The position numbers were made by a program, and so were the translations under genes. A stretch of DNA of 54,569 nucleotides, taken from a bacterium. GTDB lineage: Bacteria; Bacillota; Clostridia; Lachnospirales; Lachnospiraceae. Location: NCBI GenBank assembly GCA_023663725.1, contig JAMPGX010000004.1:1-54569 (forward strand), written 5' to 3'. A model generated the notes under the pieces. It saw nothing but the letters and a program-made list of their open reading frames with translations. It did not search any database and was not told where the DNA came from. Positions 1 through 54,569 of the stretch are shown piece by piece; position 1 is the stretch's first letter, and each line of letters starts with the position of its first letter.

Positions 1-1640
1 ATTTTATAGCGCGCCAACAAAACAGATGGGAGCATCTGTCTGCATGACATTATGAAACGGATAGCTTTACGCTATTAAGGGTTTCAGGCTGCGGAGATAT
101 TGGTGTTTGTGGAGTTTATCGGCAACAATCACTGTGATGAGCTGAGTAATTCCGGCAAGCAGCAGATCCGCATGGGAAGTCTCTTCATTCTGTGTCCTGC
201 GTCCGGCAACACAAAAGCTGTCCTTCAAGTGGTTAATGGCCTTTTCCACATTTACGCGTATTTTGTAAGTGGAGTCCCATTCCTCTGTACCGCGGATAGT
301 GCCTGGGTAGGCGCGTAAGTTCTGTTCCGGATAGATGTAGATCATTCTGCCACAGGGGGAGGATGTACATGGATTGTCACAGTGGCAGACGCGGCGGCTG
401 GAGCGGTCAGACTTATTGTATTCCCATTTCATTTTGGGACAGACAAACTTCATGGTTGGGAGTCCGCAGCGTAGATGAGATTTACTTCCTTCCCGTTTCA
501 TGGGAAGGGAAGGATCTTTGGGGCAACAGGGGATGCCTTCCTCATTAACGGTGTAGTCAATGCCTTCGATGCAGAGTTTATTTTTCAAGGGGATATATGC
601 TTTTTCAAAGGAAGTATCCTGTAACAGATATTTGTATATCTGGGTGGAGTCAAAAGCGGCATCCCCCAAGAAGGTCTTGGGATTGATAAGGGGGTGTTTG
701 GCAAAGAAATCCTTTAAGACGGGGATCAATGCCTTGGAATCGGCAAGGCTCTTATCCTCATCAGGGGAAACGGTTTTCTTATCCACGATGATGTCAGGGT
801 GTGCAGAGAGAAAAGCTTTATTGTAAAAAGTGATGTCCCTGACAATGCCAAGCCCGTTAGTAAGGATGCCGAATTTGAAGGCATAGCAGAAATGGCCATT
901 GATGTACATCTGCTGAATGGCGGGATTGGCGGCGGCATGGGGAGGCATAGAGCTGTATGCGGCCTTGTAGGGATCATAGGAGTCAGAAAGCCCTTTTGCC
1001 TTTTTGAAGGCTTTGAGCTGTTTGATGATACGGTTGGCATACTTGGGATTGTTTTTGGTGACCCAGGCTTCAATGCCGGAGGTATCAAAGAGCAGCAAGG
1101 AGGCTTTTTCCGTGTCAATGCGTTGGCAGATCGGTTCGGTCAGATCGACGAGATGGTCGAACATGGATTGTAAGTCCAATAAAAAATCCTGTTTGAAACG
1201 AGTAAACTTGGAGGCATCGGGAACAACATCGAAACCGCAGAAATCCCGCAATTCCTGTGAATACTTGAGAAAAACGATCAGGAGGGAAGTAGTAGGGATG
1301 GAGAAAATAAGTTGTAAGAGCAAAGCCTTGAGCATGGGGTAGAGAAGATGTCTGCGGGGTCTGCCGGTAACAGCGTTAAAATGGGACACAAAGGACACAG
1401 GAACAATTTCATCAAGGTTGATGGTTTGGTCGAGCAGGGAAAGGAACTGGTATTTATCGTTATCAAATTTATTTTGGCAATCGGTAAAAAAATCTGCCAA
1501 AGAAAGCTGTTTGTATGGTATCATGTAAGTGCAACTCCTTTCTTGGTGGCTGGTTGATTGTTTTTGGACAACTCAATTGTACCACAAACCAGTGAGGAGT
1601 TGCTTTATTTTGTGACAAAAAATATGCCGTATTTATGCGG
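1..1640 (-). mobile_element. Insertion sequence (ends not resolved)
   Basis: This stretch consists of one intact DDE transposase gene with short flanks. I could not find a convincing pair of terminal inverted repeats or a target-site duplication; the left end may lie outside the window. Positions 1649-1664, just beyond it, match the 3' end of the dispersed structured repeat described elsewhere, so the element may sit next to or inside an old copy of that repeat. The right limit given is approximate. Confidence 0.5.
67..1524 (-). CDS. DDE transposase (IS1182/IS4-like)
   Basis: A 485-residue protein that would cut and join the ends of its own insertion sequence. Its N-terminal part (about residues 40-140) has the helical dimer/DNA-binding region typical of IS1182/IS5-group transposases. 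A DDE catalytic core follows: the first Asp is probably in LLLFDTSGIEAW (about residues 143-154), the second in FLGDAAFDS (near 285) and the Glu in VNVEKAINHLK (near 430). A Cys/His-rich stretch near residues 365-395 (RRVCHCDNPC) looks like a zinc-binding insertion. The frame is uninterrupted, so the copy may be active. The start at 1524 has a GGAG-type site upstream. The family assignment is from memory of the pattern and could be a neighbouring DDE family. Confidence 0.85.
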   Translation of the reverse strand: MIPYKQLSLADFFTDCQNKFDNDKYQFLSLLDQTINLDEIVPVSFVSHFNAVTGRPRRHLLYPMLKALLLQLIFSIPTTSLLIVFLKYSQELRDFCGFDVVPDASKFTRFKQDFLLDLQSMFDHLVDLTEPICQRIDTEKASLLLFDTSGIEAWVTKNNPKYANRIIKQLKAFKKAKGLSDSYDPYKAAYSSMPPHAAANPAIQQMYINGHFCYAFKFGILTNGLGIVRDITFYNKAFLSAHPDIIVDKKTVSPDEDKSLADSKALIPVLKDFFAKHPLINPKTFLGDAAFDSTQIYKYLLQDTSFEKAYIPLKNKLCIEGIDYTVNEEGIPCCPKDPSLPMKREGSKSHLRCGLPTMKFVCPKMKWEYNKSDRSSRRVCHCDNPCTSSPCGRMIYIYPEQNLRAYPGTIRGTEEWDSTYKIRVNVEKAINHLKDSFCVAGRRTQNEETSHADLLLAGITQLITVIVADKLHKHQYLRSLKPLIA

Positions 1641-1648
1641 CTTGTGGC

Positions 1649-1664
1649 GTTTCGCAAACGCCTA
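1649..1664 (+). repeat. Possible solo 3' end of dispersed structured repeat
   Basis: The 16-nt word GTTTCGCAAACGCCTA matches the 3' terminus of the dispersed repeat found at 7800, 37452 and 18749 (minus strand). It lies between the transposase gene and the HTH-methyltransferase gene, in the sense orientation for the latter. It is short and partly palindromic, so chance is possible. Confidence 0.3.
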
Positions 1665-1697
1665 TAAGCCGTTCAAGGTTGAAAGGAGGCAGAGCAG

Positions 1698-2825
1698 GTG
1701 GCTCGGATACATTTACGGATTGCGGATCTGCGGCGGCAGAGGAAAATCACGCAGCAGGAGTTGGCGGACCAGGTGGGGGTATCCTATCAGACCGTGAGCC
1801 GCTGGGAGACAGGGGCCGGAGAACCGGAGCTGTCCCTGCTGGCGGTACTGGCGGAGTACTTTCAGGTGTCGGTGGACCAGTTGTTGGGGCTGACGCCCCT
1901 GGAGGGAGAGACTTATGTGCCGGAGCGGACCGGCACAGGCGACTTCTGGAATCAGAAGCGGGAATACCTGCTGCGCACCCGAAAGGGTTATTACAATGAG
2001 GACTATGTGGAATTTCTGGTGCGGAAGGTCTGGAAGCTGGAGGAGCCGGTGTCCCTGTTGGACTGCGGCTGTGGGTATGGATTTCTGGGGCTGCTGTTGA
2101 TGCCTCATCTCGCGCCTGGCAGCACCTATACCGGCATTGATTTTGCCGGAGAATTGATTGCCACAGGACGGGAGCTCTATCGGGAGCGGGGGATAGAGGG
2201 CGAATTTATTCAGGAGGATGTGCTTGCCCACAAGAGCAGACACCAGTATGATGTGGTGATCTGTCAGGCAGTGCTGCGGCATCTGGACGATCCGGAGGGC
2301 TTTGTCCGCAAGATGATACAGCTCGCAAAGCCCGGCGGCACTGTGATCTGCATAGACGCCAACCGAGAGTTTGAGTGCGACGGTCTGTATATCGACGGCA
2401 TGGATTATCAGGTGCTCTGCCGACATGACGGTCTGGAAAAAAAGTGGGCGATGGAGCTTGAAAAGCAGGGCAGGGACTATGCGATAGCGATTCGCACAGC
2501 CCATATCATGAAACGGCTGGGGCTGCGGGATGTGGGCGTGCGGATGAATGACCGCGTCGAGCTGGTGACGCCGGACATGGCCGAATATGAGGAGAAAAAG
2601 AAGGATTTTCTGGATTACAACGACTGGAACACCGGCTTGACTGACCAGGAGAGGGAACAGGTGATCCTCCATCTGCTGTCTCACGGCCTGGACAGGCGGG
2701 AGGCCCAGCAGTACTGCGACCGCAATCGGGTCATCACTGGATTTTTCCGCGAGCACCAGACGGCCGGTTACAGCTTTGTGAAGGGGCATATGATTACCTA
2801 TGGAAAAAAGAGTACTGCTGATTGA
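1698..2825 (+). CDS. HTH (XRE)-SAM methyltransferase fusion
   Basis: A 375-residue protein with a GTG start at 1698, chosen because GAAAGGAGG lies 8 nt upstream. Residues 1-70 are an XRE-type helix-turn-helix (ITQQELADQVGVSYQTVSRW). Residues about 120-225 are a class I SAM-dependent methyltransferase: motif I is LLDCGCGYGFLG and the later motif is DVVICQAVLRHLDDP. The C-terminal 150 residues are helical and unassigned. The protein could be a regulator that methylates a small molecule, or a regulator that senses SAM; the substrate is unknown. Its last 26 nt overlap the HAD gene, so the two are translationally coupled. HTH-methyltransferase fusions of this type occur in Firmicutes, but their role is not established. 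Confidence 0.85.
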   Translation: MARIHLRIADLRRQRKITQQELADQVGVSYQTVSRWETGAGEPELSLLAVLAEYFQVSVDQLLGLTPLEGETYVPERTGTGDFWNQKREYLLRTRKGYYNEDYVEFLVRKVWKLEEPVSLLDCGCGYGFLGLLLMPHLAPGSTYTGIDFAGELIATGRELYRERGIEGEFIQEDVLAHKSRHQYDVVICQAVLRHLDDPEGFVRKMIQLAKPGGTVICIDANREFECDGLYIDGMDYQVLCRHDGLEKKWAMELEKQGRDYAIAIRTAHIMKRLGLRDVGVRMNDRVELVTPDMAEYEEKKKDFLDYNDWNTGLTDQEREQVILHLLSHGLDRREAQQYCDRNRVITGFFREHQTAGYSFVKGHMITYGKKSTAD

Positions 2826-3414
2826 TATGTATGGCGTGATAATCGAGCAGAGCAGGGGCAATTTCATCCCCTATACTCTGGCGCATTTTCCGGAAGTTAA
2901 GCATGGGCGGCTGCTTCGGGCGCTCCGTGAGGAGCGGCTTTTCACCCGGGCGCAAAGCGGGGAGATGAGCTCGGAGGAATTCCTGGCGCTGCTTGGCTAT
3001 GCGGATCCAGCAGCAGCCATGCGGGATTATCTGGAACACTCTCTTACGCTGGACGAGGGCTTCAAACCCTTTGCGGAGCAATGGAAAAAAGCGGGCGGCG
3101 AGCTCGTGCTGCTCTCCAATGATGTGGCACAGTGGAATGTTTACCTGATGGAGTTGCATGGGTTAAATGCGTATTTTGAGGACGCCATTGTCAGCGGGGA
3201 GGTGCATATGCGCAAACCCCAGGAGCAGATATTTCAGTATACACTGCAGCGTTTGGGACGAGAGGCGCAGGATTGTATCTTTGTGGACAATTCGGCTGCC
3301 AATCTGCGGACGGCGCAGCGGTTGGGGATAGATACCGTACATTTTAATCGCGACGGCGAGGACTACGAGGGCCGCCAGGTGAGGAATTTTCAGGAGTTGG
3401 AGAAAGCGCTGTAG
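2800..3414 (+). CDS. HAD-superfamily hydrolase
   Basis: A 204-residue HAD-IA-like protein. Motif I is LLIDMYGVI with the nucleophile Asp at residue 9; motif II is LLSNDV (near 106); the conserved Lys is in MRKPQEQIF (near 135); motif IV is CIFVDNSAANL (near 160). The residue two after the nucleophile is Tyr rather than the acid/base Asp of typical phosphatases, although related YihX-type proteins also vary here. It probably acts on a small phosphorylated metabolite in the cytosol. It overlaps the preceding gene by 26 nt and is followed after 17 nt by the isomerase-like gene, so the three form an operon. Confidence 0.85.
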   Translation: MEKRVLLIDMYGVIIEQSRGNFIPYTLAHFPEVKHGRLLRALREERLFTRAQSGEMSSEEFLALLGYADPAAAMRDYLEHSLTLDEGFKPFAEQWKKAGGELVLLSNDVAQWNVYLMELHGLNAYFEDAIVSGEVHMRKPQEQIFQYTLQRLGREAQDCIFVDNSAANLRTAQRLGIDTVHFNRDGEDYEGRQVRNFQELEKAL

Positions 3415-3431
3415 GGAAAAGGAGAAAATCG

Positions 3432-4268
3432 ATGGCAGAGATATTGTGCTCCACGGGAGCGTTGATTGGTAAGGCGAACAACAGGGACTATCACCTGTTA
3501 CAGAGGTTGGCGGGACAGCTTGACTGCGACGGATATGAGTTTATGATGTACAGCTCCTGGTATGAGGAGTGGGAGGCGATGGCGGATTATCTGGTGGGCC
3601 TGGGCCTGCATATGCCGGTAGTTCACTGTGACAAGCGTATCGGGGAGGCAGTCAGCCAGGGAGAGGACTTATCTCTGGCTGACAGTGGGGCGGCGGCAAA
3701 GTTTCGCATCAACTGCGAGCTTGCCCGTCGGATCGGCGCCAGAGCGCTGGTGCTCCACCTGTGGGGCGGCATGGCATCAGATCAACATTTTGAGTATCAT
3801 CTGCGGGCCTACCCCATCCTGCGGGACATCGCGGAGGGATACGGACGGAAGCTGTTGGTGGAAAATGTGGTATGCAACAAAGAGAATCCGCTGAAACACC
3901 TTTGTCAGTTGGCGGAGGCTTACCCTGAGGTCGGTTTTGTGTGGGATACCAAGATGGCGGCTTTCCATCAGGAGGAAACGCTACTGTACCGGCAGGAGTA
4001 TGCCTGGCTCTGGCAGCGGGGCCATATCCGCCATTACCATGTGAACGATTACAGCGGAGGCTATATGGACTGGAGTACAATGGGCAAGGCTGTGGGGCCC
4101 ATCGGAGTAGGGCATATTGACTTTGACGCCTTTTTCCGGTTTCTCCGCCACACGGGATATGATGGCAGTTATACTGTGGAGGCTACGGCCTTCGCCAAGG
4201 ACGGCTCTGTGGATGTGGCGATGCTGAATCGCTGTTTTGAGCGCATTCGACAGGGAATCGCCGGATAA
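3432..4268 (+). CDS. Sugar phosphate isomerase/epimerase-like TIM barrel
   Basis: A 278-residue protein of the xylose isomerase-like/AP endonuclease 2 TIM-barrel superfamily. The pattern is visible in ALVLHLWGG, LLVENVVCN, VGFVWDTKMAAF, HIRHYHVNDYSGG and YTVEATAF, which supply the Glu, Asp and His metal ligands expected on the strand ends. Members isomerise or epimerise sugars, inositols or sugar phosphates; the substrate cannot be told here. It has a GGAG-type site at about 3421. It is the third gene of the operon starting at 1698, and its stop codon is one nucleotide before the start of a 28-residue peptide. Confidence 0.8.
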   Translation: MAEILCSTGALIGKANNRDYHLLQRLAGQLDCDGYEFMMYSSWYEEWEAMADYLVGLGLHMPVVHCDKRIGEAVSQGEDLSLADSGAAAKFRINCELARRIGARALVLHLWGGMASDQHFEYHLRAYPILRDIAEGYGRKLLVENVVCNKENPLKHLCQLAEAYPEVGFVWDTKMAAFHQEETLLYRQEYAWLWQRGHIRHYHVNDYSGGYMDWSTMGKAVGPIGVGHIDFDAFFRFLRHTGYDGSYTVEATAFAKDGSVDVAMLNRCFERIRQGIAG

Positions 4269-4269
4269 T

Positions 4270-4356
4270 ATGGAACAATTACTCACTTTTTTTGTCTCTG
4301 TTATGGCAAGTGTGGTTGGTAACTACATAAGCAAATGGTTGGACAGGGATAAGTAA
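4270..4356 (+). CDS. 28-residue membrane peptide
   Basis: The ORF starts at ATG 4270, one nucleotide after the upstream stop codon. The peptide begins MEQLLTFFVSVMASVVGNYI and ends SKWLDRDK: about 18 hydrophobic residues followed by a charged tail. That is the architecture of small Firmicutes membrane peptides, including Fst/Ldr-type type I toxins, and similar peptides ending in KWLDR are common in gut Clostridia as I recall. There is no strong ribosome binding site of its own (AGGGAA lies about 16 nt upstream), so translation may depend on coupling. A strong terminator follows at 4379-4409. A toxin role is inference; no antisense antitoxin was identified. Confidence 0.6.
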   Translation: MEQLLTFFVSVMASVVGNYISKWLDRDK

Positions 4357-4378
4357 TACAACAGGCAGCCTGTAACGG

Positions 4379-4409
4379 AAAAGCCCAGGGACGCAACCCC
4401 TGGGCTTTT
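4379..4409 (+). terminator. Rho-independent terminator
   Basis: A perfect 12-bp stem (4379-4390 with 4398-4409) closes a 7-nt loop and ends in TTTT. The stem begins with AAAA, so it can also work on the minus strand. It ends the operon that starts at 1698. Confidence 0.9.
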
Positions 4410-4497
4410 CTTGGTGATTCTTTAGGAACTACTCACTTTTAATGCTTTTCAGCAATTAAACGATATCATTTTTTATTCATAAGTCAAGCAAATTCGG

Positions 4498-4515
4498 GCG
4501 CAGGATCATGCGCCA
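4498..4515 (-). terminator. Possible weak terminator
   Basis: GGCGCA and TGCGCC (6 bp) enclose a 6-nt loop, 31 nt beyond the stop codon of the minus-strand gene at 4546. There is no clear T-run, so the call is weak. The rest of 4410-4545 shows nothing else. Confidence 0.3.
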
Positions 4516-4545
4516 AGTTCATGCGGCCGTATGCCATTTCCCTGT

Positions 4546-5919
4546 CTAAATCGATGCATCCTTCATAAACTCCCACAGTTTTGTCGTCCTGTAGAGATAT
4601 TTGCCGCTGCCCTCTATAACGGTGCCGCATCCGGTTTCATAAATGTTCCGTACCGAATCTTTTCCCAGAGCCCCGTACATCAAGGATCTCTGTTTCCCGG
4701 CGGCAAAGTCAAAGCATTCGATGATCGGCATTTTATTGGTGACGTCCACCGGCAGAACACAGACTCTGCCATCCGTCCATGGCCGTACATGTCCGTAATG
4801 ACAGGGATAACTTGTTTCGTCGCCTGTTGTGAGATCCAGTAAAGTCAGCCGACTTTTTGTCTCCCCTCTCGGGATATGCTGAGGACGTACCTGAAAAGCT
4901 ATCTTGGTTTCTCCCACCGGCACAAAGTCCCATACGTCAAATCCGTTTATCGTATATACTTTTTCAAAGTCACCCCCCGTTTTAATAAACCAGCTCTTTT
5001 TTTTCCACTCGTAAACTGTCTGATGCATAAACAGATATAATCTGTCTCCCAGCAGAAAAAATTTGGGAAACCAATGGCTGTTGCCGCCTTTGCGTTCCAG
5101 GACTTTTTCACAGGAATGTGAAAGACCCTCTATATTTTTAATGAGGTATACGCTATTCTGATCCGCCGCAAACAATTCATCCTCGAACCAGATTAATGCG
5201 CAGCAGTCAAAATCCATCTCTTTTTGCAGACACTTCCATTCCCCGATACGGGTTATATCCGTTCCGGTCACGATCGATTCGCCTTTATCGGCTAGATAGC
5301 CATTTTCATTTACCGTATTGCTTTGGATTACCGCAGCATATACGCCGTCCTGCCTTCTGACGATTCTGTGTACCAAAAGCTCTATATCTTTACTCTGCTG
5401 TGGCGGCCACTCTTTGATGTCGAGAGCGGCGGAGCAGAATCTGCGGGAAGCGGGAACGGAATGGTTCAAAGTCATAAAATAATCCAGCCACAGAATGCCG
5501 TCCGTATAGTCCGTTACCAGATTTACACGGTATCCCGGCTCCAATGTCATTTTGTCACAGGGCAGGCGCTTACTCAGACTTATCCTCTTTGCGGGCATTC
5601 CCGCTTTTCTTTTCGCCTGCTTGCGCTGAGTGGCTTTTTGCGGTCTGTCCGCAGCCTTGACTTCCTCCGACAGAATAACCAGTGCGTAAGAATCGCCGTC
5701 CGGAGGCAGTTCATAGAGGGCGTGGCCGTAACAGGTCAATTCCTGTCCCAAGGCGTCCAGAAAGGCTTCCGGCTCCTCCGCCGCGTAGTTTTCCGCAAGA
5801 TCGTCAAAAGCCTGTTCCAGAAGAAAGGGGCAGGATGCTCTATGGGATTCGCGGAGAGCGAAGAGAATATCGTCGGAGGAGGCCTTGTAATCTGTGTAGG
5901 CTATAGGAGATGCATTCAT
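4546..5919 (-). CDS. Unknown protein, possible beta-propeller
   Basis: A 457-residue protein I do not recognise. The first ~110 residues are acidic and helical, followed by a short basic patch (RKQAKRKAG). The remainder (about 130-450) is rich in short repeating strands of the type 'LYLFMHQTVYEW', 'IAFQVRPQHIPRG', 'VCVLPVDV', which suggests a beta-propeller. There is no signal peptide or membrane segment, so it is probably cytosolic. An AAAGGAG site lies upstream of the start at 5919. It is monocistronic on the minus strand, 76 nt downstream of thrS, and could be transcribed from thrS readthrough. Function unknown. Confidence 0.7.
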   Translation of the reverse strand: MNASPIAYTDYKASSDDILFALRESHRASCPFLLEQAFDDLAENYAAEEPEAFLDALGQELTCYGHALYELPPDGDSYALVILSEEVKAADRPQKATQRKQAKRKAGMPAKRISLSKRLPCDKMTLEPGYRVNLVTDYTDGILWLDYFMTLNHSVPASRRFCSAALDIKEWPPQQSKDIELLVHRIVRRQDGVYAAVIQSNTVNENGYLADKGESIVTGTDITRIGEWKCLQKEMDFDCCALIWFEDELFAADQNSVYLIKNIEGLSHSCEKVLERKGGNSHWFPKFFLLGDRLYLFMHQTVYEWKKKSWFIKTGGDFEKVYTINGFDVWDFVPVGETKIAFQVRPQHIPRGETKSRLTLLDLTTGDETSYPCHYGHVRPWTDGRVCVLPVDVTNKMPIIECFDFAAGKQRSLMYGALGKDSVRNIYETGCGTVIEGSGKYLYRTTKLWEFMKDASI

Positions 5920-5995
5920 AATGACACTACTCCTTTCTTTTCATGTGTGTTACTTACATCATACTACTTTGGGAGTGTAAAAGACAAGTTCGTTC

Positions 5996-7771
5996 TTAAG
6001 GGATCTTATAGCCCATCTGCTTCAAAATATCTATCAACTGCTTCAGAGGCATTTCCCCCAGATCCCGGCTGCCTTCCGGTGCGTCTCTCCATCTGACAGA
6101 CACGGTGCCATTTTCCCGCTCTTTTTCTCCCACGATGACCATATAAGGAATCTTATCCATCTGCGCTTCCCTGATCTTGTAACCCAGTTTCTCGTCCCTT
6201 TGGTCGATCTCAGTGCGGATACCCTGTCCCTGTAATAGCAGCTTTACCTCCCTCGCATAGTCCATATACTTGTCGGAGACTGGCAGTACCTTAACCTGTA
6301 CAGGGGAGAGCCACAGGGGGAATTTTCCGGCATAGTGCTCGATCAGGATACCGATAAAGCGCTCGATGGAGCCAAATATCACCCGGTGTATCATGATGGG
6401 GCGGTGTTTCTCGCCGTCCGCTCCGATATATTCAATATGGAATCTTCTCGGCAACTGAAAGTCCAACTGAATCGTTCCGCACTGCCAGGTTCTTCCGATG
6501 GAATCCTTCAGGTGAAAGTCCAGCTTAGGCCCGTAAAATGCCCCGTCGCCCTCGTTTACCGCGAAAGTCTTGCCCATTCCTGTGACCGCGTCCGCCAGCG
6601 CTTGGGTGGCAAGCTCCCACTCCTCGTCGCTTCCAATGGAATCCTCGGGTCGGGTGGAGAGCTCGATTTCATAGGAAAATCCAAATACCGCATATACCTC
6701 GTCTATCAGACGCACAACTCCCTGGATTTCGTCCCGTACCTGCTCCTCGGTCATAAAGATATGGGCGTCGTCCTGGGTCAAACAGCGCACCCGCATCAGA
6801 CCGTGGAGGGTTCCCGATGCCTCGTTCCGGTGTACCAGTCCCAATTCTCCCATCCTCATCGGGAGGTCGCGGTAAGAGCGGGGCTTAAGACGGTAGACCA
6901 ACATACCGCCGGGACAGTTCATGGGGCGTATGGCAAAATCCACACTGTCAATCACCGTGGTATACATCTTATCCCGATAATGCTCCCAGTGGCCGGAGGT
7001 CTCCCATAGCCCGCGGTTCATGATCATGGGGGTGGCAATCTCCACATAGCCCTCTCGGGTATGAATCTTGCGCCAGTATTCGATCAGTAGATTCTTGATG
7101 ATCAGTCCTTTGGGCAGCAGGAAGGGAAATCCCGGCCCCTCATCCATCAGGGCAAACAACTCCAGCTCCCTGCCCAGCTTGCGGTGATCGCGAGCCCTCG
7201 CCTCCTCCAGCCTGTGCAGATATTCCTGCAAATCGGCGTTCTTGGGGAAGGAGATGCCGTATATCCTGGTCAACATCGGATTCCTTTCATCTCCCCGCCA
7301 ATAGGCTCCGGCGATGGACAGCAGCTTTAAAGCCCTGATGGGGCTGGTGTTGGACAGATGAGGACCTGCGCATAACTCCGTGTAATTCCCCTGCCTGTAA
7401 AAAGTGATCTCCTCGCCGCCTGGCAACTCCCGAATCAACTCCAGTTTGAAGTCCTCTCCTTCCTGCTCCATATGGGCCAAAGCCTCCTGCCTGGACACCG
7501 CCCGAACCTGCAGGGACAGCGATTCCCGCACCAGCCGGCGCATCTCCTCCTCCACCGCCCGCAGATGCTCTTCCGTAAAAGAGAAAGAAAACGCAAAGTC
7601 ATAATAGAATCCGTTGTCCGTCGCCGGACCGATTGCGCATTTCGTGTCTGGATACAAACGCTTTACTGCCTGCGCGAGCAGATGGGCGCTGGTGTGCCAA
7701 AACGCTTTCCTCCCCTCCGAACTGTCAAAATCTGAGCTGGTAATCTCTCCGTTCCTGTGTAGAATCTTCAT
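5996..7771 (-). CDS. thrS: Threonine--tRNA ligase lacking the TGS domain
   Basis: It charges tRNA-Thr with threonine. The 591-residue protein has the editing domain (HTSAH near residue 27, TELCAGPHL near 130), the class II catalytic core with motif 2 (LVHRNEASG region), MNCPGGM, the HIFMTEEQ stretch and motif 3 (IMIHRVIFGSIERFIG), and the C-terminal anticodon-binding domain (VKVLPVSDKYMDYA onward). The usual N-terminal TGS domain of about 60 residues is absent: the protein starts about where the editing domain begins. Short ThrRS forms of this kind exist in Clostridia, sometimes as a second copy. AAAGGAG precedes the ATG. A Thr T-box leader lies more than 500 nt upstream, with two structured repeats in between. 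Confidence 0.95.
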   Translation of the reverse strand: MKILHRNGEITSSDFDSSEGRKAFWHTSAHLLAQAVKRLYPDTKCAIGPATDNGFYYDFAFSFSFTEEHLRAVEEEMRRLVRESLSLQVRAVSRQEALAHMEQEGEDFKLELIRELPGGEEITFYRQGNYTELCAGPHLSNTSPIRALKLLSIAGAYWRGDERNPMLTRIYGISFPKNADLQEYLHRLEEARARDHRKLGRELELFALMDEGPGFPFLLPKGLIIKNLLIEYWRKIHTREGYVEIATPMIMNRGLWETSGHWEHYRDKMYTTVIDSVDFAIRPMNCPGGMLVYRLKPRSYRDLPMRMGELGLVHRNEASGTLHGLMRVRCLTQDDAHIFMTEEQVRDEIQGVVRLIDEVYAVFGFSYEIELSTRPEDSIGSDEEWELATQALADAVTGMGKTFAVNEGDGAFYGPKLDFHLKDSIGRTWQCGTIQLDFQLPRRFHIEYIGADGEKHRPIMIHRVIFGSIERFIGILIEHYAGKFPLWLSPVQVKVLPVSDKYMDYAREVKLLLQGQGIRTEIDQRDEKLGYKIREAQMDKIPYMVIVGEKERENGTVSVRWRDAPEGSRDLGEMPLKQLIDILKQMGYKIP

Positions 7772-7799
7772 GTGTTGCTCCTTTCTGAAATAATATTTT

Positions 7800-8001
7800 T
7801 AGGCGTTTGCGAAGGCCAGGTACTTTGCTGGTGTCATTGTGTACATTGTACATTCCAACGCGGACACGCTCTCGCTTCGTTCTCACTGTAGCGGTACATA
7901 AGATGCTAAAGGACAGCATCGAGGGTTGCTAGCAACCCTAGGTACCGACAGTTCGAAAGAGTCCGCTTATGGAATATACAATATACACAATTCGGTACTA
8001 A
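7800..8001 (-). repeat. Dispersed structured repeat, copy A
   Basis: This is one of four complete copies of a ~150-210 nt element (others at 8107-8316, 37452-37658 and 50357-50507). Read on the minus strand, it begins at AGTACCGAATTGTG and ends at TTCGCAAACGCCTA. The termini pair in a 22-bp helix (two G-U pairs on this strand), then an internal loop and GCGGAC/GTCCGC. Inner hairpins are GGGTTGC/GCAACCC and GATGCT/AGCATC; the second is an insertion relative to copy E. It lies between the Thr T-box and thrS, in the sense of the thrS transcript. Confidence 0.85.
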
Positions 8002-8106
8002 CAAAAACGGTTATACAAACGTCTACAATGTCTTCTAGGCAAATACAAAATGTTGTTTGCCAGAGACTGAAAAATGTCTTTAGACAATTGCCAAACAGTC
8101 CTATAC

Positions 8107-8316
8107 CAGTACCGAATTGTGCATATCATGTATTCCATAAGCAGGCTTCGTGCAACAAAGTTGCACCTGAAAAACGTCGGTACTTAGCGAGGTTTGTCGA
8201 ATTTATTCGGCACGAGCTTAGTACCGCTACGTTTTTCACGAAGCGAGAGCGTGCCTGCGTTGGAATACATGATATACACAATGACACTAGCAAAGTAACT
8301 GGCCTTCGCAAATGCC
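8107..8316 (+). repeat. Dispersed structured repeat, copy C
   Basis: A full copy of the element in the opposite orientation to copy A and about 105 nt from it. The terminal helix has base pairs different from the other copies (C-G, A-U and G-C at helix positions 12, 13 and 15) and one C-A mismatch at position 7. The next helix is GCAGGC/GCCTGC. Inner hairpins are TGCAAC/GTTGCA and TGAAAAACG/CGTTTTTCA enclosing GGTAC/GTACC. Because A and C are inverted, a long thrS leader transcript could pair them with each other. The 8002-8106 spacer holds small inverted repeats (GGCAAA/TTTGCC) and nothing recognised. Confidence 0.85.
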
Positions 8317-8340
8317 CAAAGATAGGGTTGCAACAACATA

Positions 8341-8383
8341 AGAAAAGCACCCAAAAGACGATAATACACAGTCTTAAGGGTGC
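8341..8383 (-). terminator. T-box terminator
   Basis: On the minus strand GCACCC...GAC pairs with GTC...GGGTGC and is followed by TTTTCTT. The 5' side of the stem overlaps the T-box antiterminator bulge region, as expected for the alternative fold. Confidence 0.75.
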
Positions 8384-8598
8384 ATCTGCACGGTTCCACC
8401 TTAACTTTTCACTTCAGATTCCAATAAATCCTATCCTTTAACGCAGGCATACGGCAACGCTTACATTTACATTCGGCGCTGCAGCTCGGGAATGGTTTTC
8501 GTCTACAGTCCTCATAAGCGGCTCTCACCAGTGTGCCGCTCTCTCTGGATGATTCGTTGTAAACTACTCTTTTCCGTCATGGCTTTTCTTATGTTATT
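8341..8598 (-). ncRNA. T-box leader (Thr) for thrS
   Basis: This is the riboswitch-like leader that lets uncharged tRNA-Thr relieve termination upstream of thrS. On the minus strand, 8400-8387 reads GGTGGAACCGTGCA, the T-box sequence that pairs with the tRNA acceptor end. It is followed by a terminator made of GCACCC (8383-8378) and GGGTGC (8352-8347), with an inner GAC/GTC pairing and TTTTCTT. Upstream lies a stem I-like region with an AGAG...GTAG start and a candidate specifier ACC (Thr) at 8496-8494 within GAAAACCATTCCCGAG. Its start is set by the promoter at 8605-8633. The terminator lies about 570 nt before the thrS start codon, an unusually long gap. Confidence 0.85.
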
Positions 8599-8604
8599 GT
8601 AGTT

Positions 8605-8633
8605 AGATTAGCAGAGATTGGTTCGGTTGTCAA
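8605..8633 (-). promoter_or_regulatory. Promoter of the thrS T-box leader
   Basis: On the minus strand, a perfect -35 TTGACA (8633-8628) and -10 TAATCT (8610-8605) are separated by 17 nt. The predicted transcript would start near 8598, just before the T-box leader. Confidence 0.7.
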
Positions 8634-8657
8634 TCCTGATTTTATGGAGAATAAAGC

Positions 8658-8687
8658 TTGCCAAAGTATTCGCAGGGGGACTATAAT
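8658..8687 (+). promoter_or_regulatory. Promoter of the GH27 gene
   Basis: TTGCCA (8658-8663), an 18-nt spacer and a perfect TATAAT (8682-8687), about 90 nt upstream of the GH27 start. It is divergent from the thrS leader promoter. Confidence 0.6.
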
Positions 8688-8776
8688 ATTTCCAGTTGAG
8701 TTTAGAGCTGAGTTTGAAGCGAAGGAGCAGATAAACATCAGCAAGGACGGGACAGTAAAATAAGGAGGACAGGATA

Positions 8777-9907
8777 ATGTTGGCACAAAAAGCACCGATG
8801 GGGTGGAACTCATGGAATACCTTTGGAAAGGATATCAATGAGCAGTTGATAATGGAGATGGCGGATGTCATCGTGGAGAAGGGCTATCAGGAGGCCGGCT
8901 ATGAGTATGTGATCATCGACGATTGCTGGTCGCTCAAGGAGCGGGTGGACGGTAAGCTGGTGGCTGATCCGGAGTTGTTTCCCCACGGCATGAAATACCT
9001 CTCCGACTATGTTCATGCCAAGGGCCTGAAATTCGGCATGTACTCCTGTGCGGGCTTTATGACCTGTGCCGGATATCCCAGCAGCTACGGACATGAATTT
9101 GAGGACGCAAAGCAGTTTGCCGAGTGGGGTGTGGATTACCTGAAGTATGATTTCTGTAATTTCCCCTCCAGCGGAGACTGTAAGAACGCCTATCTGACCA
9201 TGGCTATGGCGCTGCGAAACAGCGGCAGGGAGATATTGCTGGCTGCCTGCAACTGGGGCGTGGAGAATCCCTCCGGCTGGATGCGTTCGCGAGGGGCGCA
9301 CAGCTACCGCTCCACCGGAGATATTTTTGACGTGCCCAAGAGCTATAAAGATATTTTCAGGAGCCAGGTGAAAAATATTGAGAACAATGCCCCGGGCTGT
9401 TACAACGATATGGATATGCTGATCGTGGGCATGCACGGCAAGGGCAATGTGGGACTGGACGGCTGCAGCAGTCTCCAGTACTTGCAGCATTTTGCTATGT
9501 GGGCTTTCTTGGGCTCACCGCTGATTATCGGGTCCGATCTGCGCAGCATGGAAGAAATCGATGAGAAGACACTGCTTTGCCGTGGTCTGATTGCCATCAA
9601 TCAGGACGAGGAGTGCCGGCCCGCCTACCTGGTAGCGAACAATGGGGAGAAGACCTATGCGCTGGCCAAGATCCTGAGCGGCAACCGCATTGCCCTGGGA
9701 TTTTTCAATGTGGAAGGAGCCAATGAATGGGAGGGGACTATGAGTATCTCCTTTGACGATCTGGGAATTCACTCGGAAGCCGGCATTGCGCTGAGGTTGA
9801 CTGACGCTGTCACAGGTGAGGAGTTAGGACTCTACAGAGACGGATACCGTTGTACGATAGCAACAGATGAGTGCAAGGTCCTGATTGGGGAGCTTGTCTG
9901 TGGATAG
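8777..9907 (+). CDS. GH27 alpha-galactosidase
   Basis: A 376-residue glycoside hydrolase of family 27 that would remove terminal alpha-galactose (or a close analogue) from oligosaccharides. The TIM barrel starts immediately (APMGWNSWNTFG). The nucleophile is Asp125 in YLKYDFCN and the acid/base is Asp182 in RSTGDI. The IDDCW motif (residues 48-51) keeps both Asp residues that bind galactose O4/O6, which favours alpha-galactosidase over the beta-L-arabinopyranosidases of the same family, in which the second Asp is changed. There is no signal peptide, so it is intracellular. AAGGAGG precedes the ATG. The last 8 nt overlap the zinc-ribbon gene if that starts at GTG 9900. Confidence 0.92.
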   Translation: MLAQKAPMGWNSWNTFGKDINEQLIMEMADVIVEKGYQEAGYEYVIIDDCWSLKERVDGKLVADPELFPHGMKYLSDYVHAKGLKFGMYSCAGFMTCAGYPSSYGHEFEDAKQFAEWGVDYLKYDFCNFPSSGDCKNAYLTMAMALRNSGREILLAACNWGVENPSGWMRSRGAHSYRSTGDIFDVPKSYKDIFRSQVKNIENNAPGCYNDMDMLIVGMHGKGNVGLDGCSSLQYLQHFAMWAFLGSPLIIGSDLRSMEEIDEKTLLCRGLIAINQDEECRPAYLVANNGEKTYALAKILSGNRIALGFFNVEGANEWEGTMSISFDDLGIHSEAGIALRLTDAVTGEELGLYRDGYRCTIATDECKVLIGELVCG

Positions 9908-10106
9908 AGAGGATAGATGCCGACAATGTGGCAGAGCGTTGACTCGAGATGAGATAGGGCTTCATCGAAAGCTCTTCAATCGGGCGGCGGATTCTTTTCT
10001 GTGCATTTCCTGCAGTGCGGATTATTTTGGTGTCAGCACAGAACTGTTGGAGCGGAAGATACGGCAGTTCAAGGAGATGGGCTGTACATTGTTTGATCGG
10101 AATTAA
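9900..10106 (+). CDS. Small zinc-ribbon protein
   Basis: A protein of about 68 residues with two CxxC knuckles (CRQCGR and CISCSADY), which would bind one zinc ion. I prefer GTG 9900 as the start because GGGGAG lies 7 nt upstream; an in-frame TTG at 9885 would give 73 residues. The spacing between the knuckles and the helical tail (ELLERKIRQFKEMGC) resemble small 'zinc-ribbon' companions seen next to metabolic genes in Clostridia. It is coupled to the GH27 gene and followed by a strong terminator. Function unknown. Confidence 0.7.
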   Translation: MDREDRCRQCGRALTRDEIGLHRKLFNRAADSFLCISCSADYFGVSTELLERKIRQFKEMGCTLFDRN

Positions 10107-10108
10107 CC

Positions 10109-10146
10109 ATAAGCATTGCCCCCATCAGAGAGGGGGCAATGCTTAT
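10109..10146. terminator. Bidirectional terminator
   Basis: A perfect 15-bp stem (10109-10123 with 10132-10146) and an 8-nt loop lie between convergent genes. The stem contains the stop codon of the diguanylate cyclase gene. Confidence 0.8.
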
Positions 10147-11417
10147 CTCACAGCGTGTTTATTCTGATACATTTCTTCCTCAGCCCGTTTGATAGTGTTT
10201 TCCAGAGTCTCTCCAGACTCTCTGAAGGCGCCCCCAACAGCAAGCCTGCAGAGGAAATCCCCCTCTGTCTTCGACAGAATATTGTCTTCGTCGTTTCGCA
10301 GCCTGTCTACCAAAACTCGGACATTTTCCTCCGAAGATGTCCTCAAGAACATTACAAATTCATCGCCGCCCACCCTGCAGCACTCATAGCCTGGCTCCTC
10401 ATAGCGGTGAATGAGGTTTGCAGCCCGCAGAATGACCATGTCCCCCTCGTCATGCCCGAAGGTATCGTTCATTTTCTTCAGATTATCTATATCCAGATAT
10501 ATGACGCCCAGATCATTTTCCTCCTGAAGCGTGGTCAGAAGCTCATTGTAATATCGCTTATTGTACAACTGAGTCATGCTGTCATGATTGCTGTTCCAGG
10601 TGGCGCTGAGCAATCTGGCGGAGTAGGCCAGAATATCGTTCTCCATCTTTTTCATGGATTCACAGAGGCGTTCCAGCTCGTCACCCGTCTGAATATGTAG
10701 CTTTTGCAGAGGAGAGATGACATCGTTCTTCTCAAGATTTTCCGCATAGCTTCCCGCCGCCAGAGTCATTTCGTTGATAGGGGCCATAATATTTCTATTC
10801 ATAAAAAGAATCAGTATTCCACCCGCAAAGACGGTAATGGCGGTAATAATCAATACCAGATACAGAAGATAAGCCCGCTGCTCCGCCTCCACCGTATCTG
10901 TCGCAACGCCAACCACCACATAGGCCACCGGTATATTGTAGGAGGATTTGATGGGAATATAGATATCCGTATGGTTTCCATATACCAGAGAGATGTCGGA
11001 GGCGTAGTTGATCAATGAGTCTCTGACGGGCTGCTGTCGGGAGTCATACGGCCGCGAATCCCCCAGAAAAGCCCCGTTTTCGGTCAGATCCGTGTCAAAT
11101 ACATAATAGCATCGGTCCTCCTGAAAGTTCATGACGCTGAGCTTAACAATATTGGAGTTCGTGTTGCGGTAGTCGATCAATTTGTTCCACACCACATAGT
11201 AATCGCTGTCTCTCCTTCTGGTGGACAGATAATCCTCCACCTTATCGCCGTCAATGACCAGACAACAGGTATTGATGACCGTATTTGCCAGCTGCATCGT
11301 ATATTCCCTGTTTATGGATACATATTTGCGATAATTAAATATTACGCATCCGAAATCAATCAACAGACAGATGAGAAAGACTGCTACAATGACTTTATTT
11401 TTCAGAGGTCTTTTCAT
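10143..11417 (-). CDS. Membrane diguanylate cyclase (GGDEF)
   Basis: A 424-residue protein that would make cyclic di-GMP from two GTP. It has a membrane segment at about residues 8-25, an extracytoplasmic sensor of about 155 residues, a second segment at about 185-207 (LLYLVLIITAITVFAGGIL), a HAMP-like linker with the helix ENDILAYSARLLSA, and a GGDEF domain from about residue 265 with the intact signature RVGGDEFVMF. The RxxD inhibitory site five residues before the signature is absent (PGYEC), so feedback inhibition by product is not expected. It lies 37 nt downstream of the binding-protein gene on the same strand, so the pair is probably one transcript: a ligand sensor feeding a cyclase. 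Confidence 0.9.
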   Translation of the reverse strand: MKRPLKNKVIVAVFLICLLIDFGCVIFNYRKYVSINREYTMQLANTVINTCCLVIDGDKVEDYLSTRRRDSDYYVVWNKLIDYRNTNSNIVKLSVMNFQEDRCYYVFDTDLTENGAFLGDSRPYDSRQQPVRDSLINYASDISLVYGNHTDIYIPIKSSYNIPVAYVVVGVATDTVEAEQRAYLLYLVLIITAITVFAGGILILFMNRNIMAPINEMTLAAGSYAENLEKNDVISPLQKLHIQTGDELERLCESMKKMENDILAYSARLLSATWNSNHDSMTQLYNKRYYNELLTTLQEENDLGVIYLDIDNLKKMNDTFGHDEGDMVILRAANLIHRYEEPGYECCRVGGDEFVMFLRTSSEENVRVLVDRLRNDEDNILSKTEGDFLCRLAVGGAFRESGETLENTIKRAEEEMYQNKHAVR

Positions 11418-11454
11418 ACTATGCTATCCTCCTGCGGATTTTCCGCCAGTTCTG

Positions 11455-12483
11455 TCAATATGCTCTCTCGTCAATATATTGGGAGGCATTCTGATAATCA
11501 AAGACCTGTTCTTCTACATAGAGCTTCTTTTCCTTCACAGGAATGCCCTGTTCCAGATCGAGGATGATTTTTTCTACTCCCTCTGCCAGAAGAGGATTGC
11601 ATTCCACAGACACATGAAGCTGTCCGGCGATCATTTTTTCAAAGGCTTCTCTGAGCGCGTCAAAGGAGATTGTGATAATCCCTCCCTGCGGTCCATAGGA
11701 GAGACCCTTGCGCTCCAACGCCTTCATCGCGCCAAACATCATATTATCGTTTTCCGAGATGATTACGTCGATACCGGAGGGTTCGATGGCATCCAGAAGC
11801 TTTTCCATGACGCTCTGCCCCTCGCCCTGTGTAAAGTTGGCACATTCGCTCGCCACAATATGCCAGTTGCCATGTTGGGAGACCATATCCATAATTCCCT
11901 GTGTTCTGCCAATAGCGGCTGTGGCGCCCTCCGTACCCTCCAGCAGTATGATATTGAGGTCTTCGTCCAGACTGCCCATCTCATCCAGATAATTCTCAAG
12001 CCACTCGATAGCCTTTCTGCCCTCCTCGTAGAAGTCAGAGCCTATCCAGGTGACATATTCGCTGTCTTCCACAGCTATCTGCCGGTCTGCCACAATGACC
12101 GGAACTCCGGCCTGCTTCGCCTCCTGAATCGCTTCGTCCCAGCCTGTCTCGATGATGGGCTGCAGGATAATATAGTCCACCCTCTGCCAGATCAGGTCGC
12201 GCATAGCCTGAACCTGCCGCTCCGGACTTGAGTTGCCATCCACATAGATCAGCTCGTAGCCACGCTCTTCTACAAAGAGATTCAGATAATCATTGGTGTT
12301 GGCGTCTCTCCAGTCGGACTCCTTTCCAGTCTGTATCAGGCCAATCCGCAGTAAGCCCTCCTCAGCCTGAGGAGCCTGCCCACGGACGATCCCCAATATC
12401 TCCTCATCCGTAGTTGCAGAACAGCCCCAAAGCCCCAAACCACATATCATCAGGCAAATAACAGCCAGTATCTTTCTTTTCAT
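11455..12483 (-). CDS. Sugar-binding lipoprotein (YtfQ/ribose-binding type)
   Basis: A type 1 periplasmic-binding-protein-fold lipoprotein (342 residues from ATG 12483; 359 from the upstream ATG at 12534). I chose 12483 because a standard signal peptide starts there (MKRKILAVICLMICGLGL) with a lipobox Cys at residue 21 (LWGC). The sequence resembles the galactofuranose-binding protein YtfQ: IGLIQTGKESDWR, the WxxAIQEAKQAGVPVI pattern, ECANFTQGEG and SENDNMMFGAMKAL. It would bind a furanose sugar outside the cell. No matching ATPase or permease is adjacent. It sits with a diguanylate cyclase and a divergent hybrid kinase, which suggests a sensing rather than import role. Confidence 0.85.
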   Translation of the reverse strand: MKRKILAVICLMICGLGLWGCSATTDEEILGIVRGQAPQAEEGLLRIGLIQTGKESDWRDANTNDYLNLFVEERGYELIYVDGNSSPERQVQAMRDLIWQRVDYIILQPIIETGWDEAIQEAKQAGVPVIVADRQIAVEDSEYVTWIGSDFYEEGRKAIEWLENYLDEMGSLDEDLNIILLEGTEGATAAIGRTQGIMDMVSQHGNWHIVASECANFTQGEGQSVMEKLLDAIEPSGIDVIISENDNMMFGAMKALERKGLSYGPQGGIITISFDALREAFEKMIAGQLHVSVECNPLLAEGVEKIILDLEQGIPVKEKKLYVEEQVFDYQNASQYIDERAY

Positions 12484-12578
12484 CTGTTTTACCCTAATCC
12501 TCCGTCCAACCGCAACCTGTTTTTGCCCTGTCAAGATATGCTGCTACGCACGGCACAGGTAATCATATGTTATTAATC

Positions 12579-12607
12579 ATTTTAAGGTATTCATATTATC
12601 TTGTCAA
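12579..12607 (-). promoter_or_regulatory. Promoter for binding protein/diguanylate cyclase
   Basis: On the minus strand, TTGACA (12607-12602), a 17-nt spacer and TAAAAT (12584-12579). Confidence 0.65.
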
Positions 12608-12676
12608 ACGGAATTTCATACACAATTCAGGACAAAAAGGGCTATGGCTATGCAGAAACCGGCCATAAAACAAAAG

Positions 12677-12705
12677 TTGACACAGCGTCGAACTGTTGAT
12701 AAAAT
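12677..12705 (+). promoter_or_regulatory. Promoter for the hybrid kinase
   Basis: TTGACA (12677-12682), a 17-nt spacer and TAAAAT (12700-12705). It has the same hexamers and spacing as the divergent promoter at 12579, so the two sides may be co-expressed. Confidence 0.65.
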
Positions 12706-12791
12706 TATAATGATACCCGCTGTTGCAGAACAGTGGCGTCGCAACTGACATGGACCAAAGAATACTTGTTACAGCGCAAGGGGGAGAAGAC

Positions 12792-15700
12792 ATGTATCAC
12801 TGTCATTTACAGATATATCTTATGGGAATTCCCAGTAATTACGCTGAAGCTGTCCGCGGGATGGCTCCGTTAGAGTCTTTTACCCATACATTTCTGGAAA
12901 GTGAAGAGGCGGAGCAGTCTATGGCCGCCGGAGCGAATGTGATTTTGGCAAGCATGCAGGGCAAGGACGCCGCCTGTGAGCTTGCCAGGCTGATCTCCTG
13001 GAAGGATCCGGAGGCAGAGCTGATTGTGCTTATAGACAGAGCGAAGATGGAAACCCTCGGGCAATATCTGTCCCAGGTGAAGGATGCGTGGATACTTCCT
13101 CTCTCCGAGGATGAGCTGCGTTTTCGTTTTCTGAGATGGCAGCAGGCGTACAAGCTGCGGCTGGATTACTGGGAAGCCAGTCAGTTTCTGGAGATTACAG
13201 CCAACAGTGTTCCCAACCTGATCTGGTATAAGGACAAGGACGGCGTACATGTGAAGGTCAATGACAGCTTCTGCGCGACGGTGGGCAAGACCAAGGTGCA
13301 GGGGCAGCGCCATGCCTATATCTGGAATGTGGAACGGGACGATCCCGCCTGCATCGAGTCAGAGCGATTGGTCATGGAGAAGAAGGAGACCTGTGTGTCC
13401 GGAGAGTGTATCCAGACCCAGGACGGCCCCAGACTGCTGACCACTTATAAATCCCCGCTCTACGATGTGGATGGCAGCGTCATGGGAACGGTGGGTGTTG
13501 CCATAGATGTGACTAAGGAACAGGCTTATGCTCAGGAGCTGATTCAGAAGAACCAGACTCTGGAGACCATCTTTACTTCCATGGACTGCGGCGTAATGCT
13601 ACACAGTCTGGATGGAACGCGCATTGTGCGCATTAATGAGGCGGCGCTTAAGATACTGGGATACAAGTCCATGGAGGAGCTTACAGCGGCCGGCTTCGAC
13701 ATGGTGGCGGCCTCCGTTCTGGATGAGGATAAGCCCAAGCTGAGGAAGAGCTTTCAAACTCTGGAGAAAGAGGGAGACAGCATCACGATGGCATATCGCA
13801 TCCGCCACAACAATGGAGACATCCTGCATGTCATGGGCAATGTTAAGCTCATTCGGGAAAATGGCGAGCTGCTTTATCAGAGATTTCTGCTGGACTGTAC
13901 CGCGCAGAGACAGAGGGAAGCCAAGAGTCAATGGGAGAAGGACAGATATCAGATCGGGCTGATTCATGCGCTCAGCATTGAATACAATATGGTATGCTAT
14001 TTTAACCTGAATAGCGGTGAGGGCGAGATCCTGCGGATTGGAGAGTGCCCGAATCACATTTTGGATGATATTTTTTCCCAGAAGATCTCGCTGGAGGTCT
14101 GCATGGAGCAATACATAGAAAATTGCGTCTATCCCGAGGACAGGGAGAATATGCGGCATGCAGTTTCACGCCAGCAGCTCAGCGACGAGCTCTCAGAGAA
14201 AAAGATGTGCTTTTTCAACTACCGCACTACTTGTTGTGGGGAGATGAGATATTTTCAGATGGTCGCCGTGCGGGTGGGCGACTGGGACGAGAACAGGGGC
14301 ATTGTTCTGGGCTTCAGAAGCGTCGATGAAGAGACCCGCAATGAGATGAGAAAGAAAGCGATGCTCGAGGATGCGCTCTCTCAGGCCAATCGAGCCAACC
14401 GAGCTAAGAGTATATTCCTGTCCAATATGTCCCACGATATTCGCACGCCCATGAACGCGATTATCGGCTTCATCACCCTGGCTATCAACCACATTGACCG
14501 CAAGGAGCATGTGGAGATGTACCTCAAGAAGATCATGACCTCGGGCAATCACCTGCTCAGTCTGATCAACGATATTCTGGATATGAGCCGTATCGAGAGC
14601 GGCAAGATGCACCTGGAGGAAAAGCCCTGCAGTCTGCCGGATATCCTGCATAATCTTCGTAGCATTATGCAGGCGGATATCCATGCCAAGCAGCTGGAGC
14701 TGTATATGGACGCAGTAGATATCCGCAATGAGGAAATATATTGTGACGGTCTGCGCCTGAATCAGGTGCTCCTGAATCTGCTCAGCAATGCGGTGAAATA
14801 CACGGAGGCGGGAGGCAAGATAACGATAAAGGTACGCGAGGATGACAAGGCAGAGGAGGGCTTCGCCAATTATGAGTTCCGGATCATTGATATCGGCATT
14901 GGTATGAGCGAGGAATTCGTCAAACATATTTTTGAGCCGTTTGAGCGCGAGCGCAACTCCACGATCAGCAAGATACAGGGAACCGGTCTGGGCATGTCCA
15001 TTACCAAGAATATTGTAGACATGATGAATGGTTCTATTGAGGTCAAGAGCAAAAAAGGAGAAGGAACGGAGTGCATTGTCAAATTCGCGTTTCGTCTGTT
15101 CTGTGGTGAAAAGGAGTCTCAGGTCATTCCGGAGCTGAAGGATCTGCGGGCGCTGGTGGTGGATGACGATTTCAACACCTGTGACAGCGTGTCCAGCATG
15201 CTGCAGCAGATCGGCCTGAGGGCGGAGTGGACAATGTCCGGCAAGGAGGCGGTTCTGCGAACCCGCCAGGCAGTGATGCGGAAGGATAACTATTATATGT
15301 ATATCCTCGACTGGCTGCTGCCCGATATGAACGGCGTGGAGGTGGCCCGCAGAATCCGGCAGGAAATGGGCAAGGATGTGCCTATTATCGTGCTGACGGC
15401 CTACGACTGGACAGATATTGAGGATGAGGCTCTGGAGGCGGGCGTAACCGCTTTTTGCAGCAAACCGTTGTTCCTGTCGGAGCTGAGAGCTTGCTTGTAT
15501 TCCCTCGTCAATGCGGAAAAGAATGTGGTCACGCAGGACAATGAGGCGAAACCCGTTCATACGGGCCGTATCCTGCTGGCGGAGGACAATGAACTCAATC
15601 AGGAGATTGCGGTGGCAATCCTGGAGGGCGCAGGCTTCTCCACAGAGGTTGCGGATAACGGACAGATCGCTGTGGATATGCTGAGACGATCCGAGCCGGG

Positions 15701-15941
15701 ATATTACCGTCTGATTCTGATGGATGTACAGATGCCGGTGATGGACGGCTATGAGGCGACCAGAACGATCCGCAAGCTCGAGGATTCCAGGCTGGCTTCC
15801 ATCCCGATCCTGGCCATGACTGCCAACGCCTTCGAGGAGGATAAGCAGGAGGCGCTCAGAAGCGGGATGAACGGTCATATTGCCAAGCCGATCAATATTG
15901 AAGTATTGATGAAGGCGCTGGGTGATATATTGAAGTCATGA
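12792..15941 (+). CDS. Hybrid sensor histidine kinase, two receivers
   Basis: A cytosolic hybrid kinase of about 1049 residues from ATG 12792, chosen because GGGGGAG lies 7 nt upstream; the longer frame from 12723 has no such site. In order: an N-terminal receiver-like domain (first ~115 residues) whose phospho-Asp position appears replaced (VILASM), two PAS domains (about 120-370), a third less clear sensor region (370-520), HisKA with SHDIRTPMNAIIGF, HATPase (NLLSNAVKYTEAGG, GTGLGMSITKNIV), receiver 1 (VVDDDFN, YILDWLLPDMNG) and receiver 2 (LAEDNELN, LILMDVQMPVMDG). No HPt domain or output domain is present. It has no membrane segment, so the binding protein must signal through the cyclase or another partner. 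Confidence 0.92.
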   Translation: MYHCHLQIYLMGIPSNYAEAVRGMAPLESFTHTFLESEEAEQSMAAGANVILASMQGKDAACELARLISWKDPEAELIVLIDRAKMETLGQYLSQVKDAWILPLSEDELRFRFLRWQQAYKLRLDYWEASQFLEITANSVPNLIWYKDKDGVHVKVNDSFCATVGKTKVQGQRHAYIWNVERDDPACIESERLVMEKKETCVSGECIQTQDGPRLLTTYKSPLYDVDGSVMGTVGVAIDVTKEQAYAQELIQKNQTLETIFTSMDCGVMLHSLDGTRIVRINEAALKILGYKSMEELTAAGFDMVAASVLDEDKPKLRKSFQTLEKEGDSITMAYRIRHNNGDILHVMGNVKLIRENGELLYQRFLLDCTAQRQREAKSQWEKDRYQIGLIHALSIEYNMVCYFNLNSGEGEILRIGECPNHILDDIFSQKISLEVCMEQYIENCVYPEDRENMRHAVSRQQLSDELSEKKMCFFNYRTTCCGEMRYFQMVAVRVGDWDENRGIVLGFRSVDEETRNEMRKKAMLEDALSQANRANRAKSIFLSNMSHDIRTPMNAIIGFITLAINHIDRKEHVEMYLKKIMTSGNHLLSLINDILDMSRIESGKMHLEEKPCSLPDILHNLRSIMQADIHAKQLELYMDAVDIRNEEIYCDGLRLNQVLLNLLSNAVKYTEAGGKITIKVREDDKAEEGFANYEFRIIDIGIGMSEEFVKHIFEPFERERNSTISKIQGTGLGMSITKNIVDMMNGSIEVKSKKGEGTECIVKFAFRLFCGEKESQVIPELKDLRALVVDDDFNTCDSVSSMLQQIGLRAEWTMSGKEAVLRTRQAVMRKDNYYMYILDWLLPDMNGVEVARRIRQEMGKDVPIIVLTAYDWTDIEDEALEAGVTAFCSKPLFLSELRACLYSLVNAEKNVVTQDNEAKPVHTGRILLAEDNELNQEIAVAILEGAGFSTEVADNGQIAVDMLRRSEPGYYRLILMDVQMPVMDGYEATRTIRKLEDSRLASIPILAMTANAFEEDKQEALRSGMNGHIAKPINIEVLMKALGDILKS

Positions 15942-15947
15942 GAGAGG

Positions 15948-15986
15948 GAATAGCGATCCACTTGGTATGGATCGCTATTCTTTTTT
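15948..15986. terminator. Rho-independent terminator
   Basis: A perfect 13-bp stem (15948-15960 with 15968-15980), a 7-nt loop and TTTTTT. It serves the kinase gene and, read on the other strand, possibly the convergent GH51 gene. Confidence 0.9.
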
Positions 15987-15994
15987 AGAATGTT

Positions 15995-18730
15995 TTATTT
16001 GGCAGGAATCCGCAGGATTGTCAGAGAGTAGGCGGGAGCTTCGTAGACAAAGCTGTCATCTATGGATATCTGGGATTCCATGGGGATTATCTTGTCTGGC
16101 GCTTCAAAGCTGTTCACCGCGCTTAGCGAGTCGCCTGACAACACTGTCACTTGTGCTTTTTCCTCATATAGCTCTGCCGCAAAACCATCCAGATGGGTAT
16201 CCACAGGGATTGCCTGACCGGTAGGGTTTACCAGCTTGAGGATGAGGTCACCGTTCTTGTCTATGCTGGCGGACTCATACAGGGTCTCTGGAGACTGATA
16301 ATCATAATCCAGATATTTTGTGCCGTCGAGATAACCCTCTACATGATTCCCTTCCACGACCACCTTGATCGTGTAGACCTTTCCCCATTGCAGCTTCATA
16401 TTGCGCACGGTGCCGGAGATCTGACCGCTTTTGCTGCCTCCGGAGACGATCTGCAGGCAGGATACCGTGTTGCCCCAGCCGCCGAGGTTCCAGAACAGAT
16501 TGTTGTCGGCATCTTGTACGCATACCGGAATCAGGAAGCCCTCCGCACCGGAGAGGATCTCCGCCTCCACGGTGAGGGTGTAATCACTCCAGTCGGTATC
16601 TCCCAGATATAAGCTGTCACCAGTGTTGGTATCGCTCGGATTGTCGGTGTGACTCTGAATCAGCCTGCCGTCCTTCACAAACCAGTCTCCCTCCCAGAGA
16701 TCCATATCCGAAGGAAGCTCTCCATCCTCAAAATCCGCCTGATACAGCACATTTCCCGAGGCGTTGTCAGTTACGGTGAGATTGTCATAGGCCACGCTGG
16801 TCTGCCAGCTGCCAAGCCCCACCTTGCCTGACAGAGCGCTGGAGGAGGAGGCGTCCACAGTCAGCTCTGTGGGCAGATTGACACTGCCCTTATTGTTCGC
16901 ATATAGCAGCTGTACATAATAGTTGACGGAGCCGTATGCGGTTGTACTGTCAAACCAGATCAAATCCGGACTCCACTGGCTCTGCAATCGGTTGCCGAAG
17001 AGCGGCGCATAGCAGGCCATCTCCACCACATCCCCGTTTTTTTCCAGACCAGTCATGTAGGCGGCCTCGGAGAGCGCCGCCTCCAGAGTGTTGGACTGGG
17101 CGGCATATTCTCCCAGAAATACCTTCGCCTGACTGCCTCTGTCATAGCTGTCATAGCGATGGGTATTCGTGAAAAAGAAGGAGGGCGGCTCGTAATAGTG
17201 TTCGTCCACCAAAGCAGTGATCTCATCTCCCCAGTCAGCGCAGTCTTCTATGTAATTCCAACCCACCCTGTCTCCGGAGGAGGTGCTGTTGGCCACGATC
17301 AGCCGGATATCTTTATAAAGCTCAGGGTTCTCTTTCGCAGCCTCGTCAAAAGCCTCCACAAAGCGGCGGTAGTGCTGGAAATATTCAGATTGCCACTGTT
17401 CGTTGCCAATGCCGATATATCGCAGGGCAAATGGCTCCTCGTGCCCCATGGCAATACGCACACTGCCCCACTGGGTGGACGCATCCCCCAGGCAGAACTC
17501 CACCAGGTCCAGCGCGTCCTGTACGCACTGGCGGAATTCATCGCTATTTATATCATAGACAATATATTTCGGGCTCTGTACCTGACAGGTCATACCTGCG
17601 TTCAGTACCGGCATCGGCATACAGTCCAGCGCCTCGCACAGCTCAAAGAACTCATAGAAGCCGATCCCATAGGTAGTATAGTAGGGATGGTTCTGGGTGC
17701 CCTTCCATAGGGAATAGCTCTGGGGACGCACTTCGATACCGCCAGTGGAAGTCACCTCCCCCACCGTCAGCTGCGCGCCGCCACCGATGGAATCCTTCCA
17801 GCTGTACATGGATTCCTCGTCCCGTCCCTCGATAACACAGCCGCCAGGAAACCGCAAAAAGGAAGGGTTTAGGGCCTCCAGCTTCTCCCCCAGATCTCTG
17901 CGGATGGGTAGTCCCTTATAGGTATCTGCGGGCATCAGGCTTACCATATCAATATCCACAGTGCCCTTGCCGATTCCCAGATCCAGCGTCAATGTGGAAT
18001 CCGCCAGATCTGCTCCGGCGGTTTGTTCCTCCGCGATCAGTGTCATCTCATATCTGGCCCACTGATCAGTCAGGCCGGAAATCTCGCCATAGGCCAGAGA
18101 TGCTCCCTGGCGATTCAGCTCCACAGAGACCGTGCCGTTGTATCCGTCGGGACTTTTCAGATATACCGAGAAGGTATACTCCTCCTGGCCTCTGACATTC
18201 ATACCGGATAAATATCCCTTGTTGGAGAGATACACGCGTTCTGCCTCCTCCGTGTTGGTCAGTCGGGCGTAGTGCGGATTATTTTTGTGGAGGCAACTGC
18301 CGTCCTCTGAGCCGTCGATAATGGAAAAGTCAAAGGCCCCGCCGGACCCCGGCCAGATGCTCCAGCCGTGTTTATTTTGATTTCCGGCAAGCTTCCCGTA
18401 CTCGAAGGAGCGGTTTTTCACCAACTCCGCATACAATCCCCCGTCCAGAGCATGGTTGATATCTTCTAAAAATATGCCGTAGAGAGTGTCGCTGATGGTA
18501 TGGGATGCATCCAGCTTTGAAGTATCCATATGTACAACATAATTTGCCGCTGGCACAGCCGTATCGTTTTCCTCCCCATCTGTGGCAGCTTCGGAAAATG
18601 CTTCCGATGCCGTCTCGGTTGGCGTGCTCTCCTCCGCAGGAGTTCCGGTTGGAGGAGAGCATGCGGTAACCAGACAGGCGGCAGAAATCATTAAGGCAGA
18701 TCTTTTAAAGTTTAGCGTATTATGAAACAT
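15995..18730 (-). CDS. Secreted GH51 alpha-L-arabinofuranosidase lipoprotein
   Basis: A 911-residue lipoprotein (lipobox LVTAC, Cys24) with a Ser/Thr/Glu-rich linker (about residues 25-60). It would remove alpha-L-arabinofuranose from arabinan or arabinoxylan at the cell surface. An N-terminal carbohydrate-binding-like beta-sandwich (about 65-270) precedes the GH51 barrel. The acid/base Glu is in YIGIGNEQW (near 440) and the nucleophile Glu in VFLGEYAAQ (near 540). A laminin-G/concanavalin-like module is inserted near the C-terminus (about 660-830: DFEDGELPSDMDLWEGDW through YLDGTKYLDYDY), and the final ~80 residues complete the GH51 beta-domain (GFAAELYEEKAQVTVL). The inserted module is unusual and may bind the substrate. 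AAAAGGAGG precedes the ATG. Confidence 0.9.
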   Translation of the reverse strand: MFHNTLNFKRSALMISAACLVTACSPPTGTPAEESTPTETASEAFSEAATDGEENDTAVPAANYVVHMDTSKLDASHTISDTLYGIFLEDINHALDGGLYAELVKNRSFEYGKLAGNQNKHGWSIWPGSGGAFDFSIIDGSEDGSCLHKNNPHYARLTNTEEAERVYLSNKGYLSGMNVRGQEEYTFSVYLKSPDGYNGTVSVELNRQGASLAYGEISGLTDQWARYEMTLIAEEQTAGADLADSTLTLDLGIGKGTVDIDMVSLMPADTYKGLPIRRDLGEKLEALNPSFLRFPGGCVIEGRDEESMYSWKDSIGGGAQLTVGEVTSTGGIEVRPQSYSLWKGTQNHPYYTTYGIGFYEFFELCEALDCMPMPVLNAGMTCQVQSPKYIVYDINSDEFRQCVQDALDLVEFCLGDASTQWGSVRIAMGHEEPFALRYIGIGNEQWQSEYFQHYRRFVEAFDEAAKENPELYKDIRLIVANSTSSGDRVGWNYIEDCADWGDEITALVDEHYYEPPSFFFTNTHRYDSYDRGSQAKVFLGEYAAQSNTLEAALSEAAYMTGLEKNGDVVEMACYAPLFGNRLQSQWSPDLIWFDSTTAYGSVNYYVQLLYANNKGSVNLPTELTVDASSSSALSGKVGLGSWQTSVAYDNLTVTDNASGNVLYQADFEDGELPSDMDLWEGDWFVKDGRLIQSHTDNPSDTNTGDSLYLGDTDWSDYTLTVEAEILSGAEGFLIPVCVQDADNNLFWNLGGWGNTVSCLQIVSGGSKSGQISGTVRNMKLQWGKVYTIKVVVEGNHVEGYLDGTKYLDYDYQSPETLYESASIDKNGDLILKLVNPTGQAIPVDTHLDGFAAELYEEKAQVTVLSGDSLSAVNSFEAPDKIIPMESQISIDDSFVYEAPAYSLTILRIPAK

Positions 18731-18748
18731 AAGCGCCTCCTTTTTTCT

Positions 18749-18795
18749 CCCAGGCGTTTGCGAAACCTGGTGACTATGCTGGTGTCAATGTGATA
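18749..18795 (-). repeat. Truncated dispersed repeat, copy D
   Basis: On the minus strand this is only the 3' end of the dispersed element (CACATTGACACCAGCA, then GGTTTCGCAAACGCCT). The long helix partner is missing. It lies in the 5' leader of the secreted GH51 gene, in sense orientation. Confidence 0.6.
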
Positions 18796-18842
18796 CGGTG
18801 TTTAGTCTGTAACGAAGCAGTTTGCACAATAATGTTTACTAA

Positions 18843-18870
18843 AATTTATTCAATTTTTACAATATGTCAA
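18843..18870 (-). promoter_or_regulatory. Promoter of the secreted GH51 gene
   Basis: On the minus strand, TTGACA (18870-18865), a 16-nt spacer and TAAATT (18848-18843). A leader of about 105 nt containing repeat remnant D follows. Confidence 0.55.
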
Positions 18871-18931
18871 AACGTAATTTTATAAATGGCTCATATATAT
18901 AAAATATCACAAAAAAAATATATTTCTAGCA

Positions 18932-18960
18932 TTGACTTTTTGCTGCAAACGTAGTAATTT
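18932..18960 (+). promoter_or_regulatory. Promoter of the importer operon
   Basis: TTGACT (18932-18937), a 17-nt spacer and TAATTT (18955-18960), in an AT-rich tract that stands out from the coding sequence. The spacer contains TGCAAACGTAG, a poor (two-mismatch) match to a CcpA cre site. Confidence 0.55.
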
Positions 18961-19028
18961 AAAAATGTATAGAGTTAACTAAAATATTTGAGGTTTGATT
19001 AAAATAAAAGAGGAAAGGAAAGGTTATC

Positions 19029-21998
19029 ATGATGAAGCAGAAAAGCAGTTTAAAAATCACAGCCATCGCACTTACTGCCACCATGCTTCTGGCGGCGGTT
19101 CCCGATTGGGAACTGTGGGCCAAGACGGATGATGGGGACAATTCCTCCGCCTATTCTTCTGAAGAAAGGTATGTCAACGAAATGATTGCCAACAACTACA
19201 CCAAGGTGAGCGCCGGTTATACAGCGGCTCCATACACAGGTGACGAGGTAATCATGAGGGCGGCGGAGCGGATATCCGGCGAAGGGGCGGATCAGGTCAC
19301 CTCTGAGGTCAGAGGCTATGAGTTGGCCGATGCCGTGGTGGATCTTGGTCTGGGGGATGTTATCACCCTGAAGGTGGATGTGCCGGAGACGGCGCAGTAC
19401 TATCTGGGATTTGACTATCTGTCCTATGACGAATCCGTGTTGCCGGTGGGATTGGCCATGGCTGTGGATGGGGAGTATCCTTATTATGAGTGTCGGAATC
19501 TGGAGTTTGAGACGACCTGGATACAAAATGGGGAGAAATCCTTCGACCGCTATGGCAACGAGATTGTCACGGTGCCGGATAAGCTGATCCAGTGGGAGCG
19601 TAAATACTTAAGTGATGGCAGTTATCGGCGTTCGCGTCCCTTGACTCTGGAGCTGGAGGCAGGCAGTCATGAGATCCAGCTGAAGGTCAACGAGGGAAAT
19701 TTCCTGCTGGGTGCGCTGGTGCTTGCGGCTCCGGAGCAGATTCCGGCCTATACGGGAAGCCAGAAGGCGGAGGGCAAGGAGATAATCGAGCTGCAGGGTG
19801 AGGATTTTACATTCCGCAACGATTCAGCCATTCATGGAATCGCCGAGTACGACACCAGCCTCTATCCCTACGAGGTGAAGGATACCGTACTGAATACTAT
19901 TGACTCTGATTCCTTTGCATCCGCAGGGCAGAAGATTACATATCAGTTTGATGTATATACGGAAGGCTATTATTATATCGCCATGAATTATAGGCAGTCA
20001 GATAAGAATGACTTTCCGGTGTTTCTCAATGTGGAGATAGACGGTAAGATTCCCAACAGTCAGATGGAATCCTATCCTATGAGCTATGCCACCAAATATC
20101 AGACGGCCGCTCTGCAGGATGAGAACGGAGACAAACTCAGCGTGTATCTTGACAAGGGTACCCATACGATCTCTTTTACCATCAGTATCGATGAGATCCG
20201 AGAGATATTGGAGGGACTGGATGAGATTATGTCCGGTGTCAATGATTTATCCCTGGAGATCACCAAGGTGGCGGGTACTAACGCGGACAAATACCGTGAC
20301 CTGAAGTTGTCCCGCTACATTCCAGATATCGAGGAGCAGCTATACGGCTATGCGGACCAGCTGTATGCGCTGCAGGAGACTGTGAAGGAGTACGCGGGCA
20401 AAAAGGGAACTGTCGCTGTGCTCTCCTCCATGAGCATTGCCGCTCAACAGCTGATCTCCCTGGCCGAAGAGCCCGATGAGATTCCGTATCGCGTGGCGGA
20501 GCTGTGTACCAGTCCCTCCAGCGCAAACAGGCATCTGGCCAACACGGTGGATACATTGATCAAGAATAACCTGGCTATCGACCGTATTTTAATCTATCAG
20601 GAGGACGCTGTTCTTCCTAAGAGACCCAATGTCTTTGCGTCGGCGGGCATGAATATCAAGCGTTTTGTGACCTCCTTTACCGATCAGGCATATTCCACCA
20701 GCAACACGGATCCTGAGCATTTGCAGGTATGGGTGAATCGCTCCAGTCAGTATGTGCAGATCATGCAGAAGATGATTGACGAGTACTTTACCCCTCAGAC
20801 GGGAATTGAGGTGGATATCTCTATCATGCCAGACCAGTATAAGCTGGTGCTGGCTAACACGTCCGGCAAGGCGCCGGATGTGGCCACAGGCATCAACTAT
20901 ACGATTCCCTATGAGCTGGCGATTCGGGGAGCGTTGGTGGAGATGACGCAGTTTGAGGATTTCCGGGAGGTGGCCGCTCCCTATGAGGATGGGTTTTTCC
21001 TGACCTCCTGCATTAACGGCGGTATCTATGCCATGCCGGAGACCATGAATTTCTGGGTGCTTTACTATAGAAGCGATATACTGGAAAAGCTTGGTCTGGA
21101 GGTGCCGGATACCATGCAGGATGTGATCGATATGCTGCCGGAGCTGCAGATGAGAGGTCTCAATTATTATCAGCCCGTGTCCGGCATGCTGCTGATGCGC
21201 AATTTCCATGGCACTACGCCGTTGATTCATCAGTTTGGAGGATCCCTGTACGGGGCCACCGCTCAGGAGGGAACGGCGCTTGGCAGCGCGGAGTCGGTGG
21301 ATGGCTTCACTTACCTGACGGAGCTGTTTACCATTTATAATATGCCGATCAATATCGACAACTTCTACCAGCATTTCCGCAATGGCGACATGCCTATTGG
21401 CGTGGCGGACTATTCCGTCTACAATCTGCTGACCAATGCGGCGCCGGAGCTGAAGAATTCGTGGAGCATCTCTCTGGTGCCTGGCATGGAGCAGGAGGAC
21501 GGCACTATCGACCGCACCGTCTGCGGGTGTGCGGAGAGCAGTGTGATCTTCAAGTCGGACAGCGCCAGAGAAGCTAGGGCGTGGGAGTTTGTGAAATGGT
21601 GGTCCTCCTCGGAGGTACAGGCCGAGTTTGGTCAGACCCTGCAGATCACCTATGGAGAGGAATATATGTGGACCACAGCCAATATGGACGCATTCATGCA
21701 GCTGCCCTGGGATACCAGCGACAAACAGATTATTGCGGAGCAGGTGAGCCAGGTGGTGGATGTGGCCAGAGTGCCCGGCACCTATTTGCTTGAGAGGGAG
21801 CTGAGCAACGCTTTCAACGATATCGTGGTCAACAAGCAGACGGCGCAAACCCGCATTGACAAGGCGGTCAAGACCATCAACCGTGAGTTCAACCGCAAGC
21901 TGGAGGAATTCGAGTTCATTGACAGCGAGGGAAATACGATAGAGGACTACAATATACCGACCATAGAAACCATACGCGGCATATTGGGAAGAGATTAG
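19029..21998 (+). CDS. Large modular solute-binding protein
   Basis: A 989-residue exported protein with a signal peptide (residues 1 to about 30) and no lipobox. Two beta-sandwich regions resembling carbohydrate-binding modules follow (about 50-230 and 245-405; YYLGFDYLSYDES, TYQFDVYTEGYYYIAMNYRQ). Next are a helical stretch (405-560) and then a family 1 extracellular binding-protein fold (about 570-970): QVWVNRSSQYVQIMQKMIDEY, GIEVDISIMPDQ, APDVATGINYTIPYELAIRGA, and FWVLYYRSDILEKLGLEVPDT. Ordinary family 1 binding proteins are about 420-550 residues, so the N-terminal half is extra and may capture polymer. It is first in the operon and is followed 17 nt later by permease genes. GGAAAGG precedes the ATG. 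Confidence 0.85.
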   Translation: MMKQKSSLKITAIALTATMLLAAVPDWELWAKTDDGDNSSAYSSEERYVNEMIANNYTKVSAGYTAAPYTGDEVIMRAAERISGEGADQVTSEVRGYELADAVVDLGLGDVITLKVDVPETAQYYLGFDYLSYDESVLPVGLAMAVDGEYPYYECRNLEFETTWIQNGEKSFDRYGNEIVTVPDKLIQWERKYLSDGSYRRSRPLTLELEAGSHEIQLKVNEGNFLLGALVLAAPEQIPAYTGSQKAEGKEIIELQGEDFTFRNDSAIHGIAEYDTSLYPYEVKDTVLNTIDSDSFASAGQKITYQFDVYTEGYYYIAMNYRQSDKNDFPVFLNVEIDGKIPNSQMESYPMSYATKYQTAALQDENGDKLSVYLDKGTHTISFTISIDEIREILEGLDEIMSGVNDLSLEITKVAGTNADKYRDLKLSRYIPDIEEQLYGYADQLYALQETVKEYAGKKGTVAVLSSMSIAAQQLISLAEEPDEIPYRVAELCTSPSSANRHLANTVDTLIKNNLAIDRILIYQEDAVLPKRPNVFASAGMNIKRFVTSFTDQAYSTSNTDPEHLQVWVNRSSQYVQIMQKMIDEYFTPQTGIEVDISIMPDQYKLVLANTSGKAPDVATGINYTIPYELAIRGALVEMTQFEDFREVAAPYEDGFFLTSCINGGIYAMPETMNFWVLYYRSDILEKLGLEVPDTMQDVIDMLPELQMRGLNYYQPVSGMLLMRNFHGTTPLIHQFGGSLYGATAQEGTALGSAESVDGFTYLTELFTIYNMPINIDNFYQHFRNGDMPIGVADYSVYNLLTNAAPELKNSWSISLVPGMEQEDGTIDRTVCGCAESSVIFKSDSAREARAWEFVKWWSSSEVQAEFGQTLQITYGEEYMWTTANMDAFMQLPWDTSDKQIIAEQVSQVVDVARVPGTYLLERELSNAFNDIVVNKQTAQTRIDKAVKTINREFNRKLEEFEFIDSEGNTIEDYNIPTIETIRGILGRD

Positions 21999-22015
21999 GG
22001 GGGTGAGGATGACTT

Positions 22016-22939
22016 ATGGCGGAGACTAAAGTGATAAGGAATAAAATCAGTAAGCGCAACAATAACAAGAACGGCTATCTGTTTATCGCGCCCTACGGCC
22101 TGGCATTCACCATCTTTATCCTGGTGCCGGTGTTGCTGGCGGTGATATTGTCTTTTACCAATTTTAATGCTATCGAGTTCCCGTCCTGGGTAGGCTTTTT
22201 AAACTATATCACCGTGTTGACCAACGATGAGATATTCATGCAGCATGTTCTGCCCAATACGGTGGTGTATGCGCTGATTGTGGGCGTAGGCGGCTATGTG
22301 CTGTCCTTCGTTCTGGCCTGGGCGCTGTGCAATCTGACCAAGGGCTTTCGCACCGTGTTTGCCCTGATCCTGTACTCCCCCAGCATGACGGCTGGCGTAG
22401 CTATGACTGTGGTGTGGAAGGTGATCTTCTCCGGCGATCAGACAGGTCTGTTAAACAGCTGGCTGATGAGCCTGGGAGTGCTCAATGAACCGGTGATCTG
22501 GCTGATCAATGCCAAGTATCTGTTGCCCATCGTCATCATTATCGGATTGTGGTCCAGCATGGGCATCGGCTTCCTGTCTCTGATTGCCGGTATTCTGAAC
22601 ACGGATGAATCTCTGTATGAGGCGGGAGCCATCGATGGCATTAAGAACCGTTTTCAGGAGATGATCTACATCGTGATACCCAGCATGAAGCCCCAGATGC
22701 TGTTTGCCGCTGTGATGGCTATCGTCAATGCTTTTCAGGCGGGCACGATATTTACGCTGCTCACAGGCAATCCCTCGCCGGGGTATGCGTCTCAGCTGAT
22801 TGTGAACCATATTGAAGATTATGGCTTCCAGCGGTATGAGATGGGTTACGCGGCGGCGGTATCGGTAGTGCTGTTGTTGATTGTACAGTTGTTCTCCAAG
22901 GTTGCCAATCGGCTCTTTGGGGAGAGGGATGACTTTTAG
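22016..22939 (+). CDS. Sugar ABC transporter permease (MalF type), pair 1
   Basis: A 307-residue inner-membrane permease with about six membrane segments (first at residues 26-48, [21 protein letters not shown]). The EAA loop that contacts the ATPase is [15 protein letters not shown]. It would form the channel with the next gene. No ATPase gene is present anywhere in the cluster; family importers of this kind usually borrow a shared MsmX/UgpC-like ATPase. GGGGTGAGG precedes the ATG. Confidence 0.92.
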
Positions 22940-22956
22940 AGAGGAGGGAAACAGAT

Positions 22957-23826
22957 ATGGCATATAAAGGACATCGCATTAACCCGACCCGATTTGAGAA
23001 GAGCCAGATCAAGATCATCCTGATCCTGCTTCCGCTGGTCGTATTCATGGCTTTACCCATTATATTTATTATCAACCATGCGTTCAAGCCTATGGAAGAG
23101 CTGTTCGCGTTTCCCCCGACCTTTTTTGTGAGAAACGCGACGCTGGAAAACTTTGAGAGCTTGATCAAGGCCAGTCGGACCTCCGGTGTGCCGATGAGCC
23201 GCTATGTGTTCAACAGCCTGGTTGTGACACTGGCTACGATCTTCCTGTCCCTGCTTCTGACCACCTGCGCCGCTTTCGCGCTGTCCAAGATCAGATTCAA
23301 GGCCAAGAACACGTTGATGAATATCAACCAGACGGCCATCATGTTCGTGGCGACGGCGGTGTTGATTCCCAGATATCTGGTGATCAGCAAGACGGGTATG
23401 ATCGACAATTATCTGGCTCATATTCTGCCTCTGGTGGCAATGCCGGTGGCGCTGTTTCTGGTAAAGCAGTTCGTGGATCAGGTGCCGGATTCGCTGATGG
23501 AAGCGGCCTATATGGATGGCGCCACGGACTGGCAGGTATATTTAAAGATCATCATCCCCATGATTAAACCCGCGATTGCCACAGCCGCCATTCTGGTATT
23601 CCAGCAGGTGTGGACCAATATGGAAACATCCAACTATTTTGTGAATGACGACAGCATGAAGACACTGACCTTTTATATGAACACTCTGGCCAACGCCAAC
23701 AACACAGTGGCCGGACAGGGAATGGCGGCCGCGGCTTCCCTGATTATGTTTATCCCCAATCTGGTGCTGTTTATCATATTGCAGAAGAATGTGATGAATA
23801 CCATGGCGCACTCTGGTATCAAGTAA
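22957..23826 (+). CDS. Sugar ABC transporter permease (MalG type), pair 1
   Basis: A 289-residue permease with six predicted membrane segments and the EAA loop EAAYMDGATDWQVYLKI. It is the partner of the preceding permease, 17 nt downstream, with GAGGAGG before the ATG. It has the MalG-type short N-terminal tail and a C-terminal helix ending near the membrane. Confidence 0.92.
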   Translation: MAYKGHRINPTRFEKSQIKIILILLPLVVFMALPIIFIINHAFKPMEELFAFPPTFFVRNATLENFESLIKASRTSGVPMSRYVFNSLVVTLATIFLSLLLTTCAAFALSKIRFKAKNTLMNINQTAIMFVATAVLIPRYLVISKTGMIDNYLAHILPLVAMPVALFLVKQFVDQVPDSLMEAAYMDGATDWQVYLKIIIPMIKPAIATAAILVFQQVWTNMETSNYFVNDDSMKTLTFYMNTLANANNTVAGQGMAAAASLIMFIPNLVLFIILQKNVMNTMAHSGIK

Positions 23827-23843
23827 AGGAAAAGGTGAGAGAA

Positions 23844-25895
23844 ATGAAAAAGATGATCAAGCATTTCAAGAGAATAGCCTTATGCCTTTTTGCGGTGATG
23901 CTGCTCACAGGCAGCGTGATCAGCGTGGGGGCCGACGCGCCCTACAAGACTTTTACCTTTGACGGCTATGGCTATGTGATACAGACGCAGACAGCGTATC
24001 TGCCCTATGAGACGATAACAAAATTTCAGGACGAGGCCCTGAATGGCCCCAGTGATCTGTATGTGGCGGACGATGGCAGAATCTATGTGGCGGACACAGG
24101 TAATGCGCGTATCGTGGTGGGCGATTTAGAAGGCAATCTGCTGCAGACCATCGGTGAGGGCACTCTGGTGTCTCCGAGGGGCGTATATGTGACGGGAAAC
24201 GGACATGTGTATGTGGCGGACCGGGACGCGGAGGCGGTATTTGAGTTCGACGCGGACGGCGAGCTGCTGAATCGCTACGGCAAACCGAACTCTCCTCTAT
24301 ACGGCGATGCGCTGAGCTTCCTGCCCATCAAGCTGGTGGTCAATGACGCGGGAATCATGTATGTGATCTGTGAGTCCAACACCAACGGTATCGTGGAGAT
24401 CTCCCCCATAGAGGGCGGAACCTTCCTGGGCTATTTTGGCACGAACTTCGCATCGAGCTCTCCGATGATCGTCATCCGTAGAGCGTTGGCTACCAAGGCG
24501 CAGAAGGCCAAGATGGTGTCCAACATTCCCTCCACTCCCGACAATCTGTGCATCGACCACAAGGGTCTGATCTACACGGTGACCAGAGGCGAGGAGGAGG
24601 ATACCCTGAAGAGATTGAATATCGCCGGCAAGAATGTGATTACGCCGGACACCTATGATGACATTCCCGCGGCGGTGGCGGCGGGCAATCATGACAATGT
24701 ATTCATGGTATCCCAGCAGGGTTTTGTCTATGAATTCAACAGCGAGGGAGAGGCGCTCTTTGTGTTCGGCGGTTCCGATGACGGCACCCAGCGAGTCGGT
24801 CTGTGTACAGTGGTCAGCGCGATAGATGTGGATCCTCAGGATCGGCTGTATATCCTGGATTCCGACAAGGCTCAGATTCAGGTGTATGAGCCTACCGAGT
24901 TCACCAATCTACTGCACGAGGCGCTCAATCTGTACTCCATGGGTCGGTACACCGAGAGTAAGGCCCCGCTGGAGGAAGTGCTGAAGATGAACAGCATGTT
25001 TGACTATGCAAACATGGCTATGGGCAGGGCCTATTTCCAGGAGGAAAACTATGAGATGGCCCAGTATTATGCTAAGCTGGCCAAGGATTATCAGGGATAT
25101 TCTGACGCTACCTGGGAGGTGCGTAACCTCTGGCTGAAAAAATGGATCGTCCCGATCATCTGGAGCATTGTGATTCTGTGGGTGGCCAGCAGGGTTATCA
25201 AGAAGCTGGATCAGAAGAAAGGCATCCTGAAGCCGCTGCGCGATGCATTCGCCAGGATCAGTGAGAACCGGCGCATACGGGATATCCGGTACGCCTGGTA
25301 TTTTATGAGACATCCGATCGACGGCTGTTACGGCATAGCCAGAGAAAACAGAGCGTCCGTGTTCACGGCCAATCTGTTGGTGGTAATCTTCACGATAGAA
25401 TATATGATCAATAAATATATGTGCGGATTCCTGCAAAAGACGGTTCGGGAAGGGCGCTACGAGATATTCTCCGACATTGGCATGGTAGTTGTGGTGCTGG
25501 TGGCATTGACTGTCTGCAATTACCTCGTGTGTACCATCAATGACGGTGAGGGAACGGTAAAGAAGATATATTGCTCATTTACCTACTGCCTGACGCCCTA
25601 TGTGACATTGATTCCATTGGTATTTCTGCTGTCCCATGTGGTGACCGTCAATGAACAGTTCCTGATCAGCTTTGGCTACTGCGCCATCTATGTGTGGGTG
25701 ACGGTGCTGTTTGTGCTGGCGGTGAAGGAGGTCAATAACTACACGGCCAAGGAAACCTTCAAGGTATTGTGCCTGACAGCGTTTACCATACTGATTATGG
25801 CCCTGTTAATCTTTATCATCTATGTACTTTGGGCGCAGGTATTTGAATTTATCAGCGCGATCGGCGGAGAGGTGGTGTATCGAATTGGCAATTAA
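23844..25895 (+). CDS. NHL-repeat/TPR/Yip1-like membrane protein
   Basis: A protein of about 683 residues from ATG 23844 (AAAGGTGAG upstream; the frame opens at GTG 23835). It has a signal peptide, then an NHL-type beta-propeller outside the membrane (about 40-350; repeats such as DLYVADDGRIYVADTGNARI, GHVYVADRDAEAVFEFDADG, DRLYILDSDKAQIQVY). Two TPR-like helices follow (365-430; LYSMGRYTESKAPLEEVLKM), then a membrane segment (about 438-455), a cytosolic loop, and a C-terminal membrane domain with about five segments resembling Yip1 (VFTANLLVVIFTIEYMINKY onward). It lies between the two permease pairs. A scaffold or sugar-gating role for the importer is plausible, but I know of no established function. 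Confidence 0.75.
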   Translation: MKKMIKHFKRIALCLFAVMLLTGSVISVGADAPYKTFTFDGYGYVIQTQTAYLPYETITKFQDEALNGPSDLYVADDGRIYVADTGNARIVVGDLEGNLLQTIGEGTLVSPRGVYVTGNGHVYVADRDAEAVFEFDADGELLNRYGKPNSPLYGDALSFLPIKLVVNDAGIMYVICESNTNGIVEISPIEGGTFLGYFGTNFASSSPMIVIRRALATKAQKAKMVSNIPSTPDNLCIDHKGLIYTVTRGEEEDTLKRLNIAGKNVITPDTYDDIPAAVAAGNHDNVFMVSQQGFVYEFNSEGEALFVFGGSDDGTQRVGLCTVVSAIDVDPQDRLYILDSDKAQIQVYEPTEFTNLLHEALNLYSMGRYTESKAPLEEVLKMNSMFDYANMAMGRAYFQEENYEMAQYYAKLAKDYQGYSDATWEVRNLWLKKWIVPIIWSIVILWVASRVIKKLDQKKGILKPLRDAFARISENRRIRDIRYAWYFMRHPIDGCYGIARENRASVFTANLLVVIFTIEYMINKYMCGFLQKTVREGRYEIFSDIGMVVVVLVALTVCNYLVCTINDGEGTVKKIYCSFTYCLTPYVTLIPLVFLLSHVVTVNEQFLISFGYCAIYVWVTVLFVLAVKEVNNYTAKETFKVLCLTAFTILIMALLIFIIYVLWAQVFEFISAIGGEVVYRIGN

Positions 25896-28074
25896 GGGAT
25901 TGAAAAAATGTGTTTGTATCCTGATGGCGGCTTTTCTGTTGGCACTGTCGATACCGCAGCCAAGTATCACGGTCCAGGCGTCCGGCGATATTCCGGCGGA
26001 TTACAGCATGGTGGCGGAGAGCGATGGCTATGAGCTGTACCTCTTTGAGCCAACGATGTCTATCATTCTGAAGAACAAAGCGACGGGGAGTCTTCTGTTA
26101 TCCACGCTCTCCGAGGAGGATGACAATGGGGCCAACAACAAGACATGGACTGCCTATATGCAATCCGGTATTGTGCTGAGCGCTATCAAGAATGCTAACG
26201 ACACCTACCAGGTTGACCTGGTGAGCTGCAAGAATACGATTGATTACAGTTATCAAAGCAATGGCTTTGCCGCCAAGATCTACTGGCAGGAATATGATTT
26301 CGGCCTTACCGTGAATGTGTCCCTGGAAGGGGACGCGCTGGTGGTGGAGGTGCCAGAGGATTCCATCGTAGAGAATGGCAAGGATATCTATATCGGGACG
26401 GTGAGTCTCTTTCCTCTGCTGGGTTACAGCTATCTGGACAACAAGGAGGGATATATGTTTATCCCGGACGGCAACGGCGCGCTGATTTATCTCGACGATA
26501 AGGACGGACGCTATGCCAGCGGTTATTCCCAGATGATCTACGGCGCGGACGCGGGCTTTACGGAGTCCACCACCGAGACGCTTCTCTGGAACAGATATCA
26601 GACGGTCAACAGCTCCGAGAAGGTGCTGGCGCCGGTGTTTGGCATGGCGCATACCGATGACCAGCTCGGATATCTGGCCATTGTGGAGGGAGGAGAAAAA
26701 AGAGCGAGTATCGAGGCTCAGCCCAATGGCGTCATGGTGGATTACAACAGATGCTATGCCAAGTTCCTGCTGCGCAGGACCTATATACAGCCCCTCAACA
26801 ATTCCAACTCCGGCACGATGACCAGCGTGGAGGCGGACAGGACACACGGCAATCTGAAGCTCCGCTACATATTGCTCTCCGGAGAGGATGCGGGATATTC
26901 GGGTATGGCTGTAGCTTATCGCAGCTACCTGCTGGACAACGGCCTGGTACAGCATCAGGATATCGGTTACAGGACCCGCGTGGACTTCCTGGGAACGGAG
27001 AGGGAGGAATTCCTGATCTCCACCAGGGCCGTGGTCATGACAGACACGGATCAGATTCGTGAGATATTCAGCGAACTGCAGGCGGGGGGTGTAGATACCG
27101 TACTGAGTATCTACAAGGGCTGGCAGAAGGGCGGTATGTACCAGCTTCCTGTCAGCAAATACAAGGCGGATGGCAAGATCGGCGGAACCGCCAGTCTGAC
27201 TGATCTGATTTCCGACTGGGCGGAGGCAGGCTATGACGTGTACCTGTACAATGACGCGCTGCAGGCCAATCCCGCTGAGAGCAATACCACTTTTAACATC
27301 GTTAAAAAGGTCAACAAGCGGAGACTGGAGATCAAGACCAGAGCATATGTATATGACACCTTCAACTATTTGCTGCCGACCAGAAGCGACAACAACCTTG
27401 ATAAATTTATCAAGAGTTATACGTCGAAGGGTGTGAACAATCTGGCGGTGGCCGGTATATCCAACAACTTGTTTTCCTACAGCTACAACAGCAATTATTA
27501 CGACAGGGTATATACGGCGGACATCTATCAGAATAGCCTTGCGGATATATCCAAGCAGACCAGCCTGATTCTGGAGAAGCCCTTTGCCTACCTGTGGAGC
27601 TATACGGGCGCCATGATCGACATGCCGTTGGGCACATCGGATTTCATGTACGAGGATGAGGAGGTTCCCTTCTTTTCCATCGTGCTAAAGGGGATTATCC
27701 CCATGTACTCCGAGTATGTGAACTTTGAGGCCAACAAACAGGAGTTCAAGCTGCAGATGATTGAGTCGGGAGTGTATCCCTCCTTCTACATTACGCATGA
27801 GGACTCCGCGGATCTGATCTACACCAATTCGGCGGATCTGTACAGCACACAGTATACCACATACAGGGATACTATCATGGAGTATGACGCGGATTTCCGC
27901 AGAGTTGCGGCGCTGACGGGGGATGCCATGATCGCCTCCCATGAGAAGCTGGCGGAGGGTGTGAGCAGGGTAACCTATGACAATGGCGTAGTAATCTATG
28001 TCAATTACAACCAGGACGCAGTGACAGTGGACGGCGTGACCGTTGACGGTTTGTCCTATAAGGCAGGTGAGTGA
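25885..28074 (+). CDS. DUF5696-like exported protein
   Basis: An exported protein of about 729 residues. I prefer TTG 25885 as the start: GGAGAGGTGG lies 9 nt upstream and it yields a normal signal peptide (KKCVCILMAAFLLALSIP). It overlaps the upstream gene by 11 nt. The body, of about 690 residues, resembles the uncharacterised DUF5696 family found beside sugar importers in Firmicutes: a beta-sandwich N-terminal half (YELYLFEPTMSIILKNKATG; GYMFIPDGNGALIYLDD) and a TIM-barrel-like half (VDTVLSIYKGWQKGGMYQLP; YDVYLYNDALQANP; KPFAYLWSYTGAMIDMP). That layout hints at a glycoside-hydrolase-like enzyme or binding protein, but no catalytic pair can be assigned from sequence. The family name is from memory. 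Confidence 0.75.
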   Translation: MAIKGLKKCVCILMAAFLLALSIPQPSITVQASGDIPADYSMVAESDGYELYLFEPTMSIILKNKATGSLLLSTLSEEDDNGANNKTWTAYMQSGIVLSAIKNANDTYQVDLVSCKNTIDYSYQSNGFAAKIYWQEYDFGLTVNVSLEGDALVVEVPEDSIVENGKDIYIGTVSLFPLLGYSYLDNKEGYMFIPDGNGALIYLDDKDGRYASGYSQMIYGADAGFTESTTETLLWNRYQTVNSSEKVLAPVFGMAHTDDQLGYLAIVEGGEKRASIEAQPNGVMVDYNRCYAKFLLRRTYIQPLNNSNSGTMTSVEADRTHGNLKLRYILLSGEDAGYSGMAVAYRSYLLDNGLVQHQDIGYRTRVDFLGTEREEFLISTRAVVMTDTDQIREIFSELQAGGVDTVLSIYKGWQKGGMYQLPVSKYKADGKIGGTASLTDLISDWAEAGYDVYLYNDALQANPAESNTTFNIVKKVNKRRLEIKTRAYVYDTFNYLLPTRSDNNLDKFIKSYTSKGVNNLAVAGISNNLFSYSYNSNYYDRVYTADIYQNSLADISKQTSLILEKPFAYLWSYTGAMIDMPLGTSDFMYEDEEVPFFSIVLKGIIPMYSEYVNFEANKQEFKLQMIESGVYPSFYITHEDSADLIYTNSADLYSTQYTTYRDTIMEYDADFRRVAALTGDAMIASHEKLAEGVSRVTYDNGVVIYVNYNQDAVTVDGVTVDGLSYKAGE

Positions 28075-28079
28075 CGGCG

Positions 28080-29138
28080 ATGAGTAAAGAGAGCAGAAAA
28101 GCAAAAAAAGAGAAAGTGAAAATCAAGCCCGGGCGCCTGGCTCGGCGGGAGGCGATCACCGGTCTGATCTTTGTGACCCCCTGGATCATCGGCGCGGCAA
28201 TCTTTCTGATTTATACCCTGGGAAGCTCCTTCTGGTACGGGCTCAACAATATCCGTATCACCCCCATGGGCAAGAACTTTAACTTTGTGGGAGTAAGCAA
28301 TTATACCCAGATTTTGCTGGTGGACACGGACTTTACGCCCCAGCTGACACAATATCTTTTCAGCACTATTATATCAGTGCCGGTAATCGTGGTGTTCGCG
28401 CTGATCATTGCCATCCTGTTAAACGGGAACATCCGGTGCAAGGGATTTTTCCGGCTGATTTTTTTCCTGCCGGTGATTGTGGTCAGCGGACCCGTGATGG
28501 GTATGTTGGCGGATCAGGGAGCGGCCACCATCTCCACCATAGACACCCAGGCTATCGGCAACGCGATATCGGGCTTTTTGCCCAGGTCTCTGGCCAGCAG
28601 TATCACGGAGCTGTTCACCAATATGATTACGATTCTGTGGTACTCCGGCGTACAGATTTTGATCTTCCTGTCCGCTCTGCAGAAGATCGACAGCTCGATG
28701 TATGAGGCGGCGCAGATAGATGGCGGTTCCGGTTGGGAGTGCTTCTGGAAGATTACGCTGCCGACCATCAAACCGATGATTCTGCTGAATGTAGTCTACA
28801 CCGTGGTATTTATCTCCGGCAATGAGCAGAACGCCATCATCACGCTGATTCAGGAATCCATGTTCTCCGGCACCAAGGAGAAGGGCTATGGCTATGCATC
28901 CGCTATGGCCTGGCTGTACTCTCTGGTGGTAGTGCTGATCGTGGTAGTCTTCGCGGTGCTGCTGATGGCCCGCAAGGATGTGTATGAGCGCCAGGTAAAG
29001 CGCGCGAAGCGTGAGAGAAGGAGAGAGGCAAGAACAGTAAAACGTATCGAGAGGAGGGGAATCCGCAATGCAAGGAAGATTGAAAAAGCAAGGAAAAAGC
29101 GCAAATATTCAACCTACGACGGCTCAGGAGATTACTAG
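28080..29138 (+). CDS. Sugar ABC transporter permease (MalF type), pair 2
   Basis: A permease of about 352 residues from ATG 28080 (AAGGCAGGTGAG upstream). A basic N-terminal tail (ESRKAKKEKVKIKPGRLARR) precedes the first membrane segment (TGLIFVTPWIIGAAIFLIY). The EAA loop is EAAQIDGGSGWECFWKI. The C-terminal ~50 residues are strongly basic and cytosolic (RKDVYERQVKRAKRERRREA), longer than usual for the family. Its last 71 nt overlap the next gene. Confidence 0.9.
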   Translation: MSKESRKAKKEKVKIKPGRLARREAITGLIFVTPWIIGAAIFLIYTLGSSFWYGLNNIRITPMGKNFNFVGVSNYTQILLVDTDFTPQLTQYLFSTIISVPVIVVFALIIAILLNGNIRCKGFFRLIFFLPVIVVSGPVMGMLADQGAATISTIDTQAIGNAISGFLPRSLASSITELFTNMITILWYSGVQILIFLSALQKIDSSMYEAAQIDGGSGWECFWKITLPTIKPMILLNVVYTVVFISGNEQNAIITLIQESMFSGTKEKGYGYASAMAWLYSLVVVLIVVVFAVLLMARKDVYERQVKRAKRERRREARTVKRIERRGIRNARKIEKARKKRKYSTYDGSGDY

Positions 29139-30147
29139 GCAGGGCTCTGGAACCGACAATTCCAGGGCGGTTTCCAGAGAGAATTGGAATTGGAAACCAC
29201 ACCGGCTGTCTGATGTGGAGAAGGACAGGATCAAGAAGTTCTTTATGGGTTCCAGAGAGAAAGAAGGCTTCCTGAAGCAGCTGGTCGTGTATGCGCTGCT
29301 GATTTGTATCGGATTCATCTATCTGTATCCGATTCTGTATATGCTCAGCAGTTCTCTGATGACGTTGGATGACCTGTTGGATTCCTCCATCAACTGGATT
29401 CCCAGCAGCTTGAATCTCAAGAACTATACGCAGGCCGGATCCAGCATGAATTTCTGGCCGGTGCTGGGACTGAGCATTATTGTGGCGGGCGTTCCCACCC
29501 TGTTGAATGTGTTGTCCTGCTCCGTGGTCGGGTATGGCCTGGCAAGGTTCGATTTCCCGTGTAAGAAGATCATTATGGGCATTATCATCTTCACCTTTAT
29601 TCTGCCCAGCCAGGTGACGATGATTCCCACCTATGTGCTATACTCCAACCTGAAGATACTCAGTACGCTGTGGGCCTTTATCGTGCCCTCGCTGCTGGCG
29701 CAGGGTATTAATGCCCCGATTTTTATCCTGATCTTCTATCAGTTCTTTAAACAGGTGCCCAAGGTGCTGATCGAGGCGGCGCAGATTGACGGCGCGGGAT
29801 ACTTCAAGTCTTTTGTGCGGATCTCCTTGCCCTCCGCGGCGCCGGCGATCCTGACAGTGTTCCTGTTCTCCTTCGTGTGGTACTGGAACAACTCCTATCT
29901 GACCCGAATGTATGTGTCCGGCGTTATGACTCAGTCCAAATGGACCACGCTGGTGGTACAGCTGCAGAAGTTTGCGGCAAATTACAACAGCTATGCCCAG
30001 ACTGAGGCCAGCGGAGCGGTCACTCTGAATGAGTCGATCAGCATGGCCGGCACGATGCTCAGCATCCTGCCGATTCTACTCATGTATTTCGTATTGCAGA
30101 GGTACTTTGTAGAGAGTATCGACCGGGTGGGTATCACAGGAGAATAG
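29068..30147 (+). CDS. Sugar ABC transporter permease (MalG type), pair 2
   Basis: A 359-residue permease. The start at ATG 29068 is supported by GAGAGGAGGGG upstream and makes a 71-nt overlap with the preceding gene. An extra N-terminal cytosolic tail of about 70 residues precedes the first membrane segment (LKQLVVYALLICIGFIYLYP). The EAA loop is EAAQIDGAGYFKSFVRI. It completes a second, different permease pair in the same operon. Confidence 0.9.
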   Translation: MQGRLKKQGKSANIQPTTAQEITRQGSGTDNSRAVSRENWNWKPHRLSDVEKDRIKKFFMGSREKEGFLKQLVVYALLICIGFIYLYPILYMLSSSLMTLDDLLDSSINWIPSSLNLKNYTQAGSSMNFWPVLGLSIIVAGVPTLLNVLSCSVVGYGLARFDFPCKKIIMGIIIFTFILPSQVTMIPTYVLYSNLKILSTLWAFIVPSLLAQGINAPIFILIFYQFFKQVPKVLIEAAQIDGAGYFKSFVRISLPSAAPAILTVFLFSFVWYWNNSYLTRMYVSGVMTQSKWTTLVVQLQKFAANYNSYAQTEASGAVTLNESISMAGTMLSILPILLMYFVLQRYFVESIDRVGITGE

Positions 30148-30205
30148 CGGTTTCTTGAAATAAATAAATGAATTTAATAAGTTTAGCTTTAGGGCTTTTT
30201 TCTAG

Positions 30206-30247
30206 AGAAGGTGCTGAAAAAATATACAATTTCAGCACCTTCTTTTA
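30206..30247 (+). terminator. Rho-independent terminator
   Basis: A perfect 14-bp stem (30206-30219 with 30230-30243) with a 10-nt loop, followed by TTTT. It ends the operon that starts near 18968. Confidence 0.85.
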
Positions 30248-30272
30248 GTTAGTTTTTAATAAAATTTTAATT

Positions 30273-30303
30273 TTGACTAAAAAAGTTAAGCTTTTTCTAT
30301 AAA
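30273..30303 (+). promoter_or_regulatory. Promoter of second binding-protein gene
   Basis: TTGACT (30273-30278) with TATAAA (30298-30303) at 19-nt spacing, or TTCTAT at 16-nt spacing. It lies in an AT-rich tract directly after the terminator. Confidence 0.45.
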
Positions 30304-30360
30304 AGATATTGATTTTTTCTGAGGAATGTAATATAAATAAAATATAAGTCAGGGAAATTT

Positions 30361-30383
30361 GTATGGAATGCAGATTTCCATAC
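30361..30383 (+). promoter_or_regulatory. 5' leader hairpin before binding-protein gene
   Basis: GTATGGAA (30361-30368) and TTCCATAC (30376-30383) form an 8-bp hairpin with a 7-nt loop, just upstream of the AAGGAGG site. It may stabilise the transcript of a highly expressed binding protein or be an operator. Confidence 0.4.
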
Positions 30384-30403
30384 GCATAAGGAGGAACGAG
30401 ACT

Positions 30404-31972
30404 ATGAAAAAGAGAAGCAAGCTTTTGGCGTTACTGCTTTCCGCCACCATGGTGGCCGGACTCGTTGGCTGTGGCAACGATGGCGCTGGCTCAGGGAATG
30501 CTGGCAGCACCGGCGACAGGGCGGAGGAGGTGGAGATCAATGGCATCACCTATCATCCTGCCGCGGATCTGACCCATGATAACATCGAGCTGACCTACTT
30601 TCATTTCGACCAGGATGAGACGGTAAAATACCTGGCCGACAGATTTATGGAGCTGTACCCGAATATTAAGGTCAATCCCGTGTATGAGAATGTGGCTACA
30701 TATAATACCACGCTGAATACGCTGGTGAGCAACGGCAACGCGCCGGACTGCATCATGTATTCCGATGCGGACTTTGCCCTGTCCAACATGCTGCTGTTAG
30801 ATATCTCGGAGTATTGGAACGCGGACCCCGAGACGCAGAATCTGGCGGACACAGTCAACAGCGCGGGCCTTGGCACCTTCCAGACCAGCGGCAGATACGG
30901 CGTGCCGGTTAAGTTTTTCCCCGGCGTGATGTATGTGGACCGCAATGTGCTGGAGACGCTGAATGTGGATGTTCCTGGCATGGACTGGACCTGGAGCGAG
31001 ATGATCCAGCTGATCAAGGACTGCACAGTGCTGGATTCTCCTGACGGTATGGCATATTACGGACTGGGCGTGCTGAACCGGCTGGACTCCTACTACGGTA
31101 TCGCCGCCAGCCAGGATATCATCGGAGAGTTCGGCTATAACGGCAAGACCTTTGACTTGGGTGTGTGGGCTGTGGGTGAGCAGGATTTCGCGGATTTGAA
31201 GCTGGGCGGTTATGTGGCTCCCGTGACTGAGACTCCAGAGATGGAAGACTGGGCGGGCGACTGGGAGGCCTGGTTTGGCGCGACCGGCCACGTGGCCATG
31301 TTCTCCGAGGCTTTCTGGACCTATCAGGGCACCTGGGCCACCGAAAGCTTTGAACAGTATAATCTGGATATCATCCCCTATGTGGTGCCTGCTGTTTCCG
31401 AGCAGGATGCCACAGCGGATCATCACAGCATAGCCACGATTGACTTTGGCGGTGTGACTACGGGCACGAAGCATCCCCGCGAGGCCTACGAGCTGTTGAA
31501 GTTCATGAGCTTTGGTCTGGACGGCTGGAAGACAAGACTTGAGGCATACAACAACGAGTCCATCGTGAACGCGTCCGGACTGGCTCTGAAGTATGACGTA
31601 ATGCCTGCTCCTATCACCAAGGACGCGGAGATCTGGGACGCCTACATCGCCATGTACACCAAGGGCATGGATGAGGAGCATGTACAGCACTGGAAGAATT
31701 ACTTTGCGAGCTGTATGCAGCCCATTCCCTTCGGCTGGACCTCCATCGCGGGCTACTGGAATTACTGCGATGAATACTTCAATAAGATCGGCATTCATGA
31801 CAAGGTGGACAGCGGCGCTTCCAAAGCGGCGGACTTTGCGACAGAGGCTACGGAGAAGGCTAACATGTACCACGCGCAGGCGATGATCGATTACTTTGGA
31901 CCCAACGGATACAATGTGCTGTCGGAGGAAGAGATTGCGGAATATGAACAGCAGATTGCTGACAATTCATAA
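30404..31972 (+). CDS. Family 1 solute-binding lipoprotein
   Basis: A sugar-binding lipoprotein of about 522 residues from ATG 30404 (AAGGAGG upstream). The signal peptide ends in the lipobox VGC with Cys23, followed by a Gly/Ser-rich linker. The mature protein has the family 1 extracellular binding-protein pattern: IELTYFHFDQDETVKYLADR, NGNAPDCIMYSDADFALSN, YGVPVKFFPGVMYVDRNVLE, PREAYELLKFMSFGLDG. It is transcribed separately from the permease operon, behind its own promoter, which fits the higher expression usual for binding proteins. It is the second candidate binding protein for the two permease pairs. Confidence 0.9.
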   Translation: MKKRSKLLALLLSATMVAGLVGCGNDGAGSGNAGSTGDRAEEVEINGITYHPAADLTHDNIELTYFHFDQDETVKYLADRFMELYPNIKVNPVYENVATYNTTLNTLVSNGNAPDCIMYSDADFALSNMLLLDISEYWNADPETQNLADTVNSAGLGTFQTSGRYGVPVKFFPGVMYVDRNVLETLNVDVPGMDWTWSEMIQLIKDCTVLDSPDGMAYYGLGVLNRLDSYYGIAASQDIIGEFGYNGKTFDLGVWAVGEQDFADLKLGGYVAPVTETPEMEDWAGDWEAWFGATGHVAMFSEAFWTYQGTWATESFEQYNLDIIPYVVPAVSEQDATADHHSIATIDFGGVTTGTKHPREAYELLKFMSFGLDGWKTRLEAYNNESIVNASGLALKYDVMPAPITKDAEIWDAYIAMYTKGMDEEHVQHWKNYFASCMQPIPFGWTSIAGYWNYCDEYFNKIGIHDKVDSGASKAADFATEATEKANMYHAQAMIDYFGPNGYNVLSEEEIAEYEQQIADNS

Positions 31973-31989
31973 TAAGGAGGAGCAGAAAG

Positions 31990-33555
31990 ATGAAAAAGAA
32001 AGTATTAGCGACATTGTTAAGCGCGGTTATGGTAGTGTCCATGATGACCGCCTGTGGAAATGAGGGGAATCCTGCGGACGGCGCCTCGGATGATAGTCAG
32101 TCCAGCGTTCAGGAGTCTTCTTCCGAGACGCCTTCCACTGAGGAGAGCAGCGCTCCCGAAGAGAGCTCTGAGGAGCCGGCAGACACTCAGGTTCAGGCGG
32201 AGCCTCTGCCTGACGCTCTATATCATTTCGCCATGGACGGAAGCGACGAGGGTATCCTGACGATGGTTCAGTCTGAGGATCCGGGCAGTAACACCGGCGC
32301 TACCTATGGCGTGGTGGAGAGCTCCACCTATGTGGATAAGGATGGCGCGGAGCAGCCCGTTGTTGTACAGTACGCGGATGGGCCTGTGGGCAAATGTACT
32401 TATATTGACGGCAATTTTGGTCTCAAGCTTCCGGTGGAGGCTCTGAATACCAATGAGTATACCATTTCCTTCTGGCTGAACGCCGACAGGCTTTCCAACT
32501 ATGGCCCCACCCTGCAGCTTGGCAGCAATATGGGTATGAGCGACGTGCCGGAGGAAGGCAATGTAGTCAAGTGGATCAATGTGACGCAGACCGATTGGGG
32601 TACCAGCAGTACCAAGATTTTCCCCGTGGTATGGGACAGGAATTCCGAGACCGGCGTATGGCCTTGGGTGTATGCGGCGGATGATTCCATCCATGGCAAA
32701 AAAGAATGGGTTCTGGTAACTCTGGTAGCTACTGGCGACATATATAATTATCCAGATGACGGTCTGGACAGAGTGGCGGCTAAGTTCTATCTCAACGGCG
32801 AACTGGCCTTTGACGCGGCCGAGGGCGCGTACGGCGGCTTGGCTCCGGATGTCCTGACAGCGGAAGATAACTTTGAGTGCTTCTTCGGCATCAACTACTG
32901 GGACAGCATCTTCAAGGGCTTCGTGGATGAGGTATATTTCTTTGACAAGGCTCTGACTGACGGCCAGGTGGTAAGCCTGTTCCAGGAGGGCAACCCCAAT
33001 GTTGAGTCTGTGGCGGAGGCTCCCGCAGAGGTTGAGGCTGAACCCGTGGCTATCGACCACAGCGCAGTGACTACCTCCGGCACCGTAGTGGGCGCTACCG
33101 ATTGCAGCACCGCTTTCTGGAGCGAGTTCTCCGAGGTGAAGGCTGTTCCCTCCGGTGAGTCTGTAACTGTGAACTTTGTCAACTACACCGACGGCTTGGC
33201 CAACTGGCACAACTTCCTGGTAGTGTTGCAGAATGTGGCTGACGTACACTCAGCGGATGACAACGCGGACTATAAGGAGTACGGCGTATTGCGCGCGGAT
33301 AACTATGGCTGGGGCGGCGGCTATGACGGCATCGCCACGGCGGAATGCGACTGGGATTGGGCTACCTTCCCCACCGATATGGACGGCGCCAGTGTAGAGC
33401 TGACCATCACGAACAACGGTGACAGCGCGGATGTAGTGGCCAAGGTGACTCTCGCGGACGGCACAGTACACAACCAGTCCTACAAGGGCATAGCTGTGGA
33501 CGGCGACCTGTATTACTGCCTGACGGTAGAGAATGCATTTCTGGATATCCAGTAA
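31990..33555 (+). CDS. LamG-domain lipoprotein
   Basis: A 521-residue surface lipoprotein (lipobox TAC, Cys22) with a Ser/Glu-rich linker (about 25-75), a concanavalin/laminin-G domain (about 75-330: YTISFWLNADRLSNYGPTLQ, DEVYFFDKALTDGQVVSLF) and a second beta-rich domain (about 365-521) with many aromatic residues (NWHNFLVVLQNV, RADNYGWGGGYDG, CDWDWATFPTDMDG). Both domains look like carbohydrate-binding modules; no catalytic residues are evident. It is the second gene of the binding-protein transcript, 17 nt downstream, with AAGGAGG upstream. Its likely job is to hold arabinan or a similar polymer at the surface. Confidence 0.8.
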   Translation: MKKKVLATLLSAVMVVSMMTACGNEGNPADGASDDSQSSVQESSSETPSTEESSAPEESSEEPADTQVQAEPLPDALYHFAMDGSDEGILTMVQSEDPGSNTGATYGVVESSTYVDKDGAEQPVVVQYADGPVGKCTYIDGNFGLKLPVEALNTNEYTISFWLNADRLSNYGPTLQLGSNMGMSDVPEEGNVVKWINVTQTDWGTSSTKIFPVVWDRNSETGVWPWVYAADDSIHGKKEWVLVTLVATGDIYNYPDDGLDRVAAKFYLNGELAFDAAEGAYGGLAPDVLTAEDNFECFFGINYWDSIFKGFVDEVYFFDKALTDGQVVSLFQEGNPNVESVAEAPAEVEAEPVAIDHSAVTTSGTVVGATDCSTAFWSEFSEVKAVPSGESVTVNFVNYTDGLANWHNFLVVLQNVADVHSADDNADYKEYGVLRADNYGWGGGYDGIATAECDWDWATFPTDMDGASVELTITNNGDSADVVAKVTLADGTVHNQSYKGIAVDGDLYYCLTVENAFLDIQ

Positions 33556-33575
33556 TCAGCTATAGATGAGCAACA

Positions 33576-33609
33576 GAAACCGGCTCCCCTCGGGAAGCCG
33601 GTTTCTTTG
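33576..33609. terminator. Bidirectional terminator
   Basis: GAAACCGGCT (33576-33585) pairs with AGCCGGTTTC (33596-33605) over a 10-nt loop, followed by TTTG. It separates the LamG gene from the convergent ArsR gene. Confidence 0.75.
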
Positions 33610-33658
33610 TCTGAATCGGCAGATTTATGGGCTTATTTTTATATCTTCAGAGAATGAG

Positions 33659-34585
33659 CTATCCCTCGTTCTCCTCCTCATAATAGGCCTTAACCTTGAT
33701 GGCCTGATTGTAATCCCCGAAATCTTCGCCAAACAGTGTGCATCCCCCCACATTGGCAGTGTCCTTGGGCACTTCAAAGCGAAAGCTGATATAGCTGTTA
33801 TAATTCAAATCCAGGTCCTGTATCGTCACATCGGAAATCTTGTTGGTGCCATCGATAAAGCAACCCTCGCTGTTGATGATCAGCGTCTTTAAGAGACCGT
33901 ACTGGTTGAGCAGCTCAGGCCACCAGCCGGGGCAGAGATATCCCCTGCGAGCGCCAAAATCGCCGGGGCTTACCCACATGCCCAGATTGACTCCATTGAT
34001 GGAAAAGTGAATATCCGAGGGATAATCTTCGTTGTACTCGGGGCATTCCGAGGAGATCTCAAAGGAGATCTGCAGCTCTGTCAGGATTTGTCCGGCCTGT
34101 AGATGGTTGGGCAGGTTGTACTCCACATAGCCGCTACCAAACCACAGGATGCCGGCCTTGAAGCGGTCGGGGAAGGAGAAGACTCTGGCGTCGTCCAGTG
34201 AGCCGATAATCTCCTTGTTGGTGGCCAGCCCGCAGGTGGGAACGACATTGCAGTTGGTATAATAGCCGATCTGAATATCGTCCGTGTAGCAACGCCGCAC
34301 CTCCTTGATCGGCGCAAAGTCAATCATCAGCCGGTCATATCGCGGGCGAATGATCTTCATGGTTCCTCTCTTGCCAGAGGTGGTGCGGATCTTGACCAGT
34401 CCGGCCTCCTCAAGCTTACTCACATGCATGGAGATGGCGCCGTTGGTCAGTCCCAGGGCTTCCGCCAGATCGTTCATACTCAGATTGTCATCCTTGTAGA
34501 TCATCTCCATGATTTTCAGACGCATGGGAGTGCTCAAGGCTTTGAAAACAGCCTCCGCTTCACTGATAGATTGAAAATATAGCAT
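33659..34585 (-). CDS. ArsR-type regulator with large C-terminal domain
   Basis: A 308-residue protein. Residues about 8-95 form an ArsR-like winged helix (FKALSTPMRLKIMEMIYKDD, LSMNDLAEALGLTNGAISMH, RTTSGKRGTMKIIRPRY). None of the usual metal-binding Cys/His motifs of ArsR sensors (CxC) is visible in the recognition helix. The remaining ~210 residues form a beta-rich domain (FSFPDRFKAGILWFGSGYVE, FSINGVNLGMWVSPGDFG, YISFRFEVPKDTANVGG), plausibly a jelly-roll ligand-binding domain. It is divergent from abfA, so it is the best candidate regulator of the arabinofuranosidase genes. The ligand (an arabino-oligosaccharide) is inference. Confidence 0.8.
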   Translation of the reverse strand: MLYFQSISEAEAVFKALSTPMRLKIMEMIYKDDNLSMNDLAEALGLTNGAISMHVSKLEEAGLVKIRTTSGKRGTMKIIRPRYDRLMIDFAPIKEVRRCYTDDIQIGYYTNCNVVPTCGLATNKEIIGSLDDARVFSFPDRFKAGILWFGSGYVEYNLPNHLQAGQILTELQISFEISSECPEYNEDYPSDIHFSINGVNLGMWVSPGDFGARRGYLCPGWWPELLNQYGLLKTLIINSEGCFIDGTNKISDVTIQDLDLNYNSYISFRFEVPKDTANVGGCTLFGEDFGDYNQAIKVKAYYEEENEG

Positions 34586-34623
34586 ATTATCCCTTCTTCC
34601 GCATCTTGCTCAAAATAGATTAT

Positions 34624-34641
34624 GTCTGCACTTATGTAGAC
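34624..34641. promoter_or_regulatory. Candidate operator palindrome
   Basis: On the minus strand, GTCTACATAAGTGCAGAC is an imperfect 18-nt palindrome lying downstream of the -10 of the ArsR gene. The half-site CTACATAA occurs again near 34687-34694, beside the -35 box. This arrangement fits autoregulation by the ArsR-like protein. Confidence 0.5.
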
Positions 34642-34656
34642 AAACTCTTATCATTA

Positions 34657-34684
34657 ATTATACCATTTCAAAAAGTAAAGTCAA
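34657..34684 (-). promoter_or_regulatory. Promoter of the ArsR-type gene
   Basis: On the minus strand, TTGACT (34684-34679), a 16-nt spacer and TATAAT (34662-34657). Confidence 0.65.
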
Positions 34685-34799
34685 TTATGTAGCAGTTTAA
34701 TTTTTTCTAAATTTTTGCTCAAATTGTATCGTTTTACCAGTACGAAAAAATGCCTAAAAAAATTCCGAAAAATATGTGAAACTTATTTGCGAAAAAATG

Positions 34800-34828
34800 T
34801 TGACATTGGCTGTGATAGATAATACTAT
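34800..34828 (+). promoter_or_regulatory. Promoter of abfA-GH43 operon
   Basis: TTGACA (34800-34805), a 17-nt spacer and TACTAT (34823-34828). The 34700-34800 stretch between the divergent promoters is AT-rich and holds nothing else that I recognise. Confidence 0.65.
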
Positions 34829-34892
34829 AAAGACAGTTAAGAATATAGTATAACGTTTTAGATAATAATAAAATAAAAGAGAGGTAGAAGAC

Positions 34893-36395
34893 ATGGCAAA
34901 GTTATACGTTAATCCCAAACGACAGCTGGGGCACATCAATCCTGAGCTCCAGGGACATTTCTCGGAGCACTTGGGCAGATGCATCTATGAGGGCGTATAT
35001 GTGGGAGAGAATTCGGATATCCCCAACACCAACGGAATGCGCAATGATGTAGTGGAAGCTTTGAAGGAGATGCAGATTCCGGTGCTGCGCTGGCCCGGCG
35101 GCTGTTTTGCGGACGAGTATCACTGGAGAGATGGTATCGGGCCCAAGGAGAGTCGCAAGAAGATGATCAACACTCACTGGGGCGGCGTGGTGGAGGATAA
35201 CAGCTTTGGCACGCATGAATTTATGGAGCTATGCCGTCAGCTGGGCTGTAAGACCTATGTTAACGGCAATGTGGGCAGCGGCACTGTGCAGGAGATGAGT
35301 GAGTGGGTGGAATACATGACCTTTGAGGGCGTATCTCCCATGGCGGATCTGCGTGCGGCAAACGGTCATCCGGAGAGCTGGAAGGTGGACTACTTTGGCG
35401 TGGGCAATGAGAACTGGGGCTGCGGCGGCAATATGACGCCAGAGTACTATGGCAATCTGTACCGCAGATATCAGACTTATGTGCGCAATTACAGGAAGGG
35501 CGAGGAGATTTTCAAGGTATGCTGCGGCCCTAATTCAGATGATTACCGCTGGACGGAAAATGTGTTGAAGACTACCTTTGACCACGCGGAATATTCTCAT
35601 GGCTTCATGAACGGCCTGTCCCTGCATTATTACACAGTCCCCAGGGACAGCTGGGAGGATAAGGGCTCCGCTCTTGATTTTGACGAGGATACATACTATG
35701 TGACCTTGAATAAAACTCTGCGTATGGAGAAGCTGATCAAGGGCCATGGCGCTATTATGGATCGGTTTGATCCGGAGAAAAAGATCGGTTTGATCGTAGA
35801 TGAGTGGGGTACCTGGTACAATGTGGAGCCCGGCACCAACCCAGGCTTCCTGTATCAGCAGAACACTATGAGGGACGCTCTGGTGGCAGGCATCAATCTG
35901 AATATATTCAACAAGAACTGTGACCGTGTGAAGATGGCCAATATTGCGCAGCTGGTTAATGTGCTCCAGTCCGTAATTCTGACGGAGGGGGACAAGATGA
36001 TCAAGACTCCCACCTACCATGTATTTAACATGTACAAGTGCCATCAGGATGCCGAGTTGCTGGAGAGCTATGTGGAGACGCAGGAGATTGGCGGGGAGCG
36101 CAGCAAGGTGCCGAATTTGCAGGAGTCCGTATCTCTTGGCAAGGACGGACGTATCCATGTGACGCTGAACAATCTGTCTGTGACGGAGAGCTACGATATA
36201 GACGCCATATTCACAGAGACGCAGATCAAGGGTGTGGAGGGGACGATCCTGACTGGCGAGATGCATGCGCACAATAGCTTTGAGGAGCCCACTGCGGTAC
36301 AGACGGAAGGGTTTGATAAGGTGGAGATCAGCGGCCAGGGTCTCAAATTCACGATACCGGCCTGCAGTGTGCTGCATCTGGCAATCGAGATTTAA
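34893..36395 (+). CDS. abfA: Intracellular GH51 alpha-L-arabinofuranosidase
   Basis: A 500-residue cytosolic enzyme that would release L-arabinofuranose from imported arabino-oligosaccharides. It has the canonical GH51 length and pattern: [19 protein letters not shown] near residues 66-84, acid/base Glu173 in [11 protein letters not shown], nucleophile Glu304 in IVDEWGTWY, and the C-terminal beta-sandwich. It has no signal peptide, in contrast to the secreted GH51 at 15995. GAGAGGTAG precedes the ATG. It is the first gene of a two-gene operon with GH43, divergent from the ArsR-type regulator. Confidence 0.95.
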
Positions 36396-36408
36396 GAGAG
36401 GGATTTTT

Positions 36409-37383
36409 ATGGATCAGAAAATCAATGGCCCAATTACCGAATACAACGAGCCCTTCATCATTCAGAGGGCAGACCCCTTCGTGGGTCAGGCTCCGGACGG
36501 CAGTTACTATTTTACCGCTTCCGTGCCGGCCTATGACCGAGTCATCCTGCGCCATGCGGACACCATAGAGGGTTTGGCGCAGGCGGAGGAGATCACAGTA
36601 TGGACCCGCCACGAGAGCGGTCCGATGAGTGATCATATCTGGGCGCCGGAAATTCATTATATATTCGGGAAATGGTATATTTACTTTGCCGGAGATGACA
36701 GGGACAATTGGTGGAATATTCGTCCCTATGTGTTGGAGTGCAGCGGTCAGGATCCCATGAGGGACGCCTGGGTGGAGAGAGGACAGATGCAGTGTGCGGA
36801 TGAGGACCCTTTTTCCTTCCGCGCGTTCTCCCTGGATGCCACAGTATTGGAGAATAAGGGAGAGTACTACTTTATCTGGGCGGAGAAGGTCAGCGTGGGC
36901 GCACAGATCTCCAATCTGTATATCGCCCGCATGGAGTCAGGTACAAAGCTGGCCACAGTGCAGGTGCTGCTGTCCACGCCAGATTACGACTGGGAGAGGA
37001 TCGGCTTCTGGGTCAACGAAGGCCCCGCAGTGGTCAGGCGTAATGGCCACATTTATCTGACCTATTCCGCCAGCGCTACCGGCGCCTGCTATTGCATGGG
37101 AATGCTCAGCACCACTCAGGACGCGGACCTTCTGGACCCCAGGAGCTGGGTCAAGGAGCGCTATCCGGTGCTGGCCACGGATGCCAAGAAGGGCATCTAC
37201 GGCCCCGGCCACAACAGCTTTACCAAGGATAAGGAGGGCAATGACATTTGTGTCTACCATGCCCGCACCTACGAGGAGATCGTCGGGGACTCCCTGGCGG
37301 ACCCTAACCGCCACGCCATGTTGATGAAGGTGGAGTGGGATGAGGACGACAGGCCGGTGTTCGCATACCGAAAGCAGCAGTAA
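36409..37383 (+). CDS. GH43 family arabinan-active glycosidase
   Basis: A five-bladed-propeller GH43 enzyme of about 324 residues from ATG 36409, chosen because GAGAGGG precedes it and the earlier in-frame ATG at 36265 lies inside abfA. The three expected acidic residues are visible: Asp in IIQRADPFVG (near 22), Asp in SLDATVLE (near 145) and Glu in WVNEGPAVV (near 207). The pattern resembles exo-acting arabinofuranosidases of subfamily 26, but beta-xylosidase activity cannot be excluded. It has no signal peptide, so it probably works on imported oligosaccharides together with AbfA. Confidence 0.88.
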   Translation: MDQKINGPITEYNEPFIIQRADPFVGQAPDGSYYFTASVPAYDRVILRHADTIEGLAQAEEITVWTRHESGPMSDHIWAPEIHYIFGKWYIYFAGDDRDNWWNIRPYVLECSGQDPMRDAWVERGQMQCADEDPFSFRAFSLDATVLENKGEYYFIWAEKVSVGAQISNLYIARMESGTKLATVQVLLSTPDYDWERIGFWVNEGPAVVRRNGHIYLTYSASATGACYCMGMLSTTQDADLLDPRSWVKERYPVLATDAKKGIYGPGHNSFTKDKEGNDICVYHARTYEEIVGDSLADPNRHAMLMKVEWDEDDRPVFAYRKQQ

Positions 37384-37400
37384 TCCATAAGAATTAATAT

Positions 37401-37433
37401 AGAGACAGGCTTTTGAGGGGCCTGTCTCTTTTT
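37401..37433. terminator. Rho-independent terminator
   Basis: AGAGACAGGC (37401-37410) pairs with GCCTGTCTCT (37420-37429) over a 9-nt loop, followed by TTTT. It ends the abfA-GH43 operon. Confidence 0.88.
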
Positions 37434-37451
37434 GTGTACATATTCATACAT

Positions 37452-37658
37452 TTAGGCGTTTGCAAAAACCTAGTTACTTTGCTAGTGTCATTGTGCACAT
37501 AGTATATTCCAACGCGGGCACGCTCTCGCTTCGTTCTCACTGTAGCGGTACATAGGGTTGCTTGCAACCCTATGTACCGACAGCTCGTGGTGTTACGGTT
37601 ATAAACCGTAACATGAAGCCCGCTTATGGAATATACTATATGCACAATTCGGTACTGG
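37452..37658 (-). repeat. Dispersed structured repeat, copy E
   Basis: This is the most regular copy. On the minus strand it starts CCAGTACCGAATTGTG and ends TTTGCAAACGCCTA. The terminal 22-bp helix has one G-U pair and the rest Watson-Crick, with C-G at position 7 and A-U at position 12 where copies A and F have U-A. The next helix is GCGGGC/GCCCGC. Inner hairpins are GTTACGGTT/AACCGTAAC and a perfect GGTACATAGGGTTGC with its complement. It lies just beyond the stop codon of the histidine kinase gene at 37689, on the same strand, so it would be in that operon's 3' end. Confidence 0.88.
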
Positions 37659-37688
37659 AAAAAACTGCTTTGCAATAAACCGTTATTT

Positions 37689-38567
37689 TTATGCAGAATT
37701 AAGCGTTACTTTTATGGACAGGTAATTTCCCTCAACTTCTGCGCTGATCCTTCCTCCCATAGCTTCTATGAATTGTCTACATAGATAAAGTCCGATACCG
37801 CTTCCTTTGCTTCTTGATTTATCCTGTGTGTAAAATCTGTCAAATATCCGCTCTGCATTCACAGCCGTGTTTATTGGGTTAGATACGTTTACGGTTACCT
37901 GTCCGTTTTCCTGACAAATACGAATGAATAGATCCCCGCTTGTATATTTTACACCGTTTGCAATCAAATTCTGGATGACCCTGTTCAACAGGGCAGGGTC
38001 CGCAGAGACGATAACCGGCTTATCGGAATCTTCAAAATGCGGCGTGATGCTTTTTGCCTCAAAGACGGGATAATTGGCAAGTATCTGCTCACAAAGCATT
38101 CCTGCCACATCAACGTGTTCCAACTGTGGAATACAGCCCTGCGATTCCAGGACAGACAGCTCAAAAAAATCGTTGATCAATGAATTGCAATAGTGCGCCC
38201 GCTCCAGACATATCCGTATGAGTTCTTTTGTTTTTTTGTCATTACATTCTCTTTCTGCCAACTGCAGATAGCCAATGACTGACGTCAGCGGCGTTTTCAT
38301 ATCGTGGGATATGTCCGCTATGGAAGATTTTAGTGCCGCAGAAGCTGCATTGCTTTTGATGATTGTCTGGCGTATCTTTTCAAGCAGCCCATTGATCTCC
38401 AATGCGACTGCTTCTATGTCGCTGTCAATAAATTCAACTGTCACAAGAGAGTTGGTTTCAGCTCTCAGCTGTATGGAGAGCACTTTTAACTGTTTTTTCA
38501 ATCCGCGATATTTTCCCGCCCAAAATACGGCAGCGGCAAAAAGTATCAACATAATAAAATATTCCAC
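37689..38567 (-). CDS. Sensor histidine kinase
   Basis: A 292-residue kinase with a single N-terminal membrane segment (MLILFAAAVFWAGKY) and no sizeable extracellular domain. It has a HisKA domain (ISHDMKTPLTSVIGY, phospho-His near 90) and an ATPase domain (NLIANGVKYTSGD, SKGSGIGLYLCRQFIE). Small kinases of this build usually respond to their partner ABC transporter or to envelope stress. It is last in a four-gene minus-strand operon: regulator, ATPase, permease, kinase. Confidence 0.9.
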   Translation of the reverse strand: MEYFIMLILFAAAVFWAGKYRGLKKQLKVLSIQLRAETNSLVTVEFIDSDIEAVALEINGLLEKIRQTIIKSNAASAALKSSIADISHDMKTPLTSVIGYLQLAERECNDKKTKELIRICLERAHYCNSLINDFFELSVLESQGCIPQLEHVDVAGMLCEQILANYPVFEAKSITPHFEDSDKPVIVSADPALLNRVIQNLIANGVKYTSGDLFIRICQENGQVTVNVSNPINTAVNAERIFDRFYTQDKSRSKGSGIGLYLCRQFIEAMGGRISAEVEGNYLSIKVTLNSA

Positions 38568-38637
38568 ATTGCCCTCCCTGTGATATCGCGAATTGCTCCG
38601 CTACAAGCAGAAACAATTCTGACTTTTGACTCTGGTA

Positions 38638-39333
38638 TCATTTTATCTCGGCTTTTCTGAAAACAAATTGTGTTGCCGTCAGCGCGAAAGCAATCACCGC
38701 TGCTGCAAGCACCGCCGACCATGCAAGCGTTCTGCTATCGCTTGTTTGTGCAAGACTGAAACAGGTCAGCCTGAAAACGCTCTCGCTGATGAAGTTGCGT
38801 AGAACATTACAGGTCACAAAGCTGAAAACAACCGTTACCGCTATTGCCGATGTCACTTTTCTGAGGGCAAAAACAATAAACATAACGATACAGATGTTGG
38901 CACATATCTGCAACATGACGACCAGCAGCCAGACAAAATCTGTAATAGAAAATATACTGCTGTCAAACCGATATTTAACAGCAAATCCAAGGACTGTTGC
39001 GAAAACATAGGTCAAATGAAGCAGCACTGCCATGATAACGGTAGTGATAGTCCTTGCCATGAATACGGAAAAGCGGCTGTATCCTATTTTTATTTCATTA
39101 TGAATTGTTCGGTTTAGAAAATCATTTCCGGCAAACCAGGCTGCAACAAGTGAAATGATAAACATAAAAGATGTATCGCAAATCGATAAAGAATACACCG
39201 TTGCCGTATCCAGATTTTCCGGAAGTTTCAGAAATCCGAGAAGAAATCCTGCAACTGCAAGAACGATTGCCGCGAGATACATGAGCATAAATCTTTTCGC
39301 CTTATATTTTTCGACCATTAACTGATTATGCAT
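38638..39333 (-). CDS. ABC-2 type permease
   Basis: A membrane protein of about 231 residues with about six membrane segments, from ATG 39333 (GGGAGGTG upstream; the open frame extends further to 39408). It resembles BcrB/lantibiotic-immunity permeases (FMLMYLAAIVLAVAGFLLGF; WFAGNDFLNRTIHNEIKIGYSR, the last a typical signature of that group). It overlaps the ATPase gene by 8 nt. With that ATPase it would export or detach a peptide antibiotic or similar compound. Confidence 0.85.
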   Translation of the reverse strand: MHNQLMVEKYKAKRFMLMYLAAIVLAVAGFLLGFLKLPENLDTATVYSLSICDTSFMFIISLVAAWFAGNDFLNRTIHNEIKIGYSRFSVFMARTITTVIMAVLLHLTYVFATVLGFAVKYRFDSSIFSITDFVWLLVVMLQICANICIVMFIVFALRKVTSAIAVTVVFSFVTCNVLRNFISESVFRLTCFSLAQTSDSRTLAWSAVLAAAVIAFALTATQFVFRKAEIK

Positions 39334-40249
39334 TGCTGTCACCTCCCGTGATGCCAAGAAAATATTCTTCAAGGCTTTGCTCCGTAACGGCGAATTCCTT
39401 AGTGACAATTTGATTCTCCATGAGAAGCTTTGCTATACTCTCTGCCTTGTCTGTATACGAGAACAGGTGCAGGGTCCCATCATCAATGACAGTGTACTGC
39501 GCATCAGGAAACTCCTTCTCAATGACAGTAATACATTTCGGCAGCTCGGATGTCTTTATCTTTATGTACTGCCTGCATTTTTCGTCAAGCTCATCATGGG
39601 TGAGCGATTCGATTATTTTTCCTTTATGGATAATATAATAATCAGTGGCAAGCAGATACAGCTCGTTGAGGATATGGCTTGACAGGAACAGCGTTACACC
39701 GTTCTCCTCATTCAGTTTTTTGAGCAGGCTGCGCAGTTCGGATATATTTTTCGGATCAAGACCGTTTACCGGCTCATCGAGTATCAGCAGTCTCGGCTTG
39801 CCGACAAGAGCCATCGCTATGCTGAGTCTCTGCTTCATGCCCATGGAGAACCTTCTTACCTTCATATCCCTAACCTCGGTCAATCCCACCATTCCCAGCA
39901 ACCTGTCGCATATTTCCCTGTCGGGATTGCCGATCAGGATACGCTGTAACTCCAGATTACGGTAAGCGGAGTATTCTGGATAAAGGGCAGGAGCTTCAAT
40001 GGTGCTGCCGACATATCGGCGCATTTTCAGAATGTCGGACGGCTCGTCTTTCCCGAACAGCGAAAAAGAACCGCTTGTCGGATAAAGCAGCCCCGTCAGC
40101 ACTCTCATCAGTGTGGTCTTGCCCGCGCCGTTCTCACCGATAAATCCGTAAATATGCCCTGTTTTCAGAGTAATGGAAATATCATCCAGAGCTTTGAAAT
40201 GGCGGTAGGACTTCACAAGGTTTCTTGTCTGCAAAATTACATTTTCCAT
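39326..40249 (-). CDS. ABC transporter ATPase (BcrA-like)
   Basis: A 307-residue ATPase with Walker A GENGAGKTTLM, signature FSMGMKQRLSIAM, Walker B LLILDEPVNGLDP and a C-terminal extension of the BcrA/lantibiotic-immunity group (about 215-307). It pairs with the permease immediately downstream. GGAGGTGACAG precedes the start at 40249. Confidence 0.92.
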   Translation of the reverse strand: MENVILQTRNLVKSYRHFKALDDISITLKTGHIYGFIGENGAGKTTLMRVLTGLLYPTSGSFSLFGKDEPSDILKMRRYVGSTIEAPALYPEYSAYRNLELQRILIGNPDREICDRLLGMVGLTEVRDMKVRRFSMGMKQRLSIAMALVGKPRLLILDEPVNGLDPKNISELRSLLKKLNEENGVTLFLSSHILNELYLLATDYYIIHKGKIIESLTHDELDEKCRQYIKIKTSELPKCITVIEKEFPDAQYTVIDDGTLHLFSYTDKAESIAKLLMENQIVTKEFAVTEQSLEEYFLGITGGDSNA

Positions 40250-40335
40250 TTTCTGTCACCTCCAAGAACAATCATACGGGGCAATGTTAAGAGGATTCTT
40301 CACAAAACTTAAAGAAAATCTAAAGTTTATGCCGT

Positions 40336-41004
40336 TTACCTGATCAGCCGGTATCCCATGCCGTATACCGTTTCAATATATTTTCGATCTGTGTGTCTGG
40401 CTATTTTCCGGCGGAGATTGCTTATGTGGACATTCATGGTATTATCCTCCTGTAAATAGTCCTCGCCCATCACCATCTCGTACAGGGTGCGCTTGGAGAA
40501 TATTCTGGCTGGATTTTTCAAAAGCAGCTCCAAAATGGCATATTCCGTTGCAGTACAGGCAAGCTCCACATCACCTATAAAGACACGCTTTGAATCCGGC
40601 TTTATGGTAAGCTCATGGAAAACAAGTTCGTTGTTATCCTGATGTGCAGTCCTGCGGAGTACCGCTTGAATCCGCAAAAGGACCTCATCAATATCAAAGG
40701 GTTTCGTGATATAATCGTCTGCTCCAAGCCGAAGCAGTTCTATTCGATCCTGTATTTCACCTTTGGCTGACAGTATGATAATGGGGGTTACGCGGGCTTT
40801 GCGAAGCTCCCTAATGATTTCCGCGCCGGATTTTTCCGGCAACATCAAATCCAACAGCACAAGGTCATATTCTTCATGCAGGCCCATGGCAAGCCCGTCT
40901 GTACCGTTATAGGCACTATCAGCCAGGTATCCGTTTTTTCCCAGGATGTTCCGCAAAAGCCCGTTAATTGTCATATCATCTTCAATAATTAAAATTTTTC
41001 TCAT
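40336..41004 (-). CDS. OmpR-family response regulator
   Basis: A regulator of about 222 residues from ATG 41004 (AGGTG upstream; an earlier in-frame ATG at 41037 has no such site). The receiver has the acidic pair in IIEDDM, the phospho-Asp in LVLLDLMLPEKSG and Lys in ITKPFD. The C-terminal winged helix has the OmpR pattern (EYAILELLLKNPARIFSKRT, NVHISNLRRKIA, IETVYGMGYRL). It would be phosphorylated by the kinase at 37689 and control the ABC genes between them. Confidence 0.93.
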   Translation of the reverse strand: MRKILIIEDDMTINGLLRNILGKNGYLADSAYNGTDGLAMGLHEEYDLVLLDLMLPEKSGAEIIRELRKARVTPIIILSAKGEIQDRIELLRLGADDYITKPFDIDEVLLRIQAVLRRTAHQDNNELVFHELTIKPDSKRVFIGDVELACTATEYAILELLLKNPARIFSKRTLYEMVMGEDYLQEDNTMNVHISNLRRKIARHTDRKYIETVYGMGYRLIR

Positions 41005-41079
41005 TTTCAGCACCTGTCTTATGAGTCTTCCATCCATTCTTCAAACATCGTCAATCCTGCCAGTTAACCGGCAAACAAT

Positions 41080-41108
41080 ATTATAATGCGGTTGACAAGA
41101 TAAAACAA
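41080..41108 (-). promoter_or_regulatory. Promoter of the two-component/ABC operon
   Basis: On the minus strand, TTGTTT (41108-41103), a 17-nt spacer and a perfect TATAAT (41085-41080). It overlaps the divergent promoter at 41092. Confidence 0.5.
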
Positions 41109-41120
41109 TTCATTTATACA
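41092..41120 (+). promoter_or_regulatory. Promoter of the transsulfuration-dapF operon
   Basis: TTGACA (41092-41097), a 17-nt spacer and TATACA (41115-41120). Just downstream, at about 41136-41157, TTGGTATACAA and TTGGGATACAC form a tandem 11-nt repeat that may bind a regulator. Confidence 0.55.
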
Positions 41121-41230
41121 TATACCTTAAGAATTGGTATACAATTGGGATACACTTTTGCGTACAATCAGAAACATCCTCAGGTTAAAAAATAAGTATT
41201 TTACAAGCTGTTATATGGAGGATGGAAAAA

Positions 41231-42382
41231 ATGATTCAAGAATGCTATTACGACAACTATGACAAAAAAGAGGGACTTCACTTTGATTCCAAGGTGGTGC
41301 ATGGCGCGTTGGGCTGTGATCCGGTGACGGGAGCGGTCAGCTTCCCGATCTTTCAGACAGCCACCTTTCGCCATCGGGCTTTTGGCGTGTCCACAGGCTA
41401 CAGTTATACGAGGGTACAGAATCCTACCAGGCAGGAGCTGGAGCGCACGATGGCAATCCTGGAGAATGGGGTGGAGGGCTTTGCCTTTTCCAGCGGGCAG
41501 GCGGCAAATATGTCTGTGTTCAGCCTGTTTCAAAAGGGGGATCATGTGATACTCTCGGACGACATCTACGGAGGAACCTATCGCATTTGTCAGGATATTT
41601 TCAGCGCCTTGGGCTGTGAGTTCACGTATATGGATATGGCGGACCCTGCGCTGGTGGAAGCGGCAATCAGGCCGTCCACCCGTATGCTGTTCGTGGAGTC
41701 TCCCACCAATCCGACGATGAAGGTGGCGGATATCGCCGGACTCGCCGGTCTTGCGAAGCGCCATGGCATCCTTCTGGCTGTGGACAATACCTTTCTCTCC
41801 CCCTATTTTCAGAGGCCGCTTGAACAGGGAGCGCACATTGTGGTACACAGCGGAACAAAATATTTATCCGGGCATCATGATGTGATCGCGGGAATCGTGG
41901 TGACGGCGTCGAAGGAGCTGGCGGAGCATTTTCGTATGCAGATGAAGACTCAGGGAAGCGGGTTGTCCCCCTTTGACAGTTGGCTGGTGCTGCGGGGATT
42001 GAAGACACTCTCCCTCCGTATGCAGCGGCACGATGAGAATGCGAGAAAGCTGGCACAGTGGCTGGCGGGGCATCCTAAGGTGAGAAAGGTATATTACGCG
42101 GGACAGGGCGGTATGATCTCCTTTGAGACAGACTGTGTGGAGACGGTGCACCGCCTGCTTTCGGAGGTCAGGATGGTTCTGTTTGCGGAGAGTCTGGGAG
42201 GGACGGAGACGTTGATTACCTATCCGCTCACCCAGACTCACGAGTCCATTCCGCCCGCAGTGCGCGAGCGGCTGGGCATCCATGAGCGGTTGGTGCGCAT
42301 ATCTGTGGGTATCGAGAATGTGGAGGATATTATTGCCGACCTGGAACAGGCGCTGGGCGGCGGACAGGAGGCGGCGCGATGA
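41231..42382 (+). CDS. PLP-dependent transsulfuration enzyme (Cys/Met family)
   Basis: An enzyme of about 383 residues of the cystathionine gamma-synthase/lyase and O-acetylhomoserine sulfhydrylase family. I chose ATG 41231 because GGAGG ends 9 nt before it; the ATG at 41222 directly abuts that site. The PLP-binding Lys is about residue 210 in VHSGTKYLSGHHD. Other marks are the YSYTRVQNPTR substrate loop, the SGQAANMSVF phosphate-binding stretch and TNPTMKVADI. Whether it is a synthase, lyase or methionine gamma-lyase cannot be settled from sequence. Its stop overlaps the dapF start by 4 nt (ATGA). Confidence 0.88.
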   Translation: MIQECYYDNYDKKEGLHFDSKVVHGALGCDPVTGAVSFPIFQTATFRHRAFGVSTGYSYTRVQNPTRQELERTMAILENGVEGFAFSSGQAANMSVFSLFQKGDHVILSDDIYGGTYRICQDIFSALGCEFTYMDMADPALVEAAIRPSTRMLFVESPTNPTMKVADIAGLAGLAKRHGILLAVDNTFLSPYFQRPLEQGAHIVVHSGTKYLSGHHDVIAGIVVTASKELAEHFRMQMKTQGSGLSPFDSWLVLRGLKTLSLRMQRHDENARKLAQWLAGHPKVRKVYYAGQGGMISFETDCVETVHRLLSEVRMVLFAESLGGTETLITYPLTQTHESIPPAVRERLGIHERLVRISVGIENVEDIIADLEQALGGGQEAAR

Positions 42383-43215
42383 CCTTACATTTTACCAAGA
42401 TGCAGGCTCAGGGCAATGACTATGTGTATATGGATGCTATTCATCAGGCGATAGACGATCCCTTCCGGCTGGCTCAGCAGGTGTCGGACCGTCACTGTGG
42501 GATTGGCTCGGACGGGCTGGTGCTGATCTGTCCGTCAGTGCGGGCGGACTTTCGAATGCGAATCTTTAATCCAGACGGAACGGAGGCGGAGATGTGCGGG
42601 AACGCTCTGCGCAGTGTGGGTAAATTTGTTTACTACCATGGACTCACATCACGGGAGACGCTGGAAATAGGGACGCTGGGCGGAATCAAGAGAGTGTATC
42701 TGGAAGTCAGGGAGGGGGAGGTAGAGAATATTCGGGCGGATATCGGGAAACCGGAATATACCACGAAAAAGATACCCATGCTAACGCAGGAGGAAATCTT
42801 TCTGGACAAAGAGCTTAAGGTGTCAGATCGGGTGTTTCGGGCGTCCGCCCTGTCCTGGGGGAATCCGCATCTGGTGCTGCTCACAGAGGAGGTATCCGCT
42901 ATCGACCTGGAGCATTATGGAAGAATAGCTGAGCATATGGAATATTTTCCCAAGCGCACCAACGTGACCTTTGCACAGATTGTGGACCGCACGCATATTC
43001 GCATCCGGGAGTGGGAGCGGGGCACAGGAGAGACATTGGGCTGCGGCACGGGCTGCTGCTCCGCGGCGGTGGTGGCAAATAGGCTTGCCCTGTGCGCGGA
43101 GAGCGTGGAGGTATATCAGCCGGGCGGCAAGCTGCAGGTAGAGATAGGCGCCCAGGGTACGGTCTCCATGACTGGGCCGTCGGAAATAGTATTTGAGGGG
43201 AATATCTTCGTGTGA
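42379..43215 (+). CDS. dapF: Diaminopimelate epimerase
   Basis: It converts LL- to meso-diaminopimelate for lysine and peptidoglycan synthesis. The 278-residue protein has both catalytic cysteines, Cys73 in AEMCGNALR and Cys222 in LGCGTGCCSAA, and the FTKMQAQGNDYVY start typical of the family. It is translationally coupled to the transsulfuration gene through an ATGA overlap. Confidence 0.95.
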   Translation: MTLHFTKMQAQGNDYVYMDAIHQAIDDPFRLAQQVSDRHCGIGSDGLVLICPSVRADFRMRIFNPDGTEAEMCGNALRSVGKFVYYHGLTSRETLEIGTLGGIKRVYLEVREGEVENIRADIGKPEYTTKKIPMLTQEEIFLDKELKVSDRVFRASALSWGNPHLVLLTEEVSAIDLEHYGRIAEHMEYFPKRTNVTFAQIVDRTHIRIREWERGTGETLGCGTGCCSAAVVANRLALCAESVEVYQPGGKLQVEIGAQGTVSMTGPSEIVFEGNIFV

Positions 43216-43233
43216 AATTATACATATTTTGAC

Positions 43234-43261
43234 TTGACTTTATCTGTGTTGGCAGTATAAT
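43234..43261 (+). promoter_or_regulatory. Promoter of the restriction-modification gene
   Basis: TTGACT (43234-43239), a 16-nt spacer and a perfect TATAAT (43256-43261). Transcription would start near 43268, inside the LexA-type box. The leader from there to the ATG is about 100 nt. Confidence 0.7.
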
Positions 43262-43268
43262 AAATGTA

Positions 43269-43280
43269 GAACATACGTTC
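43269..43280. promoter_or_regulatory. LexA (DinR)-type SOS box
   Basis: GAACATACGTTC fits the Gram-positive LexA core GAACnnnnGTTC, including the preferred purine/pyrimidine flanks (GAAC-R-N-R-Y-GTTC). It starts 8 nt after the -10 box, where a bound repressor would block transcription. Confidence 0.6.
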
Positions 43281-43371
43281 TTGCTTCCAGAGACATATTC
43301 TTGTTATTTTGCTTGCTAATTACGGATTCCATGTGGTATAGTCAAAATAAGAATTCAAAGGAGGTGCAATC

Positions 43372-46300
43372 ATGCAATTAAGTGCTGATGTGGTACGGGA
43401 GCTGATTGTAGCCATAGGGTTTGTTCCACAAAATGGGAAAACCGGTATCTATTACAAAACCTATGTTTCCCATAAAGGATACACTATTTTTGTTGACATG
43501 AACCAGGGATTATTTATATATGACGCAGATGTCAATGACGGAGACTCTGTAATCAAAGTTTGGAATGAGGCATCAAGTAATTTTTCGTATGCGGAGAATC
43601 TGGTCGTATTGGAATGTATTAATCATCTGCTTGTAAAGGGATATGCTCCATCCTGCATAGAATTGGAGAAAACCTACCCATCCGGACATGGTCACTCCGG
43701 TCGGCTTGATATCCTGATCAGGTCTGAAAATGGTAAGCCATTTCTCATGATAGAGTGTAAGACCTGGGGAGAGGAGTATGAAAAAGAACTCAGGAAAATG
43801 CTGAAGAATGGCGGCCAATTGTTCCCCTATTATTCGAGTGATCGAGACGCTGACTATCTGTGTCTTTACAGCTCTCGTATGCAAGGCAAAGTTGAGTATG
43901 AAAATGCGATCATTGACGTTGATCCGGCATGGCGCAGTTTGTCTGGTGTGAAAGAGATTGTTGATCATTGGAATAAAAATTACAGGGATAACGGAATCTT
44001 TGATGATCATGCCTTCCCCTATCATGTTAAGCACAAAGCCCTGGTCTATAGCAAATTAATGTCGTTGCGGGAGGAGGACAGTGGGAAGATATACAATCAG
44101 ATTATGGAGATCCTGCGACATAACGCAATCTCTGACAAATCGAACGCGTTTAATAAACTGTTGAATCTATTTGTGTGTAAGATTGTCGATGAGAATAAGA
44201 ATCCTGACGATGAACTGGAATTCCAGTGGCTGGAGACTGACACGGATGAAAGCCTGCAGATGCGGTTGAACGATCTCTATAAAGAAGGGATGCTTCGCTT
44301 CCTGGATATAAAGGTGATAGACTACGCGCAGGAGGATGTGGCACAGCGCCTGCGCAGCGCGGATCTGGACCCGGAAACCAGGCAGTGGATCATGCGGATG
44401 TATACGGATACCAGACTGAAAAAGAGTCCGAATTTCGCGTTTGTGGAGGTCCAGGATGAAAAGACATTTGCGCTGAATGCAAAGGTGGTTCGTGAGATTG
44501 TTTTATTATTGCAGGGCTTTAAGTTTCGATACGAGCAGAGACATGAATTCCTGGGTAATTTTTTTGAATTATTGCTCAATACCAGCATGAAACAGGAGGC
44601 AGGGCAGTTCTTTACTCCCGTACCCATTACGCGCTTTATCATTTCATCGTTGCCCCTGCGCTCGCTTGTGCAGCGGCGGGTGGATCAACGCATTCCAGAG
44701 CCGTTGCCAGCCGTGATTGACTATGCCTGCGGAAGCGGACATTTTCTGACAGAATATATGTCCCAAATGCAGAAAATAATTGATTCAGAGATCGAGCTGG
44801 GCAAAGCGGCACCCGATGTCAGAGATTCTTTCCTGATCTGGCAGGGGATCAGGAAATTTCTGTGGGCGCAAAATACGGTATACGGAATTGATTTGGATAA
44901 CCGTCTTGTTAAGACTACCAAGGTGAGCGCATTTTTCAACGGTGACGGTGAAGCGCAGATTGTCTGGGCAAATGGATTGGATCATTTTACAAGATCTGAT
45001 GCCTACAGGGGAAAACTTGCCTGTTCGGACGGTATGGATAATGGGCAGTTTGATATTTTAATCTCCAATCCGCCGTATTCTGTGGAAGCATTCAAGAGTA
45101 CTGTTAATTACGGTGAGCAGTCTTTTGAACTGTATCCATATCTCACAGATAATAGTTCGGAAATTGAGTGTCTTTTTGTAGAGCGTATGAAGCAGTTGTT
45201 AAAAGTGGGGGGGTGGGCTGCTGTAGTTTTGCCCAGCACAATTCTGACCAGTACGGGAATATATGCCAGGGCAAGAGAGCTTCTTATGAAGTATTTTCAG
45301 GTGATAGCAATTGTCGAGATGGGTTCCCAGACTTTTATGGAGACGGTGACAAACACGGTTATTTTGTTTCTGGAGCGTCGGAGTAATGATGATCACAGGA
45401 TGATTAACCGTGCCATTGACAGATTTATCGACACAAAGCAGGATGTCACTGTGGCGGGGATCGAAAATGCTTTTTCTACATATGTTGCCAATGTGTATGA
45501 GGAATTGCCCTTTGCTGATTATATCAGCTTCCTTAATGGGACTCCGACGGAGAACACAAAGAAGCATGAACTATATCAGGACTATAGGGAATCATTTGGC
45601 AATGATTATCTGGAAAAGGCAATTATGTCCGAGAAAGATAAAATGCTCTATTTTCTACTGACCTACAGTCAGAATATCGTGTTGATTAAAACAGGGAAGG
45701 GAAAACAGGAAAAACAATTCCTGGGGTATGAATTTAGCAAGAGGCGGGGGCATGAGGGATTACACTGGTTGCCTGGCGGGACAAGATTGTATAATGAAAG
45801 TGACCCGACTGATCCGCTGAAGGCCAGCAGTTACATATATCGCGCTTTTTTGGGAGAAGAGGCTCCGGTTGATGGGAGTATGGCACAGAATGTGTCGTAT
45901 GGGCGCCTAAGCAGCTTCCTGGAATATGGCACAGGCAAGTTTGACAAGAGGATAAATCTGGGTAAGCGAATCCGAATTCGATCGCCGCATCCGATGGAGC
46001 GGTTGGAGAATCTGGCCAATATTGTCAGCGGAGTCACCTATGTTAAAGGCGATCAGATTTATGAGGAGAGCCATAATATTGTCCTGACCGCGGATAATAT
46101 CTCGATCGACGGTAGTTTCCAGATTGCCAAGCTGATTTATCTGAGAGCAGATATGGATTTAGACAGCACAAAGCGGCTCTGTAAAGGTGATATATTCATT
46201 TGTCTGTCCAGCGGAAGCAAAGAGCATGTGGGAAAATGCGCTGTGATCGAGACGGATACACCTTATTATGCGGGTGGCTTTATGGGAATAGTGCGCACAA

Positions 46301-47142
46301 AACAGGAAATTATCCTGCCCAAATATTTATGGGCGGTTCTTTCGTCAGCGCCCTATAGAGCGATACTCAGCCAAAACAGCACGGGATCTAATATTCATAA
46401 TATTGGCCGTGTGCTCAGTGATATTAAAATACCTGTATTGCCGCTTGGAATACAGCAAAAAATAGTCAGAGAAATAGAAGCGCTGGAGAAGGAGTATGTA
46501 TCGCTTCACGATGAAATAGAACAGAACAATAAGGCAATTGAACGTCTTTATGACGAGGCGGCTTCCTACCCAGAGAGATTGCTGGGACAGATAGCGCAAT
46601 GTAATCCGCCTAAAGCGGAAATTGCGGATATTACAGATGATACTCTGATCAGCTTCGTTGAAATGGCTGCTGTCAGCAATGATGGATATATTGTCGGGGC
46701 AATAGACCGTCCATTGGGGGATGTACGAAAAGGTAGTTACACTTATTTCCGTGATAAAGATATCATAATAGCGAAGATAACACCGTGTATGGAAAATGGG
46801 AAGTGTGCTTTGGCTCAGGGCATGACAAATCAAATCGGAATGGGAAGCTCTGAGTTCCATGTGTTGCGCTGCGACAGCGATATACTCCCCAGATATCTCT
46901 TTGGATATCTGAACCGCGCTGTGATACGGATTGAGGCGGAGAAGGTTATGACTGGAAAGAGCGGACACCGCAGAGTTCCGATTACATTTTATCAACAATT
47001 GAAGTTACCTCTGCCGACACTTGACGACCAGAAAAGGGTTGTTGATGAATTGGAAAGGTATGAGAGAAAAAATCTACAGATTAAGGAGCGTTTAAATGAA
47101 TTAATTCGTTTCAAAGCTTCTGTGATAAAGAAATATTTGTGA
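43372..47142 (+). CDS. Single-chain restriction-modification enzyme (nuclease-methylase-specificity)
   Basis: A 1256-residue protein. Residues about 90-135 hold a PD-(D/E)XK nuclease core (GRLDILI with Asp113, MIECKTW with Glu128 and Lys130), as in HsdR N-termini. Residues about 390-700 are an N6-adenine methylase of HsdM type: FFELLLNTSMKQEAGQFFTP, SAM motif VIDYACGSGHFLTEY, catalytic motif SNPPYSVEAF. Residues about 860-1256 resemble an HsdS subunit with two target-recognition domains (SGVTYVKGD...; LISFVEMAAVSNDGYI) separated by conserved helices (QQKIVREIEALEKEYVSL). No separate HsdR, HsdM or HsdS gene lies nearby, so it is type IIG-like. AAGGAGGTG precedes the ATG. Its base composition is more AT-rich than its neighbours, which suggests transfer. 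Confidence 0.9.
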   Translation: MQLSADVVRELIVAIGFVPQNGKTGIYYKTYVSHKGYTIFVDMNQGLFIYDADVNDGDSVIKVWNEASSNFSYAENLVVLECINHLLVKGYAPSCIELEKTYPSGHGHSGRLDILIRSENGKPFLMIECKTWGEEYEKELRKMLKNGGQLFPYYSSDRDADYLCLYSSRMQGKVEYENAIIDVDPAWRSLSGVKEIVDHWNKNYRDNGIFDDHAFPYHVKHKALVYSKLMSLREEDSGKIYNQIMEILRHNAISDKSNAFNKLLNLFVCKIVDENKNPDDELEFQWLETDTDESLQMRLNDLYKEGMLRFLDIKVIDYAQEDVAQRLRSADLDPETRQWIMRMYTDTRLKKSPNFAFVEVQDEKTFALNAKVVREIVLLLQGFKFRYEQRHEFLGNFFELLLNTSMKQEAGQFFTPVPITRFIISSLPLRSLVQRRVDQRIPEPLPAVIDYACGSGHFLTEYMSQMQKIIDSEIELGKAAPDVRDSFLIWQGIRKFLWAQNTVYGIDLDNRLVKTTKVSAFFNGDGEAQIVWANGLDHFTRSDAYRGKLACSDGMDNGQFDILISNPPYSVEAFKSTVNYGEQSFELYPYLTDNSSEIECLFVERMKQLLKVGGWAAVVLPSTILTSTGIYARARELLMKYFQVIAIVEMGSQTFMETVTNTVILFLERRSNDDHRMINRAIDRFIDTKQDVTVAGIENAFSTYVANVYEELPFADYISFLNGTPTENTKKHELYQDYRESFGNDYLEKAIMSEKDKMLYFLLTYSQNIVLIKTGKGKQEKQFLGYEFSKRRGHEGLHWLPGGTRLYNESDPTDPLKASSYIYRAFLGEEAPVDGSMAQNVSYGRLSSFLEYGTGKFDKRINLGKRIRIRSPHPMERLENLANIVSGVTYVKGDQIYEESHNIVLTADNISIDGSFQIAKLIYLRADMDLDSTKRLCKGDIFICLSSGSKEHVGKCAVIETDTPYYAGGFMGIVRTKQEIILPKYLWAVLSSAPYRAILSQNSTGSNIHNIGRVLSDIKIPVLPLGIQQKIVREIEALEKEYVSLHDEIEQNNKAIERLYDEAASYPERLLGQIAQCNPPKAEIADITDDTLISFVEMAAVSNDGYIVGAIDRPLGDVRKGSYTYFRDKDIIIAKITPCMENGKCALAQGMTNQIGMGSSEFHVLRCDSDILPRYLFGYLNRAVIRIEAEKVMTGKSGHRRVPITFYQQLKLPLPTLDDQKRVVDELERYERKNLQIKERLNELIRFKASVIKKYL

Positions 47143-47220
47143 TCGAGATAAAAGAAAGCAGTATCAGTAGGGGTAATACCGGAAGAGGTATCCTATAAAA
47201 AGAAATATGGAGGGTGAGCA

Positions 47221-49554
47221 ATGAAATTCAGCAACGGATGTTGGTTACAGAAGGAGGGCTGCGGGTGCTTTGCGCCGACGCAGGCCTATTTTACCAAGGT
47301 GACTGGCACGGCGGTGAGCATATGCGCTCCCACCGGCCATATTTACAGCAAGGGGGCTACTCTGGGAGGCATTAATCTGACCGTGAGGATCACATCTCCG
47401 CGGGTGAATGTGTTGCGGGTACAGACCTATCACCATCTGGGCGCGGTGGTATGCGAGCCTGCCTTTGAGCTGAAGCTTGAGGAGTGTCCTCTGGATGTGA
47501 CAGAGACACAGGAGCAGATCACGATAAGGAGCGGCAGTCTGACTCTGGAGATCACGAAGAATCCCTGGTCCATGGCCTACAAGCGGGACGGTAAGCTGCT
47601 GACCCGCAGCGCAGGCAAGGACCTGGCGCTGATGAAGACCGATTGGAAGGGTGAGTACTATGATCAGGGCGACCATGTGGATACCTATATGCGCCAGCAG
47701 CTGTCTCTGGGCGTTGGGGAATTGCTCTACGGTACAGGTGAGCATTTTACCCCCTTTGTCAAGAACGGTCAGAGCATCGATATCTGGAATGCGGACGGCG
47801 GCACCAGCACCGAGCAGGCGTATAAGAATATTCCCTTTTATCTGTCCAACAAGGGGTATGGCGTGCTGGTAAACCATCCGGAGAAGGTGTCCATGGAGCT
47901 GGGAACCGAGATGGTGACCCGCGCGGAGTTCTCCGTGGAGGGCGGGTATCTGGATTATATGCTGTTTGACGGGCCCACCATGAAGGATGTGCTGACCGCG
48001 TACACGGACATCACGGGCAAGCCCTCCCTGCCTGCGCCCTGGACCTTCGGGCTGTGGCTGTCCACCTCCTTTACCACCAGCTATGATGAGAAGACGGTGA
48101 TGAGCTTTATCGATGGGATGCTGGAGAGAGGAATTCCGCTGCGCACCTTCCACTTTGACTGCTGCTGGATGAAGGAGTTCCACTGGTCCAACTTTATATG
48201 GGACGAGAGAGTGTTCCCTGACCCTGAGGGAATGCTGAGGCGCATTAAGGACAAGGGCCTGAATATCTGTGTGTGGATCAACTCCTATATCGGTCAGGAA
48301 TCCTGTCTGTTCAAGGAAGGTATGGAGAAGGGCTACTTTATCAAGCGCCCTAACGGTCAGGTCTATCAGTGGGATATGTGGCAGCCGGGCATGGCGATCG
48401 TGGACTTTACGAATCCGGAGGCCTGGAGATGGTTCCAGGACAAGCTGGAAGTGCTGCTGGATATGGGTGTGGACTGCTTTAAGACGGATTTTGGCGAGCG
48501 GATTCCGACTGAGGCGGTGTATTTCGACGGCTCAGACCCGAAGAAGATGCACAATTATTATACATACCTCTACAATAAATGTGTTTATGAGCTGTTGGAG
48601 AGGAAGCGGGGCAAGGGAGAGGCGGTGCTGTTTGCGCGCTCTGCCACCGTGGGCGGCCAGAAGTTTCCAGTACACTGGGGCGGTGACTGTTGGTCCGACT
48701 ATGAGTCCATGGAGGAGAGCCTCAGAGGGGGCCTGAGCCTGCTGATGAGCGGATTTGGTTTCTGGGCTCACGACATCGGCGGCTTTGAGCATACTTCCAC
48801 GCCGGACGTGTACAAGAGATGGGTTGCCTTTGGCCTGCTGTCCTCCCACAGCCGTCTCCATGGCAGCACCTCCTATCGGGTTCCCTGGGTATACGATGAG
48901 GAGGCGGTGGATGTGTGCCGGTTCTTTACCAGACAGAAAGCCCGCCTGATGCCCTATTTGTATGAGACCTCCATCTATACCAGTCGCACTGGTATTCCGA
49001 CGATGCGCAGTATGGTGATGGAGTATACGGCGGACAGGAACTGTAGCTATCTGGATAAGCAGTACATGCTGGGCGACAGTCTGCTGGTGGCCCCGATCTT
49101 CAATGAGGAGGGCATTGGGGAATATTATCTGCCCGAAGGCACATGGACAGATTTTCTCACCGGACAGGTACAGGAGGGAGGTAAGTGGTACAGCGCCAGG
49201 TACGATTACTTCAGCCTGCCCATGATGGTGAAGGAGTGTTCCATCATCGCCCTGGGCGCCCATGATGACCGGCCGGATTACGACTATGCCGACGGCGTGG
49301 AGCTGCGGATCTATGAGCTTCAGGGCGGGGCCAGCGCCGAGAGGACGGTATATGGCATGGACAATCGGGCGGAGCTGACGATCAGGGCTTCCCGCCATGC
49401 GGGAGCTGTCACCCTGGATGTGGAGGCCTCCAAGCCCTATACGGTGCGTCTGGTGAATGTGCAGGCGGTATCCGCGGAAGGAGCCGATTTCCGCATTGAG
49501 GGAAGCGATACTCTGGTAACGCCAAGGGCGGCTCATATGGTGGTGAACTGCTGA
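47221..49554 (+). CDS. GH31 alpha-xylosidase
   Basis: A 777-residue cytosolic GH31 enzyme of the YicI type that would remove terminal alpha-xylose, for example from xyloglucan oligosaccharides (isoprimeverose). The nucleophile Asp is in CFKTDFGERIPTEAVYFDGS (near 423) and the acid/base Asp in HWGGDCWSDYESMEESL (near 490). The sequence matches the YicI pattern closely, including DGSDPKKMHNYYTYLYNK. GGAGGG precedes the ATG. It is monocistronic between the restriction-modification gene and a terminator. Confidence 0.92.
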   Translation: MKFSNGCWLQKEGCGCFAPTQAYFTKVTGTAVSICAPTGHIYSKGATLGGINLTVRITSPRVNVLRVQTYHHLGAVVCEPAFELKLEECPLDVTETQEQITIRSGSLTLEITKNPWSMAYKRDGKLLTRSAGKDLALMKTDWKGEYYDQGDHVDTYMRQQLSLGVGELLYGTGEHFTPFVKNGQSIDIWNADGGTSTEQAYKNIPFYLSNKGYGVLVNHPEKVSMELGTEMVTRAEFSVEGGYLDYMLFDGPTMKDVLTAYTDITGKPSLPAPWTFGLWLSTSFTTSYDEKTVMSFIDGMLERGIPLRTFHFDCCWMKEFHWSNFIWDERVFPDPEGMLRRIKDKGLNICVWINSYIGQESCLFKEGMEKGYFIKRPNGQVYQWDMWQPGMAIVDFTNPEAWRWFQDKLEVLLDMGVDCFKTDFGERIPTEAVYFDGSDPKKMHNYYTYLYNKCVYELLERKRGKGEAVLFARSATVGGQKFPVHWGGDCWSDYESMEESLRGGLSLLMSGFGFWAHDIGGFEHTSTPDVYKRWVAFGLLSSHSRLHGSTSYRVPWVYDEEAVDVCRFFTRQKARLMPYLYETSIYTSRTGIPTMRSMVMEYTADRNCSYLDKQYMLGDSLLVAPIFNEEGIGEYYLPEGTWTDFLTGQVQEGGKWYSARYDYFSLPMMVKECSIIALGAHDDRPDYDYADGVELRIYELQGGASAERTVYGMDNRAELTIRASRHAGAVTLDVEASKPYTVRLVNVQAVSAEGADFRIEGSDTLVTPRAAHMVVNC

Positions 49555-49598
49555 TCGACATACTGATAAACGGTTAGATTTTCCGTTCATCCGTATAG

Positions 49599-49648
49599 CA
49601 ACAGGGAGATGCCGCGGCCTGGCGGTATCCCCCTGTTGTTTTATTTTA
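49599..49648 (+). terminator. Rho-independent terminator
   Basis: CAACAGGG (49599-49606) pairs with CCCTGTTG (49631-49638), with an inner ATGCCGC/GCGGTAT helix, followed by TTTTATTTTA. Confidence 0.8.
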
Positions 49649-50086
49649 TATGTGAAAAAGACGCTGGCAAATCTTTTTCGCCTCCTCTGAGAATTCCACG
49701 CGATCAAGATAATCTGCCACTTTTACTTCCATGATTTCCACAGGCAGACATTTTTCCCGCGAGACCCACTGCCATCCATCAATCTTCTCAAAGGAAGCGG
49801 CGCTGACCTTGTACACGTATCCGACGCCATTGGGATCTAGTGAGCCATACTTCAGCAGCACTTTTCCATTTATGCATTCAAAATCTCTCCTTCCCTCCGG
49901 ACTGTCAGGATACCAGCGGATCGGCAGGGCGAAGGGGATCACCTCATCTATTGTCGCAGCCGCGTAGATGGCCTTCAGAGATTCTATGTCACACTCACCG
50001 GCGGCTTGCTGCGGAAGGAGCACATCCAACCGATATTGGCTGCCGTGATATAGATACTGCGGTTTTTCAGGCATATTTTCAAGCAT
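49646..50086 (-). CDS. Unknown conserved protein with N-terminal HGS motif
   Basis: A 146-residue protein. It begins MLENMPEKPQYLYHGSQYRL and has AIYAAATIDEVIPFALPIRW, GVGYVYKVSAASFEKIDGWQ and EIMEVKVADYLDRVEFSEEA. Similar short proteins are common in Clostridia as I recall, without known function. The LYHGS start and the later strand with an acidic C-terminal half faintly recall ADP-ribosyltransferase-fold proteins, but I cannot identify a catalytic triad. It is monocistronic on the minus strand, with a GGAGG site next to the start. Confidence 0.65.
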   Translation of the reverse strand: MLENMPEKPQYLYHGSQYRLDVLLPQQAAGECDIESLKAIYAAATIDEVIPFALPIRWYPDSPEGRRDFECINGKVLLKYGSLDPNGVGYVYKVSAASFEKIDGWQWVSREKCLPVEIMEVKVADYLDRVEFSEEAKKICQRLFHI

Positions 50087-50140
50087 AAATTATTCCTCCA
50101 AACTGAAAATGTATAGAAATTATAGCAAAAATTTTCACAC

Positions 50141-50169
50141 TTGACAAACCTATGCGCATATGTTATCCT
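50141..50169 (+). promoter_or_regulatory. Promoter of the riboswitch-CDF transcript
   Basis: TTGACA (50141-50146), a 17-nt spacer and TATCCT (50164-50169). The spacer carries a perfect 10-nt palindrome TATGCGCATA (50151-50160), a candidate operator. Confidence 0.7.
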
Positions 50170-50206
50170 ACAACCACTCTTTGCACTGCATATTGATCTA
50201 CAGTAC

Positions 50207-50287
50207 AAACTGAGCAGACCGTGGCACACGCCATGGGGTCGGGTCACGGAAGTGACAGTGGAAGCTTACATCCACGGGACAGTAGTT
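50207..50287 (+). ncRNA. NiCo-type (czcD) riboswitch aptamer
   Basis: The stretch has the pattern I recall for the NiCo riboswitch: AACTGAGCAG at the 5' side, GTCGGG in the middle, and a final hairpin AGTGG...CCAC followed by GGGACAGTAGTT. AACTG pairs with CAGTAGTT to close the aptamer. These riboswitches bind Co2+/Ni2+ (and possibly iron) and turn on CDF exporters. The terminator at 50269-50315 shares the 3' part of the aptamer, as expected for a transcriptional on-switch. Confidence 0.75.
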
Positions 50288-50315
50288 GCGTTTACTGTTC
50301 TGCGGATGTTTTTTT
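50269..50315 (+). terminator. Riboswitch terminator
   Basis: A 16-bp stem (50269-50284 with 50293-50308) with one mismatch and two G-U pairs, followed by seven T residues. The 5' arm includes the CATCCACGGGACAGTA part of the aptamer, so the two folds exclude each other. Confidence 0.8.
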
Positions 50316-50356
50316 ATACTTGTATAACAGTAGACAATCGCGAAACCCTTTACCTG

Positions 50357-50507
50357 CAGTACCGAATTGTGTATATTGTATATTCCATAAGCAATGCCTC
50401 GTGTTACGGTTTGCAACCGTAACACCACGAACCGAGAGCGTGCTTGCGTTGGAATGTACAATGTACACAATGACACTCGCAAAGTAACTGGCTTACGCAA
50501 ATGCTTA
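50357..50507 (+). repeat. Dispersed structured repeat, copy F
   Basis: The shortest full copy (~151 nt). It starts CAGTACCGAATTGTG and ends near ACGCAAATGC. The 22-bp helix contains two G-U pairs on this strand; the next helix is GCAA/TTGC. One inner hairpin, GTTACGGTT/AACCGTAAC, is present; the GGTAC hairpin of other copies is missing. It lies between the NiCo-type riboswitch and the CDF gene, in sense orientation. Confidence 0.85.
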
Positions 50508-50577
50508 GGTATAACAGAGTGGTGAGGAGAATTAACTTTGGCGATGGATGCCATAGAGCGGCAATGAGGAGGTCAGC

Positions 50578-51489
50578 ATGCGAAAAAATAGGACTACAGC
50601 GGAGACAGATTTTCAGAGGGTGGCGGACAGGGTTTCGATCACTACCATTGCGGCCAATGTGACTCTGTCAGTGCTCAAGCTTCTGGCGGGGGTAATTGCT
50701 CATTCCGGCGCGATGATCAGTGATGCCATACACTCCGCGTCCGATGTGTTCAGCACGGTCATCGTCATCATAGGTATTCGGATGGCTTCCAAGGAGTCGG
50801 ACAGGGAGCATCCCTATGGGCATGAGCGGCTGGAGTGCGAAGCGGCAATCATTCTGGCGATGGTTCTCTTCATGACCGGATTTGGCATCGGTACAAAGGC
50901 TTTGCAGAATATCCTGGGGGGCAATTACGAGGGTCTGCAGGTGCCTGGTGTGCTGGCGCTGATCGCGGCGGTGGTGTCCATTGCCGTCAAGGAGGGTATG
51001 TACTGGTATACCCGCCATTATGCCCAGGCCATAGACTCCAGCGCGCTGATGGCGGACGCCTGGCACCATCGCTCCGACGCCTTATCCTCCATTGGAGCCT
51101 TTATCGGCATCGCCGGAGCCAGGCTCGGTTTTCCCGTCATGGATTCCATCGCCAGCCTAGTGATCTTTGTATTTATTATTAAAGCGGCTTACGATATTTT
51201 CAAGGACGCCATGGATAAGATGGTAGACCACTCCTGTGACGAGGAGACGGAAGCGCAGATTCAGGCCTGTGTCATGAAAAATGACAAGGTGCTGGGGGTG
51301 GATCTGCTCCACACCCGCATCTTTGGCAACAAGATCTATGTGGATGTGGAGATTGAGGCGGACGCCGCCTGCACCCTGCTGGAAGCCCACGGTATAGCGG
51401 AAGCGGTACACGATAATATCGAGAGAGATTTTCCCAAGGTGAAGCATATCATGGTGCACGTGAATCCGGCCCAGCAGGGCGGGCTGTGA
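50578..51489 (+). CDS. Cation diffusion facilitator (metal efflux)
   Basis: A 303-residue inner-membrane metal/proton antiporter of the CDF (FieF/CzcD) family. It has about six membrane segments; metal-binding pairs lie in SDAIHSASD (near 43-51) and ADAWHHRSDALSS (near 158). A C-terminal cytosolic domain (about 210-300) contains HTRIFGNKIYVDVEIEAD and HGIAEAVHDNIE. The upstream NiCo-type riboswitch suggests cobalt, nickel or iron as substrate. GAGGAGG precedes the ATG. Confidence 0.92.
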   Translation: MRKNRTTAETDFQRVADRVSITTIAANVTLSVLKLLAGVIAHSGAMISDAIHSASDVFSTVIVIIGIRMASKESDREHPYGHERLECEAAIILAMVLFMTGFGIGTKALQNILGGNYEGLQVPGVLALIAAVVSIAVKEGMYWYTRHYAQAIDSSALMADAWHHRSDALSSIGAFIGIAGARLGFPVMDSIASLVIFVFIIKAAYDIFKDAMDKMVDHSCDEETEAQIQACVMKNDKVLGVDLLHTRIFGNKIYVDVEIEADAACTLLEAHGIAEAVHDNIERDFPKVKHIMVHVNPAQQGGL

Positions 51490-51500
51490 CGCCGCCAGAG

Positions 51501-53036
51501 CTATTGTTCCACCACACACAATCCGTTCTCCCGCAGCTCCAACACGCGATCACAGCATTCCTGGATATATTTTCGGTCGTGGGAGACGCTGATCACCGCC
51601 CCTGGAAAATCCCTTATCAGCTGCCGGATCACTGGACCTGACAGAGGGGAAAAATTGCGGGTGGGTTCATCCAGCACCAGCACATTGCGCCGCTCCATGC
51701 TCATCTTCAGGAGCAGGAGCTTGGCCTTCTGACCGCCGGAGAGGTCTCGGATAGCATGCTCCATCTCCTGCACCGTGTATTTCATGCTGCCCAGATAGGT
51801 GCGAATCCGAGTGGTTTCCTCCTTGTCCCAGGTCTGCGACAGATATTCCACAGGAGTGGCGTTCGGGTTTAAAAGCTCTTCATAATTCTGAGGCATATAT
51901 GCGGCGCGGATATCAGTTCGCTCCAGCAATTGCTCTGCGATCTTTCGAAGAAGCGTAGTCTTGCCGATTCCATTTTTCCCAATGATGCATACCTTCTCCG
52001 GTCCTCTGACCTGCAGGCGGATATCGCTGGCAAGCTCTCTTTCGCCTGCCGTCAGCAGTGGCAGTTCATAGTCGATTACCCATTTTCCGGAGGGGATTCC
52101 CTCTCCCTGAGCGAACCGGAAGAAGATGGATTCCTCCGTATCCGGCCTCTGTGTCATATCTTCCGCCTGCCGTTCAAAACGTCGCTGCATGGACTTGACG
52201 GAATGCATCTTCTTTTTCAGCAGTCTGGCTCCGGAGGGGTCCTGTCGGGAGATTGTATCCTGTTGATACGCTACTTTTTCATAGATTCGCCGGAATTTTT
52301 CCTGCTGCTTCTCATAGGCGGCTTTTTCCTCTTTGGCTAGTCGTTCCTGGCGTTCCAGAGCGTTCTGGTGAGTTGCCACATAGTCTGAATAGCTGGTTCG
52401 AGATACGTTGCACCGGCTTTCCGTCTTGCGTTTGATCTGCTCCAAATGGATGATCATATTGGCGGTGTGCTCCAACAGAGTCTCATCATGGGAGATATAG
52501 AGCACGGGAAAGGTACAGCCGTTTATGAAATCCTGAAGCCACTGTAGTGTGTCGATATCGATATCGTTGGAGGGCTCATCCAATAGCAGCAGATTGGGCC
52601 GCAGACTCAGGATGCGGATCAGCTGGATTTTTACTTTTTCGCCGCCGGACAGATGGTGCATTTGTGTATCGCTGTACAGCAGCTCCGCAGAAATACCCAG
52701 TCTGCCAGCCCAGGAGGATAGTTCCTGATAATCTGTTTCCAGAAAAGCGTTCTCTGCGCTCAGAAATTCGTAGACAGTCTTCTCAAGATCCTCCTTAGGA
52801 AGTTCCTGGGCCAGATAACCGCTGATAATATGGCTTCGGACAAGCTCCCCATCATATTCTGTGTAATCCTCCACCAGAGCGGGATCCTGCAAAAGCTTTA
52901 ACAGCGTGGATTTGCCGTTACCCTCCTCCCCGATGATGGCCGCCTTATCCCCATCGTTTAAGGTGAAGGAGAGCCCGCTCAGCAGGGGCCGAAGATCTTT
53001 TTTGTGATAGAGATTTAAGTTTTTTACCTGTAACAT
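51501..53036 (-). CDS. ABC-F ribosome-protection protein
   Basis: A soluble protein of about 511 residues with two ATPase domains, from ATG 53036 (GGAGG 6 nt upstream; the frame extends further to 53153 through the attenuator and has no site there). Domain 1: GEEGNGKSTLLK, LSGGEKVKIQLIR, LLLLDEPSND. A long basic interdomain linker (about 190-310) reaches the ribosome's peptidyl-transferase region in characterised relatives. Domain 2: GKNGIGKTTLLR, DLSGGQKAKLLLLKM, and LDEPTRNFSPLSGPV, a form I associate with Lsa/Vga/clostridial ABC-F resistance proteins. It would displace lincosamide, pleuromutilin or similar antibiotics from the ribosome. The attenuator upstream supports drug-induced expression. 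Confidence 0.9.
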   Translation of the reverse strand: MLQVKNLNLYHKKDLRPLLSGLSFTLNDGDKAAIIGEEGNGKSTLLKLLQDPALVEDYTEYDGELVRSHIISGYLAQELPKEDLEKTVYEFLSAENAFLETDYQELSSWAGRLGISAELLYSDTQMHHLSGGEKVKIQLIRILSLRPNLLLLDEPSNDIDIDTLQWLQDFINGCTFPVLYISHDETLLEHTANMIIHLEQIKRKTESRCNVSRTSYSDYVATHQNALERQERLAKEEKAAYEKQQEKFRRIYEKVAYQQDTISRQDPSGARLLKKKMHSVKSMQRRFERQAEDMTQRPDTEESIFFRFAQGEGIPSGKWVIDYELPLLTAGERELASDIRLQVRGPEKVCIIGKNGIGKTTLLRKIAEQLLERTDIRAAYMPQNYEELLNPNATPVEYLSQTWDKEETTRIRTYLGSMKYTVQEMEHAIRDLSGGQKAKLLLLKMSMERRNVLVLDEPTRNFSPLSGPVIRQLIRDFPGAVISVSHDRKYIQECCDRVLELRENGLCVVEQ

Positions 53037-53058
53037 AGATACCTCCGCATAAAAAAAT

Positions 53059-53086
53059 GCTTCCGGCCACATATGTAACCGAAAGC
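53059..53086 (-). terminator. Attenuator terminator
   Basis: An 8-bp stem with one G-U pair and a 12-nt loop, followed by a run of seven T residues (53057-53051) on the minus strand. Confidence 0.75.
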
Positions 53087-53175
53087 AGATTCCTACACGC
53101 CCAAAACTAACTATGTTACAGACAGATGCGCCTGTGTGCACAGGTAGAAACAAAGGATGGAAAATCTATCAACGG

Positions 53176-53244
53176 TTACACAAAAAACACAGCCAATAGC
53201 ACCACAAGCTGCAATGGCCGAAATTCCTGTGTAGTTACTGTCAA
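53176..53244 (-). CDS. Leader peptide of ABC-F gene (22 residues)
   Basis: A reading frame that would start at TTG 53244 and encode (M)TVTTQEFRPLQ followed by LVVLLAVFFV, ending at TAA 53178-53176 inside the antiterminator segment. It lacks a ribosome binding site at the usual distance. Instead GGAGGAG (53272-53266) serves ATG 53260, which opens the three-codon frame MLN-stop (53260-53249) 4 nt before the TTG. Reinitiation after that frame is a possibility. The role as a drug-sensing leader is inferred from position and the overlapping fold. Confidence 0.5.
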   Translation of the reverse strand: MTVTTQEFRPLQLVVLLAVFFV

Positions 53245-53248
53245 TAGA

Positions 53249-53260
53249 TTAATTCAACAT
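53249..53260 (-). CDS. Three-codon upstream ORF (MLN)
   Basis: ATG TTG AAT TAA lies 5 nt after a strong GGAGGAG site. It ends 4 nt before the TTG of the leader frame. Start-stop-like ORFs of this length can hold stalled ribosomes, but nothing beyond position and the site supports translation. Confidence 0.35.
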   Translation of the reverse strand: MLN

Positions 53261-53356
53261 CGTTTCTCCTCCATAAGTTGTCTGTCTCTAATGTATTAGT
53301 CTATCACATCAGGCAAAAAATTACCAGCGATTTTTTGTATAATAGCTATAAAATGC

Positions 53357-53385
53357 TTGACAGCTTTTATCATACAGGGTAAACT
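53357..53385 (+). promoter_or_regulatory. Promoter of the PD-(D/E)XK gene
   Basis: TTGACA (53357-53362), a 17-nt spacer and TAAACT (53380-53385). Transcription would start near 53392, just before the hairpin at 53399. Confidence 0.6.
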
Positions 53386-53398
53386 GAGATTACAACGG

Positions 53399-53459
53399 AT
53401 AGAGAAAACAGGAGATTTGCATTTGATATGTCAGATCTCTCGCTTTCTCTATTTTTATT
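53399..53459 (+). terminator. Leader terminator upstream of PD-(D/E)XK gene
   Basis: ATAGAGAAA (53399-53407) pairs with TTTCTCTAT (53444-53452), with an inner GAGAT/ATCTC pairing, followed by TTTTTATTT. It lies between the promoter and the gene, so it would either attenuate expression or define a short RNA of about 65 nt. Confidence 0.6.
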
Positions 53460-53474
53460 TGGGGAGAAAAGCAC

Positions 53475-53510
53475 ATGGGAGAAGAGGCGTTGAGCGTTAT
53501 GTCAAGTTAG
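53475..53510 (+). CDS. Possible 11-residue leader peptide
   Basis: ATG 53475 is preceded by GGGGAG at 8-nt spacing and encodes MGEEALSVMSS. The stop codon lies inside a small hairpin (GTTATG 53496-53501 with CATAAC 53513-53518), 22 nt before the main ATG. Translation is plausible but unproven. Confidence 0.35.
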   Translation: MGEEALSVMSS

Positions 53511-53532
53511 AACATAACAGAAAGAGGGACAA

Positions 53533-54569
53533 ATGAAAAATCAAACAATGCGCTGCTTCTTCAACAACCTGCCCAGCGAGCAGGAATTGAGAGATCGAAT
53601 CGAAAGGAGGGAAGATTTAAGGAAACTGTTTGAGAGCTGGAATGCCTGCCAGCAGAGGGAGTATCTGGACAGATGTACAGGGAGAAAAGGGTATAATATT
53701 CTTTATGATGCATACTTCAAGGAAGTGATGAATCCAGAATATGATCCGGCCAGGTTGGAGTCCTTTTTAGAAGTAATCATTGGAGAGTCGGTAAAGATTC
53801 TGAAATTGCTGCCCAACGACGGAGTACGTCTGGAGGATGAGAACACGCTACTTGTGACGGATATCATAGTGGAACTGATAGATGGCTCAATAGCTAATAT
53901 AGAGGTGCAAAAGATAGGATATATGTTTTCCGGCCCTCGCTGTTCCTGTTATCTGTCTGATATGATGCTGCGGCAGTATAAAAGGATTCGGGCAAGGGAA
54001 AAGAAAGCTTTTTCTTATGGAAAGATTAAAAAAGTGTATCTGATCGTCCTGTATGAGACAAGTCCGCAGGAATTATGGGCCATGCCCGATACCTATCTAC
54101 ATCGTTCAAAGCATATATTTGATACGAAACTGGAGATGGACCTGTTGCAGAGGTGCATTCTGATTCCCCTTGACATTTTCCGAAGGAATATGCAAAATAA
54201 AGCTATCAGCACCCTGCAGGAGGCGTGGCTTACCTTTTTGAGTGAAAGCGACCCTAAGCGTTTGGCGGAGCTATTTCAGGCTTTTCCACAGTTTGTAGAG
54301 ATGTATGAGACACTATATGGCATGGATAAGGATATGGTGAGGGCAATGGGATTTTTTTCAAAAGAGCTTAGAATTATGGATCAGAATACGGCACAATATA
54401 TGATTGACGAGATGGAGAGCAGAATTGACCGTCTGCAGGTGGAAGTGGAAGAACTGGAGAGCCAGAAAAATCAACTGGAAACCAAGAATGATAAGCTGGA
54501 GGCCAAGAACGACCAGCTGGAGGCCAAGAACGACCAGCTGGAGGCCAAGAACGACCAGCTGGAGGCCAA
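53533..54569 (+). CDS. PD-(D/E)XK (Rpn/transposase-like) protein, 3' partial
   Basis: An open frame from ATG 53533 (AGAGGGAC upstream) to the window edge, at least 345 residues. The N-terminal ~300 residues match the Rpn/'PD-(D/E)XK nuclease family transposase' group common in Clostridia: the Glu-Leu and Glu-x-Gln-Lys core is VTDIIVELIDG and IANIEVQKIGYMF, with Asp near 117 and Glu-Gln-Lys near 130. YGKIKKVYLIVLYE and the helical LYGMDKDMVRAMG region follow. The C-terminal part is a predicted coiled coil (DEMESRIDRLQVEVEELESQ) that becomes an exact heptad repeat (N-D-Q-L-E-A-K) at the window edge. Characterised Rpn proteins are DNA endonucleases that promote recombination; the role here is inferred. 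Confidence 0.8.
   Translation, partial: MKNQTMRCFFNNLPSEQELRDRIERREDLRKLFESWNACQQREYLDRCTGRKGYNILYDAYFKEVMNPEYDPARLESFLEVIIGESVKILKLLPNDGVRLEDENTLLVTDIIVELIDGSIANIEVQKIGYMFSGPRCSCYLSDMMLRQYKRIRAREKKAFSYGKIKKVYLIVLYETSPQELWAMPDTYLHRSKHIFDTKLEMDLLQRCILIPLDIFRRNMQNKAISTLQEAWLTFLSESDPKRLAELFQAFPQFVEMYETLYGMDKDMVRAMGFFSKELRIMDQNTAQYMIDEMESRIDRLQVEVEELESQKNQLETKNDKLEAKNDQLEAKNDQLEAKNDQLEA
54466..54569 (+). repeat. In-frame 21-nt tandem repeat (heptad NDQLEAK)
   Basis: Five units are visible: one diverged (54466-54486), one with a single changed codon (54487-54507), two identical (54508-54549), and a partial one at the window end. Each unit encodes one coiled-coil heptad, so copy-number change would keep the frame and lengthen the coil. 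Confidence 0.9.

What the first reader, a model, noticed from the sequence alone, without database searches (positions are those of the whole stretch)
37452..37658. Dispersed ~150-210 nt element with compensatory base changes
Four full copies (7800-8001 minus, 8107-8316 plus, 37452-37658 minus, 50357-50507 plus) share both ends and differ inside. The ends form a 22-bp helix. At helix position 12 the pair is U-A in copies A and F, A-U in E and C-G in C; at 13 it is G-C or A-U; at 15 A-U or G-C; at 9 it is U-G or U-A. The next helix is GCGGAC/GTCCGC, GCGGGC/GCCCGC, GCAGGC/GCCTGC and GCAA/TTGC. The changes keep pairing, and the wobble pairs are all on one strand, which argues for selection on RNA structure on that strand rather than on a DNA palindrome. 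The inner hairpins are swapped or added between copies. I know of no described family that fits.
Basis: seen in the sequence. Interest (0 to 1): 0.85.

Follow-up and report, generated by a model that had tools for sequence, protein, structure and literature searches.

The report
Mobile structured-RNA repeat of gut Lachnospiraceae
The repeat is a small mobile DNA element, scattered about a hundred times in this genome and often sitting just in front of genes, that carries a folded RNA-like core found across a large family of gut bacteria and not listed in the RNA family database checked.

Summary
The genome carries about 110 copies. A start codon lies 20-42 nt past the 3' end in 49 of 101 copies. 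Three of the four window copies lie between a known regulatory RNA (NiCo riboswitch; T-box) and its gene.

Compensatory change is far stronger than four copies could show. In 38 sequences from 32 genomes, 40 of 44 pairs change on both sides and 95.5% of cells pair (71.1% shuffled, 26-46% slid, alignment fitted to the model). G.U outnumbers A.C on one strand. One hairpin keeps a GNRA loop in 68 of 74 rows. A covariance model hits 153 of 397 genomes of the family; in a class-wide sample all 11 hits were in that family. Rfam has no match at its cut-off.

No transposase was found; what the fold does is inferred.

The parts
7800..8025 (-). full element copy A incl. both outer inverted repeats; its 3' end lies 28 nt before the start codon of a threonyl-tRNA-synthetase-like gene
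   Evidence: (R1 138.5 bits at 7835-7992)
8081..8318 (+). full element copy C, facing copy A 5' to 5', inside the T-box/synthetase leader in antisense direction
   Evidence: R1 91.3 bits at 8115-8283
37453..37685 (-). full element copy E (the finding's coordinates), between a GH43 gene and a histidine kinase gene that converge
   Evidence: (R1 94.6 bits at 37489-37649)
50331..50507 (+). full element copy F, lacks the inner P4 hairpin
   Evidence: R1 68.6 bits at 50365-50472
50322..50330 (+). left copy of target duplication GTATAACAG of copy F
50509..50517 (+). right copy of target duplication GTATAACAG of copy F
18751..18792 (-). 3'-end relic of an element, just upstream of an arabinofuranosidase gene start
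   Evidence: (23.2 bits)
50200..50284 (+). NiCo riboswitch upstream of copy F (context, not part of the element)
8373..8589 (-). T-box leader upstream of copies C and A (context)
5996..7771 (-). threonyl-tRNA-synthetase-like gene downstream of T-box and copies C, A (context)
   Evidence: PF00587, PF03129, PF07973
50578..51489 (+). cation efflux gene downstream of NiCo riboswitch and copy F (context)
   Evidence: PF01545, PF16916

Best explanation
This is a family of non-autonomous (MITE-like) mobile elements that carry a conserved structured core. SHOWN: an element of 150-323 bp (101 own copies) with imperfect inverted repeats at both ends; target duplications; preferred insertion about 30 nt upstream of start codons; ~110 copies in this genome; a core fold (long helix P1, helix P2, a bulged hairpin P4 with a swappable tip, and a short GNRA-capped hairpin P5) that covaries and is conserved in many genera of the family, also in copies without these inverted repeats; pairing bias for one strand. 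INFERRED: a transposase recognises the ends in trans and places the element in the 5' leader; copies facing the gene are co-transcribed; and the fold is selected as RNA of active copies, most likely because a protein or the mobilisation machinery recognises it, rather than for a job at each insertion site. The G.U bias looks the same whichever way the neighbouring gene lies, which points to selection in the propagating lineage. This last inference is the weakest (about 0.35 on its own).
For: Target duplications in 31 of 101 copies, 0 of 300 control pairings. The two ends cross-match as inverted repeats. Three contigs break inside one identical 5' end and two inside one identical 3' end; two of the pairs of flanks match as duplications, which suggests young copies (the missing middle was not seen). 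Start codons at 20-42 nt in 49 of 101 (right) and 12 of 101 (left); with controls, right 47 of 95 against 3-20 of 93-95 at shifted positions. 14 of 101 copies (11 at 25 bits or more) have another element's 3' end 8-13 nt upstream on the same strand, i.e. repeat hits on one site. A second, 143-bp family shares the end sequence and, by eye, has duplications. Covariation: own copies, 14 sequences from six genomes, 38 sequences. Terminal-branch changes WC>GU 57, WC>AC 26, WC>other 20, double WC>WC 37; unpaired sites show no such bias. G.U:A.C cells 41:11 with the gene on the right, 14:3 on the left, 24:8 unassigned (two highly variable pairs left out, cells not independent). GNRA in 68 of 74 rows. 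Covariance-model hits in 153 of 397 family genomes.
Against: No autonomous element or transposase was found in this assembly or in the loci looked at. 70 of 101 copies show no duplication at the score used. The left-side start-codon signal (12 of 100) is little above its controls (2-10), so some of the 16 'left' copies behind the 14:3 figure may be wrongly assigned. The 3'-end-towards-gene bias of this genome is not seen in other genera (5 right, 6 left). 44 of 74 relatives' rows lack the inverted repeats even under a loose rule, so mobility of those is not shown. P1 transversion-type double changes equal transition-type ones, which a pure RNA-selection model does not predict. Among changes seen in only one copy, G.U and A.C are about equal (my reading). 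Paired columns change no more slowly than unpaired ones (209 changes in 70 columns against 135 in 54). No expression data.
Confidence: 0.6

Rival explanations
1. Pure DNA explanation: an ordinary MITE with a long quasi-palindrome. The double changes come from template switching or inter-copy recombination that re-perfects the palindrome; no RNA is selected.
For: P1 is nearly pure Watson-Crick with arbitrary sequence in each lineage (1146 WC, 45 GU, 10 AC, 30 other cells). Transversion-type doubles are as common as transition-type in P1 (26:25), and one copy (window 8109+) gained three compensated pairs on one branch. Palindromic MITEs are common (recalled).
Against: Template switching would remove G.U as well as A.C, yet G.U is in excess. 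P2 and P4 double changes are mostly transition-type (15:2). A GNRA loop with varying letters (GAAA, GAGA, GCAA, GGAA) and at times a re-paired closing stem is kept. The core sequence is better conserved across genera than P1 (median identity 61% against 38%).
Confidence: 0.2
2. Exapted cis-regulator: inserted copies act as leader RNA (attenuator, insulator of the Shine-Dalgarno, or stability element) for the gene next door, and that is what keeps the fold.
For: 3' end close to starts with orientation bias in this genome. Three of four window copies sit between a riboswitch or T-box and its gene.
Against: The G.U bias does not seem to depend on gene orientation (few left copies). Other genera show both orientations. 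The few neighbour genes typed are of different kinds. One window copy lies between convergent genes (37453-37685). No Rfam leader reached cut-off at 20 more loci.
Confidence: 0.15
3. The fold is used as single-stranded DNA (hairpin substrate) during transposition or replication, as in ssDNA-transposing elements.
For: Strand-specific structure shared by copies in both gene orientations. The inverted repeats themselves pair in the predicted folds. The + strand is the more stable one with DNA energies too, 87 of 103.
Against: Target duplications do not fit single-strand insertion, which makes none (recalled). The RNA energy contrast is larger, 98 of 103. The GNRA loop class is an RNA habit (recalled), though GCGAAAGC is also a stable DNA hairpin (recalled).
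Confidence: 0.12
4. A member of an already described repeat or RNA family that the databases searched do not hold.
For: BOX of Streptococcus pneumoniae is similar in style (PMC3049150). Rfam's Clostridiales-1 gives a sub-threshold hit in locus L194. Two own copies in L003 give sub-threshold hits to the plant microRNA model MIR2950 (32.1 and 23.7 bits, cut-off 76).
Against: The Clostridiales-1 hit is at 1154-1296, not at the element (1501-1641), and the window copy has none. MIR2950 is far below cut-off and I take it as a long-hairpin artefact. No Rfam match at cut-off. No plasmid or phage match. Paper searches named no such family in their listings; subscription papers and supplements were not searched.
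Confidence: 0.1

Closest known systems
BOX elements of Streptococcus pneumoniae (PMC3049150: passages, parts of the abstract among them, and section 6 seen)
   Same: ~125 copies, short interspersed, modular inside, inverted ends that pair in the fold, target duplications, RNA structure predicted from an alignment of copies, no sure autonomous partner
   Different: different host and gene-distance pattern: BOX-to-gene distances follow the decaying spread of intergenic lengths, not a fixed distance; BOX is almost confined to S. pneumoniae and S. mitis with a related set in S. suis, whereas here one core spans 136 of 334 genera sampled
RUP / Correia / ERIC-type bacterial MITEs (RUP from PMC3049150; the others recalled)
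   Same: non-autonomous, inverted repeats, target duplication, imperfect palindrome
   Different: those make TA duplications (recalled), not ~12 bp, and I recall no family-wide covarying core for them
bcr1 repeats of Bacillus cereus group (recalled; only a search listing seen)
   Same: mobile-looking, structured, ~150 nt, chromosomal (recalled)
   Different: other sequence and host; short duplication (recalled)
Clostridiales-1 RNA (RF01699; PMC2864571 passages)
   Same: structured RNA of gut Clostridiales
   Different: no match to the element itself

Membership tests
bacterial MITE | terminal inverted repeats | tested here: met
   5' and 3' profile HMMs cross-match each other's ends on the opposite strand
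bacterial MITE | target-site duplication | tested here: met
   31 of 101 vs 0 of 300 control pairings; lengths 8-15 bp, 18 of the 31 at 12-14
bacterial MITE | short, many copies, no transposase inside | tested here: met
   150-323 bp in 101 own copies, ~110 in all; too short for a transposase gene
bacterial MITE | an autonomous relative with the same ends | tested here: inconclusive
   none found in the own assembly or in G325:C85, where a 3.4-kb end pair held only ordinary genes; short contigs seem to be missing from the own assembly (inferred)
structured RNA family | covariation beyond shuffled and slid controls | tested here: met
   A1 was aligned without a structure but its structure was predicted from it, A3 was fitted to the model
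structured RNA family | a transcript of defined length | not testable with these tools
   no RNA data
Rfam 15 families (incl. Clostridiales-1) | match at gathering score | tested here: not met
   sub-threshold MIR2950 hits on two copies
BOX repeats | boxA/boxB/boxC sequence modules | not tested
   no BOX model was run; similarity is of style only

The most novel reading that the evidence does not exclude
A family-wide mobile element whose spread depends on a structured RNA of its own: the core RNA is recognised in trans and takes part in mobilisation or in steering insertion to the stretch just upstream of the ribosome binding site, so that the core survives while helix P1 and the inverted ends are rewritten from genus to genus.
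Probability: 0.2. Interest if true: 0.95.

Novelty: new variant of a known kind. Interest (0 to 1): 0.8.

Why it matters
If right, more than a third of the sampled genomes (153 of 397) of a dominant gut and rumen family carry a structured repeat, mobile at least in part, that can sit in gene leaders and that Rfam does not list. It would affect gene annotation, leader and riboswitch biology, and genome assembly there. The preferred distance to start codons raises a testable question: how a transposon finds gene starts.

Tried and rejected
Autonomous partner: lone ends and contig ends in the own genome, other end-like sites, and a 3.4-kb pair of ends in G325 gave no transposase. Promoter boxes: in 62 gene-oriented upstream flanks, -10-like sites are spread out, 1-9 per 5-nt bin; the highest bin (9) lies within the duplication, which is AT-rich, so targeting to the transcription bubble is neither shown nor excluded. 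Plasmids and phages: no match. Viral contigs: no exact match to two patterns. The 15-nt 5' motif itself is near-private to this genome: 97 hits at up to one mismatch, at most 3 in any other of 397 genomes, so spread only shows with the ends or the fold. Relative G397: four 5' matches against one in the control, no 3' match by pattern, yet three diverged full copies and a short one by sequence. Clostridiales-1: rejected as identity. A mutational cause of the G.U excess: not supported, unpaired sites show none. Casposon-like integration was thought of because of the long duplication; not tested.

Rows dropped: one search used 101 of 104 parsed copies (100 distinct; the three dropped lacked an anchor or had a different spacing). 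Lists were capped at 100 of 117 and 100 of 110 places; only listed places were fetched. Three of the 22 relatives' and own elements gathered that have large inserts, and the distant G325 forms, were left out of alignment A1. Counts on A3 and A4 lean towards the structure.

Full report
Observation. The own genome (3.63 Mb, 49 contigs, 96% complete; probably a metagenome assembly, inferred) holds 117 matches to the 3' end with up to three mismatches, against 7 for the reversed pattern, and 110 to the 5' end against 0. The lists show 100 places each. I fetched the listed places and found 101 copies with both ends by profile HMM.

True ends. The consensus 5' end is TAGACAATTGCGAAACTGTTTTTTGCCAGTACCGAATTGTG and the 3' end is GGGTTTCGCAAACGCCTA. 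The two end profiles match each other on the opposite strand over about 60 nt in many copies, at low scores, so these are imperfect terminal inverted repeats.

Mobility. Direct duplications flank the ends in 31 of 101 copies at a score reached by 0 of 300 shuffled pairings. They measure 8-15 bp, and 18 of the 31 are 12-14 bp. Three contigs end inside one identical 5' end and two inside one identical 3' end, and two pairs of flanks match as duplications. That suggests young copies whose middle the assembly lost. A second repeat of 143 bp shares the end sequence and, by eye, has duplications. So this is a MITE-like group. No transposase was found. No contig under 16 kb turned up among those I saw, so absence here is weak evidence.

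Insertion site. A start codon with a Shine-Dalgarno lies 20-42 nt to the right of the 3' end in 49 of 101 copies and to the left of the 5' end in 12 of 101. The same caller at shifted positions gives 3-20 of 93-95 on the right, against 47 of 95 unshifted, and 2-10 of 99-100 on the left, against 12 of 100. The right-hand signal is firm and the left-hand one weak. Reuse of the site after its upstream DNA was replaced suggests that the target is read from the gene side. In the window, copy F lies between a NiCo riboswitch with a terminator-like site and a cation-efflux gene. Copies C and A lie between a T-box and a threonyl-tRNA-synthetase-like gene. Copy E lies between convergent genes.

Structure in the own genome. 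For 35 pairs in 100 distinct copies (99 own), 98.0% of cells pair (shuffled 92.3%), 22 pairs have double changes, and G.U cells outnumber A.C 174 to 36. On terminal branches of a tree, Watson-Crick pairs change to G.U 57 times, to A.C 26 and to other mismatches 20 times, and to another Watson-Crick pair 37 times. Unpaired sites show no matching bias: C>T 20, G>A 32, A>G 17, T>C 13. G.U:A.C is 41:11 where the gene is on the right, 14:3 on the left and 24:8 unassigned, leaving out two highly variable pairs. These cells are not independent, and given some left copies may be wrongly assigned. The + strand folds better than the - strand in 98 of 103 copies with RNA energies and 87 of 103 with DNA energies (two of the 103 come from a relative). 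Against a simple RNA story: P1 double changes are half transversion-type (26 of 51), which cannot pass through a wobble, while P2 and P4 doubles are mostly transition-type (15 of 17). Paired columns change no more slowly than unpaired ones.

Spread. The exact 5' motif is nearly private to this genome. A 16-mer of the outer end occurs in 22 of 392 genomes of the order, with 70 hits in one other genus. Elements in G658, G094, G188 and G060, and more distantly G325, have other P1 sequences but the same plan. An alignment of 14 sequences from six genomes (MAFFT, structure then predicted from it) gives 44 pairs: 94.0% paired against 79.3% shuffled and 24-49% slid, and 26 pairs with double changes. 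A covariance model from it hits 153 of 397 genomes (136 of 334 genera) of the family at E <= 1e-4. Only eight candidates were scored per genome, so copy numbers are floors. A refined model on 391 genomes of the class hits 11, all in the family. With 38 sequences from 32 genomes, 40 of 44 pairs change on both sides and 95.5% pair, against 71.1% shuffled and 26-46% slid (fitted alignment). P1 median identity is 38% against 61% for the core, and 68 of 74 rows have a GNRA loop in the short hairpin.

Carriers. Of 74 relatives' rows, 21 have both inverted repeats under a loose rule (up to four changes in 16), 9 one, and 44 none. Of the 21, 11 have a start codon 30-34 nt from an end (5 right, 6 left), and 10 have a duplication score of 8 or more; no shuffled control was run there. 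Core and carrier are thus separable, and mobility of the 44 is not shown.

Known families. Rfam 15 has no match at cut-off in the window, in 20 further own loci or at the relatives' elements. At E <= 10 the finding's copy has only weak hits. Two copies in L003 have sub-threshold hits to a plant microRNA model, taken as a hairpin artefact. A Clostridiales-1 hit in L194 starts about 350 nt away from the element's start. BOX of S. pneumoniae is the nearest in style (PMC3049150; passages and section 6 seen). I saw no paper naming this element in the listings of searches of open-licence papers, nor in the passages seen of PMC8040213 and PMC2864571. That is not proof that none exists.

Mechanism. 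I commit to a MITE-like carrier placed upstream of ribosome binding sites by a transposase not seen here, with a core kept as RNA in propagating copies. The first half is well supported, apart from the missing transposase. The role of the RNA is inference.

Noticed in passing
L117, L119, L122-L125, L129 (own genome): A second repeat family of about 143 bp shares the end sequence TAGNCAATTGCGAAAC and, by eye, has ~12-bp duplications; some copies lie just upstream of Shine-Dalgarno sites (L125, L129).
   Followed up: partly
window 18751-18792 (-): A solo 3'-end relic of the element lies just before an arabinofuranosidase gene.
   Followed up: partly
L194:1154-1296 (+): A sub-threshold match to Clostridiales-1 RNA (40.9 bits, cut-off 48) lies a few hundred nt from a core copy; whether the two elements are linked is open.
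   Followed up: partly
L159 and L150 (genomes G099, G533), L144 and L182 (G099): Short elements (about 67-150 bp) with the same inverted ends but without the core, as if a minimal form of the carrier.
   Followed up: no
L120, end of contig C44 of the own genome: A 143-bp-type end is followed by GGGGCTGTGAAAAAAGTCCCC and then the contig ends; possibly an insertion sequence inside a repeat copy.
   Followed up: no
L201:1501-1875 and L197:2411-2762: Pairs of core copies in opposite directions side by side, with quite different P1 sequences in L201.
   Followed up: no
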